DNA of 45,727 bases, taken from contig CALMXF010000002.1 in NCBI GenBank assembly GCA_937870985.1, positions 1 to 45,727 of the forward strand, in the 5' to 3' direction. Origin of the DNA: an uncultured Chloroflexota bacterium (GTDB taxonomy: Bacteria > Chloroflexota > Chloroflexia > Thermomicrobiales > CFX8). Positions 1 to 45,727 of this stretch are shown here, in pieces. The position numbers and the translations under genes are program-made. The notes under the pieces are model-generated. The model was not told the DNA's origin. It worked only from the letters and a program-made list of their open reading frames with translations, and did no database searches. Every line of letters starts with the position of its first letter. Within the stretch, counting starts at the first letter, position 1.

Positions 1-1
1 C

Positions 2-355
2 CGCGCCGGCGCTGGCCTGGTGGTTGTGCGCTCGGGGGCCATGGTCGTCCCGTGCATCATGATCGGCAACGAGGATCTCCCGCTAAGTGGGGACCGCCAC
101 ACGCGAACGCGCACCTGGCGCTGGCCCCGAGTGACGACGCATTTCGGCGAACCGTTCTCATTGTCTGTCGAGAGGCCCGAGGGGGGACGGTATCGTTTCG
201 ACGAGCTCACCGACGCAATGATGATCGAGCTGGCACGGATGCTTCCCGCGGAGTATCAGGGCGTCTACGCTGACAGGGCCGCACAGTCGCACCCGGCAGT
301 CCACCGGGGGCTGACGGCCGTCCGGGACATAAGCGTGCCCATTACGTCATCGTGA
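2..355 (+). CDS. 1-acyl-glycerol-3-phosphate acyltransferase family protein, C-terminal part (5' cut by window)
   Basis: The reading frame is open from base 2, so the N-terminal half, including the HX4D catalytic motif, lies outside the window. What remains (about 117 residues) looks like the end of a PlsC-type acyltransferase: a 'GAGLVVVRSGAMVVPC' strand corresponding to the family's 'G...A...GaPVVPv' segment, then 'FGEPF', then a helix ending 'ARMLPAEYQGVYA', which resembles the usual 'iA.LLPpeYRG.Ya' tail. PlsC enzymes acylate lysophosphatidate at the membrane in phospholipid synthesis. The gene ends in TGA and is followed by a strong hairpin shared with the convergent DUF362 gene. Family assignment rests on the C-terminal pattern only. 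Confidence 0.7.
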   Translation, partial: RAGAGLVVVRSGAMVVPCIMIGNEDLPLSGDRHTRTRTWRWPRVTTHFGEPFSLSVERPEGGRYRFDELTDAMMIELARMLPAEYQGVYADRAAQSHPAVHRGLTAVRDISVPITSS

Positions 356-372
356 AATGCCGGGGGGGCTGC

Positions 373-410
373 ATGACGACGGAGCGCCGTATTCGGCGCC
401 CCGTCGTCAT
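373..410. terminator. Bidirectional terminator hairpin between plsC-like and DUF362 genes
   Basis: Arms 373-388 (ATGACGACGGAGCGCC) and 395-410 are complementary over 16 bp with one G-U pair, around a 6-nt loop. There is no long T run. It lies between two convergent stop codons, so it can serve both transcripts. Confidence 0.75.
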
Positions 411-425
411 ACTGGCATGATGTTT

Positions 426-1637
426 CTACTTCTTGAGCAGCGACTTACCGGCGAGCAGCAGGCCGGCTGCCGCGGCAACCGCCCCGCCCGCGGCGATCGC
501 GGTCGAGATTGGCTCTGGGCCCGGTAGAACGACCTTGCCATCGTCGTAGGACTGGAACATCTGGCCCCACTTGGTGTCGAGCGCGTCCTTGACGCGCTTT
601 CGGCCGACGACCGGATACCAGTACACGTTATGGTAGAAGTTCGAGGCGAAGTAGCTCCACGGCACGATTGGTGACTGCAGCAGCGCCTTCTCGTAGCGCT
701 TGAGCGGCCCGTGATAGATCAGCTTCTGACCTTTCGAGGCAAAAGTGTCTTCCTGGATGAAGCCCCAGTCCTCGGCCGAGATGTCGTAACCGACGATCTC
801 GATGTCCTTCGGGTCGCCAACCCCGAGGCCGCGCTCGTGGGCGTAGCGGATGAACTCGAGATCCAGCGGGTTGAATCCCTGGATCTTCGCCGAGATCGCG
901 TCGATCGCCACCTGGTCAGCGCTGGCCAGAATGATGTCCTTCTCGTGGACTCGCATTGCGCGCGGGCCCGGACCGTCGCCAGCGAAGGTGCCATCCATCA
1001 CCGCAAATAGCCCGGGGTGAATCTCGCGCTGGATCGTCAACAGGTCAACCAGCGTCTCGTCGATGACGGAGTGGGTCCAGTGGCGTCGATCGGAGAGCAG
1101 CCCGCCGAAGGCATTCTTCATTGCGCCAGTGATCGTCGTGAAGACATGGGTCTTCACGGTTGGGAGCTGGATCATGTTCTTTCCCATGAACATCTTGGGG
1201 ATGCGGATGCCCTCGGGATAGATGTCGGGCAGGACCATCATCTCGCCCTTGGGTTTGTAGACGACCCACTCGACCTCTGGTTCGTAGAGGTGGACGTTCT
1301 CGACGTCGTACTTGTCGACAACGTACTTGTGCTTGTTGTTCTTTTCTCCGACGTAGGCGTCGACGACGACGGTCTTGTTGTGGGCGCCGATCAGACGCTG
1401 GTAGCCGTCGGCACGGAGTTGGCGGATGACCCCTTCGAGCTGCCAGGGGGCTGTCGAGCAGGCCGGATACCATGTCTGCCAGGAAATGTTGATCTTCAGT
1501 AGAGTGTCGAGGGTCTTGTCGAGCGCCTCCTCATAGCCGGCCATCTTCATTACCTGACCGATGTCGTCGAGGATCGTCTCGGGCTGGGTCTTGAGGACGG
1601 CGACCTTCCCCTTGCCCGGGAAGTCGTAGGCAGTCAT
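426..1637 (-). CDS. DUF362 domain-containing protein
   Basis: A 403-residue DUF362-family protein; the biochemical role of the family is unresolved. It has the family's 'VAVLKT' start, a central 'LPTVKTHVFTTITGAMKNAFG' segment, and 'VMDGTFAGDGPGPRAMR' followed by 'ADQVAIDAISAK'. There are no ferredoxin-type Cys clusters, unlike some DUF362 proteins. The C-terminus ends in an Ala/Gly-rich hydrophobic stretch and 'KSLLKK', possibly a membrane anchor. I place the start at ATG 1635-1637 because the conserved sequence begins there; ATG 1661 and ATG 1721 are in-frame alternatives, none with a strong Shine-Dalgarno. It is divergent from the lyase-like gene at 1754. Confidence 0.75.
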   Translation of the reverse strand: MTAYDFPGKGKVAVLKTQPETILDDIGQVMKMAGYEEALDKTLDTLLKINISWQTWYPACSTAPWQLEGVIRQLRADGYQRLIGAHNKTVVVDAYVGEKNNKHKYVVDKYDVENVHLYEPEVEWVVYKPKGEMMVLPDIYPEGIRIPKMFMGKNMIQLPTVKTHVFTTITGAMKNAFGGLLSDRRHWTHSVIDETLVDLLTIQREIHPGLFAVMDGTFAGDGPGPRAMRVHEKDIILASADQVAIDAISAKIQGFNPLDLEFIRYAHERGLGVGDPKDIEIVGYDISAEDWGFIQEDTFASKGQKLIYHGPLKRYEKALLQSPIVPWSYFASNFYHNVYWYPVVGRKRVKDALDTKWGQMFQSYDDGKVVLPGPEPISTAIAAGGAVAAAAGLLLAGKSLLKK

Positions 1638-1753
1638 ATCGCTTGTCGCTTTCTCTTGCATGCGGGGACCGGAGGCTATAGCCCGATCCACCCACTCATG
1701 GTACAGAACCATACGCCGCATGCACAGGCGGGATGTAGCATTAAGGCAACGGA

Positions 1754-3310
1754 ATGGTTGTCAAAGGCAGGGCGAGAGTGGTGAGTCAGAATCCATTGGC
1801 CGGTATTCGTCGGAAATCAGCGACGCCGCGAAGGGAGTTTCCGGACGGTGACTATACCCGCGAGGTCCTCCTGCCGGAGGCGTCGCGGGCCGAGGCGCTC
1901 GTCGGCGCGGCAGTGATCGACATCTATCGAGCGCACGTCGTTCATCTGGCGGAACAGCGCGTGATCGAGCCAGCCGTCGCGGGGCGGTCGCTAGCTCGGC
2001 TGGCGGAGCCCCTTCCAGCGGGGAGTGAGTCGTTTGATCTGCCGCTGAGCCGCCTTGAGGGGCGGATCGAGACGGCGACTTCCGCGGAGGTGACGTTGGG
2101 ACAGAGTGCCGAGGAGCAGCTCGTCGCGGCCACACGGATGACGGTGCGCCAGGAGATCCTCGATCTGACGGCAGCGATGCTCGATCTTCGCACAGCAATT
2201 GGCGACCTCGCCGGCCAGCATCTGACGACACTGGTGCTCGCTACCGAGCATGGCCAGGTGGTCCAGCCGACGTCGCTAGGGCATTACCTGGTGGGCCAGA
2301 TCGGGCCACTGGCCCGGGCGACGACGCGACTCTCCGAGGTGTATGCGCGGGTAAACCGCTCGCCACTGGGAGCAGTCTCGGGGATGTCCACCGCGATGCC
2401 CGTTCGCCGCCAACGCACGGCGGACTGGTTGGGTTTCGACGGGGTCATCGACAACACATTCGACGCTATTGCCGCCACCGATGATCTCACCGAGGCGCCG
2501 GCAATCGTGGCGGGAGTGGCGGTTGAGCTCAGCCGACTCGTCAGCGACCTGAACTACTGGGCGCGGGACGATGTCGGGTTGATCGTGCCGGGTGATGAAT
2601 ACATCCATCACGTCCGCATTCAGCCTCAGCGGCGCGATCCACTCGTGCTGGAACATCTCCGCGTGTCGTTCGCAACGCAGGCAGCGATGCCGCAATTACT
2701 GACATCACAGCTGCTGGGCCGGCAGATGCTGGGGACGATGACCTCGCGATTGGCCGCAACAACTACCGTCGTCGATTTGCTTCGCGATGCCGCGACTACG
2801 TATCGGCTGCTGGCGCGGGTTCTTTCGACGCTCGCGATCCACAGGGCGATGGTCGCGCACCGTTCGCACCGTGGCTTTTCGACCAGCTCGGAGTTAGCCG
2901 ATCTCCTCGCGATCGACTTCCGGTTCCCGGCCAATCAGGCGCGGTCGCTGGCCGAGCGTGTCGTGCTGGAGTGGACGGAATCCGGCGGCGAAGCCTCGAC
3001 GTTGACGAGTGAGTTCATTGACGAGGTCGCCTTGCGAGAAGTCGGGCGCGAGGTCGGCATCGAGCCGGAGATGCTGGCCAAGTGCCTGTCACCGAAGCGG
3101 TTTATCGAACGGCGAGATGCGCCGGGCGGGCCAGCTCCCGCGGCGGTGACTGCGCAACTCGACCGGGCGACATTCAGTGTCAACCACGATCGAGGCTGGT
3201 GGCGCGAGCGAGTCGAGATGCTCGCCGCAGCCAGGGGACGACTCGACGCGCGTTGTCGGGACCTCGTGGCGGATCCTGCCGGCGCCTTGAGCCGCGAAGT
3301 GCGTGAATAG
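1754..3310 (+). CDS. Argininosuccinate lyase/fumarase-superfamily protein with degenerate active site
   Basis: 518 residues with the fold signature of the argininosuccinate lyase/fumarase/aspartase superfamily. 'TEHGQVVQPTSLGHYL' (His about 166) matches the 'T-H-x-Q-x-AQP..fGH.L' region, 'VNRSPLGAVSGMSTAMPVRR' matches 'NRSPLGAGALAGT..P.DR', and 'LVLEHLR' follows the position of the signature. The signature itself, GSSxMPxKxNP, reads H-V-R-I-Q-P-Q-R-R-D-P (286-296), so the catalytic serine of the mobile loop is absent. The upstream 'GRSRNDQ' motif reads G-Q-S-A-E-E-Q. Substrate is unknown; it may be a pseudoenzyme or have new chemistry. AAGG at 1743-1746 precedes ATG 1754; GTG 1781 is an alternative start. 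Confidence 0.65.
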   Translation: MVVKGRARVVSQNPLAGIRRKSATPRREFPDGDYTREVLLPEASRAEALVGAAVIDIYRAHVVHLAEQRVIEPAVAGRSLARLAEPLPAGSESFDLPLSRLEGRIETATSAEVTLGQSAEEQLVAATRMTVRQEILDLTAAMLDLRTAIGDLAGQHLTTLVLATEHGQVVQPTSLGHYLVGQIGPLARATTRLSEVYARVNRSPLGAVSGMSTAMPVRRQRTADWLGFDGVIDNTFDAIAATDDLTEAPAIVAGVAVELSRLVSDLNYWARDDVGLIVPGDEYIHHVRIQPQRRDPLVLEHLRVSFATQAAMPQLLTSQLLGRQMLGTMTSRLAATTTVVDLLRDAATTYRLLARVLSTLAIHRAMVAHRSHRGFSTSSELADLLAIDFRFPANQARSLAERVVLEWTESGGEASTLTSEFIDEVALREVGREVGIEPEMLAKCLSPKRFIERRDAPGGPAPAAVTAQLDRATFSVNHDRGWWRERVEMLAAARGRLDARCRDLVADPAGALSREVRE

Positions 3311-3315
3311 CTGAC

Positions 3316-3324
3316 TGATAGAAT
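3316..3324 (+). promoter_or_regulatory. Extended -10 promoter element upstream of hflX
   Basis: TGATAGAAT fits an extended -10 (TGn + TAGAAT). No recognisable -35. A start near 3331 would give a leader of about 50 nt carrying the AGGAG site at 3370-3374. Confidence 0.5.
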
Positions 3325-3380
3325 GAGTGAAAGCGTCGCGGTCTCCGCGCGCTGGCAACTGAAGTTGACAGGAGAATCAC

Positions 3381-4727
3381 ATAGCTGAACGTGGACCATT
3401 CCCGACGAGAACTCCGATCGAACGAGCGTTGCTCGTCAGCGTCGATTACCACAAAGACGATTGGGCCGCGCAATCCTCCCTGGAAGAGCTCGCGCGATTG
3501 TCCGAGACGGCCGGCCTCGATGTCGTCGGGACGGTGACGCAGAAGCTATCGCACCCACATCCGCATTCCTACGTTGGCAAGGGCAAGCTCGAAGAGATCG
3601 CGGAAGCGATCGGCGAGCTGCACGCCGATGTTGTGATCTTCGACGATGAGCTGTCGCCGAGTCAGCTGCGCACAGTTGAGGAGCGGCTTCAGGTCAAGAT
3701 CATCGACCGGACCGCGCTCATCCTCGACATCTTTGCCAAGCGAGCGCAGACCCACGAGGGTCGGCTGCAGGTCGAGCTGGCTCAGCTTGAGTACCGGCTG
3801 CCCCGGTTGACACGGATGTGGACGCACCTTGAGCGTCAGGCGGTGGGTGGCGTCGGTCTTCGCGGCCCGGGCGAGACTCAGCTTGAGACGGATCGGCGGC
3901 TGGCCCGTAGTCGGATCGCGCTGATCAAGGCCGAGCTGTCCGACGTGCATCGTCACCGCGAGCTCTACCGAAGCAATCGGAGACGGAATAACATCCCGGT
4001 GATCGCGATCGTCGGGTACACCAATGCAGGGAAATCGACGCTACTGAACCAGATGACGAACGCGGGCGTGCTGTCCGAGGATCAGCTCTTTGCCACGCTC
4101 GACCCGACGACGAGACGGATCACATTGCCGAACGGCCGGCCGGTGCTGCTGACCGACACCGTTGGATTCATCAATCATCTGCCGACGACGCTGATTGCGG
4201 CATTTCGGGCGACGCTGGAGGAGATCTCCGAGGCGGCTGTGCTCCTGCACGTTGTGGATATCGCCCACCCGGACGCTCCAGAACAGGCCGAAACGGTTCG
4301 CGAGATCCTCGCTGAGCTGGACGTGCTCGGGAAGCCCGTGGTGACGGCGCTGAACAAGATCGATCTGATCGAATCCACGATCGACCCTGGCGCATTGGCT
4401 GAGTCGCTCGGGCTTCCCGGCGATTTCGTTCCGATCTCCGCCGAACGTGGGATTGGGATCGATCTATTGCTGGAACGGATCGGCGAGGCGATTGGCGAGT
4501 CACAGGGGCTGGAGCAGGTGCGCGTGTCCATACCGTTCGAGCGAGCGGAACTGGTGAATCTGTTCCACCGCGCAGGGCGTGTCGATGAGTCGACGTTCGA
4601 CGAGTCCGGCACGCACTTGACCGGAATGCTGCCGCGTCGATTGTTGCCCCGCTACGAGCCGTTTCTCCATCCGTCCGATAGTCGGGCCAGACAGGGCACA
4701 CGGACACCAACCGCGAGCGAGATCTGA
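3381..4727 (+). CDS. hflX: GTPase HflX, apparent AUA start codon
   Basis: HflX is a ribosome-associated GTPase that splits stalled 70S ribosomes. The protein has the glycine-rich N-terminal HflX domain ('HPHSYVGKGKLEEI', 'DDELSPSQLRTVEE'), the hallmark 'GGVGLRGPGETQLETDRR', then a GTPase domain: G1 'GYTNAGKST' (about residue 212), G3 'DTVGF', G4 'NKID', G5 'SAERG'. The only conventional start in frame is TTG 3429, which has no ribosome site and would remove the first 16 residues. AGGAG at 3370-3374 sits 6 nt before ATA 3381, which opens a frame reading x-A-E-R-G-P-F-P-T-R-T-P-I-E-R-A-L-L-V, a plausible HflX N-terminus; a stop at 3366 excludes anything further upstream. I therefore annotate AUA as start (448 aa). 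Family assignment is certain, the start is inferred. Confidence 0.9.
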   Translation: MAERGPFPTRTPIERALLVSVDYHKDDWAAQSSLEELARLSETAGLDVVGTVTQKLSHPHPHSYVGKGKLEEIAEAIGELHADVVIFDDELSPSQLRTVEERLQVKIIDRTALILDIFAKRAQTHEGRLQVELAQLEYRLPRLTRMWTHLERQAVGGVGLRGPGETQLETDRRLARSRIALIKAELSDVHRHRELYRSNRRRNNIPVIAIVGYTNAGKSTLLNQMTNAGVLSEDQLFATLDPTTRRITLPNGRPVLLTDTVGFINHLPTTLIAAFRATLEEISEAAVLLHVVDIAHPDAPEQAETVREILAELDVLGKPVVTALNKIDLIESTIDPGALAESLGLPGDFVPISAERGIGIDLLLERIGEAIGESQGLEQVRVSIPFERAELVNLFHRAGRVDESTFDESGTHLTGMLPRRLLPRYEPFLHPSDSRARQGTRTPTASEI

Positions 4728-4758
4728 TCTGTGGCCGCCGCCAGACGACCGTGCTGAC

Positions 4759-4764
4759 TATAAT
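4759..4764 (+). promoter_or_regulatory. -10 hexamer of purM promoter
   Basis: Perfect TATAAT with TG two bases further upstream (CTGACTATAAT); no clear -35. It lies 58 nt before the purM start, in the gap after hflX. Confidence 0.55.
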
Positions 4765-4822
4765 CCGGGCCGGCGGGTCGGGGCGCGTCGCCACGAAAGT
4801 GACCTAGCGAAGGAGCATGTGC

Positions 4823-5899
4823 GTGGAGCGCGAGGCGGGCGTGTCGATCAGCTATCGTGATGCCGGGGTCGACATCGAGGCCGGAGACGCTGTTGTTGCC
4901 GGCCTGCGCGGGATCGGTGATGGGCGGCCGCATCCGAATGTGATCGGCGGACTGGGGCACTTTGGCGGCTTCTACCGCCTCGGCGCGCAATACCCAGGCG
5001 CAACGCTGGTGTCGAGCATCGACGGAGTCGGAACGAAGTTGCTGGTTGCTTCTATCGCCGGCCAACTTGACGGTATCGGCGCCGACCTGGTCAACCATTG
5101 TGTTAACGATATTGCTGCCTGCAGCGCGGAACCGCTCTTCTTCCTTGATTACTACGGGACGGGCAAGCTCGACCCGGATGATGCGTTGACCGTCATCGGC
5201 GGAATCGCCAGAGCGTGCGCCGGCCTCGGCGTTGCCCTGGTTGGCGGCGAGACCGCGGAGATGCCGGGGTTGTACCGGGACGGCGACTTCGATCTTGTCG
5301 GCGCGATTGTCGGGCTCGTCGATGAGGCGAAGATCGTCGATGGGAGCGCGGTTGCGATCGGGGACGTGCTGCTCGGGTTCCCGAGCGATGGCCTGCATAC
5401 CAATGGCTACTCGCTCGTCCGCGCGGCGCTCGGCATTGCTCACGATGAGATATCGAGAGAGCGGCTTGCCGGGCCGGCGCCGTTTGATATGACATCGACC
5501 CTTGCCGAGGCATTGCTGCGCCCACACCGATCGTATCTCGCTGAGACGCGCGCGCTGGTTCAGTCTGGCCTGGCCAGAGGCATGGCGCATATCACTGGTG
5601 GGGGCCTCCCCGGCAACGTTGCCCGCGTGATGCCTGATGGGCTGGCGGCCGAGATTGACGCCACGGCGTGGACCCCTCCGCCGCTGTTCGACTACATCGC
5701 TGAGATGGGGCACATTGCTGTCGACGAGTGCTTCCGCGCATTCAACATGGGGATCGGCTACGTTGTTGCAGTACGGCCGGAGGATGTCGCCGAGGCAGTG
5801 CGGCTCGTCCCGGATGTGGTCGAGATTGGACGTGTGCGACATGGTGTCCCGGGTTGCCAGGTATTGCACAGCGGCCTTCAGCGGAGTCCGGGCGAATGA
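4823..5899 (+). CDS. purM: Phosphoribosylformylglycinamidine cyclo-ligase (AIR synthase)
   Basis: PurM closes FGAM to aminoimidazole ribonucleotide using ATP, the fifth step of purine synthesis, in the cytoplasm. Recognised by 'SYRDAGVDIEAGD', the ATP-site 'SSIDGVGTKLLVA', 'VNHCVNDI', 'GGETAEMPGLY' and 'ITGGGLPGN'; 358 residues, normal for the family. The start is decided by the ribosome site: AAGGAG at 4810-4815 is only 1 nt from ATG 4817 but 7 nt from GTG 4823, so GTG 4823 is preferred. The stop overlaps the next gene by ATGA, indicating translational coupling to the HD-domain gene, with purH just beyond. Confidence 0.95.
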   Translation: MEREAGVSISYRDAGVDIEAGDAVVAGLRGIGDGRPHPNVIGGLGHFGGFYRLGAQYPGATLVSSIDGVGTKLLVASIAGQLDGIGADLVNHCVNDIAACSAEPLFFLDYYGTGKLDPDDALTVIGGIARACAGLGVALVGGETAEMPGLYRDGDFDLVGAIVGLVDEAKIVDGSAVAIGDVLLGFPSDGLHTNGYSLVRAALGIAHDEISRERLAGPAPFDMTSTLAEALLRPHRSYLAETRALVQSGLARGMAHITGGGLPGNVARVMPDGLAAEIDATAWTPPPLFDYIAEMGHIAVDECFRAFNMGIGYVVAVRPEDVAEAVRLVPDVVEIGRVRHGVPGCQVLHSGLQRSPGE

Positions 5900-6498
5900 G
5901 CAGCTCTGACCGCGATTCATCTGTCTCGGCGCTCCTGGCGCAGATTCGAGTCGAACAACCGGACGAGGATCATGCTCAGCGCTGCGCAGCGTACGCGAGC
6001 ACGTTGTTCGACGGCCTCGCCGGACCGATGGGTCTTGACCCGAGTGATCGCGACATCGCGATTGTCGCGGCATATCTTCACGATGTCGGGTACACGCGGG
6101 GCGGACGCGACCATCATCGCAAGTCGTTCGACGTGATCCGTGAGTTGTCGCTGCCGCTCGGCCGGCCGGATGACAGAATCCTGGCCGCGCTCGCCGCTCG
6201 CTATCACGGCGTTACCGCGCCGAGCATCGAGCACGCAGGGTTTCAGGATCTCGATTTCGACGACCAACGTCGGGTTCGCCGGCTGGTCGGCATCGTCAGG
6301 CTGGCTGCCGCACTCGACGCAAGCCACCTTGGCCTGGTCGAATCGGTGACGGTGGACCAGACGAGTGGCGCGCTGACGATTGTTGCCCATGCAAGCGAGG
6401 AGCCGGCGATCGAGCGCGACCGGTTGCGGACGGCGGCGGCATCGTTGCGAACGCTCGCCGGGCTGGATCTGCGAACCGATGTTGTCGTTGCGCAGTGA
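5896..6498 (+). CDS. HD-domain phosphohydrolase-like protein between purM and purH
   Basis: 200 residues. It starts at ATG 5896 inside an ATGA overlap with purM. An HD domain is visible: 'DHAQRCAAYASTLFDGL' supplies the first His, 'AYLHDVGY' the HD dyad, 'GGRDHHRKSFDVI' the next histidines, and 'AALAARYHG' a further one. The spacing resembles the C-terminal HD domain of exopolyphosphatase/GppA proteins, but the Ppx/GppA nucleotide-binding domains are missing. HD proteins hydrolyse phosphoester or phosphoanhydride bonds of nucleotides. Position inside a purine operon suggests a nucleotide or alarmone substrate (inference only). Confidence 0.75.
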   Translation: MSSSDRDSSVSALLAQIRVEQPDEDHAQRCAAYASTLFDGLAGPMGLDPSDRDIAIVAAYLHDVGYTRGGRDHHRKSFDVIRELSLPLGRPDDRILAALAARYHGVTAPSIEHAGFQDLDFDDQRRVRRLVGIVRLAAALDASHLGLVESVTVDQTSGALTIVAHASEEPAIERDRLRTAAASLRTLAGLDLRTDVVVAQ

Positions 6499-6531
6499 GT
6501 CCGGGGGTTGTCTGAAAGGGAGTCGAAGCGG

Positions 6532-8067
6532 ATGTCAAGAGCGCTGATCAGTGTCTGGGATAAGGCCGGGGTGGTCGATCTCGCGCGACGATTGGCTGCG
6601 CTTGGGTTCGAGATCCTGTCAACAGGCGGGACGGCGCGGACAATCGCCGATGCCGGGCTTGCTGTCCGGGAGGTATCGGAGGTCACTGGCTTCCCGGAGA
6701 TTCTCGAGGGGCGGGTCAAGACGCTGCATCCGGCGGTCCACGGCGGGTTGCTGGCGCGGAGGGATGACCCAGCGCACATGATGACGCTTGCTGACCATGG
6801 CATCACACCAATCGACGTACTCGTCTCGAATCTCTACCCGTTCTCCGAAGTCGTTGCAGACGCCGAGGTGAGCGACGAGGTGGCGATCGAACATATCGAT
6901 ATCGGCGGGCCGGCGATGGTTCGGGCGGCAGCGAAGAACCATGCCGGCGTCATCGTTCTGGTAGATCCGACCGATTACGACGCGGTGCTCGCCGAGATCG
7001 AGTCCGTCGGCGCAGGCGCAGTTAGCGCTGAGACGCGACGACGGCTGGCGGCCAAGGCGTTCGGCCATGTTGCAGCGTACGACAGTCTCGTCGCGCAGTA
7101 CCTGCGTGTCGACGACCATGAATTTCCGCATCGGCTCGCGATCGGCGGAGAGCTACTGCACAACGTGCGCTATGGTGAGAATCCCCACCAGCGGGCGGCA
7201 GTTTATAAACTGCTGGCGCCCGGACCGGTGGTTGGCGTCGGGTCGTGGCATGTCCACGACGATCGAGAGATGTCGTACAACAATTACCTTGACGCAACGG
7301 CGGCCTGGGGCTGTGCCCAGGACTTTGCCGGCCAGACCGTTGTGATTGTCAAACACACACTCCCATGTGGCGTCGGCGCAAGCGATGACCAGGTAGAGGC
7401 GTATCATAGAGCGCTCGCCGGGGATCCTGTGTCAGCGTTCGGCGGTATCTGCGCCGTCAACCGGGTGGTCACCTCCGCGATGGTGGGCGCGATCGGCAAG
7501 CACCGCTTCGATATCGTCATCGCGCCAGGCTACGAGGACGCCGCGCTGGCGAGCCTCCTGAAGCGGAAGAATCTGCGGGTTATCACCGTCCGCAACGTCG
7601 CGCCGGTTGGTGGCCTCGAGTACCGCTCAATCCCAGGCGGGCTCCTGGCGCAGGAGCCGGACAGCGTCGATCTGGATACTAGCGCATGGCATTGCGTAAC
7701 GACACGTCGGCCGAGCGCCGAGGAGCTGGAGACGCTTGCGTTCGCCTGGCGCGCTGTAAAGTGGGTCAAGTCGAACGCGATCGTGATGGCGCAGCCGGGG
7801 ATGATAGCCGGAGTCGGGGCCGGGCAGCCGAATCGGGTCGAGAGCGTCCGGATTGCCGCGAAGGTGGCCGGCGAGCGAGCTTCCGGATGTGTGCTTGCCA
7901 GCGATGCGTTCTTCCCATTTCCCGATGGCGTCGAGGCCGCGGCCGATGCGGGCGTCGTCGCTATCGTTCAGCCGGGTGGATCGGTTCGCGACGCGGAGAC
8001 CACCGCCGTTGCCGAGGCGCGCGGAATGACCATGATGTTGGCCGGACGACGGCATTTCCGGCACTGA
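6532..8067 (+). CDS. purH: Bifunctional AICAR transformylase/IMP cyclohydrolase
   Basis: PurH carries out the last two steps to IMP. The N-terminal MGS-like cyclohydrolase domain is seen in 'SRALISVWDKAGV', 'LSTGGTA' and 'GRVKTLHPAVHGGLLARR'; the C-terminal transformylase domain in 'RYGENPHQRAA', 'SYNNYLDATAAW', 'VIVKHTLPCGVG' and 'SDAFFPFPDGVE'. The usual 'KHxNPCG' motif has Leu for Asn. 511 residues, full length. ATG 6532 follows AAAGGGAG (6515-6522) with 9-nt spacing; an upstream in-frame TTG at 6508 has no ribosome site. Last gene of the purM-HD-purH group; only 8 nt separate it from the convergent HAS-barrel gene. Confidence 0.95.
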   Translation: MSRALISVWDKAGVVDLARRLAALGFEILSTGGTARTIADAGLAVREVSEVTGFPEILEGRVKTLHPAVHGGLLARRDDPAHMMTLADHGITPIDVLVSNLYPFSEVVADAEVSDEVAIEHIDIGGPAMVRAAAKNHAGVIVLVDPTDYDAVLAEIESVGAGAVSAETRRRLAAKAFGHVAAYDSLVAQYLRVDDHEFPHRLAIGGELLHNVRYGENPHQRAAVYKLLAPGPVVGVGSWHVHDDREMSYNNYLDATAAWGCAQDFAGQTVVIVKHTLPCGVGASDDQVEAYHRALAGDPVSAFGGICAVNRVVTSAMVGAIGKHRFDIVIAPGYEDAALASLLKRKNLRVITVRNVAPVGGLEYRSIPGGLLAQEPDSVDLDTSAWHCVTTRRPSAEELETLAFAWRAVKWVKSNAIVMAQPGMIAGVGAGQPNRVESVRIAAKVAGERASGCVLASDAFFPFPDGVEAAADAGVVAIVQPGGSVRDAETTAVAEARGMTMMLAGRRHFRH

Positions 8068-8075
8068 CGCGCCGA

Positions 8076-8708
8076 TCAGATGTCCGGCGCGACGGCTTGC
8101 GCGATGGTGACGAAGCGGTCGTAGTCGCGCTTCATGAGTCGGGCGAGTCGGCGGGTTGCCTCAGCCAGCCAGGCATGGTCGTCTGCTAGCGTCGTGTCGA
8201 CCCAGCGGAGATGACTGGCAACCAGCATCTCGGGCAGCAGATCGCCGGACGCCGACAACAGCATCGGCAGGTAACGAGGATTCGCGCAGAACGCAGCCAC
8301 CTCATGCCGTTGGCATGGATGGACGCTGTAGTGCAGCGGCGCTGGCTGGGCCGGCAACATGTGCTGGTAGTTGACGCCGGCCGCGTAGCCAACAACGGTG
8401 ACGGAGAAGACCGTTCGCAGGACGTGCTCAAGCTCCGGGTGGTGCTGGTAGACCTCTTCGTCCTGGATGTTCGTGCCGCCGCGTCGGACGGCACGCCGGC
8501 TCGCGTCGAGGCCTCCGGTCTCGCCGAAGGCGACGACGCCGTAATACGCAGGCTGTGGCGAACGCCCGCCGACGCGGACGAGCGCGCCGAGATCTGGCAG
8601 CAGATGAAGCTGGTCACTTTCGGCGGTGAAGCCAGTAGTTGCCGTCTCGATGATCTCGCCGAGCCGCTCGTTGCAGGGTGACGCACTTCGATCAGACAAA
8701 ACGGCCAC
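8076..8708 (-). CDS. Stand-alone HAS-barrel protein (HerA-associated type), partner of NurA
   Basis: 210 residues. The N-terminus ('ERLGEIIETATTGFTAE', 'LPDLGALVRV', 'YYGVVAFGETGG') looks like the HAS barrel that forms the first domain of HerA hexameric DNA translocases. A helical part follows ('EEVYQHHPELEHVLRTVFSVTVVGY', 'LPAQPAPLHYSVHPC'). There is no Walker A/B ATPase domain: the protein ends where HerA would continue. GTG 8708 overlaps the nurA stop by 17 bp and has GGGAG at 8713-8717 (minus strand), so it is coupled to nurA. It presumably docks NurA to a separately encoded ATPase in DNA end processing (inference). Confidence 0.6.
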   Translation of the reverse strand: MAVLSDRSASPCNERLGEIIETATTGFTAESDQLHLLPDLGALVRVGGRSPQPAYYGVVAFGETGGLDASRRAVRRGGTNIQDEEVYQHHPELEHVLRTVFSVTVVGYAAGVNYQHMLPAQPAPLHYSVHPCQRHEVAAFCANPRYLPMLLSASGDLLPEMLVASHLRWVDTTLADDHAWLAEATRRLARLMKRDYDRFVTIAQAVAPDI

Positions 8709-9876
8709 GCTTGCTCCCGCTCTTCCCGCTCCACGTCATGACAATTCCCAGGCCGGCGAGCTGACGCTCGATCAACTCCTCCACCAGTCGCCGATCCGAC
8801 GTGCTGATCACTGCCATCTCGTGAGCCTCCTGCAGTGCCACCGGGTATCCCCGCCCTTTTTGCGCCTGATCGTAGATGACGGCGTGGACGCGATCCAGAA
8901 GTTCTGGACTGTCGCCAACCCAGCGCGGAATCTCTACGCGAGCGATTTCGGTTCCGACGTTCAGAAAGAAGAACTGGATGCGGAGGTCGTCGTCGTACTT
9001 AGTGAGGATCTTCGACGCTGAATCGAAGAGGGCCGAACGCTCACCATCACGAAGGCACGCCACGCGGTCGAACAGGTAGCGGTCGGTTACCGAAGGAAGG
9101 ATGTCGCACACGGGCGTATGACTCTCGCTGAGGATCCGCGTGCGGCAGTCAACACAATCGACCGGCCAGCCGCGTTGTGGATAATCGCACAGCGACACTC
9201 GGAGCGCGTTCATGACGTCTGCGGAGCCCGGCGCCGACACGTAGCTTGCGAGTGGCACCCCCCGGTCGCGAAACAGCCGCAGCGCTGCGACGAATTCGGC
9301 GACCGCCCAGTCGCGAACCGCATCGTGCAACGAGTCGGTTGCCCAGAGGATGAGCGTGCCGTCCTGGAGCGCGACGACAGTGCCGGTCGGGTCGAGCAAG
9401 TCAACTGCCGCGTGCAGCTCGGCGCACGCGCGCTTGACACCGAGGATGCTCTCGTTGACCGGGATGCGTTGGACTTCGTCGGGCACAAACAGGTCGCGCT
9501 CCTCAAATCGGAGATCTGGCTCGTTTGTCAGCTCCGCGGCGGGCGATGAGCCATACTCCAGGCGCACCTTGCCGATGTTCAACAGGTAGAAGCGGACTGG
9601 GCTGTGCCGATCCGGGGCGATCAGCGAGCCGTCGGTTGCGGCGACGCTATAGTCGAAGGGAATAGCCGGAAGCGGGTGGGTTGCCTGGAGCTGCTCGTTC
9701 GTCCTCGCGACGAGAAAGCCCGGTTTCCCGTGTGCCAGTCGCGCTGTAATCTCGGCGCTATCCGCTTCTGCCCATGCGCGGTCGAGCGCGTCGAAGCGGT
9801 CGCGGTCCCGCTCCGGGTCGAGAGATCCGACAAGTAGCGAGATTCGTTCGGCGATTGTGGCGAGATCGAGTGTCAC
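8692..9876 (-). CDS. nurA: DNA repair nuclease, NurA domain
   Basis: 394 residues. NurA is a Mn-dependent nuclease acting with the HerA translocase on DNA ends. The domain is seen in 'SVAATDGSLIAPDRH' (metal-binding Asp after a beta strand), 'VVALQDGTLILWA' (second acidic motif), 'LASYVSAPGSADVMNALR' and the C-terminal 'YPVALQEAHEMAVISTSDR'. It starts at GTG 9876 in a GTGA overlap with the upstream metalloprotease gene and overlaps the HAS-barrel gene downstream, so all three are co-translated. No HerA ATPase gene is present in this window. Confidence 0.8.
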   Translation of the reverse strand: MTLDLATIAERISLLVGSLDPERDRDRFDALDRAWAEADSAEITARLAHGKPGFLVARTNEQLQATHPLPAIPFDYSVAATDGSLIAPDRHSPVRFYLLNIGKVRLEYGSSPAAELTNEPDLRFEERDLFVPDEVQRIPVNESILGVKRACAELHAAVDLLDPTGTVVALQDGTLILWATDSLHDAVRDWAVAEFVAALRLFRDRGVPLASYVSAPGSADVMNALRVSLCDYPQRGWPVDCVDCRTRILSESHTPVCDILPSVTDRYLFDRVACLRDGERSALFDSASKILTKYDDDLRIQFFFLNVGTEIARVEIPRWVGDSPELLDRVHAVIYDQAQKGRGYPVALQEAHEMAVISTSDRRLVEELIERQLAGLGIVMTWSGKSGSKRGRFV

Positions 9877-11093
9877 GACACAGCGCCGCCGGCGCCAGCG
9901 GGAGAGTCGATACGCACGAGCCAGTCATGCGGGGCACGGAGCTCGGCGAGTGTCGGTAGCATCGCGGGTCCTTCCCAGAGGCGCTCAACCGTGGCTCGGC
10001 CGGCGATGAGGGCGATCTCGTCGATGAACCGTTCGCCGAGCCGATATTGCTCCAGCTTCGTATCGAGGCCGGTCAGCCTGACGAAAAGCTGCTCGGCAGG
10101 AGAGCGTTGTATCTGTCGCAGCTCGAATCGCCGCGCGATCAGCGCGTAGTCGGGCATCAACTTTCGGCCGACAGCGTTCATCACGTAGTTCGAATAACCT
10201 TCGATTACCGCCATCGTCGCCTGCATCCGGGCGAAAAGACGGCGCTGATCCGGCGTCATCACCATCTCGATCCAGGAACCAGTCGCCTTGTCGTCGCTGT
10301 TGTGGGAGCGCTGCCAGATGGCTCGCATCCCGGCAACTCCGCGCTTCAGATATTCGACATCCTGTGTCAGAAAATCGAAATACTCGTCGATCATGTCATT
10401 CATATGTTCGCGGACCCACGGGTGGCCCTCGAACTCGAAGGCATGCGTCGTCTCGTGGAGCGCCAGCCAGAGCCGGAATTGCTGCGGAGGCACGTGGAGG
10501 CTTGTCTCCAGATTGCGAATGTTTGGCTGGACAAAGTAGAGCTTGCCGCTCTCTGTCAGGGGCTCGCGGCCCAGCAGGGCAAGGTCGTACTGACCGAGAA
10601 CCCGGCGGGCGAGATAGCCAAGCAGTAGTCCGAGCTCGGAGCTGACAACGGTCTGGTTCAACCCGTTCCAGACAGCGTTCGCCGGCCGGGAAGAATCTGA
10701 CCCTCCGAGCAGATTCAGGCGCTCGATCGGCTCGAACATGTGCTGGAACGACCGAAGGTTCGCCTCGATCCAGTCGACCCGGTCGAATGTGTAGATCTTG
10801 TCAAGTGGGAATGGGAGGCTGGCGCCGGTAAAGTCGGCGACAAGGGGGATCGTCTGCTGGACGAGGTCGTGATACTCGCTGTCCAGGCGGCGTCGCTCAT
10901 GCTCGGTCAGCAGCGACTCGCGATTCATCGAGATGGCGACAGAGCGAGCGCGATCCCAGTTGATCGAGCCAGGCGCGCCGGTGGCCTGGGGGATGTGATC
11001 CTGGGCGCGGCGGCCGGCCCAGACACCGACGACCGCGCCGGTCAGCAGCCCGGCAACGAGAATTCGCGGATCGATCTTCGATCTGCTCGGCAT
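9873..11093 (-). CDS. Zinc-dependent metalloprotease, DUF2342 / F420-biosynthesis-associated family
   Basis: 406 residues. An N-terminal hydrophobic segment ('ILVAGLLTGAVVGVWAG', about residues 11-27) suggests a membrane anchor. The zincin motif HETTH (213-217) is followed by 'EFEGHPWVREHM'. 'VIEGYSNYVMNAVGRKLMPDY', with a Glu available as third ligand, is typical of the DUF2342 family, which is often found in F420-using actinobacteria and Chloroflexota. Substrate unknown. ATG 11093 is preceded by GAGAGGA at good distance. It sits 20 nt after the vanW-family stop and overlaps nurA by 4 bp, giving a vanW-protease-nurA-HAS series. Confidence 0.75.
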   Translation of the reverse strand: MPSRSKIDPRILVAGLLTGAVVGVWAGRRAQDHIPQATGAPGSINWDRARSVAISMNRESLLTEHERRRLDSEYHDLVQQTIPLVADFTGASLPFPLDKIYTFDRVDWIEANLRSFQHMFEPIERLNLLGGSDSSRPANAVWNGLNQTVVSSELGLLLGYLARRVLGQYDLALLGREPLTESGKLYFVQPNIRNLETSLHVPPQQFRLWLALHETTHAFEFEGHPWVREHMNDMIDEYFDFLTQDVEYLKRGVAGMRAIWQRSHNSDDKATGSWIEMVMTPDQRRLFARMQATMAVIEGYSNYVMNAVGRKLMPDYALIARRFELRQIQRSPAEQLFVRLTGLDTKLEQYRLGERFIDEIALIAGRATVERLWEGPAMLPTLAELRAPHDWLVRIDSPAGAGGAVS

Positions 11094-11113
11094 AGAGTGT
11101 CCTCTCGGCCGCC

Positions 11114-13333
11114 CTAGCCGGTGCCGACGAGCGTCGTGTTCCGGGCGGGCGCGTAGTTGCTACGGAAGATCATGTCGTCGATAACCTGGCCGTCCTTCGT
11201 GACGACCCGATGGATAGCCGCGTTGAATCCGTCCTCGGCGTGCTCGACGTATACGCTTGTGCCGCGGGGAAGCTCGGCTGATTCCTCGTAGTGCATCTCC
11301 TGGGTTGCCGGGACGATGTCGGTGATCACCGGCTGCTCGGCGGATACCTGCCAGCCGGTCTGAGTGCCCCAGAGCTCGAAGCGTAGCATTGAGCCGTCAT
11401 AGGACGACTTGACGGCCAGCCAGTTGTCACTGGCGTTGCGGAACTTGAAGTCGAGTGCGTAGTCCGGGTCGACGGTAGCGTCCAGCCCCTTCATCCCGCT
11501 CGGGGGTTGGCCATACCGCGGGATCCAGTACAGGTGCCACGAGCGCTCCTGGACTGGCATCCCTGCCCAGAAGACGGACTGGAACACCGTCGTCGCGACC
11601 TGGCAGATGCCGCCGCCCACCGATGGGACGGTGGAGATACTGCCGTTCGTGATCAAGATGCCGTAACCGGTCTGGTATCCGCTGTCGTACGTGACAGGGC
11701 CGACTGCGTCGTTGAACGAAAACGTTCCACCGGGTGGCACCAGCGCGCCGTTTACCCGGCTGGCAGCAAGCTCGACGTTGTGGAACCGAGCGGGCGCCGA
11801 TGAGCCGTACTCGGTCGCCGACGATGTGAGGAGATCCCGAATCTGGACGCTTCCGGCCATCGCCGCCGTCATCTGTGGCGCGACGTCCTTCGTTACGACG
11901 GCAACCTGCAGCGAACCGGCACGGACGCCTGAGAGAATTGCCGCCACGGTTGCATCGGAATCAAGCTCGCGGCCATTCTTCTCCGGCGCTCGCACCTCGA
12001 CCTGCCCATTGATCCAGCGGAGGTCGGCGTTCTTGCCCGCAACCCGGACTTTCTCCGCGACAGGAGACAGAAACTTCCCGATGAGGTTGCTGTCGAGCGA
12101 GACAGCAACGGACGGCGTGCGTCCGGCGTTTGCGTCGAACTGTATAGCGGCTGCGAGCTGCTCGGACTTCAGGTCGAGTGTTCCGCCGTCCCAGGTCAGG
12201 GTTACCGGCTTGGCTACGAGCGCCTCCGCCTTGGTCTTCGCGGCGATCACTTCGTCGTCGGTGATGTTGGCGGCAACGGGCAGGGTGACGAGCTGCGTCT
12301 CGGTCTTGCCGGCCTGAAGCGTGGCGATAGCTGCGTCGGTTGACGCAACGATATCGAGTCGCTGCCCAGCAACGGCAGGAGTGATCGTGAACGACCCGGA
12401 GTCGTTCCGGAGCGCTGCGTCGATCCCCGGCGCGAACACCGCAGACTCGAGCGTCGCAATCGAGCGACCAAGCAGCGCGCGATCGATGGCGACATGAACA
12501 CCGGCGCCGTCGTCGGTCACCGAGAGCATCTGGAAGAGATCTGCGGCGGGGATCTGCCACGTCGTGTCATGCAGAACCAGCGCGAGCGGGTGTCCCGCCA
12601 GGGCAGATGCATCCGCAAGGGCCGACGTCAGTCGATCGCCGGCAACTTGCTGAGGGATCGTGGTTGTCACAACGTCGATCGGGCGGCCTGAGAGGGTTGT
12701 GAGGCGCTCTCCGACGAGCTGGTAGGTCGCCTCGACATCGATCTCCAGGCCAGATGCCCCAGGATCGATGGCGATCGAGCCGTCGCTCCGCTGGACGAAC
12801 GAAGCGTCACGGGGCGGACTAGCAGCGACACGCGCGTTCTGGTCGAACGTCGCGGTGAAACGGGCAGGATCGAGGCGAACGACAGGCGCGACCTGGTGAC
12901 CGCCAAAGACGGCATCAATCCAGTTGCGTGATTCCTGCCAGAGGGACTGGTGACGCCCGAACGCGAATGCTCGGGACGCTGTTGCATCGGCGTCGAACGT
13001 CGCGCCCAACTCAGCGGGGGTGGCAGTAAAGCTATGGCCGTCCGCCTGAAAGGACAGCGGTCGCGCCGCGTAGTCATCGAACCGGGCAGCGAGAAGCGCT
13101 GCCGCTTCGGACTGGCTCTTGCCGCTCAGGTCGAGGCCGGCAGCGCCGACCCCGTTGAAGATCGAGTTCCCATGCTGAAGGCGGCCATAGGCCAGCAGGG
13201 ATCCCCCGGCGACGATCGCTATCACGCAGATCGTGGCGGCGAGGATCAACACCGCCGAGGCGATGTGTCGCGGGATCCTGGGTTCGGCCGGGGTTCGGGC
13301 GATTTCGTTGGTTGGTCGTGCAAGTGCTGACAT
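11114..13333 (-). CDS. VanW family protein with peptidoglycan-binding-like domains
   Basis: 739 residues. One N-terminal membrane segment ('SAVLILAATICVIAIVAGGSLLAYG', about 27-51) anchors an extracytoplasmic protein. It contains repeated YoaR/PG_binding_4-like domains (e.g. 'GVGAAGLDLSGKSQSEAAALLAARF', and 'IDPGASGLEIDVEATYQLV') and a C-terminal VanW domain ('NVELAASRVNGALVPPGGTF', 'GYGILITNG', 'GGGICQVATTVFQSVFWAG', 'ERSWHLYW'). VanW-type proteins are cell-envelope proteins of unclear activity, first noted beside vancomycin-resistance genes; no van genes are nearby here. First gene of a minus-strand series with the metalloprotease and nurA. Confidence 0.85.
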   Translation of the reverse strand: MSALARPTNEIARTPAEPRIPRHIASAVLILAATICVIAIVAGGSLLAYGRLQHGNSIFNGVGAAGLDLSGKSQSEAAALLAARFDDYAARPLSFQADGHSFTATPAELGATFDADATASRAFAFGRHQSLWQESRNWIDAVFGGHQVAPVVRLDPARFTATFDQNARVAASPPRDASFVQRSDGSIAIDPGASGLEIDVEATYQLVGERLTTLSGRPIDVVTTTIPQQVAGDRLTSALADASALAGHPLALVLHDTTWQIPAADLFQMLSVTDDGAGVHVAIDRALLGRSIATLESAVFAPGIDAALRNDSGSFTITPAVAGQRLDIVASTDAAIATLQAGKTETQLVTLPVAANITDDEVIAAKTKAEALVAKPVTLTWDGGTLDLKSEQLAAAIQFDANAGRTPSVAVSLDSNLIGKFLSPVAEKVRVAGKNADLRWINGQVEVRAPEKNGRELDSDATVAAILSGVRAGSLQVAVVTKDVAPQMTAAMAGSVQIRDLLTSSATEYGSSAPARFHNVELAASRVNGALVPPGGTFSFNDAVGPVTYDSGYQTGYGILITNGSISTVPSVGGGICQVATTVFQSVFWAGMPVQERSWHLYWIPRYGQPPSGMKGLDATVDPDYALDFKFRNASDNWLAVKSSYDGSMLRFELWGTQTGWQVSAEQPVITDIVPATQEMHYEESAELPRGTSVYVEHAEDGFNAAIHRVVTKDGQVIDDMIFRSNYAPARNTTLVGTG

Positions 13334-13446
13334 CTGGGTGCGCGTACGCCTTCCTGCGTCGATTCGGCGTAAAGGTCATTCGCTAAAATTCTACTCGTCG
13401 CACATGGTTACGAAGAGATAGCGTACGTACAGTCTACGCGATCCCA

Positions 13447-14463
13447 CTAGCGCTTGTCATGAGTTGACTGATTGGCAAGGTTGCCTGTCAACTGCCGTAA
13501 CTCGCGAAGCCGTCGCGGAGAAACCGGCGGCTGGAGCCATTGGTCGATCGCCTCCCAACTGACTCGCGCCTGTCCTTGAATGACGCATCGCTCTCTCAGC
13601 CTCGGCGCCAACAGCGGCAGCGCTGCCAATCTGCCCCATAGCGCTGGGTCGAGCGTCGCCAAGCCGTAAGTCGAAGCAAGCGCATCGGTCGTCAGGATCG
13701 CCGCACGGTCCCGCCGCCAGATCTCGACAGGCAAACAGCGAACCAGAGTCCAGATACGGTTTCGCGCAATGAGTCGGCGCTTTAGCGCGGACCCTTCGCC
13801 GGCCGACGCGGAATAGTCGTGTCGTGCCTTGGCGGCAGGAACCCACACCGATTCGTGGCCGGCGAACCGCATCCGCCACGCCAGATCGACATCCTCCAGA
13901 TAGAGGAAGAACGGCTCACAGAAGCCGCCGACCTCTCGAAACACCCGCAAACGGTAGGCCGCCGCGCCGCCGGACGGCCCGAACACAGGCTGCGATTCGA
14001 CGGCCGGCAGACTACCCAGCGCTTCCCCGACACGCGCGTCGAGCGCAACGCCGTTTCGGTGCACGACGATACCTGCCGAGGCGATGACCTTCGGATTGGA
14101 TGAAAATGTCAGTGTGCCGGCCACCGAGCCGACCTTCGGCTGGTTCGCGAACGGGGCCGTAAGCCGCTCGATGAAATCGGCGCTCGGCAGCGTGTCCGGG
14201 TTCAGCGCAACGACAATCCCATCGTCCGCATCAATCCGGCTGACACCGATGTTGAATCCACGAGCGAACCCGCTGTTTCGCCGTAACGGTACGACCTGGA
14301 CTGCCGGATGCTGTCGAGCGATCTGTGCGAGTGAATCGTCCGCAGAGGCGTTGTCGACAACGATGATGTCGGGCCGGCTGGTCTGTTGGACCAACGCCGA
14401 GAGACAACGGAGCAAAGTCTCGCCACCGTTGTAATTGACGATCACGACGGTGACGCGCGTCAT
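13447..14463 (-). CDS. Glycosyltransferase family 2 protein (rhamnosyltransferase-like)
   Basis: 338 residues. GT-A fold glycosyltransferase: 'VTVVIVNYNGGETLLRCLSAL' (nucleotide-binding start), 'IIVVDNASADDS', 'VVPLRRNSGFARGFNIGV', DxD-like 'VALNPDT', and 'FGPSGGAAAYRLRVFREVGGF' followed by the acceptor-site 'YLEDVDLAWRMRFAG'. It transfers a nucleotide-activated sugar to a cell-surface glycan or lipid; the exact sugar cannot be told. ATG 14461-14463 is chosen because the domain begins immediately; the frame is open for 73 more codons upstream, but these are non-homologous and lie over the divergent RidA promoter region. Its ribosome site is weak. Confidence 0.85.
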   Translation of the reverse strand: MTRVTVVIVNYNGGETLLRCLSALVQQTSRPDIIVVDNASADDSLAQIARQHPAVQVVPLRRNSGFARGFNIGVSRIDADDGIVVALNPDTLPSADFIERLTAPFANQPKVGSVAGTLTFSSNPKVIASAGIVVHRNGVALDARVGEALGSLPAVESQPVFGPSGGAAAYRLRVFREVGGFCEPFFLYLEDVDLAWRMRFAGHESVWVPAAKARHDYSASAGEGSALKRRLIARNRIWTLVRCLPVEIWRRDRAAILTTDALASTYGLATLDPALWGRLAALPLLAPRLRERCVIQGQARVSWEAIDQWLQPPVSPRRLRELRQLTGNLANQSTHDKR

Positions 14464-14633
14464 ATCGTTCGTGCCGGAACGGAGATCAAATTCATGACGC
14501 GAAGTGTAACGGAGGGCTGCATCATCGGGCGCGCCGTTGACCGCGGACGACGCGAGTGGTAGAAGGCACCCGAGGCACGCGCCGGAGTGGCCGGCGTGAT
14601 GCATGGACTGAATCGAACGTAGAGGAGAGACCT

Positions 14634-15014
14634 GTGGGGACGATCGTTGCAACGGACAAGGCGCCAGGCGCCATCGGGCCATACTCTCAGGCCGTCAAGA
14701 CCGGGAACTACGTGTTCACCGCTGGCCAGATCCCGCTGGATCCTGCGACGGGGAAGCTCGTCGACGGTGAGATCGAAGCGCAGACCGAACGGGTGATGGA
14801 GAACCTGAAGGCGGTCCTCGCGGCGGCCGGCTCGTCTCTGGACCGTGTCGTCAAGACGACCTGTTTCCTGGCGAACCTCGACGACTTCGCCGCGTTCAAC
14901 GGGATTTACGCTCATCATTTCGGGGACGCGAAGCCGGCTCGGTCGACCGTCCAGGTAGCCCGGCTCCCGGCCGGCGCTCTCGTCGAGGTTGAGTGCGTTG
15001 CGGAGTGCGACTAG
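14634..15014 (+). CDS. RidA family reactive-intermediate deaminase
   Basis: 126 residues. RidA hydrolyses reactive enamine/imine intermediates produced by PLP enzymes. It shows the family's 'APGAIGPYSQAVK', 'VFTAGQIPLDPATGKLV', 'VVKTTCFLANLDDFAAFN' and the C-terminal 'PARSTVQVARLPAGALVEVECVA'; the Arg of 'ARST' is the substrate-carboxylate ligand and the Glu near the end is present. GTG 14634 follows GAGGAGAG with 4-nt spacing. A longer in-frame start at 14556 is rejected because the extra 26 residues have no family counterpart. The M28 peptidase gene follows after 23 nt. Confidence 0.93.
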   Translation: MGTIVATDKAPGAIGPYSQAVKTGNYVFTAGQIPLDPATGKLVDGEIEAQTERVMENLKAVLAAAGSSLDRVVKTTCFLANLDDFAAFNGIYAHHFGDAKPARSTVQVARLPAGALVEVECVAECD

Positions 15015-15037
15015 CAGATCTTGAGGAATGAAACGGT

Positions 15038-16780
15038 ATGACGAAGCCAACGCCGGGCACGTGGATCGACGAGGTCTCCGCTGATCGGCTCATGCATGAC
15101 ACCGCGGCGATAGCCCAGTGGGTTCGTCTGTCGGGGAGCGATGACGAACGCAAGGCATTCGACTACGTATCCGAGACGCTCCAGACGGCTGGGTTGCGGA
15201 CCACGTTCTACGAGCCGACCTGCCTGGTGAGCTTACCAGTCAGCGGATCGCTCGTCGTTGATGACCAGTTACTGAGTCCGTGCATAACGCACGCTTTCGG
15301 GACGAGCACCGGCGAAAACGGCGTTGTCGGTGAGATCGTCTATGCCGGCCGCGGCGAGGATGGTGATCTTGCTGCCGCGGGCGCTCGCGGGAAGATCGTC
15401 CTGACCGACGGATTGGCGACTCCGGGCAAGGCGGACGCAGCGACCCGAGCCGGTGTGCTGGCAGTCGTGAATATCTCCGGCGACCACGTCCACGAGATGA
15501 TCGTGTCGCCGATATGGGGATCGCCGACGCCCGACCGGTTTGACCGTGTTCCGACGGTGCCGATGCTCTCGATCGACACGGAGGCCGGGGAGCGACTCAA
15601 GAAGCGGCTCCAGACCGGGAAGGGACGAGCGCGGGTCTGGACCGAGGTAGATACTGGTTGGAGGCCGATCCCGGTCCTTATTGCCGATCTTGATGTTGAT
15701 GGCCGCGACTATGTGATGTTCAGTGGCCATGTCGATTCGTGGCACTACGGCGCGATGGATAACGCGAGCGCGAACGCGACGATGATCGAGACGGCTCGAA
15801 TTCTCGCGGCGCATCGGGGAGAGCTCACCCGGGGCGCGCGATTCGCGTTCTGGTCCGGCCATTCACACGCACGGTACGCCGGCTCGACCTGGTTCGCTGA
15901 CCGATTCTGGTTCGATCTTCGGGAGCGCTGCGTCGCCCACGTCAACGTCGACTCAACCGGCGGGATTGGCGCGACCGACCTGACCGGCTCGAACACGATG
16001 GCCGAAAGCTACCCGTTGGCGCGCGAGATCATCGGGCGACAGGTGGATCAGTCGCTGGAGTACAAGCGATTCGGGCGAGCTGGCGACCAATCGTTCTGGG
16101 GAGTCGGTCTCTCGTCCTTCTACATGTCAATGTCCCAGCAGGGGGAAGTCAACGAGATGACGGCCGACCAGGCATTCCTCCTGGGAGGCACGACGGCACG
16201 CGGCGGCGGGCTCGGTTGGTGGTGGCACACAACCGACGATACGCTGGACAAGATCGACGCGGACTACCTTGTCCGGGACACTCGTGTCTACGTCGAGACG
16301 GTCGGCCGGCTGGTTACCGACGCCGTTCTGCCGCTGTCCGCCGGCGCAGCCATCGACGAGATGGCGCGGTCGCTGCAGGAGATCGTGCCGCTCTGGGCAT
16401 CGCTACCGCGGGGCAGCGATGCTGACGATCCTGGCTTCGATGCGCTGATCGCTGACCTCACTGAGGCGCGAAAGGCCGCGGACGCAGTCGCGACACTCGC
16501 GGCCGGCGAGATCACGTCCGACCAGGCTGCGCGGATCAGCGCCGCGATTCTTGCAGCGACGAAAGCGCTGGTTCCGGCGAATTACACGTTGAGTGGTGAG
16601 TTCGGCCACGATCTCGCGCTCGGCGCGGAATCACTCCCGGCGTTGCGTCCACATCGTCCGCTGGTCGAGATGAGCGATGATGAGCTCTGGGGCTCGTCGC
16701 ACGCTCTACGTCGCTCGATTAATCGTATCCGTCACGCTGTTCGCGCCGCCACGAGCGCGCTGAGTGGCGTAACGAGCTGA
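15038..16780 (+). CDS. M28-family peptidase with PA-like insert and atypical metal motif
   Basis: 580 residues. An M28 aminopeptidase-like zinc hydrolase. A PA-type domain lies before the catalytic core ('GARGKIVLTDG', 'AGVLAVVNISG'). Core motifs: 'MFSGHVDSWHYGAMDNASANAT' (first His and bridging Asp), 'VNVDSTGG' (Asp) and 'WWWHTTDDTLDKID' (last His). The usual 'W.aEE.GL.GS' motif, with catalytic Glu and a Glu ligand, reads W-S-G-H-S-H-A-R-Y-A-G-S (272 onward), so the Glu pair is replaced. No signal peptide; cytoplasmic. Possibly a non-classical M28 subfamily; activity uncertain. Confidence 0.8.
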   Translation: MTKPTPGTWIDEVSADRLMHDTAAIAQWVRLSGSDDERKAFDYVSETLQTAGLRTTFYEPTCLVSLPVSGSLVVDDQLLSPCITHAFGTSTGENGVVGEIVYAGRGEDGDLAAAGARGKIVLTDGLATPGKADAATRAGVLAVVNISGDHVHEMIVSPIWGSPTPDRFDRVPTVPMLSIDTEAGERLKKRLQTGKGRARVWTEVDTGWRPIPVLIADLDVDGRDYVMFSGHVDSWHYGAMDNASANATMIETARILAAHRGELTRGARFAFWSGHSHARYAGSTWFADRFWFDLRERCVAHVNVDSTGGIGATDLTGSNTMAESYPLAREIIGRQVDQSLEYKRFGRAGDQSFWGVGLSSFYMSMSQQGEVNEMTADQAFLLGGTTARGGGLGWWWHTTDDTLDKIDADYLVRDTRVYVETVGRLVTDAVLPLSAGAAIDEMARSLQEIVPLWASLPRGSDADDPGFDALIADLTEARKAADAVATLAAGEITSDQAARISAAILAATKALVPANYTLSGEFGHDLALGAESLPALRPHRPLVEMSDDELWGSSHALRRSINRIRHAVRAATSALSGVTS

Positions 16781-16801
16781 GACCAGGCTGAAATCGATAG
16801 C

Positions 16802-16830
16802 ACTGTGGCGTGATATAATCGCGCCACAGT
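16802..16830 (+). promoter_or_regulatory. tRNA-Val(CAC) extended -10 promoter inside a perfect inverted repeat
   Basis: TGATATAAT at 16811-16819 is an extended -10 (TGn + TATAAT). It lies in the 11-nt centre of a perfect 9-bp inverted repeat, ACTGTGGCG (16802-16810) and CGCCACAGT (16822-16830). The repeat may act as operator for the tRNA gene or as terminator hairpin for the upstream peptidase mRNA. Confidence 0.55.
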
Positions 16831-16834
16831 CTAC

Positions 16835-16908
16835 GGGCGCGTAGCTCAGTTGGTCAGAGCGCACGGTTCACATCCGTGAGGTCACTGGTTCGAGCCCAGT
16901 CGTGCCCA
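16835..16908 (+). tRNA. tRNA-Val (anticodon CAC)
   Basis: 74-nt cloverleaf. Acceptor GGGCGCG pairs with CGTGCCC (one G-U); D arm GCTC/GAGC; anticodon stem CACGG/CCGTG with loop TTCACAT giving anticodon CAC (reads GUG); T arm ACTGG-TTCGAGC-CCAGT; discriminator A at 16908. The 3' CCA is not encoded (CTT follows). Confidence 0.95.
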
Positions 16909-16914
16909 CTTCGG

Positions 16915-16939
16915 CGGCCGCATCTGCGGCCGTTTATTG
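16915..16939 (+). terminator. Rho-independent terminator after tRNA-Val(CAC)
   Basis: CGGCCGCA (16915-16922) and TGCGGCCG (16925-16932) form an 8-bp GC-rich stem with a minimal loop, followed by TTTATTGT. It separates the tRNA from greA. Confidence 0.7.
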
Positions 16940-16987
16940 TATCTTCTGACTGCTTCGCGGGCGCGAAGTCGGGGGAGTAAAGACGCC

Positions 16988-17458
16988 ATGGCAACAGATG
17001 AGCGGGCCAAGCTGACACCGGCGGGTAAGGTCGATCTCGAAGGCGAGCGCGATCTGTTGCGCTCTGTCAAGCGACCTCAGCTTCTGGCGCGAATTCAGGA
17101 GCTTTCGGCGGACGGTGACGTTTCTGACAACAGTGAGTACGAGGATGTCAAGGAAGAGCTGGTTCAGCTTGACTCTCGTATTCGCGAGATTGACCAGTTT
17201 CTGGCAACCGCGGAAATCGTCGAGCGCGCTGGCGCGCCTGGAGCGGTCGGGTTCGGGTCGATCGTGACACTCGTCGATGATGAAGGCGTTGAAGAGACCT
17301 GGACGATTGTCGGTCCGCAGGAGACCAATCCCCGGCAGGGACGAATCTCGGATGTCTCACCGGTCGGGGCAGCCCTCCTCGGTAAACACGCCGGCGATAG
17401 CGTTATCGTCTCCGCGCCCGGCGGGCAAACCGTCTATCTCATCAAGTCCGTTCAGTAG
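16988..17458 (+). CDS. greA: Transcription elongation factor GreA
   Basis: 156 residues. GreA enters the RNA polymerase secondary channel and stimulates cleavage of backtracked RNA. An N-terminal coiled coil (about residues 10-80) carries the tip motif 'DGDVSDNSEYEDVKEE', in which the first acidic tip residue is Asp and the second is Asp rather than the usual Glu. The C-terminal FKBP-like domain follows ('GFGSIVTLVDDEGVEETWTIVG', 'ISDVSPVGAALLGKHAGDSVIV'). ATG 16988 lies 10 nt after GGGGGAG (16971-16977). A hairpin follows the stop, and lysS lies downstream. Confidence 0.93.
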   Translation: MATDERAKLTPAGKVDLEGERDLLRSVKRPQLLARIQELSADGDVSDNSEYEDVKEELVQLDSRIREIDQFLATAEIVERAGAPGAVGFGSIVTLVDDEGVEETWTIVGPQETNPRQGRISDVSPVGAALLGKHAGDSVIVSAPGGQTVYLIKSVQ

Positions 17459-17490
17459 GGCCTCATGGCCCACGAATTGGGATGAGTATC

Positions 17491-17525
17491 GACCGCGGGC
17501 CCGCGCACAGGCTCGCGGTCGTTTC
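17491..17525 (+). terminator. Hairpin terminator between greA and lysS
   Basis: GACCGCGGGCC (17491-17501) pairs with GGCTCGCGGTC (17510-17520), 11 bp with one G-U pair, followed by GTTTC. Likely a partial terminator allowing separate control of lysS. Confidence 0.6.
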
Positions 17526-17576
17526 ACGCGCGCAACTTCACGCGCTGAGTCGACGTATCTACAAGGGGGGTGTTCC

Positions 17577-19085
17577 ATGGAGATGAGTGAGCAGCAGCTC
17601 GTCCGCCTGGCGAAGGTGGATGCGCTGCGAGAACAGGGGATCGAACCATATCCGGCACGATCGACGCGAACCCACACGGCCAGTGACGTGCTCGTGAGGT
17701 ACGAATCGGGCGAGGGTGGCTGGCCAGATGGGCGTGACCCGGAGCAAGTCGCTGTGGTCGGCCGGGTCATGTCGTTTCGCCAGATGGGCAAGGCGACGTT
17801 CGCCCACATTGAAGATGGCCACGGGCGTTTACAGGTGTACCTTCGCGCGAATATCGTCGGCGTGGAGAACTACGATCGGTTCATCCACATGGTGGACCTC
17901 GGTGACTTCATTGAGGTCGCGGGTCATCTGTTCCGCACCAGGGCCGGCGAAGTGACCGTCGAAGCGGCGTCGTGGACGATGCTCTCCAAGGCTGTCACAC
18001 CGCCACCCGAGAAGTGGCATGGATTGACAGACACTGAGCTTCGCTATCGCCAGCGATCCGCAGATCTGTTCTCAAACCCGGGCGTGCGGAGCATCTTCGT
18101 CACCCGCGCGAGAATGATCACCGCGCTCCGCCGGTTTCTCGATGGCGAGGGGTTCCTCGAAGTCGAGACCCCGACACTGCAGCCGATCTACGGTGGCGCC
18201 CACGCGCGGCCGTTTACGACCTACCACAACGCGCTCGACCAGACACTTTACCTCCGTATTGCCGATGAGCTCTATTTGAAGCGATTGATCGTCGGCGGCT
18301 TCGAGCGGGTCTATGAGATCTGCAAGGACTTCCGGAATGAAGGCGTCGATACACGACATAACCCTGAGTTCACGCAACTCGAGTTCTACATGGCCTACGC
18401 TGACTATCGCGACGTGATGGACCTGACCGAGCGCATGGTCTCGGGTGTTGCGCAGGAGGTTCGTGGCACGACCCAGATCACCTACGATGGCCACGAGATA
18501 GACCTCGCGCCACCATGGCGCAGGCTGCGAATGGCGGACGCGATTTTCGAGGCGACCGGTATCGACTTCACCAAGGTGCGCGATCAGCAGACGCTGTACG
18601 AGCTCGCACGGGAGCGCGGCGCTGATGTCGAGCCGACGACAGTCTGGCCCCGGATCGTCGATGAGCTCATGAAGACGTTCGTCCGGCCCCATCTGATCCA
18701 GCCGACGTTTCTGATCGACTACCCGGTGGAACTCTCTCCGCTCGCCAAGCAGTCGCCTGAGTCGGAGCGAATCGTGGAGCGTTTCCAGGTGTTCATCGGT
18801 GGGATTGAGCTCTGCAACGCGTATTCAGAGCTGAACGACCCGATGGACCAGATGGCGCGGTTCCTTGAGCAGGCGCAGGACCGGGCACAGGGCGACGAAG
18901 AGGCGATGCCGATCGACGAGGACTATGTGCGATCTCTGATGTACGGCATGCCGCCAACAGGCGGATTCGGGATCGGTGTCGATCGGTTGGCGATGCTCCT
19001 CACAGATCAGCAGTCGATCCGCGAGGTGATTCTATTCCCGCAACTGCGGACCAGATCCGCGCACAACGAAGGAAGTCATCACTAG
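17577..19085 (+). CDS. lysS: Lysyl-tRNA synthetase, class II
   Basis: 502 residues. Charges tRNA-Lys. An N-terminal OB-fold anticodon domain ('QVAVVGRVMSFRQMGKATFAHIED', 'LQVYLRAN') precedes the class II core: motif 1 'FLEVETPTLQPIYGGAHARPF', motif 2 'FERVYEICKDFRNEGVDTRHNPEFTQLEFYMAYADY', motif 3 'GFGIGVDRLAML'. 'RIADELYLKRLIVGG' is typical of LysRS. ATG 17577 follows AAGGGGGG at 17563-17570; the frame is open much further upstream but those codons lie over greA. No T-box or other leader is seen. Confidence 0.95.
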   Translation: MEMSEQQLVRLAKVDALREQGIEPYPARSTRTHTASDVLVRYESGEGGWPDGRDPEQVAVVGRVMSFRQMGKATFAHIEDGHGRLQVYLRANIVGVENYDRFIHMVDLGDFIEVAGHLFRTRAGEVTVEAASWTMLSKAVTPPPEKWHGLTDTELRYRQRSADLFSNPGVRSIFVTRARMITALRRFLDGEGFLEVETPTLQPIYGGAHARPFTTYHNALDQTLYLRIADELYLKRLIVGGFERVYEICKDFRNEGVDTRHNPEFTQLEFYMAYADYRDVMDLTERMVSGVAQEVRGTTQITYDGHEIDLAPPWRRLRMADAIFEATGIDFTKVRDQQTLYELARERGADVEPTTVWPRIVDELMKTFVRPHLIQPTFLIDYPVELSPLAKQSPESERIVERFQVFIGGIELCNAYSELNDPMDQMARFLEQAQDRAQGDEEAMPIDEDYVRSLMYGMPPTGGFGIGVDRLAMLLTDQQSIREVILFPQLRTRSAHNEGSHH

Positions 19086-19439
19086 AGCGTCGGGCAGATA
19101 CGCGGATGCATGCGCAGGGCGCGTGCAGTCGACAACGACGGCGCGAAGGTTGTCGGTTGAACGTCTGGCGCAGCGATTGGCCTATGCTATACTGCGCCAC
19201 AGATTTCCCCACAGATCGTCGGGTAGCGTCCCGACCGATGGGGGTGCGCGTTACTCGTTCCACAGGCCAAACATCGCTGGTGTCGCTTATCATTCTGAGC
19301 CTGGCCTGAAGATCGGGTAACATGTCACGTCGCAGGCACGAACAGCGATCCTGGTCGGTTGGTCGATCGGGCGTCGCGGTCGGATGTACGGGGTCGATGG
19401 GTTGGCGCCGCGGACTCGCGGGCTGAGACGAGGGGAACG
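19086..19439 (+). other. 354-nt intergenic region between lysS and the bc-complex operon
   Basis: It holds a weak lysS terminator-like hairpin (TGCATGCGC 19107-19115 with GCGCGTGCA 19119-19127), the operon promoter near 19185-19193, and then a leader of about 240 nt. The leader can form a hairpin GTCGGG/CCCGAC near 19218-19235 and a longer pairing CAGGCCA (19263-19269) with TGGCCTG (19302-19308). I see no convincing small gene or known riboswitch. Confidence 0.5.
19185..19193 (+). promoter_or_regulatory. Extended -10 promoter of the bc-complex operon
   Basis: TGCTATACT is an extended -10 (TGn + TATACT). TTGAAC at 19157-19162 is too far (25 bp) to be its -35. The predicted leader to the cytochrome b start is about 240 nt. 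Confidence 0.5.
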
Positions 19440-20168
19440 ATGCGACGAGAGCAGACGATCGCCGATCGTGTGACAAGCAGCGCACTCTGGCGCTCGATCG
19501 TGCGACACGGATATCCCGATACTCAGCGCAACCAGGCGTTGATCATCGCTTCGAACGTCTTCCTGCATCTTCATCCCGTGAAGATCAAACGCTACGCGAC
19601 GAAGGTCACCTACACGTTCTGCCTCGGTGGCCTTTCGTTCTTCATGTTCCTGATCCTGGTCATGACCGGCGTGTTGCTGATGTTCTATTACGTTCCATCG
19701 ACCAACCAGGCGTGGCAGAACATGCAGGACATTGAAGCCTCGGTCACCTTCGGGCAGCTCATGCGCAACTTGCATCGCTACGCCGCGCACGGCATGGTGA
19801 TCGCCGTCTTCCTGCATATGTGCCGTGTCTTCTACACCGGTTCGTATAAGCCGCCGCGGGAGTTCAACTGGGTCGTTGGGGTCGTCCTCCTCTTCCTGAC
19901 CTTTCTCCTGTCGTTCACCGGATATCTTCTTCCATGGGATCAGCTCGCGTACTGGGCAATCACGGTCGGCACGAACATGGCGAAGGCCGCGCCGCTCATT
20001 GGTCCCAAAGTGCAGTTCCTGCTCGTTGGTGACCTGGAGATTGGCCAGAGCACACTGATTCGGTTCTACACGCTCCACGTGATCTTCCTGCCGCTCGCTG
20101 CAGCAGTGATGATGGCCGTGCACTTCTGGCGTATTCGCAAGGACGGCGGCATCTCGGGTCCGATGTAG
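19440..20168 (+). CDS. Cytochrome b6-type subunit of menaquinol:cytochrome c reductase
   Basis: 242 residues, four membrane helices. Haem-ligand pairs are His112/His126 in the second helix and His213/His228 near the end. The 14-residue gap in the second pair matches b6-type rather than mitochondrial bc1-type cytochromes. Cys61 in 'TFCLGGLSFF' aligns with the Cys that binds the extra covalent haem (c-n) in b6f and Bacillus-type QcrB. Oxidises quinol and passes electrons toward the Rieske protein and cytochrome c while moving protons. ATG 19440 follows GAGGGGA; the upstream 27 codons of open frame are not family-like. First of five co-directional genes. Confidence 0.93.
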   Translation: MRREQTIADRVTSSALWRSIVRHGYPDTQRNQALIIASNVFLHLHPVKIKRYATKVTYTFCLGGLSFFMFLILVMTGVLLMFYYVPSTNQAWQNMQDIEASVTFGQLMRNLHRYAAHGMVIAVFLHMCRVFYTGSYKPPREFNWVVGVVLLFLTFLLSFTGYLLPWDQLAYWAITVGTNMAKAAPLIGPKVQFLLVGDLEIGQSTLIRFYTLHVIFLPLAAAVMMAVHFWRIRKDGGISGPM

Positions 20169-20218
20169 ACCTGGTCGTGACTCAGATCGACTGATGGGGC
20201 GAAGAAGGGGTAGCACCA

Positions 20219-20995
20219 GTGGCTGAAGTTGCACGATCCGGCGCTGTAGAGGCGCCGAGCATCAGCGAAGAGAAACGCCAGCGACTGCTTGAGCTTGTAA
20301 GAGGGCGGACCGCGGCGCGGCCGACCGATCTCGCGGAAGACGAGGTCATGGTCTGGCCCTCGCTGGTGGTTGTCGAGGCGCTGAGCGCGGTTATCTTCCT
20401 CGTCCTGCTCCTCGGACTCTCGTTCATGTTCAACCCGCCGCTCGTTGAGCAGGCGAACGCGACGGTTACGCCGAATCCGGCGAAAGCGCCGTGGTACTTC
20501 CTGAACCTGCAGGAGCTGCTGCTGCACATGCACCCGGCGTTGGCCGGCGTGATCGTGCCGACCGCTGCGCTCGTGCTGATCGCAGCGATTCCGTTCGTCG
20601 ATCGATCGCCACTCGGGGTCGGCGTGCTGTTTACGTCAGACAAAGGCAAGAAGATCGTCTGGTTCTCCGCGATCTTCACTGTCGTCGTCGAGTTCGGCCT
20701 GATCATGTTCGACGCCTACATCGGCGTCACCAAGTCGCTGCAGGGCAAGGTGCCAGAGATCATCTATGAGAAGGTGATCCCGGTTATCGTCATGATCGCG
20801 TTCTCACTGATTCTGGTCGTGCTGCTCCAGAGAATCTACCGACCAACACGACGAGAGTTGATCATCGGGTTGTTTACCGGTTTCGTAGCGACCTACTTCT
20901 TCCTGACGATCATGGGGACGTTCTTCCGAGGCTACGGCATGGCGCTGCAGCTGTACTGGCCGTGGGTGGATCTGCAGCACGCGGCACATCACTAG
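20219..20995 (+). CDS. Cytochrome b C-terminal / subunit IV-like protein of the bc complex
   Basis: 258 residues, about five membrane helices. 'NPAKAPWYFLNLQELLLHMHPALAGVIVPT' corresponds to the C-terminal half of cytochrome b (subunit IV) that helps form the quinol-oxidation site. The PEWY loop of bc1/b6f enzymes is not obvious. The C-terminal helices are unlike classical PetD and include 'LTIMGTFFRGYGMALQLYWPW'. Starts at GTG 20219 with GAAGAAGGGG 8 nt upstream. It lies 50 nt after the cytochrome b6 gene, so the b subunit is split as in b6f complexes. Confidence 0.85.
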   Translation: MAEVARSGAVEAPSISEEKRQRLLELVRGRTAARPTDLAEDEVMVWPSLVVVEALSAVIFLVLLLGLSFMFNPPLVEQANATVTPNPAKAPWYFLNLQELLLHMHPALAGVIVPTAALVLIAAIPFVDRSPLGVGVLFTSDKGKKIVWFSAIFTVVVEFGLIMFDAYIGVTKSLQGKVPEIIYEKVIPVIVMIAFSLILVVLLQRIYRPTRRELIIGLFTGFVATYFFLTIMGTFFRGYGMALQLYWPWVDLQHAAHH

Positions 20996-21053
20996 TCGGC
21001 GCGAGTGGATGCACGCGCCGACCCAGGGCGCGTCAAGGAGTGAGGAACTTCGG

Positions 21054-21632
21054 ATGGTAGCGCTGTTGCGGACGATCACAGGACTGGTCTTGGCGCCGGT
21101 CATTTCAGGGATCGCGGCACTGCTGAGCCGACTGCATGAAGGTGTCGGGACACGGCGTGTGACTCGTCGCTCGTTCTTGCGGAATACGGTATTGGGCAGC
21201 GTCGGGATTGTTTTGCTTGAGTTGGCCGGCGGCTTTGTTGTGTTCTTCTGGCCGAACAAGACCGGGGCGTTTGGCAAGCCGATCAATGTGCCGATTTCGG
21301 CGGTGCCTGCTGTTGGCGCCGATCCGCTGGTGAATCGCGACGGCAAGTTCTACATCATCAACAATGACGACGGCGTTCTGGCGCTGTACTGGAAGTGCGT
21401 CCACCTGGGCTGCACGGTGCCGTGGAATGCCGGAGAAGGCGACTTCCACTGCCCGTGCCACGGGTCGATCTACGATCGACATGGCAACCGGATCGCCGGG
21501 CCAGCCCCGCGTGCAATGGATCTGTTTCCGATCACAATCGAGGGATCGAATCTCGTTGTAGATACGAATCCCGATCACGTTATCGAGCGACAGGAGTTCC
21601 ATCCGAATGAGGCGACCAAGCTTCCTGGATAG
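21054..21632 (+). CDS. Rieske [2Fe-2S] iron-sulfur subunit
   Basis: 192 residues. Rieske cluster: C115-x-H117-LGC120 and C133-P-C135-H136-GS; Cys115/His117/Cys133/His136 bind the cluster and Cys120/Cys135 form the stabilising disulfide. The N-terminus carries a twin-arginine motif 'TRRSFLRN' before a hydrophobic helix ('SVGIVLLELAGGFVVFFW'), so the folded protein is exported by Tat and stays anchored. Shuttles electrons from quinol to cytochrome c. ATG 21054 follows GAGG with 8-nt spacing. Third gene of the operon. Confidence 0.93.
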   Translation: MVALLRTITGLVLAPVISGIAALLSRLHEGVGTRRVTRRSFLRNTVLGSVGIVLLELAGGFVVFFWPNKTGAFGKPINVPISAVPAVGADPLVNRDGKFYIINNDDGVLALYWKCVHLGCTVPWNAGEGDFHCPCHGSIYDRHGNRIAGPAPRAMDLFPITIEGSNLVVDTNPDHVIERQEFHPNEATKLPG

Positions 21633-21707
21633 CGGTCGCATCGCTGGGATCGTCGGCGTTCGGATCACCGGTTCGCTGGTGATGAAGGTAGAGAGAGACT
21701 AACGCGA

Positions 21708-22481
21708 GTGGGATCGTCTCAACGTCAAGCGGCATTTGTTGCGATCGGATTGGTCGTCATTGCGTCGCTGGTCATAATCTACCTCTTCAACGAACCACAC
21801 CGGCGGAGCTCAGCTGAGGAAGAAAAGCTCACCGAGTCGGTCGACCGGGGCATGGCGATCTTCTCGCAGTTCTGCGTTGAATGTCACGGACCGGACGGCA
21901 GCGCACAGGGACGCCGAGGTGTCCCGCTGAATGTCGCGTTGAACCAGGAAGCCGGAACCGCCTGGGATCAGCGCGAGCCAGTGTTGCGCAAGACTATCGA
22001 GCGCGGCGGCCCGACGATCATGCCCGCCTGGGGACAGGCAGACGGTGGCCCGCTGTCCGAGCAGCAGGTTACTGATGTGCTGAACCTGATCCACAGCGGT
22101 GACTGGGCGAAGGTCGACGCATATGTCCTGTCGCAACATGGTGGCGTTGCTCCGACACCGCCGCCGGTGCCCACATCGGCAGCGTCGCCTATCTCGGACC
22201 CGCTCGCCCAGCAGGGCCAGCAGATCTATCAGGAGAAGTGCGCCGCGTGCCACTCAATCGACGGCACGCCGAAGACCGGACCGTCCTGGAAGGGACTTTA
22301 CGGTCACGAGGTGACGCTCGAGGACGGGTCGACGGTGACAGCCGACGACGCGTACATCAAGGAATCGATCCTTCAGCCCGGAGCCAAGATCGTGAAGGGC
22401 TTCGCGCCGGTCATGCCGCCGTTCCAGTTGAGCGATGACGAAATCAACGCGGTCATCGCCTTCATTAAGACGCTGCAGTAG
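21708..22481 (+). CDS. Dihaem cytochrome c subunit of the bc complex
   Basis: 257 residues. N-terminal membrane anchor ('AAFVAIGLVVIASLVIIYLF', about 8-27), then two class I cytochrome c domains with haem sites C56-VE-C59-H60 and C178-AA-C181-H182, joined by a Pro/Ala/Thr linker. Likely axial Met residues lie in 'TIMPAWGQ' and 'PVMPPFQLSDDEI'. The second domain resembles the cytochrome c of caa3-type oxidases ('GPSWKGLYGHEVTLEDGSTVTADDAYIKESI'). Carries electrons from the Rieske centre to a terminal oxidase outside this window. GTG 21708 is used; the ribosome site is weak. Confidence 0.9.
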   Translation: MGSSQRQAAFVAIGLVVIASLVIIYLFNEPHRRSSAEEEKLTESVDRGMAIFSQFCVECHGPDGSAQGRRGVPLNVALNQEAGTAWDQREPVLRKTIERGGPTIMPAWGQADGGPLSEQQVTDVLNLIHSGDWAKVDAYVLSQHGGVAPTPPPVPTSAASPISDPLAQQGQQIYQEKCAACHSIDGTPKTGPSWKGLYGHEVTLEDGSTVTADDAYIKESILQPGAKIVKGFAPVMPPFQLSDDEINAVIAFIKTLQ

Positions 22482-22512
22482 CGCCGTCACACAGGCGAAG
22501 AGAGGGCGACCG

Positions 22513-22632
22513 ATGCTATTTCGCGCAACCGAGCAGATGGAGCTGTTGCTCGTCTTCCCACTGATGATCGTCGGCATCTGGCTGACACATGTCGTCCAGC
22601 GCTGGGCTGACCGGAAATCCGACGAGGAATAG
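22513..22632 (+). CDS. 39-residue single-pass membrane peptide at the end of the bc operon
   Basis: Begins M-L-F-R-A-T-E-Q-M, continues as one hydrophobic helix ('LLLVFPLMIVGIWLTHVV', about 11-28) and ends in a charged tail 'QRWADRKSDEE'. ATG 22513 is 31 nt after the cytochrome c stop with AGAGGG upstream, and a strong terminator follows. The position suggests a small structural subunit of the menaquinol:cytochrome c reductase, comparable in size to PetG/PetN-type peptides of b6f. No homology is claimed. Confidence 0.55.
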   Translation: MLFRATEQMELLLVFPLMIVGIWLTHVVQRWADRKSDEE

Positions 22633-22671
22633 ACTTCGGCTGGCGCCTGTCGCAATGAAGACCTGAGAGAC

Positions 22672-22698
22672 GCGACCGCTCACTTAGTGGGCGGTCGC
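22672..22698. terminator. Bidirectional terminator after the bc operon
   Basis: GCGACCGCTCAC (22672-22683) and GTGGGCGGTCGC (22687-22698) form a 12-bp stem with one G-U pair. The 3-nt loop TTA is also the stop codon of the convergent minus-strand gene. Confidence 0.75.
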
Positions 22699-23043
22699 GG
22701 CCGCTCGAAGGATCAGCCCGAACGCGGCGAGCGCGGCAACAGCCAATGTGACGGTCTCCCGTCTGGCGTCCCCCCGCGTTGCCCAGGCGTAGCCGAATCC
22801 GGTGAACACAACCAGACTGACGCCGTAGAGGAAGTGAAAGCTCTGTCCAGGTCGGAGACCCTCCAGGAGCATCACGATCCCAACGATGCCCTGGCCGATC
22901 GCAGCGCCGATCATCAGCACATACGTCGACCGATAGGCTCCGTCGATCGGACGTCCAGTGATCAGCAGAAAAAAGGCCCACACCGTGAGCCCGCCCGTCA
23001 GCATCAATAGCGTCGTGTACAAGGCGTTATGTAGTGCGAGCAT
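22684..23043 (-). CDS. Small four-helix membrane protein, unknown function
   Basis: 119 residues, almost wholly hydrophobic with about four predicted helices ('LYTTLLMLTGGLTVWAFFLLI', 'YVLMIGAAIGQGIVGIVMLLEGL', 'FHFLYGVSLVVFTGFGYAW', 'VTLAVAALAAFGLILRAAA'). I do not recognise a family. ATG 23043 is chosen for its AGGAG 5 nt upstream; the open frame extends 10 codons further without a ribosome site. Convergent with the bc operon and sharing its terminator. Confidence 0.7.
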   Translation of the reverse strand: MLALHNALYTTLLMLTGGLTVWAFFLLITGRPIDGAYRSTYVLMIGAAIGQGIVGIVMLLEGLRPGQSFHFLYGVSLVVFTGFGYAWATRGDARRETVTLAVAALAAFGLILRAAATAH

Positions 23044-23189
23044 TAGTCTCCTGTATCCTTGGCGATGGATCAACTGATGCGGGGCCTTGCCGGGTCATCC
23101 CGCTGACGCGTTGGCCTCAATCGAATCAGCCGAAACGAGACAGTGGCCGCTGGCAAGTATCCAGCATTCGAGGCGGTTTAGCATAGACC

Positions 23190-23642
23190 ATGGCAAAGCG
23201 CACATTCCTGTGGTGTTACCGATGCAAGCGTTCATTTGACTATCCGGATGCTCCTGGCGGGCTCTGTCCGATCTGCTCCGATGAGATGCGTGAGCTGGGC
23301 TGGATGTCAGCGTTCGTGCGCGGCTTTCTCGCGCAGGAGCTGAGCACGTCGGGAATCGCAGCGCGTCACCGTCAGATGATCCGGCAAATCTGGACCGCGA
23401 ACGGGATGGGCGAGCGGTACTACAAGATTCTCGCGCCGCCAGTCACCTACGCGAAATTTGAAATCCGGGTGACCGAGTTCGTGTGTGTGGCGGCTGCCGA
23501 GGGCTGGGTGCGCTTCTCGCTCCCCGCAAGCCCCCTCGGCGCGGATGATGCCGCCTACCAGATGGAGATCGATGACGATGAGCGATTCATTGCCGAGCTC
23601 GCGTCGATCTTCGCCGCGGATGAGTCGGATATCCGACGGTAG
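23190..23642 (+). CDS. Zinc-ribbon protein of unknown function
   Basis: 150 residues. The N-terminal zinc ribbon is C9-YR-C12 ... C26-PI-C29. After it comes a uniform alpha/beta region ('MIRQIWTANGMGERYYKIL', 'FEIRVTEFVCVAAAEGWVRFSLP') and an acidic tail. Not recognised. ATG 23190 has no Shine-Dalgarno at normal distance; a TAGCAT hexamer at 23179-23184 would place the transcript start at or next to the ATG, so a leaderless mRNA is possible. Its TAG stop forms the base of a terminator shared with the AI-2E transporter gene. Confidence 0.7.
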   Translation: MAKRTFLWCYRCKRSFDYPDAPGGLCPICSDEMRELGWMSAFVRGFLAQELSTSGIAARHRQMIRQIWTANGMGERYYKILAPPVTYAKFEIRVTEFVCVAAAEGWVRFSLPASPLGADDAAYQMEIDDDERFIAELASIFAADESDIRR

Positions 23643-23660
23643 CCTCCGAACTGGAGGCTA
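23640..23660. terminator. Convergent terminator built on two TAG stop codons
   Basis: TAGCCTCC (23640-23647) and GGAGGCTA (23653-23660) form a perfect 8-bp stem with loop GAACT. The first TAG is the stop of the zinc-ribbon gene; the complement of the last CTA is the stop of the AI-2E gene. Confidence 0.7.
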
Positions 23661-24782
23661 TTCGGGAATATGGCCGTGAGGGGGGAGTGCGTCGCTGCTG
23701 TGAGCTTCCTCTGTCAGCCGGTTATAGACGTAGATGAAAACGTCTCTCGCGATCGCGGCAAGCGGCACGACTGCGACGACACCGATGACGCCCATCAGCG
23801 CGCCGCCGACGACCAGGAGCACCATGATGACTGCCGGGTTTATATCGACAGCATCGCCCTGGATCTTGGGCACCAGAAACGTATTCTCGACTTGCTGGAT
23901 CAACAGGAAGAGGATCGCGACGATCCAGATCTTCCCAGGGTCGGTTGCGAGCACGACGATCGCGGCTGCGATGAACGATAGCCAGGGTCCGAGGATCGGA
24001 ACCATCTCGAAGATCCCGGCAAGGATCGCGAGTGGCGCGGCGTACTTAATATCAAGGACGACCAGCCCGATCAGCGTCACGACTCCGACAACGACCCCGA
24101 GGAACAGTTGGGCGCGAATGTATGACCCGAGGACGCCGTCGACGATGCCGACGATATTGCGAACATCGCGCTGCAGCGGACGTGGCCAGAGCCGGTAAAA
24201 GAAGTCGAACGCCTTACCCTGGTCCTTGAGCAGATAGAAGATCCAGAGTGGCAGGAGAGCCAGCCCAGCGATCAGTCCGACTGCCCTCTGGACGGTGCCG
24301 ACCGTCGCGAGGAGGGTCGCCTGGATCGCTGACGAAGCCACGCGGCCGGCCTCGTCGAGGTTCTCCTCGATTTTCAGGCGAACACTTGCCGGGATTGTCT
24401 CCAGATACCAGTCGTTCCAGGACTGGAACTCATCACGCGCCATGTCAACATAGCCGGGCATGTTCTCTACGAGGTCAATCGTCTCGTGTGCGATCCGGGT
24501 TCCGAACACGTAGAGGCTAAGACCGAGGACGCCGAGCGCAACACCGTACACGACGATCACCGCGAGAGTGCGTCGGATCCGAACCAGAACGCCGCGTGGT
24601 GGAATCATGCGTTGAACGCGGTTGACGAGGGGTTGGAGCAGGTAGGCGACTGTCAGCCCGATGATAAACGGGAAGAGCGCCTCACGGGCAGTCCAGAGAG
24701 TCCAGGTGACAAGCAGGAGACTGCCGACAACCAGCCACAGCCGGTAGCGACGCATCCGCTCACGACGATCCTCTGGTAACAT
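23658..24782 (-). CDS. AI-2E family transporter (PerM-like permease)
   Basis: 374 residues. Pfam AI-2E_transport-type membrane protein with an N-terminal helix pair ('LWLVVGSLLLVTWTLW', 'ALFPFIIGLTVAYLLQPLVNRV'), a long polar loop, then the conserved 'GLIAGLALLPLWIFYLLKDQG', 'YIRAQLFLGVVVGVVTLIGL', 'LAGIFEMVPILGPWLSFIAAAIV' and 'NTFLVPKIQGDAVDINPAVIMVLLVVGG'. Members export varied solutes, some acting as Na+/H+ antiporters; a real link to autoinducer-2 is not implied. It lies downstream of thrS, separated by a strong hairpin. Confidence 0.88.
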   Translation of the reverse strand: MLPEDRRERMRRYRLWLVVGSLLLVTWTLWTAREALFPFIIGLTVAYLLQPLVNRVQRMIPPRGVLVRIRRTLAVIVVYGVALGVLGLSLYVFGTRIAHETIDLVENMPGYVDMARDEFQSWNDWYLETIPASVRLKIEENLDEAGRVASSAIQATLLATVGTVQRAVGLIAGLALLPLWIFYLLKDQGKAFDFFYRLWPRPLQRDVRNIVGIVDGVLGSYIRAQLFLGVVVGVVTLIGLVVLDIKYAAPLAILAGIFEMVPILGPWLSFIAAAIVVLATDPGKIWIVAILFLLIQQVENTFLVPKIQGDAVDINPAVIMVLLVVGGALMGVIGVVAVVPLAAIARDVFIYVYNRLTEEAHSSDALPPHGHIPE

Positions 24783-24820
24783 CCCGTGCCCTTCATCCGT
24801 GCGCTAGCCACCGGTCGCTC

Positions 24821-24848
24821 GGGCGCTGGCGGACTGCCGCCAGCACCC
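24821..24848 (-). terminator. Terminator hairpin after thrS
   Basis: On the minus strand GGGTGCTGGCGG pairs with CCGCCAGCGCCC, 12 bp with one G-U pair and loop CAGT. No T run. It begins 22 nt past the thrS stop and precedes the AI-2E gene. Confidence 0.6.
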
Positions 24849-24870
24849 GGAGGATACGAGGAATCAATGG

Positions 24871-26664
24871 CTACTCGACGAGCGACAGTGACTTGCTATC
24901 GACGAGTCCGCCGAGAAGGTTGATGAATTGTTCGACTGGCGTTGCGCCGAGATTTTCTCCAGAGCGCAAACGGACGGCAACCGCATCTGCCTCAGCTTCT
25001 TTGTCACCGACAACCAGCATGAACGGGATCTTCTGCTGCTGCGCAACACGGATCTTGTTCTGCATGCGATCGCTGCCGAGATCCACCTCGACGCGGAACC
25101 CGCGCATTCGTAGTCGCTGGGCAACACTCTCGGCATATGTCTGATGTCGGTCGGCGATCGGAATGATGATTGCCTGGACCGGCGCGAGCCACACGGGAAA
25201 CGCGCCGGCGAAGTGCTCAATCATCACGCCGAGGAAGCGCTCGGTCGATCCGGTCACCGCACGGTGAATGACGACCGGCGTGTGCTCGTGCCCGTCTTCG
25301 CCGATGTACTTGCAGCCGAGCCGCTCGGGTTGAATGAAGTCGACCTGGATCGTCGACAGTTGCCACTCCCGCCCGAGCGCATCCTTGGCCATGAAGTCCG
25401 CCTTCGGGCCATAGAACGCGGCCTCGCCTTCGACCGGGTCGTAAGCGACCTCCTTGGCATCCAGCGCGGCCCGCAGCGCGTCTTCGGCCTGTTGCCACTT
25501 GTCGTCGTCGGCGACGTACTTGCCTTCTTCACCACGCAGGGATAATCGGATGCGATAGTCCGTCATTCCGTATGTTGCGAGAATCTCGGAGATCAGATCG
25601 AGCGCTCGACCGAACTCGACGCCGATCTGATCCGGCGTGCAGAAGATATGGCAATCGTCCTGCGTGAGCGATCGGACACGCGTCAGCCCACTCAGCTCGC
25701 CGGACTTTTCATAACGGTAGAGTGTGGCGAACTCGGCGTATCGTAGGGGGAGCTCGCGATATGAGTGAAGCTGCTGATTGAACAATGTCATGTGTGACGG
25801 GCAGTTCATCGGCTTCAGCCGATAGACCGTTCCCTCGTCGTCCATCGGTGGGAACATGACATCGGAGTAGTGCTCCAGATGGCCAGAGCGGCGGTAGAGC
25901 TCCTCCTTGACGATGTGGCCCGTCCAGACGTGGTCATACCCGTAACGCGTCTGAACGTCCCGGACGTAGCCCTCCATGAGATATCGGAGTATCTCGCCCT
26001 TCGGGAAGAAGATCGGAATCCCGGCTCCGATTTCATCTGAGATGGTGAACAGGCCGAGCTCGCGCCCCAGTTTGCGATGGTCTCGCCGGCGAGCTTCCTC
26101 GAGCTGGTGCAGATAGGCATCGAGGTCCTCCTGCGTTTTCCATGCGGTGCCGTACACGCGTTGCAGCATCGGTCGCTTTTCGTCGCCCCGCCAGTATGCG
26201 CCCGCGATGCTCATCAGCTTGAACGCGCCGATCTTGCCGGTGTCCTCAACATGAGGCCCGCGACAGAGATCGACGAATGAGCCATTGGTGTACGTCGAGA
26301 TGACCTCATTCTCAGGCAGGTCGTGGATGAGCTCCAGCTTGTAGGGTTGGCCGGCGAAAGCTGCGAGCGCGTCTGCTCGGCTGAGCTCCGCGCGCTGGAA
26401 TCGTTCGGGTGCGGAGATATGCTTTCGCATGCGTTTTTCGATGTCGTCGAGGTCTTCTGGCGTGAGCGAACGCGGGAGCTCGAAGTCGTAGTAGAAGCCA
26501 TTTTCGATTGCCGGCCCGATCGCGAGACCGGCGCCCGGGAAGATCTCGAGCATTGCCTCGGCGAGGACATGAGCTGCGGAATGCCTCATCCTGGCGAGAT
26601 CCAGCTCTTCGGGGTTGTCGACTGCCGTCTGAATGTCGGTTGATACGGATGCGTGATCGGACAT
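24871..26664 (-). CDS. thrS: Threonyl-tRNA synthetase (no TGS domain)
   Basis: 597 residues. The protein starts directly before the editing/SAD domain ('RMRHSAAHVLAEAMLEIFPGA', 'GFYYDFELP'), lacking the N-terminal TGS domain of longer ThrRS. Class II core: 'PKGEILRYLMEGYVRDVQ', 'MNCPSHMTLF' (zinc Cys), 'RYAEFATLYRYEKSGELSGLTRVRSLTQDDCHIFC' (motif 2) and 'IHRAVTGSTERFLGVMIEHFAG' (motif 3). The C-terminal anticodon domain includes 'VDLGSDRMQNKIRVAQQQKIPFMLVVGDKE'. ATG 26664 follows AAAGGGA at normal distance. The frame is open upstream through the leader, but that DNA is the T-box, not coding. Confidence 0.95.
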   Translation of the reverse strand: MSDHASVSTDIQTAVDNPEELDLARMRHSAAHVLAEAMLEIFPGAGLAIGPAIENGFYYDFELPRSLTPEDLDDIEKRMRKHISAPERFQRAELSRADALAAFAGQPYKLELIHDLPENEVISTYTNGSFVDLCRGPHVEDTGKIGAFKLMSIAGAYWRGDEKRPMLQRVYGTAWKTQEDLDAYLHQLEEARRRDHRKLGRELGLFTISDEIGAGIPIFFPKGEILRYLMEGYVRDVQTRYGYDHVWTGHIVKEELYRRSGHLEHYSDVMFPPMDDEGTVYRLKPMNCPSHMTLFNQQLHSYRELPLRYAEFATLYRYEKSGELSGLTRVRSLTQDDCHIFCTPDQIGVEFGRALDLISEILATYGMTDYRIRLSLRGEEGKYVADDDKWQQAEDALRAALDAKEVAYDPVEGEAAFYGPKADFMAKDALGREWQLSTIQVDFIQPERLGCKYIGEDGHEHTPVVIHRAVTGSTERFLGVMIEHFAGAFPVWLAPVQAIIIPIADRHQTYAESVAQRLRMRGFRVEVDLGSDRMQNKIRVAQQQKIPFMLVVGDKEAEADAVAVRLRSGENLGATPVEQFINLLGGLVDSKSLSLVE

Positions 26665-26758
26665 TGTGTATCGTCCCTTTCTGACTCCATGGGCTGCCAG
26701 GCAACCCCCGCTGATAAGCGTCTCGTCGATCGTCGCAGTCCCTTCGGCGGGACAACAC

Positions 26759-26791
26759 AAAACGCCTGCCATCCATAAGGGACGGCAGGCG
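26759..26791 (-). terminator. T-box-controlled intrinsic terminator in the thrS leader
   Basis: CGCCTGCCGTCC pairs with GGATGGCAGGCG (12 bp, one G-U pair), loop CTTAT, followed by TTTTGTGTTG. It lies about 95 nt before the thrS ATG. Confidence 0.85.
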
Positions 26792-26995
26792 CTGTAGGCG
26801 TCTGGCGTGGTTCCACCCTGCTTCCGACGCAGTGCGTCGCTCGGGTTGCCCGATAACGAGGGCAGTCGGGGCAGCCTACCAACCAGAGGTTCGGTGCCCG
26901 GCTCACGGGTGGTTTTCGCGGTCATCGGCCATGCGGGACTTGCAGACAGTGATCCCGCGTCTCTGGTGGCCTCCGTCCCGGTACTCGTCCCGGTC
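26759..26995 (-). promoter_or_regulatory. Threonine T-box riboswitch of thrS
   Basis: All T-box parts are visible on the minus strand. The Stem I specifier loop has 5' AGTA (26985-26982) facing GCGAAA-ACC-A, so the specifier is ACC (26913-26911), a Thr codon. The distal Stem I carries a CCAGAGAC bulge and GCGGGA/TCCCGC helix capped by a CTGTCTGCAAG loop. The T-box sequence AGGGTGGAACCACG is at 26819-26806. A terminator of 12 bp (26791-26763) ends in TTTT (26762-26759). The AGGG of the T-box can pair with CCCT (26781-26778) in the terminator, giving the antiterminator. Uncharged tRNA-Thr should therefore allow thrS transcription. Confidence 0.92.
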
Positions 26996-27012
26996 GTTGC
27001 CTGCCTGGGATG

Positions 27013-27089
<77 letters not shown>

Positions 27090-27098
27090 GCGCGGGGA

Positions 27099-27128
27099 AT
27101 CATAGCATGGCGCAGGCGGAGGTCACAA
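27099..27128 (-). promoter_or_regulatory. Promoter of tRNA-Val(GAC), possibly also of thrS
   Basis: Minus strand: -35 TTGTGA (27128-27123), 18-bp spacer, extended -10 TGC-TATGAT (hexamer 27104-27099). Predicted start is about 3 nt before the tRNA 5' end. Confidence 0.7.
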
Positions 27129-27157
27129 CACACCGGGGCGCGCGCCGGCGGGCCGGG

Positions 27158-27814
27158 TTACTGTTCGGCTTCCCACTCGCGGAACAGTCGTTCGGCTAAT
27201 CGATTGCTCAACTGGATTGCGATGTAGATCGGTTGATAGACTGCCGCGGCGATGTCATGGGGTGTAAGGTGACCGACCGCTGCAGCCTTTCGACGGTGCC
27301 GGGTGGCCCCGTCGAATTGTTCGATTGCCGCGACAATCCAGTCAATCTCGTCGTCACGAAGCCGATTCCGGTGCGTGCTCACAAGCAGCGCCAGTTGTTC
27401 TGAGATCGAGCCGGCCACCGATTCAAAGTCCGCGAGCCTCGTGATATCGGTCGCGGAAAAGAGCGGATCGATCCGTGCCTTCCAGCGATTGCGTTGCAGG
27501 AGCCGTGTGGCAAATCGGACGTCATGGCCGCCGCTTTCGGCGATCGCGCTTCCGAAGCCGTAGCGGAGTGGCAATTTATCGGCGGCACGCGCAACCCAGT
27601 TGTTCTGCCATTCCGTCTTCATCTGCGCTGCGGCCTGGTAGAGGGTGGCTAGCACGCCGAACAGATCGGCGAACGCGTCGTCGTGAGTGGGCTTCGGCTT
27701 CGACCGGCGAAATGCTAGTGACGAGGTCAGCATGACTACCGGGATGTATCCGAGCGCAATCGTCAGCGAGAGTGATGCGACGCGCTGTCGTACATGACCG
27801 TTGGGATGGTTCAA
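27158..27814 (-). CDS. Hypothetical protein, predicted mostly helical
   Basis: Up to 218 residues; I do not recognise a family. The N-terminal stretch has a hydrophobic segment ('VASLSLTIALGYIPVVMLTSSLAF') if the TTG start at 27814 is used; that TTG overlaps the stop of the selenoprotein gene (TTGA), which would couple the two. ATG 27733 is an alternative that skips this segment and begins 'MLTSSLAFRRSK'. Neither has a strong ribosome site. The rest looks like a soluble helical bundle with many Arg, Ala and Gln residues ('ADLFGVLATLYQAAAQMKTEWQNNW', 'DDEIDWIVAAIEQFDGATRHRRKAA'). Confidence 0.6.
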   Translation of the reverse strand: MNHPNGHVRQRVASLSLTIALGYIPVVMLTSSLAFRRSKPKPTHDDAFADLFGVLATLYQAAAQMKTEWQNNWVARAADKLPLRYGFGSAIAESGGHDVRFATRLLQRNRWKARIDPLFSATDITRLADFESVAGSISEQLALLVSTHRNRLRDDEIDWIVAAIEQFDGATRHRRKAAAVGHLTPHDIAAAVYQPIYIAIQLSNRLAERLFREWEAEQ

Positions 27815-28308
27815 GATCGATCCGATCCACTAGGTATGCCAGAAATTGACTCGGCCGCGAGGAGCAGCAACGCCGTCGAGGGACGATCGCCCGCGTTTCG
27901 GCTGAGGTAACGATAGCGAACCTGTCCGCCCTCGTCGATGGCGAACATCGCAGGCAGCGCCGCGAGGTGCTCATGTTCGCCTGGGTCGTACCGACTGATT
28001 GCGCGGATCCAGCGAGCTTCGGGATCGCGAAAGAGCTCGATCGGGGGACGAGTCATCTCTGCCATCGATCGACAGCCTGCCTCGCTATCCGCGCTGATCG
28101 CGATGATGCGCGCCCGAAATAGACGGAGTGTGTCGGCAACAGTGGACAGCTCGCCGAGCTGTCTCCGGCAGTGAGCTCACCAGTGACCACGATAGACCAG
28201 AATCAGCGCCGGACCACCGCGGATCGTGATCGACTCGCCGTCGCAAGTCTCGAGAACAAGGGGCAACATCCGCAGCTCGGTCTCGGGTGTGGTGGGAGAA
28301 TCGATCAT
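27811..28308 (-). CDS. Selenoprotein: AhpC/TSA (peroxiredoxin-like) thioredoxin-fold protein with UxxC active site
   Basis: 165 residues if the in-frame TGA at 28179-28177 is read as selenocysteine (U44). Before it: 'GGPALILVYRGHW'; after it: 'AHCRRQLGELSTVADTLRLF', then 'ARIIAISADSEAG', 'PPIELFRDPEARWIRAISRY', 'ALPAMFAIDEGGQVRYRYLSR'. Together these follow the AhpC/TSA pattern 'LvFYRGhWCPyCrrQL.eL...AISaD...fplLsDp...P.vFviD..G.vr'. The TGA falls exactly at the peroxidatic or first redox Cys, giving U44-A-H-C47. A SECIS-like hairpin follows. ATG 28308 lies just after the RNase H gene. Without recoding only an 84-aa fragment from 28065 would be called. A simple nonsense mutation of a CPHC-type gene is the alternative. 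Confidence 0.78.
28145..28163 (-). promoter_or_regulatory. Bacterial SECIS-like hairpin downstream of the in-frame UGA
   Basis: GACAGCTC (28163-28156) and GAGCTGTC (28152-28145) form a perfect 8-bp stem with loop GGC. The stem starts 13 nt, and the loop 21 nt, after the UGA; the loop begins with G. This fits the described bacterial SECIS geometry (loop roughly 16-37 nt from UGA, G in its first two bases). Confidence 0.7.
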
Positions 28309-28311
28309 GCG

Positions 28312-28761
28312 TCAGTGACCGAGGCGGCGAACTGATTCGGCGCGCGGATGCCACGACAGCTCCCATGACCCAAAGCGGCTGAGGAGCAAGCGCGTCTCGG
28401 CATGAAGAGGTCTCAACCCCTCGCTCTTCACCTTCCAGCGGCCAGACACCTGCTCAACGACGAGCTTCGAGTCGCTATAGACGCGAATCATTATGGCATT
28501 CAACCGATGCCCGTCGGCCTCGGCGCGAGCGGCAATCTGCCGCAACCCTTCGATCAATGTCATGTACTCGGCTTCGTTGTTGGTTCGCCGGCCGGAGAAT
28601 TCCAGCCTGACGGGTTGAGGCGTCTCGATGAGTCCCTGGACGATAAACGAGCCATATCCCTTTCCGGGATTGCCAAGAGATCCACCGTCGAATACGAGTG
28701 TGATGTTGGCGTCGAGCAACTGCCGCTGATTACTGGCGGGGCTACGCGAACCGGCGGTCAT
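28312..28761 (-). CDS. Ribonuclease H family protein, short C-terminus
   Basis: 149 residues. RNase HI-like fold: 'ITLVFDGGSLGNPGKGYGSFIV' (first catalytic Asp), 'RRTNNEAEYMTLIEGL' (Glu), 'IMIRVYSDSKLVVEQVSGRWKV' (second Asp). It cleaves RNA in RNA-DNA hybrids. The usual ending 'PRexNxxADxLAxxA' appears only as 'HPRAESVRRLGH' then TGA, so the fourth carboxylate is missing and the tail is about 15 residues short. ATG 28761 follows AAAGG at 7-nt spacing. Between the EF-G-like gene and the selenoprotein gene. Confidence 0.85.
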   Translation of the reverse strand: MTAGSRSPASNQRQLLDANITLVFDGGSLGNPGKGYGSFIVQGLIETPQPVRLEFSGRRTNNEAEYMTLIEGLRQIAARAEADGHRLNAIMIRVYSDSKLVVEQVSGRWKVKSEGLRPLHAETRLLLSRFGSWELSWHPRAESVRRLGH

Positions 28762-28778
28762 CGTGTGCCTTTCGTGGG

Positions 28779-28812
28779 CGGGCCGGCCTGTTCGAACGAA
28801 CAGGCCGGCCCG
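28779..28812 (-). terminator. Perfect 16-bp hairpin between EF-G-like and RNase H genes
   Basis: CGGGCCGGCCTGTTCG (28779-28794) and its exact reverse complement (28797-28812) are separated by AA. On the minus strand it lies 33 nt past the EF-G-like stop and just before the RNase H ribosome site, so it may terminate or attenuate transcription. No T run on that strand. Confidence 0.6.
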
Positions 28813-28844
28813 CGGGCGGTCTTTCTGCGTTGGATAACCCGATC

Positions 28845-30914
28845 CTACCCGTCGTGTCGAGTCTTGTGGGCAGCGACGATTGACGACGTGAGGTGCGCTG
28901 GGACCTGTTGATAGTGATCGAAGGTAACCCGGAACGTTCCGCGGCCCTGGGTAATCGATCGCAGATCGGTCGCATATCGCTGAATCTCGGCAGCCGGGAT
29001 ATCCGCGACGATCGTGGTCGTGCCATCATCGCCGGGGTTCATGCCGGTGACATGACCGCGCTTGGTCGTCAGGTCGCTCATGACATCCCCGGTGTATCCC
29101 TCGGGCACGGTAACCTCGAGCTTCATGACCGGCTCGAGGATGACAGGATTCGCCGACTGCGCTGCCTTCTTGAATGCCTGCGAGGCGGCGAGCTTGAACG
29201 CCATCTCGGAGGAGTCGACCGCGTGGTACGAGCCATCGGTAAGCGTTACCTTGATGTTGACGACCGGGAACCCTGCGAGAATGCCTTCACCGAGCGCTTC
29301 TCGAATGCCCTTCTCGACGGCGGGGATGTATTGTCGGGGGACAGACCCACCAAAGATCGTCTCGTCGAACTCGAAGTCACCCTCGCTCGGCGCCATGTCG
29401 ATGAAGACGTGCCCATACTGCCCGTGACCGCCGGTTTGCTTCTTGTGCTTGTATTCAATGTGGGTGACCGCGCGCTGGATTGTCTCCCGATAGGGGACGG
29501 TCGGCAACCCGATTTCGACGTTCACGCCGAACTTGCGCGCCATGCGCTCCAGCGCGATCTGGACGTGACTCTCGCCCAGGCCACTGACCAGTGTCTCTCC
29601 AGTCTGGGGGTCTCGTCCGAGCTTCAGGGTCGGATCTTCCTCGACCAGTCGCTGGAGCGATGACCCCATCTTGTCGAGGTCCGACTTCGACCGTGGTGAC
29701 ACGGCCGCCGTGAACAGGGGCGCGGGAAACTGGATGCCCGCCAGAACCACCTTCCGCGACGCATCACACAGCGAGTCACCGGTGCTGGTCTCAGCCAGCT
29801 TCGCCACCGCGCCGATATCGCCCGCCCCAACTTCCGGGACGGCAATCTGTTCCTTGCCGCGGATGAGATACAGCTGGCCGATGCGCTCGTCGCGATTACG
29901 GGTGGTGTTCCAGAGATGCGAGTCGGACTTGAGCGTGCCAGCGTAGACACGGAAGTACGTCAGCCGGCCGACGAATGGATCGGCCATGGTCTTCCAGACC
30001 AACGCTGCCGCCGGTTCGCCAACAGAGGCGGCGAGCGAGACCTCGTCGCCGTTGGCGATTCGGGCGGTCGTTGGCCCCGGCGGGCTGGCGAAATCGACGA
30101 TTGCGTCGAGGATGCTGTTGATGCCTCTGTTGGCAGTCGCGGCAGAAGCAAGGACAGGAACGATCTCCCCACGGCGCACCGATGCGCGCAGCGCAGCGGC
30201 AAGCTCGTCTGGAGTCAGCTCGTCGTCCTCGAGGTATCGGAGCATCAGCTCTTCGTCGTTTTCTGCGATCTTTTCGACCAGCGCGAGCCGGTAGGTCTCG
30301 ACCGCGTCGAGCATATCGGCCGGGATTTCACCTTCGGTTGTCGCGCCGCTCTTGTCGTCGGCGAACAGCTCCGCGCGCATGTGCAGGAGATCGACGATGC
30401 CTCGGAAGGTTGATTGGCTGCCGATCGGGATAGAGAGTGGAACGACGTTATTCCCCAGGAGTGATTGTGCCGACTGCAGGGCGGCCCCGAAGTCGGCATT
30501 CTCTCGATCCATCTTGTTGATCGCGACAATGCAGGGCAGGTTCCGCTCTCGGGCGAAGCGCCAGGCATACTCGGTGCCGACCTCAACGCCGGCCGAGGCA
30601 TCCAGAAGCACGAGGGCGGTGTCGACCACTCGCATAGCTGCTTTGACTTCGCCAAGGAAGTCCGCGTAGCCGGGCGCGTCAAGCAGGTTGATCTTGCAGT
30701 CGTTCCACTCCAGCGGGGCGATGCTGTCCCCGATAGAGATTGCGCGCTTGATCTCGTCGGGATCCCAGTCGGAAACGGTGTTGCCCTCTTCGATTCGGCC
30801 AAGCCGATTGATGGTTTTGCTGGAGTACAGCATGGCTTCGACCATTGACGTCTTACCAGCGCCACCATGTGAGAAGAGACCGATGTTTCTGATGCGTTCG
30901 ACGGGGTACGTCAT
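28845..30914 (-). CDS. Elongation factor G-like protein (FusA2 type)
   Basis: 689 residues, full EF-G domain order: GTPase (G1 'HGGAGKTSM', residues 16-24; G3 'DAPGYADF', 79-86; G4 'NKMD'), domain II, domain III ('GLGESHVQIALERM'), domain IV ('YRETIQRAVTHIEYKHKKQTGGHGQYGHV') and V ('LEVTVPEGYTGDVMSDLTTKRGHVTGM'). The G3 His of canonical EF-G (DTPGH), which activates the hydrolytic water, is Tyr83, and the switch I 'RGITI' reads 'RAISIG'. This matches the EF-G-like FusA2 group, whose function is uncertain, so it is probably not the main translocase. ATG 30914 follows GGGAGGT at 8-nt spacing; the longer frame upstream is non-homologous. Confidence 0.88.
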   Translation of the reverse strand: MTYPVERIRNIGLFSHGGAGKTSMVEAMLYSSKTINRLGRIEEGNTVSDWDPDEIKRAISIGDSIAPLEWNDCKINLLDAPGYADFLGEVKAAMRVVDTALVLLDASAGVEVGTEYAWRFARERNLPCIVAINKMDRENADFGAALQSAQSLLGNNVVPLSIPIGSQSTFRGIVDLLHMRAELFADDKSGATTEGEIPADMLDAVETYRLALVEKIAENDEELMLRYLEDDELTPDELAAALRASVRRGEIVPVLASAATANRGINSILDAIVDFASPPGPTTARIANGDEVSLAASVGEPAAALVWKTMADPFVGRLTYFRVYAGTLKSDSHLWNTTRNRDERIGQLYLIRGKEQIAVPEVGAGDIGAVAKLAETSTGDSLCDASRKVVLAGIQFPAPLFTAAVSPRSKSDLDKMGSSLQRLVEEDPTLKLGRDPQTGETLVSGLGESHVQIALERMARKFGVNVEIGLPTVPYRETIQRAVTHIEYKHKKQTGGHGQYGHVFIDMAPSEGDFEFDETIFGGSVPRQYIPAVEKGIREALGEGILAGFPVVNIKVTLTDGSYHAVDSSEMAFKLAASQAFKKAAQSANPVILEPVMKLEVTVPEGYTGDVMSDLTTKRGHVTGMNPGDDGTTTIVADIPAAEIQRYATDLRSITQGRGTFRVTFDHYQQVPAHLTSSIVAAHKTRHDG

Positions 30915-31083
30915 CACAATCCACCTCCCGAACGTAGCCGCAAGCCCTGTGGAGACCGCCGCGTCCGGAGACCACCCCTGTTGATGCTGACCAGGGGCCG
31001 CGACGGAGGCTCGCGCCTGGATCTGTTGTGGTCGCCCCGGTATCTCCGGGGACCGCCGGCAACCGTGCGTATCGGGTGCAGGG

Positions 31084-31094
31084 GTATTATACCG
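31084..31094. promoter_or_regulatory. Shared divergent -10 for the EF-G-like and M42 peptidase genes
   Basis: The palindrome GGTATTATACC gives TATTAT (31085-31090) on the plus strand and a perfect TATAAT (31091-31086) on the minus strand. The minus transcript would have a leader of about 165 nt containing CCCCTG/CAGGGG and CCCCGG/CCGGGG hairpins; the plus leader would be about 30 nt. No -35 is clear on either side. Confidence 0.5.
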
Positions 31095-31127
31095 AGGCGG
31101 GGCCGGATGATCGGGAAGGGGCACACA

Positions 31128-32246
31128 ATGGAGACCAGCGAAGAGCGACAGATGCTGAAGGAGTCGATCGGCAGGCTGCTTGCGGAGCTCGCGGGCCTCG
31201 ATGGGGTCGCCGGCCACGAGCAGGCGGTCGTGTCGGAGTTGCGCAAGTTGTTCATGCCATTTGCCGAAGACGTGACGATAGACTCCTTCGGGAATCTCTA
31301 TGCTCGGATCAATGCCGAGGGCAGCGGACCGACACTCATGATTTCCGCGCACTCTGACGAGATCGGCGCGCTGGTGAAGTCGATCGAGCCGAGCGGGATG
31401 CTGCGAATCGAGCGTGTCGGCGGCCTTATCGAGACGCTGGCGATTGGCCGGCATGTTCGGGTACGCGGCCACCGCGGCGTTATCGGGGTGAAGGCCGGCC
31501 ACATTCAGACAGCTGATGAACGTGGGCGGGCGCCATCGTTTCGCGAACTCTATGTAGACATGGGCTTCGATACTGTCGCTGAGGTTGAGAATCTCGGTAT
31601 TCGCGTCGGGGACGCGGTGGCGTATGACGAGCCGATGGAATGGCTCGCTAACCCGGACCGTGTCAGTGGCAAGGCGCTCGACAACCGCGTGTCGTGCGCG
31701 TTGCTAGTGACTCTGGCGGAACGATTACAGGGTACATCGCTCGGCTGCACGCTGTACTGCGTTGTGACGGTGCAGGAGGAGGTTGGTCTACGTGGGGCGC
31801 GCATGGCGGCACATCGGCTGAATCCTGCTGCCGCGATCGTCGTCGATACCGTGCCATCGGGTGGCACGCCCGATGTCGATTTTCACCGGGACCTGCGGAT
31901 GCGAATCGGCGGCGGGCCGGTTCTCGGATTGGCAAGCGTCGGCGGAGCGGCCGGGCATCTGATCAACCCCGGCATGCGCGATTTCCTGCGTGAGGCGGCA
32001 GATGCCGCGGGAATCACACTCCAGGAGGCCTTGTTCTATGGCGGGACGAGCGACGCGTCGGCCGTCCATCTCGTGCGGGATGGCATTCCGACGGGAGTCG
32101 TGAACATCGCCCGGCGGTACTCGCACTCACCGGTTGAGACACTCGATCTCAATGACGTCGTTGATACGTTGGAGCTTCTGGAGTCGTCCGCTCGTCGGTT
32201 CGGTCCTGACGTCGATCTGGGATTCCTGACCTCAGCCTGGGGGTGA
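31128..32246 (+). CDS. M42 family metallopeptidase (glutamyl aminopeptidase / endoglucanase-like)
   Basis: 372 residues. M42 aminopeptidases form tetrahedral dodecamers with two metal ions per subunit. Motifs: 'GHEQAVVSELRKLF', 'LMISAHSDEIGALV' (metal His and Asp), 'GKALDNRVSC' (bridging Asp), 'VVTVQEEVGLRGAR' (catalytic Glu pair), 'AIVVDTVPSGGTP' (Asp) and 'IPTGVVNIARRYSHSPVET' (C-terminal His). All expected ligands are present. ATG 31128 follows GGAAGGGG at 6-nt spacing. Its 3' end overlaps the convergent coaX by 15 bp. Confidence 0.92.
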   Translation: METSEERQMLKESIGRLLAELAGLDGVAGHEQAVVSELRKLFMPFAEDVTIDSFGNLYARINAEGSGPTLMISAHSDEIGALVKSIEPSGMLRIERVGGLIETLAIGRHVRVRGHRGVIGVKAGHIQTADERGRAPSFRELYVDMGFDTVAEVENLGIRVGDAVAYDEPMEWLANPDRVSGKALDNRVSCALLVTLAERLQGTSLGCTLYCVVTVQEEVGLRGARMAAHRLNPAAAIVVDTVPSGGTPDVDFHRDLRMRIGGGPVLGLASVGGAAGHLINPGMRDFLREAADAAGITLQEALFYGGTSDASAVHLVRDGIPTGVVNIARRYSHSPVETLDLNDVVDTLELLESSARRFGPDVDLGFLTSAWG

Positions 32247-33014
32247 TGTCTTCTGCGATCGGTTCCAGATCAGCTTCAGTCCTTCGAGTGTTAGCTCTGG
32301 CACATACTGGCTGATGCGGGAGCAGTGTTCCAGGAAGACGCCGCCGAATCCGCCGGTGGAGATAACGGTTGTCCGTTCTCCAAGCTCGGCGTCGATCCGG
32401 TCGATCAGTCCCTCGACGAGGCCGGCGTAGCCGAACATGATTCCGGACTGCATTGCTGTGATTGTGTTGTGGCCGATGACGCGCGCCGGGAACTCCAGCT
32501 CGACGCTGCTCAGCCGCGCCGCTTTGGACACCAGCGCATCGTGGGCGGCCCGAATATCGGGCGCGATCGCGCCACCGATGAAGCGACCATCGCGGGTGAC
32601 AACATTTAGCGTGGTGGCAGAGCCGAAATCGAGGACGAGGGTCGGGCCGCCGAACATCGCATAGGCAGCAGCGACATCGACAAGGCGGTCCGGACCGACC
32701 TCGTGTGGGTTGTCGATATCGATCGTGATCCCGAGGTTCGTCTGCGAGCCGACGACGATCGGCTCGATGCCGACTCGTTCGCGGACCATCGTCGTGATCC
32801 ACGGTGTGACCGAGGGCACGCTGCTGCTGATGACTGCTCCTTCGATCTGATCCAGTCGAATCCCGTCGGCGCCGGCCAGTGTCGTGACGACGACCCACCA
32901 CTCATCGGGCATGCTCGTCCGGTTCGTCGCTACACGCCAGTGCGCGACGAGCTCTCCCTCCCGGACAACGCCAAGCTTGACATTCGTGTTGCCGATATCG
33001 ACCAGGAACAGCAT
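32232..33014 (-). CDS. coaX: Type III pantothenate kinase
   Basis: 260 residues. CoaX phosphorylates pantothenate, the first step to coenzyme A. ASKHA-fold motifs: 'FLVDIGNTNVKLGV' (phosphate 1), 'GPDRLVDVAAAY' (pantothenate-binding and catalytic Asp), 'LVLDFGSATTLNVV' (phosphate 2), 'GGAIAPDI' and 'VISTGGFGGVF' (adenosine). ATG 33014 follows GGAGGG at 5-nt spacing, 18 nt after queG, as the last gene of the PfkB-queG-coaX series. Confidence 0.93.
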   Translation of the reverse strand: MLFLVDIGNTNVKLGVVREGELVAHWRVATNRTSMPDEWWVVVTTLAGADGIRLDQIEGAVISSSVPSVTPWITTMVRERVGIEPIVVGSQTNLGITIDIDNPHEVGPDRLVDVAAAYAMFGGPTLVLDFGSATTLNVVTRDGRFIGGAIAPDIRAAHDALVSKAARLSSVELEFPARVIGHNTITAMQSGIMFGYAGLVEGLIDRIDAELGERTTVISTGGFGGVFLEHCSRISQYVPELTLEGLKLIWNRSQKTSPPG

Positions 33015-33032
33015 CTGAGCCCTCCAGTTGAT

Positions 33033-34169
33033 TCAGGCGTCGAGCGCCTGGCGGATCTCCACGCAGACAGACGGATCGGGTTCGGATTGCAGCGCTAGCG
33101 TCAATGGGCGATGACTCTCGTCCCCGGTGAGATGGGCGAGCGCCCAGGCCGCATGCCCGCGCGCTAGTGGTTCATCGTGACAGCGGAGCATCTGGATCAG
33201 GATCGGTTCGGCGTGCGGATCGTCGCTGTTGCCGAGCGCGATCGCGGCATTGCGGGCCATCCCGGATCGTTTGGCGCGGATAACGGCGGTGCCGCTATAC
33301 GTTGCGTAGAAGTCGGCGCTGGTCATCGTCGCAAGTCGCTCAAGCGACGGGAAGGCATTTTCGATCGTCACAGGCTCGAAATCCGGATCGTGCGCAGGCC
33401 GTGCGGCAGATGTGTACGGGCAGACATCCTGGCAGGTGTCGCAGCCGAAGACCCGGTTGCCGAGGAGGGGACGAAGCTGGAACGGGATCGGGCCGCGTTC
33501 CTCAATGGTCAGGTAGGAGACGCAGCGTGGAGCGTCGATGCGATATGGCTCGACGATCGCGCCGGTCGGGCAGCGATCGAGACAGATCCGACAGCGCCCA
33601 CAGTCCTGGGCAAGCGGGAGGTCGGGAGTGATGTGGATGTCGAGCATGATCTCACCGAGCATGACCCAGGAGCCATGACGAGGCACGATGATCATCGAAT
33701 TCTTGCCGACCCATCCCGTTCCAGCTCGCGCGGCGACAGCGCGATCGACAATCCGAGCTGTGTCGCTCAGCGTTCGGGCTTCCACCGGCCGGCCAACGAT
33801 CTTCTCAATCGTTGCGACCAGCGCCGTCATCCGGCGCTTGAGAGTCTTGTGGTAGTCACGCCCCCAGGCGTAGCGAGCGATCCGGCCGCGCAGGATCCCG
33901 TCGTCGGGCGGCTTCGATAGACCTGTCCAGAAGGGGATACCGACGGAGACAATCGACTGGACTGTATCGTGCAGGGTGTGGGGATCGCACGATTCTCTCG
34001 CGCGCGCGACGGTGAACCAATCCATGCCGCGTGTGTGTCCGCGTTCGATATGGTCGACGATGTAGTGTTCGGCATCGGAAAACGGCTCCGGGCCGGTAAC
34101 GCCGAGAATGTCGAGCCCGCTCTCACGCGCCATCTCGCGAAGCTCGGCCCGAGATAGGGCCTCCGTCAT
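33033..34169 (-). CDS. queG: Epoxyqueuosine reductase QueG
   Basis: 378 residues. QueG uses cobalamin and two [4Fe-4S] clusters to reduce epoxyqueuosine in tRNA to queuosine. Visible: the cobalamin domain ('ARYAWGRDYHKTLKRRM', 'AARAGTGWVGKNSMIIVPRHGSWVMLGEIML'), the ferredoxin-like clusters 'CGRCRICLDRCPTGAIV' and 'GCDTCQDVCPYTSAA', and C-terminal HEAT-like repeats ('RNAAIALGNSDDPHAEPILIQML', 'RGHAAWALAHLTGD'). ATG 34169 overlaps the kinase stop by ATGA. No other queuosine gene is in the window. Confidence 0.93.
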   Translation of the reverse strand: MTEALSRAELREMARESGLDILGVTGPEPFSDAEHYIVDHIERGHTRGMDWFTVARARESCDPHTLHDTVQSIVSVGIPFWTGLSKPPDDGILRGRIARYAWGRDYHKTLKRRMTALVATIEKIVGRPVEARTLSDTARIVDRAVAARAGTGWVGKNSMIIVPRHGSWVMLGEIMLDIHITPDLPLAQDCGRCRICLDRCPTGAIVEPYRIDAPRCVSYLTIEERGPIPFQLRPLLGNRVFGCDTCQDVCPYTSAARPAHDPDFEPVTIENAFPSLERLATMTSADFYATYSGTAVIRAKRSGMARNAAIALGNSDDPHAEPILIQMLRCHDEPLARGHAAWALAHLTGDESHRPLTLALQSEPDPSVCVEIRQALDA

Positions 34170-35116
34170 TGGGACTGGCCGTTGGCAGCAATGAATGCCA
34201 ACGCCTCGTCGCGTGTCGGGAGTGCCGAGCGAGCCCCGAGGCCGCGACAGGCAAGCGCGCCGAGCGCGTTGGCTCTACGCATGATCTCGGCGTTGGGCGC
34301 ACGGTCGAGCAGGCCCCAGAGGCAGCCCGCCGCGAACGCATCGCCGGCCCCCGTCGTATCGACGACATCAACTGGAAAGGCCCCGAGGTGCTCGATACCG
34401 GCTGGTTGAATCAGGTATGCACCATTGGCGCCGTGTGAGACGAACATCCTGTTGCATGCATTAGCGACGAGATCGCGTTGAGCGCGCGCAAAGGCGGCGT
34501 CAAGCGTTGGCTCACCGGTCAGAGTCAGCAGCTCACGGACGTTGCCAGCGATGACATCGTGACGCAGCGCATGATGCCAACCGTCGGCAGGATTCATCTC
34601 GACGAGATACGTCATCGTGCCGAACAGCTTCGTACGCGGGCTCTGGTGGGCGGGTAGATCGAGGAAGAAGCTCCGCAGGCGAGCGTCGTTGATATCCAGT
34701 AGCACCCACGGATGGTCGAGCATCTCATCGACCGGCAGATGGTCGCCGTGCTGCGGTTTGGCGCCCTGAATCCAGAAGATTGTGCGATCCCGATGGGCGG
34801 GAGATCCCGAGACGACGATGATACCGGTATCGGACGACTCGTCGGTGCGGATGATCGCACGCGACACATCGCAGCCCTCGTGGCGCAGATCGCCGAGAAG
34901 CGCAGCGCCGTGTGGGTCGTCTCCGACAGCGGTGACGAACATGACCGGAACGCCCAGCCGCGCCATCGCAGCACAGGCGTTGCCAGTTGTGCCGCCTGAT
35001 TGCTCGAATTGCTGGCGCACGATTGCATACTCACCGGGACCCGGGTACGTTTCGGTGACGATAAACTGATCCCACGAGCACAGCCCAAGCGCTGCAATCC
35101 CTTGTCGCATGATCAT
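34166..35116 (-). CDS. PfkB/ribokinase-family carbohydrate kinase
   Basis: 316 residues. Ribokinase fold: N-terminal 'SGGTTGNACAAMARLGVPVMFVTAVGDDPHG' (PfkB signature 1), 'VLLDINDARLRSFFLDL', and the C-terminal anion-hole motif 'VDVVDTTGAGDAFAAGCLWGLL' (signature 2, with catalytic Asp of GAGD). The sugar or nucleoside substrate cannot be told. ATG 35116 follows GAGGG at 5-nt spacing; ATG 35110 is close behind. Coupled by overlap to queG and followed by coaX. Confidence 0.88.
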   Translation of the reverse strand: MIMRQGIAALGLCSWDQFIVTETYPGPGEYAIVRQQFEQSGGTTGNACAAMARLGVPVMFVTAVGDDPHGAALLGDLRHEGCDVSRAIIRTDESSDTGIIVVSGSPAHRDRTIFWIQGAKPQHGDHLPVDEMLDHPWVLLDINDARLRSFFLDLPAHQSPRTKLFGTMTYLVEMNPADGWHHALRHDVIAGNVRELLTLTGEPTLDAAFARAQRDLVANACNRMFVSHGANGAYLIQPAGIEHLGAFPVDVVDTTGAGDAFAAGCLWGLLDRAPNAEIMRRANALGALACRGLGARSALPTRDEALAFIAANGQSQ

Positions 35117-35331
35117 TCCGACCCTCAGTATGGCGGCACGGACCGTGGCTTTCGGCCTGACGTATAGGATAGCCCGATCCGCCGCGACAGGCGCGCGGAT
35201 ACAATGCAGCGGCGAGCGAGTCGCGGGACGGCCTGGGCGGCAGCGAATGGCGGCCAGCGTCGATTCACCACAATCAGCTGGTGACGTTGATGCCCGTGCG
35301 GGCTCTGTGTGCCGGATCGAGGGGATCTCTA

Positions 35332-36681
35332 GTGCGATCGTTGATCTATCAGTTCTTTGCCCCGGTGGCAATCGTCGCGATTGGCGGCGCGCTCGAAGCG
35401 CTCACCGGTTACTGGGCCTTTACGCTTCTCGGATTTGTGGCGGGTGTGGTGCTCGCGGCGGTGTTTGCGCAGCGAGCGCTGGCGCGGCTTGCCCAACTCC
35501 AGCTGATCGCTTCGCGGCAGTTTGCTCCCGGTCGCGCTGGACAGGTTGTCTCCTGGCCACGTGACAATGGCGACGAGATCGACGAGGCGTTGCATCACGC
35601 GGAGGCGTTCGTCTCATCCGCAAGCGCGCGCTGGGCTGAGGAATCCGAGCGAGTTCGTCATCTGAGTAACGTGCTCGATCGAATGCGCGACGCAGTAATC
35701 CAGGTCGATGCGCACGGGGTTGTGACATACGGGAATCTCGCTGCTGCGAAGATCTTCGGCGGCCGAAATCCGGCCGGCCGCTCGTTCATCCGGGTGGTTC
35801 GGGATCACCAGCTCGACGATCTGGTCAGACACGCGCTGGAGACAGGCGAGGACGGACAGCGCACGATCGCGTTACTCGGGGATTCGCGGGTGATGAATGC
35901 GATCGTTGTCCGGATCAACCAGTTCCCCCGCGAGGCGCTCGTTGTGCTGAGAGATATCACGGAGCTTCATCGGCTGCAGGATATTCGACGGGAGTTCGTT
36001 GCGAGCGTCTCGCACGAGCTGCAGCCGCCACTCGGTGCGATCAAAGTCATGGCCGGCACAATTCTCGATCTGCAGCCAGACAATGCGGAAGTTCGACAAG
36101 TTATCGCGGCGATCGATGAAGAGATCGATTCGATGACCGCGATGGTCGACGATCTTCTGGATATCAGCCAACTTGAGAAGGGTTCGGAGAGCCTGCGTTA
36201 CGAAACGGTTGATCCTGCCGAGCTGGTCGATGTCGCAATCAGCCAGCTGCGTCCTCGCGCTGGACAGGCCGGGATCAACCTGACTGTCGCGCCAGCGGAC
36301 GCTCTCGCGCCGATCCGCGCCGACGGCAAACGCCTCCAGCATGCGTTGATCAACCTGGTGACAAACGCCATCGACCACACGCCCGAGGGAGGCCGGATTG
36401 AGGTGGGAGTCACGCAGGCGGCCGCTGAGACGACGTTTACTGTCGCGGACGATGGCGAGGGAATAGCGGAAGCGGATATCGACCGAATCTGGGAACGATT
36501 CTTCAAGTCCGATCGGTCGCGATCGGAGCCGGGCACTGGGCTTGGCCTTGCGATCGTCAAGCACGTCGCCCTGGCTCATGGCGGCAAGATTGCCGTTGAG
36601 AGCAAGCCCGGTTCCGGCGCTACGTTCCGAATCTCGGTTCCAGACGGCACAAGAGACGCGGCCCCTCGTGTGCGTCAGTAG
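35332..36681 (+). CDS. PhoR-like membrane sensor histidine kinase without HExxT/N motif
   Basis: 449 residues. Two N-terminal helices ('FAPVAIVAIGGALEALTG', 'FTLLGFVAGVVLAAVF', residues 9-45) with almost no external loop, then a PAS domain ('VLDRMRDAVIQVDAHGVVTYGNLAAAKIFG'). The DHp helix has His228 in 'SVSHELQPPLG', and the HATPase_c domain has N box 'LINLVTNAIDHTP', G1 'DDGEGI' and G2 'GTGLGLAIVK'. The residue needed for phosphatase activity (H+4) is Pro232, not Thr/Asn. No response regulator adjoins it. GTG 35332 is chosen because GAGGGGA ends 6 nt upstream; the frame is open back to 35281. Confidence 0.88.
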   Translation: MRSLIYQFFAPVAIVAIGGALEALTGYWAFTLLGFVAGVVLAAVFAQRALARLAQLQLIASRQFAPGRAGQVVSWPRDNGDEIDEALHHAEAFVSSASARWAEESERVRHLSNVLDRMRDAVIQVDAHGVVTYGNLAAAKIFGGRNPAGRSFIRVVRDHQLDDLVRHALETGEDGQRTIALLGDSRVMNAIVVRINQFPREALVVLRDITELHRLQDIRREFVASVSHELQPPLGAIKVMAGTILDLQPDNAEVRQVIAAIDEEIDSMTAMVDDLLDISQLEKGSESLRYETVDPAELVDVAISQLRPRAGQAGINLTVAPADALAPIRADGKRLQHALINLVTNAIDHTPEGGRIEVGVTQAAAETTFTVADDGEGIAEADIDRIWERFFKSDRSRSEPGTGLGLAIVKHVALAHGGKIAVESKPGSGATFRISVPDGTRDAAPRVRQ

Positions 36682-36696
36682 TTCGACATCGGAGGG

Positions 36697-37818
36697 TCAG
36701 GAAATCACTGCCGCCTCGCGTTCGGCAAGAATCGCCTGAATCTCGCCCTTCAACGCATCGACGATCTCGTCTTCCTTGACCGTCTTGACGATCTTGCCCT
36801 TGCGGAAGATGACTCCCTTGCCGCGGCCGGCGGCAACTCCGACGTCGGCGTCACGCGCCTCACCGGGTCCGTTGACGACGCAGCCCATGACGGCTACGCG
36901 GATCGGCTCCTTGATCTGCGCGATGTACTCGTCTACCTCATTGGCAAGCTTGAAGAGATCGACCTCGACCCGCCCGCAGGTCGGGCAGGCGATCATCGTC
37001 GCGCCGTGCTGACGCAGCTCAAGGCTTTTGAGGATCTCGTACGCGACGAAGACTTCCTCGGTCGGGTCGGTCGTCAGCGAGACACGGATCGTGTCGCCAA
37101 TCCCCATCGCGAGCAATGTACCGATGCCTACCGCGGATCGAACGCTACCGGCGCGCGGCGTGCCAGCTTCGGTGACGCCGAGATGGAATGGATATGGGAC
37201 ACGAGGGGCCATTCGCCGGTAGGCTTCGAGCATGACCGGCACTTCGAATGCTTTCAGCGATATCTTGATTTCGTGGTAGTCGAGCTCCTCGAGGATGCGG
37301 ATGTGACCCAACGCCGTGCGGACCATGTGCTCGGCGCGGAGTTCGGCCTGAGTGGCGTTTTGCGCCGCCATCTCGTCGACGAACTCCTCGGTCATCGGCG
37401 GCACCGACCCGAAGTTCACGCCAATCCGAATGGGAACCCGGCGTTCCTTGGCCTTCTCGACAACCTCGACAACATCATCGTGCTTGCGGATATTGCCGGG
37501 ATTCAGGCGGAGGCCGTGGATTCCGGCGTCCAGCGCCTTGAGCGCAAGGGTGTGCTCGAAGTGAATGTCGGCGATCAGCGGCACCGGAGAATACGGCACG
37601 ATGTCAGGCAGGGCCGCCGCGGCCTTACGGTCCGGGACCGCGAGGCGAACGATCTCACATCCCGCCTCCGCAAGCTCGTTGATCTGGCGTAGTGTCGCTT
37701 GCGGGTCACGGGTATCAGCAGTCGCCATCGATTGGACAACGACAGGCGCGCCACCGCCAATCCGGACGTTGCCGACCTGAACCGGGCGAGTGAGACGACG
37801 GGGAGCGAGGACTGTCAC
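36697..37818 (-). CDS. ispG: 4-hydroxy-3-methylbut-2-en-1-yl diphosphate synthase (IspG/GcpE)
   Basis: 373 residues. IspG converts MEcPP to HMBPP in the non-mevalonate isoprenoid pathway with a [4Fe-4S] cluster. Family motifs: 'GGGAPVVVQSMATADTRD', 'PLIADIHFEHTLAL', 'LRLNPGNI', 'RIGVNFGS', 'FHLGVTEAGTPRAGSVRSAVGIGTLL'. Cluster ligands are in 'CPTCGR' and 'GCVVNGPGEARDADVG' (three Cys plus Glu). GTG 37818 follows AGGAGGT at 6-nt spacing. It is 84 nt after rseP on the same strand; the pair is commonly linked to the same pathway block. Confidence 0.95.
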   Translation of the reverse strand: MTVLAPRRLTRPVQVGNVRIGGGAPVVVQSMATADTRDPQATLRQINELAEAGCEIVRLAVPDRKAAAALPDIVPYSPVPLIADIHFEHTLALKALDAGIHGLRLNPGNIRKHDDVVEVVEKAKERRVPIRIGVNFGSVPPMTEEFVDEMAAQNATQAELRAEHMVRTALGHIRILEELDYHEIKISLKAFEVPVMLEAYRRMAPRVPYPFHLGVTEAGTPRAGSVRSAVGIGTLLAMGIGDTIRVSLTTDPTEEVFVAYEILKSLELRQHGATMIACPTCGRVEVDLFKLANEVDEYIAQIKEPIRVAVMGCVVNGPGEARDADVGVAAGRGKGVIFRKGKIVKTVKEDEIVDALKGEIQAILAEREAAVIS

Positions 37819-37902
37819 GGACTACCTCCTGGACGGTTTGCGTTCGGAGCTGTCGCGAGCCGCCGCACGGACCGTGACGACGGACGCTCCGGTAACGCGA
37901 TT

Positions 37903-39231
37903 CTACTCAAGAAACGAGCTGCCACTGATGATGCGGTTGATATCGACGAACGCGATCAGAAACATCGCCGTCAGAAGGAGCATCAGCCCGACGAAGTGCA
38001 CGACACCCTCCTTCTCTGGCGGGACACGCTTTCCGCCGCGCAGCACCTCAATCAGGACGAAGAGGAGCCGCCCACCGTCTAGCGCCGGCAACGGGAGGAG
38101 ATTCAGCAAGGCAAGATTGAGTGACAGGATGATCGTCAAGTTGGTCAGCGTAACCCAGAGCGGCATCGCGCTCCGACTGATGATCTCAGACGTGAGCTGA
38201 CCCATGCCGATTGGCCCGGCCACATCGCCGAGCGATGTGGAGCCACGGACGAGGCTCATGAGACCGGTACCCATCTGCCGCATTGTCGAGCCAAACGTGC
38301 GGACGGTTTCGAGCGGGATGTTGATTGGAGAGACGCGCTCGAAGTGCAACTGCTGGGTGAGGTCTGCGCCAAGGGGCTCGCGATCCACCGGCAGGTCCGT
38401 GGGGATAGCGGCGGTCAGCGTGACCGGTGCGCCATCGCGCTGTACCTGGATCTGGGCATCCCCGCCGGCACGGTTGCGAAGAGCGAGCGCGTAGGCGAGA
38501 TAATCGGGCACGGGCTGGCCATCGACGCTCTGGATAATATCGCCCGCGTGAAAGCCTGCCTGCGCGGCGAGACTATCGCTCGGAACCGTATTGACATGGA
38601 TCGTCGCATTGGGCGCGGAGCTGAGCGTGATGCCGGTACGGCCCTGGCCGGCCGGCGGGTTCTCCCGAGGCGTGATGGTCGTGGTGATGACCTCACCCGC
38701 TCGGTCGAGCGTGACTGTTGTCGCACGGCCGGCGTTTCTCGTCGTCAACCGCGACACTTCGTCGCTACTGGTGATGGTTGCGCCATTGATCTGCAGGAAC
38801 CGGTCACCGCTCTGCCAGCCGGCGTCAGCCGCTGGCGAGCCCGGGTTGACGTTCACAACATAGACGTTGTCGCTGCTTCGTCCCTGGACGCCGATGAGCA
38901 CCGCGATCAGAACGACAGCTGCGATCAGATTCATTGCAGAGCCTGCCGCCAGAAAGCGGGCGCGCTGCCCAGCGGTCTTTGATTGCATGCTGTCGTGCGC
39001 GTTCGACTTGCCGTCTTCGCCCAGCACGCGAACGAATCCGCCGACCGGCAGCAGGTTGATCGAGTAAATCGTGTCGCCCCGCTTGACGCCCCAGATTCGG
39101 GGAGGCAGGCCAAACCCGAATTCCTCGACGCGCACACCCGCGCGTCGCGCCATCACAAAATGCCCGAGCTCGTGGATGAAGATCAGAATACCGAGAATCG
39201 GAACGATCCAAAGGGCGTTCAGAAAGGTCAC
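37903..39231 (-). CDS. rseP: Site-2 zinc metalloprotease RseP (M50), two PDZ domains
   Basis: 442 residues. Intramembrane protease that cuts anti-sigma factors or signal-peptide remnants. Zinc site HELGH (20-24) lies in the first helix; the third ligand is in 'LNLLPLPALDGGRLLF' near the C-terminus. Two PDZ domains lie between ('SPAADAGWQSGDRFLQINGATI' and 'SLAAQAGFHAGDIIQSVDGQPV'), with a final helix 'LMLLLTAMFLIAFVDI'. GTG 39231 is chosen, with GAGAG 7 nt upstream; an extra 30 codons of open frame upstream (to 39321) look non-coding. Divergent from ald. Confidence 0.92.
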   Translation of the reverse strand: MTFLNALWIVPILGILIFIHELGHFVMARRAGVRVEEFGFGLPPRIWGVKRGDTIYSINLLPVGGFVRVLGEDGKSNAHDSMQSKTAGQRARFLAAGSAMNLIAAVVLIAVLIGVQGRSSDNVYVVNVNPGSPAADAGWQSGDRFLQINGATITSSDEVSRLTTRNAGRATTVTLDRAGEVITTTITPRENPPAGQGRTGITLSSAPNATIHVNTVPSDSLAAQAGFHAGDIIQSVDGQPVPDYLAYALALRNRAGGDAQIQVQRDGAPVTLTAAIPTDLPVDREPLGADLTQQLHFERVSPINIPLETVRTFGSTMRQMGTGLMSLVRGSTSLGDVAGPIGMGQLTSEIISRSAMPLWVTLTNLTIILSLNLALLNLLPLPALDGGRLLFVLIEVLRGGKRVPPEKEGVVHFVGLMLLLTAMFLIAFVDINRIISGSSFLE

Positions 39232-39378
39232 AGCTAACTCTCTACGAGGGCGAGGAACCGACGCCGCCGACAACCGATCGGTGACGGTTTCGCAAAAATC
39301 GTACCGTTCTGGACAACCCAACGCAATACGCCGGGTTACGGAGGGTGCAATCGGAGCGCCAGAATCGGCGAAGCGTTA

Positions 39379-39387
39379 TGTTAGAAT
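39379..39387 (+). promoter_or_regulatory. Extended -10 promoter upstream of ald
   Basis: TGTTAGAAT (TGn + TAGAAT), about 109 nt before the ald ATG, in the divergent rseP-ald gap. No clear -35. Confidence 0.45.
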
Positions 39388-39495
39388 CACGCGGTTGTGG
39401 ATCACGGCGATTTGAGGCGGGCCGAGGTCGGTTGACGGGAGTCACCGAGCGGCGAGAGACCGATTCGCAATCGGTAGGGGAAGGGGTCGATCTGC

Positions 39496-40608
39496 ATGAT
39501 TGTTGGAATCCCCAAGGAGATTAAGGACAACGAAAACCGCGTCTCCACTACCCCGGCGGGCGTTCGTGAGTATGTTGCTCACGGACATCAGGTGCTTGTT
39601 GAATCGACGGCCGGCGTAGGAAGTGGCTTCAGCGACGCGGAGTATGTGGCCGCTGGCGCCGATCTCGCTGACACTCATGCCGATGTCTTCGCCCGCGCCG
39701 ACATGATCGTCAAAGTGAAAGAGCCGATTCACCCCGAGTATGACCTCATGCGTGAAGATCAGGTGCTCTACACCTACTTGCATCTCGCCGCCGAGCCCGA
39801 GCTCACTCGCGTTCTGATCGATCGCGGAGTCGTCGGGATCGCATACGAGACAGTCGAGCTTCCAAATCGATCGTTGCCGTTGCTGACGCCGATGAGCGAA
39901 GTTGCCGGCCGGATGGCCGTCCACATTGGCGCGTATTACCTTGAGAAGGTCAACGGCGGACGTGGCGTTCTGATGGGCGGGGTGCCGGGTGTCCGGCCGG
40001 CTGAGGTCGTCATCGTCGGCGGTGGCGTCGTTGGCACCAACGCCGCGCAGGTTGCGCTCGGGATGGGCGCGAATGTGACGATCCTTGATATTTCCCTCGA
40101 CCGCCTTCGCTACCTCGATGATGTCCTTCATGGCCGGATCAATCTGCTCGCGTCCAGTAGTGCGACGCTTGCGGAGGCGATCTCCCGAGCCGACCTGGTG
40201 ATCGGCGCTGTCCTGATCCCGGGCGCGAAGGCGCCCAAGCTCGTGACGAGTCAGATGATCAGCTCGATGAGCGATGGGGCAGTCGTCGTCGATGTTGCGA
40301 TCGATCAGGGTGGGTGCATTGCGACAGCCAGCCCCACCAGCCATAGCGACCCGACCTTCGTCGTTGACGGTGTGGTTCACTACTGCGTGACGAACATGCC
40401 GGGCGCCGTGCCGCGCACCAGTACCCTGGCGTTGTCGAACGCAACGTTGCCATACGGTCTTCGGCTCGCCGATCACGGGCTCGATGCGATTCGCCAGGAC
40501 GCGGCTCTGGCCAAGGGAGTCAACGTCTATCGGGGTCACGTCACGTATCCGGCGGTCGCTGAGGCATTCGGCATGAACGCAGAACCGATCGAAAGCCTTC
40601 TCGCCTAG
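39496..40608 (+). CDS. ald: Alanine dehydrogenase
   Basis: 370 residues, standard length. Converts alanine to pyruvate and ammonia with NAD+. N-terminal '[23 protein letters not shown]' (substrate-binding Arg and catalytic Lys region), '[14 protein letters not shown]', '[14 protein letters not shown]' (catalytic His), Rossmann motif '[28 protein letters not shown]', '[21 protein letters not shown]' and '[27 protein letters not shown]'. ATG 39496 is preceded by a GGGGAAGGGG purine run. Stands alone between rseP and the recombinase gene. Confidence 0.95.
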
Positions 40609-40687
40609 ACCACCCGCCGATGGCGAAGGAGCGACGCTCTCCTGTTGCGACTTCGCACGTTGGGTGAATACCCGAGAGGAATCAGGC

Positions 40688-41617
40688 ATGCGGGATAACA
40701 TCGAGAACTTTCTCGGCGCACTGGAAATTGAGAACGAGTTTTCGGCCAACACCGTCTCGGCATATCGGAACGATCTCGGCCAGTTCGTCCGCTACCTGCA
40801 GGATCGCCACGCGCTCGAATCGTGGCCCGAGGTGGAACCGTCGCATCTTACATCCTACGTCCTCGATCTTCGTGAACGTGAGTACGCAACCTCGACCGTC
40901 GCCCGGAAGACGGCTGCTGTCAAGTCGTTCTTCGGGTTCATGACGCGTAATGGTGACCTGCGCGCCGATCCGTCCGAACAGCTAAGCGCGCCGCGCGTCG
41001 AGAAGTACGCTCCCCGAGCGCTTCCCGAACACGAGGTCCAGGTGCTGCTCGACGAGCCGGCGAAGGTCTGCACTCCGGAATCGATCCGCGACCGCGCCAT
41101 GCTCCAGCTGTTGTATTCGAGCGGCATGCGCGTGTCGGAGCTTGTGAGTCTGGATGTCGAAGACCTGAACCTCGATGGTCGCACGGTGCGTTGCACCGGA
41201 AAGCAGAATCGCCAGCGGGTCATTGAAGTGCCGGCTACCGCAGCCAGAGCAGTCGCCGAATATCTCGATACCGGCCGGCCGGCCATCTGTCGTAATCCGG
41301 AGGAGATGGCGCTTTTTCTGAACCACCGTGGCACTCGCCTGACCCGCCAGGGCTTCTGGCTGATTCTCAAGCAATACGCGCACCGAGCCGGGATTAATGA
41401 CATAACGCCACATACTCTCCGACATTCCTTCGCCGCTCACGAGCTCACGAAGGGTCGGGAGCTCGGTGACATTCAGCGTGTGCTCGGGCATGTCAGCATC
41501 TCGACGACACAGGTCTACCATCAGGTTGCCTCTGATCTTGCTGCCGGGTCGAACGGCAACGGCGCGCCCGGTCGTGTCGCGGGCGTGGGCGATGGCAATC
41601 TGGCGGAGACTGCTTAG
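40688..41617 (+). CDS. Tyrosine recombinase XerC/XerD family
   Basis: 309 residues. An N-terminal SAM-like core-binding domain ('FLGALEIENEFSANTVSAYRNDLGQFVRYL') and the C-terminal catalytic domain. Catalytic residues: Arg in 'LYSSGMRVSELVSL', Lys in 'CTGKQNRQRVIEVP' (the usual GKGxKxR strand is altered), His and Arg in 'TPHTLRHSFAAHEL', His in 'RVLGHVSISTTQVYHQV' with the nucleophile Tyr. Size and lack of flanking mobile genes favour a housekeeping dimer-resolution recombinase, but XerC cannot be told from XerD. ATG 40688 follows GAGAGGA; a terminator follows the gene. Confidence 0.88.
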   Translation: MRDNIENFLGALEIENEFSANTVSAYRNDLGQFVRYLQDRHALESWPEVEPSHLTSYVLDLREREYATSTVARKTAAVKSFFGFMTRNGDLRADPSEQLSAPRVEKYAPRALPEHEVQVLLDEPAKVCTPESIRDRAMLQLLYSSGMRVSELVSLDVEDLNLDGRTVRCTGKQNRQRVIEVPATAARAVAEYLDTGRPAICRNPEEMALFLNHRGTRLTRQGFWLILKQYAHRAGINDITPHTLRHSFAAHELTKGRELGDIQRVLGHVSISTTQVYHQVASDLAAGSNGNGAPGRVAGVGDGNLAETA

Positions 41618-41653
41618 CGTCAGACCGAACGCGAGGAGCCGATCGCCGATCAG

Positions 41654-41684
41654 CGGGTGAGACATCGGTCTCGCCCGTTTCTGT
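41654..41684 (+). terminator. Rho-independent terminator after xer gene
   Basis: CGGGTGAGAC (41654-41663) and GTCTCGCCCG (41668-41677) form a 10-bp stem with one G-U pair and loop ATCG, followed by TTTCTGTT. It ends about 27 nt before the glyS start. Confidence 0.75.
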
Positions 41685-41710
41685 TGAATGATGAAGGGGT
41701 CAGTCAGTCC

Positions 41711-43120
41711 GTGAACGAACCGACCAGACCGAACGTGACGCTCGAGGAATTAGCATCGCTCGCGAAGCGGCGCGGGTTTGTGTTTCCCGGGAGCGACATC
41801 TACGGTGGCCTTGCCAACACATTTGATTATGGGCCGCTCGGCGTCGAGCTGCGAAACAACATCAAGCGCTCGTGGTGGCAGACGTTCGTCCGTGAGCGGT
41901 CGGATATGGTCGGCATTGACGGTGGTATCCTGCTGAACCCCCGAGTCTGGGAAGCAAGCGGACATGTTGCCGAATTCAACGATCCACTGACCGACTGCCG
42001 CGTTTGTCGCAGTCGATTTCGTGCGGACGCACTGGTGGAAGACGCGACGGGCTCACCGGTCGAGGGCAAGACGTTCGATGACCTGAGCCGCATGATCCAG
42101 GAGCTGGGGATTCGATGCCCCACCTGCGGGAATCAGAACTGGACGCCAGTTCGCGCATTCAACATGATGTTCCGGACATTGATCGGCCCAGTCGATGAGA
42201 CTGCGACGACTACCTATCTACGACCTGAGACGGCGCAGAATATCTTCATTCAATACAAGAATGTGCTGCAGTCCAGCCGCATGAAGGTGCCATTCGGCAT
42301 GGCGCAGATCGGCAAGGCGTTTCGGAACGAGATCACACCAGGAAATTTCATCTTCCGGCTGCTCGAGTTCGAACAGATGGAGATCGAGTATTTCATCCGG
42401 CCGGACGACTGGCAGGGTTCTTTCGAGGAATGGGCTACTGCTCAGGGCGCATGGTTCCTTTCGCTCGGAATTGATTCGGCCCGGCTGCGACGCCGCGAGC
42501 ATCATGCCGAGGAGCTCTCGCACTACTCCAGGCGGACGATGGACTATGAGTATCTGTTCCCGATTGGCTGGAAGGAGCTATCCGGTCTCGCTTATCGGAC
42601 GGATTTCGACCTCGGTCGGCATCAGGAACACTCGGGCGAGGACCTGACGTATTTCGACCAGGCCCGCAATGAACGGTATCTGCCACACGTTATCGAGCCG
42701 ACGTTTGGTGTCGACCGGACGATGCTGATGGTGATGTGTGACGCATACACCGTCGAGGAGACTCCGGACGCCAAGGGAGAGGCGGCGACGCGAGTTGTCA
42801 TGCGGTTTCATCCGTCGCTTGCCCCATATACGGTAGCCGTGCTGCCGTTGTCCAAGAAGCCGGAGCTGGCGGCGGTTGCGGAGCCGTTGTATCACGAGCT
42901 TCGCCAGCGATTCTCGACCGAATATGACGAGACGCAGAGCATCGGGCGGCGGTATCGCCGGCAAGACGAAATCGGAACGCCATTCTGCGTCACGGTCGAC
43001 TTCGACACACTGGATGACAAGGCAGTGACCATCCGCGAGCGTGACAGCATGGAGCAGATTCGGCTTCCGATCGCTGAGGTGGTTGAGTACATCAGTGCGC
43101 AGGTGCGCGCGGCAGGCTGA
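41711..43120 (+). CDS. glyS: Glycyl-tRNA synthetase, homodimeric type
   Basis: 469 residues. Alpha2-type GlyRS of class II. '[24 protein letters not shown]' and '[21 protein letters not shown]' open the catalytic domain. A zinc-type insert has 'CRVCRSRF' and 'CPTCGNQ'. Motif 2 is '[28 protein letters not shown]'; motif 3 is '[16 protein letters not shown]'; the anticodon domain follows ('[14 protein letters not shown]'). GTG 41711 is taken as start, with AAGGGG 11 nt upstream; the frame is open to 41657 but overlaps the preceding terminator. Convergent with parB, 11 nt apart. No glycine T-box is seen. Confidence 0.94.
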
Positions 43121-43131
43121 GAACGACGCCC

Positions 43132-44007
43132 CTAGATCTCGTCTTCGATCCCGGCGATACGTTCCAGAATCGCGTTGAGCTCTTCGTCGGAGTGGAAGTC
43201 GATCGTTATCTTGCCGGCCTCGCCCCGGCGGACGAGCTCGACCCGCGTCCCGAGTGCGTGTTGCAGGCGTAACTCGACGGCCCTGACGGCGGGGTCGGCC
43301 GGCCGATCGACGTGGACACGGGTCCGGCGTGACGCTTCGGTTGCGCGTTGGACCAGCCGCTCGGTTTCCCGCACGTTCAGGCCGGCGTTGATAACCTGCC
43401 GGAGAAGGTGCTCCTGTGTGGCGACGTCGTCAATCGCCAGCATTGCCTTGGCGTGTCCGGCGGTGATGGTGTTGTTTGCAACCGCTTCCCGGATCGACTC
43501 GGGGGCCGACAGCAGCCGGATTGCGTTCGCAATTGCGGGCCGGCTCTTGCCGACGCGATCGGCGATCACCGTCTGCGTCAGTCCGAACTCGGTCGATAGC
43601 TGGCGATACGCGAGCGCTTCCTCGATCGGGTTCAGGTCCGCTCGTTGAACATTCTCGACCAGCGCAAGCTCAAGGAGTTGGGCCGGTGTAGCCTCGCGGA
43701 CGAGCACCGGGACCGAGCGCAGGCCGGCCAGCTGCGCTGCGCGCCAACGCCGCTCTCCTGCAATGATCTGGTATGGGACATCTCCGGTCGCGCGAGTGAC
43801 GACGATTGGCTGGATGATGCCATGCTCGCGTATCGAACCAGCAAGCGCTTCGAGCTGCTCCGCATCCCACCTGACTCGAGGTTGGTGGGGGTTGGGCTCC
43901 AGAGCGCCAACGTCGATCAACAGCGAGCCGCTAGCAGCATCGTCGGCCCCGATTCCGGGAATCAACGATTCCAGCCCGCGTCCGAGTCCGCCCCGTCGTG
44001 CCGCCAC
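43132..44007 (-). CDS. parB: Chromosome-partitioning protein ParB
   Basis: 291 residues. N-terminal 'GGLGRGLESLIPG', then the ParB/Srx CTP-binding domain ('PNPHQPRVRWDAEQLEALAGSIREHGIIQPIVV', 'YQIIAGERRWRAAQLAGL', 'ELALVENVQRADLNPIEEALAY'), a helix-turn-helix ('LTQTVIADRVGKSRPAIANAIRLL') and a C-terminal dimer domain. Binds parS and spreads along DNA as a clamp. GTG 44007 follows AAGGAG at 9-nt spacing; the 28-codon extension upstream is rejected. Unusually, parA is not next to it: a divergent CPBP protease gene occupies the upstream side. Confidence 0.93.
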   Translation of the reverse strand: MAARRGGLGRGLESLIPGIGADDAASGSLLIDVGALEPNPHQPRVRWDAEQLEALAGSIREHGIIQPIVVTRATGDVPYQIIAGERRWRAAQLAGLRSVPVLVREATPAQLLELALVENVQRADLNPIEEALAYRQLSTEFGLTQTVIADRVGKSRPAIANAIRLLSAPESIREAVANNTITAGHAKAMLAIDDVATQEHLLRQVINAGLNVRETERLVQRATEASRRTRVHVDRPADPAVRAVELRLQHALGTRVELVRRGEAGKITIDFHSDEELNAILERIAGIEDEI

Positions 44008-44109
44008 CTTGTGAAGCTCCTTCCAGCGTTTCGTCGAGTATACGCATGCCGCGACTGCGCTTGCTCCCGCTTGCCCCCGCGACCAAATCACAGGCGACAG
44101 AGCGATGGC

Positions 44110-44115
44110 TATACT
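44110..44115 (+). promoter_or_regulatory. -10 hexamer upstream of the CPBP protease gene
   Basis: TATACT, with TG two bases further upstream, about 39 nt before GTG 44154 in the divergent gap with parB. No -35 recognised. Confidence 0.35.
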
Positions 44116-44153
44116 TCTGCGGCTTTAGGTGGTGTAGATCGGAGTGCGTTTAC

Positions 44154-45098
44154 GTGAATGTGGGAGTTACTGATGCAGTGTCGGCGATAGCGTCCGCGCT
44201 ACTGCTGGTTGGCGTCGGCGCGTTTTACAGCCTGTGGGTTCACCGAGCGGCCGGCAACCGGGCGTTGACGATGGGCCTGTACATCGTGTTCGGCGCGTTC
44301 GGCTTCTTTTTGTTTCTGTTCGGGCTCGGGTCGATCTTCCGGGATTGGCGCGAGGGGAACTCCCCCGAGTCAAGCTCATACATGGCGATCATCATCGGTG
44401 TCATCGCCGCGCTGACGCTCGTGCCATCTCTTCGAAGACTCACTGCTCGGGTAATCCCGTTCGATCCTGAGTCCTGGCCCGCAACGATCGGCCTGTATAC
44501 GCTGGGCGCGCTTGGCGTTGTTTCCGCGTTCTCGCTCTTCGGATCGAATTCCGCCGGCGCAATCAGCTATTTCGCCCTGGCCGTTACGGCGGCGACAGAG
44601 GTTGCGCTGGCCTTCGTCGTAGTCGGCGTCGGTTTCTATCGCAGTCGTGAAGAGGCAATCGCGCGGCTTGGATTCTCGCGCCCGACGGGCCGGCAGGTGA
44701 TGATCGCTCTCGGCCTGGTGGTGGTGACCTTCGCGGTCTCGGCGCTGTCGTCGTATCTCGTGCAGGTGCTCCAGCCTGGCTTGCACGAGCAGATCACCCG
44801 AAACATGGAGCAGATGACGTCCAGAATCCAGTCAGTTCCTGGCGCGCTTGCGCTCGGGCTGGCGGCCGGCATCGGCGAGGAAACGCTGTTCCGCGGCGCG
44901 ATCCAGCCGCGCTACGGCATCGTGTTCACCGCGCTGATCTTCGCGTTGCTGCACCAGCAATATGGCCCGAGCCTCATTACCGTCGGAGCGTTTGCGTCAG
45001 GGATCATCTTCGGACTGGCGCGCAAGCACCTTGGAACGGTCCCGGCAATCATCACCCACGCTCTGTACAACATCATCGCGGTGCTGCTGCTTCTGTAG
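44154..45098 (+). CDS. CPBP family intramembrane glutamic endopeptidase
   Basis: 314 residues, about eight membrane helices. The CPBP (Abi/CAAX protease) motifs are in the C-terminal third: 'GIGEETLFRGAIQPRYG' (EExxxR), 'FALLHQQYGPSLITVG' (FxxxH) and 'ITHALYNIIAV' (final His/Asn). Bacterial members cleave inside membranes and often process signalling peptides or mature surface proteins; the target here is unknown. GTG 44154 follows GGAG with about 9-nt spacing; the open frame to 43998 overlaps the divergent parB. Convergent with the gene cut by the right edge. Confidence 0.87.
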   Translation: MNVGVTDAVSAIASALLLVGVGAFYSLWVHRAAGNRALTMGLYIVFGAFGFFLFLFGLGSIFRDWREGNSPESSSYMAIIIGVIAALTLVPSLRRLTARVIPFDPESWPATIGLYTLGALGVVSAFSLFGSNSAGAISYFALAVTAATEVALAFVVVGVGFYRSREEAIARLGFSRPTGRQVMIALGLVVVTFAVSALSSYLVQVLQPGLHEQITRNMEQMTSRIQSVPGALALGLAAGIGEETLFRGAIQPRYGIVFTALIFALLHQQYGPSLITVGAFASGIIFGLARKHLGTVPAIITHALYNIIAVLLLL

Positions 45099-45137
45099 CC
45101 TGAGGCGCCCTGGGGGACTCAGCGGTTCAGCCGACGA

Positions 45138-45727
45138 TCAGCCAGAGCCCGCGGGCCAGAATTCCCACCCGCCGTTGTCGTAGAAGATGTAGACGGACGA
45201 TTGGCTGACGAACATCAACCCGTGCTCGAACGACTGCACTGTCGCCGAGAACGTCACTGGCTGCTCCGACAGGGCGAATCCCAGGTCACCACTGACCGTG
45301 GCGTCGTTGCGCCAGACCGAGCCGAAGATGCCGCCTGGTTCCCACAGTCCGTCGGCGGGGCCAGCGATCGGCGCGCCAGAGGTCGAGGTTGCCGACCGTG
45401 AGCTCCAGATGAGCTGATTGTTGATCAAGATGTACACGACGCCACTGTCTGCCCTGTACAGCATCGTCCCACGCTGGAAATCCTGCTGACGGCCATCCGT
45501 CGAATAGGACACCGCAATCGGCTGCCCGAGCTGCTGCTGGACCGAGTCGTTGCCCCAGTAGACGTTGCCAATCGCGCCGGTGACCGGAATCGTCGCGACA
45601 GTTGGCGTCACGGAAGGGGCCACGCTGGTCGGCGTCGCGGGCGGGGTGGCAGTAGGGGGCGTTGTTGGCGTCGCTGTCGGCGACACGGTTGTGGCCGTCG
45701 CGGTTGGCTGCGGCGGCACTGGTGTAT
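45138..45727 (-). CDS. Secreted-type repeat protein with Thr/Pro linker, C-terminal part (5' cut by window)
   Basis: The frame is open to the window end, so the N-terminus is missing. It begins with a low-complexity Thr/Pro/Ala/Val linker of about 45 residues, then two related repeats of about 60 residues: 'IGNVYWGNDSVQQQLGQPI...FQRGTMLYRADSGVVYILI' and 'FGSVWRNDATVSGDLGFAL...FEHGLMFVSQSSVYIFY'. The shared pattern (G.V........LG......F..G.M......VYI) recalls LGFP-like cell-wall repeats, but I would not assign the family. A linker of this kind usually tethers extracellular domains. Confidence 0.6.
   Translation of the reverse strand, partial: TPVPPQPTATATTVSPTATPTTPPTATPPATPTSVAPSVTPTVATIPVTGAIGNVYWGNDSVQQQLGQPIAVSYSTDGRQQDFQRGTMLYRADSGVVYILINNQLIWSSRSATSTSGAPIAGPADGLWEPGGIFGSVWRNDATVSGDLGFALSEQPVTFSATVQSFEHGLMFVSQSSVYIFYDNGGWEFWPAGSG

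Follow-up and report, generated by a model that had tools for sequence, protein, structure and literature searches.

An interrupted frame within a conserved gene order

The window, i.e., the complete stretch of 45,727 nucleotides analysed here, contains on its minus strand a reading frame that extends from an ATG at 28308 to a TGA at 27813-27811 and includes exactly one internal TGA, at codon 44. Apart from this triplet the frame is intact across 165 codons. The residues around codon 44 read MIDSPTTPETELRMLPLVLETCDGESITIRGGPALILVYRGHW-U-AHCRRQLGELS (...LVYRGHW-U-AHCRRQL...), where U denotes the selenocysteine (Sec) that we propose for this position. The features of the locus are as follows:

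27158..27814, minus strand: downstream gene for a 218-aa protein, with the same neighbour in genomes G001 and G003
27811..28308, minus strand: gene for a predicted peroxiredoxin (Prx)-like UxxC selenoprotein of 165 aa with Sec at residue 44, based on the frame, Pfam, orthologues and an AlphaFold model
28145..28163, minus strand: predicted bacterial SECIS hairpin GACAGCUC-GGC-GAGCUGUC, with 8 bp and a 3-nt loop
28168..28170, minus strand: Cys47 (TGC), the putative UxxC partner cysteine, invariant in the family
28177..28179, minus strand: in-frame TGA, probably read as selenocysteine (U44), with TGC or TGA at the aligned codon in orthologues
28312..28761, minus strand: upstream RNase H-like gene (PF13456), 3 nt before the ATG of the selenoprotein gene, with the same neighbour in G001 and G003
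28845-30929: EF-G-like gene, upstream of the RNase H-like gene

Here and below, G000 is the genome to which the window belongs, G001 is a genome of the same genus, and G002, G003 and G004 represent other genera of the same family.

Re-reading of the frame bears out the original prediction, which had described a continuous frame from 28308 to 27811 with a lone internal TGA at 28179-28177. The prediction had also held that homology continues in the same frame on either side of this triplet, and indeed the Pfam family AhpC-TSA (PF00578) matches the read-through protein with 50.7 bits (cut-off 26, E 2e-13) over residues 28-132, crossing codon 44, and orthologues align on both sides. A gene caller would list only the 84-aa open reading frame at 28065..27811, and this fragment, likewise foreseen, is present in the mechanical list of open reading frames. 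The RNase H-like and EF-G-like genes that had been ascribed to the locus were both found, and the order EF-G-like gene, RNase H-like gene, Prx-like gene, gene for a protein of 211-222 aa and thrS is common to the window, G001 and G003. By ThrS, the nearest named record is a Chloroflexi MAG (OHK40, 64%), and the phylum is thus probably Chloroflexota. The 218-aa protein encoded at 27158..27814 has no match in Pfam. The TTG start of its gene overlaps the stop codon of the selenoprotein gene, and this overlap suggests translational coupling.

Codon 44 in orthologues and the hairpin behind it

Homologues were retrieved from 74 of the 150 related genomes searched, many of them with exactly one internal TGA, and they share 24-46% identity with the window protein. 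A search for related loci among the genome contigs, with the protein as query, yielded none. In 39 sequences, including the gene in the window, the codon aligned with U44 could be scored; it is TGA in 29 and TGC or TGT in the remaining 10. Within the syntenic trio, the codon is TGA in the window, TGC in G001 (L010/L084) and again TGA in G003 (L011/L085). The proteins from G001 and G003 are 46% and 37% identical to that of the window, with conservation on both sides of the codon; for the G001 orthologue, amino acid identity is 38% upstream and 49% downstream of the TGA. Position 44, occupied by either U or C, and C47 are invariant in an alignment of 22 sequences. The comparison with orthologues across U44 that had been proposed as a check thus returned cysteine or UGA and not decayed sequence. 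An in-frame TGA also marks members of the Prx-like family in many of the relatives searched at the levels of order and class. Two further UGA-containing Prx-like groups also occur in relatives, with the motifs RGDWUPYCNGQL and RGxxUP[YH]CRxHL (e.g., L026, L028 and L030; L022, L037 and L038). Their hairpins have AGUU loops and lie at two different fixed distances from the UGA, 16 and 25 nt.

Bacterial SECIS elements have been described by a loop of 3-9 nt, a stem of 4-16 bp, a distance of 16-37 nt from the UGA, an energy of at most -7.5 kcal/mol and G within the first two nucleotides of the loop, mostly as GG or GU (PMC13188914). The hairpin in the window, with -11.3 kcal/mol and a loop that starts 21 nt past the UGA, satisfies all of these constraints. 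Taken alone such a pass is weak evidence, because under the version of the rules used here 7.5% of the window's 1358 TGA triplets qualify as well. A hairpin as strong as that behind U44 follows only 1.9% of these triplets, and a null model of synonymous codons gave P = 0.025. The whole 56-nt stretch after the UGA folds no better than shuffled sequences (z 0.07); of the downstream folds only the local hairpin is informative, and the 56-nt fold is not. An Rfam search of the locus returned chance matches only.

The comparison of UGA and Cys genes across homologues is stronger evidence than the window hairpin by itself. The mean best hairpin energy is -10.1 kcal/mol for the 29 UGA genes versus -1.4 kcal/mol for the 10 Cys genes, and hairpins of -6 kcal/mol or lower are present in 24/29 of the former versus 0/10 of the latter. 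The one-sided Mann-Whitney test yields P = 3e-5, a value that overstates the independence of the sequences because they are related. In G003 the hairpin CCAGCUC-GUU-GGGCUGG occupies the same place as that of the window. Loops of the AGUU, GGUU or GUU type prevail in most other UGA homologues, and the GGC loop of the window, a point against the Sec reading, differs in this respect from the GUU or AGUU of most relatives.

Active site and family assignment

The AlphaFold model has a mean pLDDT of 88.6 and adopts the Prx/ResA fold; its best matches in the PDB are peroxiredoxins of the Bcp4/PrxQ type and ResA. When aligned to PrxQ from Aeropyrum (2cx3), C47 falls on the peroxidatic cysteine and U44 on the serine of the T/S-x-x-C motif. 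The active site pattern of true peroxiredoxins, P-x3-T/S-x2-C, is not present, as the protein reads RGHWUAHC with U44 at the Thr/Ser position. Judged from these alignments, Sec appears to replace the N-terminal cysteine of a thioredoxin-like CxxC motif, and it is C47, not U44, that aligns with the peroxidatic cysteine. The original prediction had placed the UGA at the catalytic cysteine within UxxC. The replacement of a redox cysteine and the UxxC motif stand, whereas the equation of U44 with the peroxidatic cysteine does not. Because U44 sits at the N-terminal position of CxxC and C47 on the peroxidatic cysteine, the protein is better labelled a 'peroxiredoxin-like thiol:disulfide oxidoreductase' than a peroxiredoxin whose catalytic cysteine is replaced by U.

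That Prx-like UxxC selenoproteins are an established class, as had been stated at the outset, agrees with the literature. The 'Prx-like protein' from the Sargasso Sea is a selenoprotein of this kind (PMC1088965), and Prx-like thiol:disulfide oxidoreductases (PF00578, UxxC) are included in Table 1 of PMC13188914. The window protein shares with them the AhpC/TSA fold, a UxxC motif in place of the TxxC/TxxU of peroxiredoxins, the existence of Cys homologues and a bacterial SECIS element, here a predicted one, just 3' of the UGA (PMC1088965; PMC13188914). It deviates from the usual members in having Ala instead of Pro after Sec (RGHWUAHC). The window gene very probably joins this known family as a hitherto unannotated member. 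Sec-containing peroxiredoxins (PF00578, TxxU) belong to the same fold superfamily, but their Sec is the peroxidatic residue, whereas that of the window protein would lie three residues earlier, at the Thr/Ser position of peroxiredoxins. The SelL-related redox protein family (NF040769) has the same Prx-like architecture and is the best NCBIfam match, yet with 44 bits versus a cut-off of 120 the window protein is not a member. The ResA/TlpA thiol-disulfide oxidoreductases are a close structural match to the model and may resemble the protein in their CxxC chemistry; they differ in that no signal or anchor segment was noted when the window protein was read by eye, and the sequence match is weak.

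Selenocysteine machinery and competing explanations

The G000 assembly (2.83 Mb, 447 contigs, 89% complete) encodes selA (526.3 bits), selB (338.6 bits) and selD (354.1 bits), all above curated cut-offs. Its selD (G000:C257:55-990, L047/L052) has an in-frame TGA of its own within a UAAK motif (GUAAK), in agreement with the published table of selenoproteins, which gives UxxK as the motif of Sec-containing selenophosphate synthetase (PMC13188914); judging by this motif, selD is a selenoprotein gene itself. A selA gene and a UGA-containing selD were also found in G001, G002, G003 and G004. A search of the genome for the sel genes, which had been suggested as a check, therefore yielded selA, selB and selD. 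The exception is selC, which did not turn up in the assembly and is the main gap in the case for Sec.

A tRNA-Sec above the Rfam cut-off is present in 102 of the 150 relatives, among them G002, G003 and G004 with nearly identical canonical genes. Neither G000 nor G001 (96% complete) gave a tRNA-Sec with the Rfam model, with a covariance model derived from the genes of 17 relatives or in pattern searches for the anticodon arm plus T-arm, and blastn with the stretch around selC of G004 matched only the selC genes of G002 and G003. The tRNA-Sec candidates in G000 that were checked, with ARAGORN among other means, all proved to be ordinary tRNAs for Ser, Leu, Gly, Trp, Lys, Arg or Glu, and the truncated tRNA with which the selA contig ends did not resemble tRNA-Sec when inspected by eye. 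Because selC is surrounded by different open reading frames in G002 and in G004, synteny pointed to no place in which to look for it. One genus, represented by G000 and G001, thus combines selA and a UGA-containing selD with no detectable tRNA-Sec, next to three sister genera with near-identical canonical selC. Since G000 and G001 both keep the UGA in selD, we attribute the gap to sequence missing from the assemblies or to a tRNA that has diverged, and not to a loss of Sec decoding. The more specific idea that the genus decodes UGA as Sec with a tRNA-Sec too diverged for Rfam, the lineage-specific covariance model and the motif searches is in our view improbable.

Could the internal TGA have another origin? 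An assembly or sequencing error that hides a genuine TGC or TGT, or a fresh nonsense mutation in a recent pseudogene, might be suspected in a draft fragmented into 447 contigs, the more so as the orthologue from the same genus has TGC. Such an event does not explain the recurrence of TGA at exactly this codon in the syntenic G003 gene and 27 further homologues; moreover, SECIS-like hairpins go with the UGA genes only, the genome contains selA, selB and a UGA-containing selD, and the frame is otherwise undamaged over its 165 codons. We consider this explanation very unlikely. Equally small is the chance that an organism without tRNA-Sec reads the UGA as another residue, be it Trp or, via tRNA-Cys or a suppressor tRNA, Cys. 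The failure to find selC in the assemblies of G000 and G001 would fit, but UGA serves as an ordinary stop here, terminating both the selenoprotein gene and its RNase H-like neighbour, and the exchange is specific to the codon of a redox cysteine. Furthermore, selA and the UGA-containing selD are kept, in G001 as well, selB is present in G000, and canonical selC genes occur in G002, G003 and G004.

The existence of the mechanical open reading frame 28065..27811 could also be taken to mean that the UGA is a true stop separating two genes, one for a 43-aa peptide and one for an 84-aa downstream protein. However, Pfam and AlphaFold describe a single domain, and the stretch between the TGA and the start of that open reading frame, including the invariant C47, is conserved in relatives, so that hardly any weight can be given to this view. 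With high confidence we conclude that the product of the gene is a Prx-like thiol:disulfide oxidoreductase whose UGA44 would be decoded as selenocysteine.

The frame, the homology on either side of the TGA, the Cys/Sec exchange between syntenic orthologues, the SECIS-like hairpin and the genes selA, selB and selD are observed; Sec insertion, the substrate and the presence of selC are matters that we infer. For the decoding of UGA as Sec we follow the known bacterial pathway. SelA would convert Ser-tRNA-Sec with the help of selenophosphate supplied by SelD, SelB would bind the hairpin just 3' of the UGA and bring Sec-tRNA-Sec, and ribosomes would then read through UGA44 to the stop at 27811. 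In the resulting UxxC protein of the thioredoxin/peroxiredoxin fold, the selenolate of U44 would likely attack a disulfide or a peroxide, and C47 would resolve U44 via a selenenylsulfide.

The understanding of selenocysteine insertion as such is unchanged by these findings, and the selC puzzle in the genus of G000 and G001 is a small, testable point. What is gained is a corrected annotation at a place where standard gene calling would lose the active site of a redox enzyme, and an additional conserved locus, in a lineage that is probably Chloroflexota, at which Sec and Cys are exchanged.
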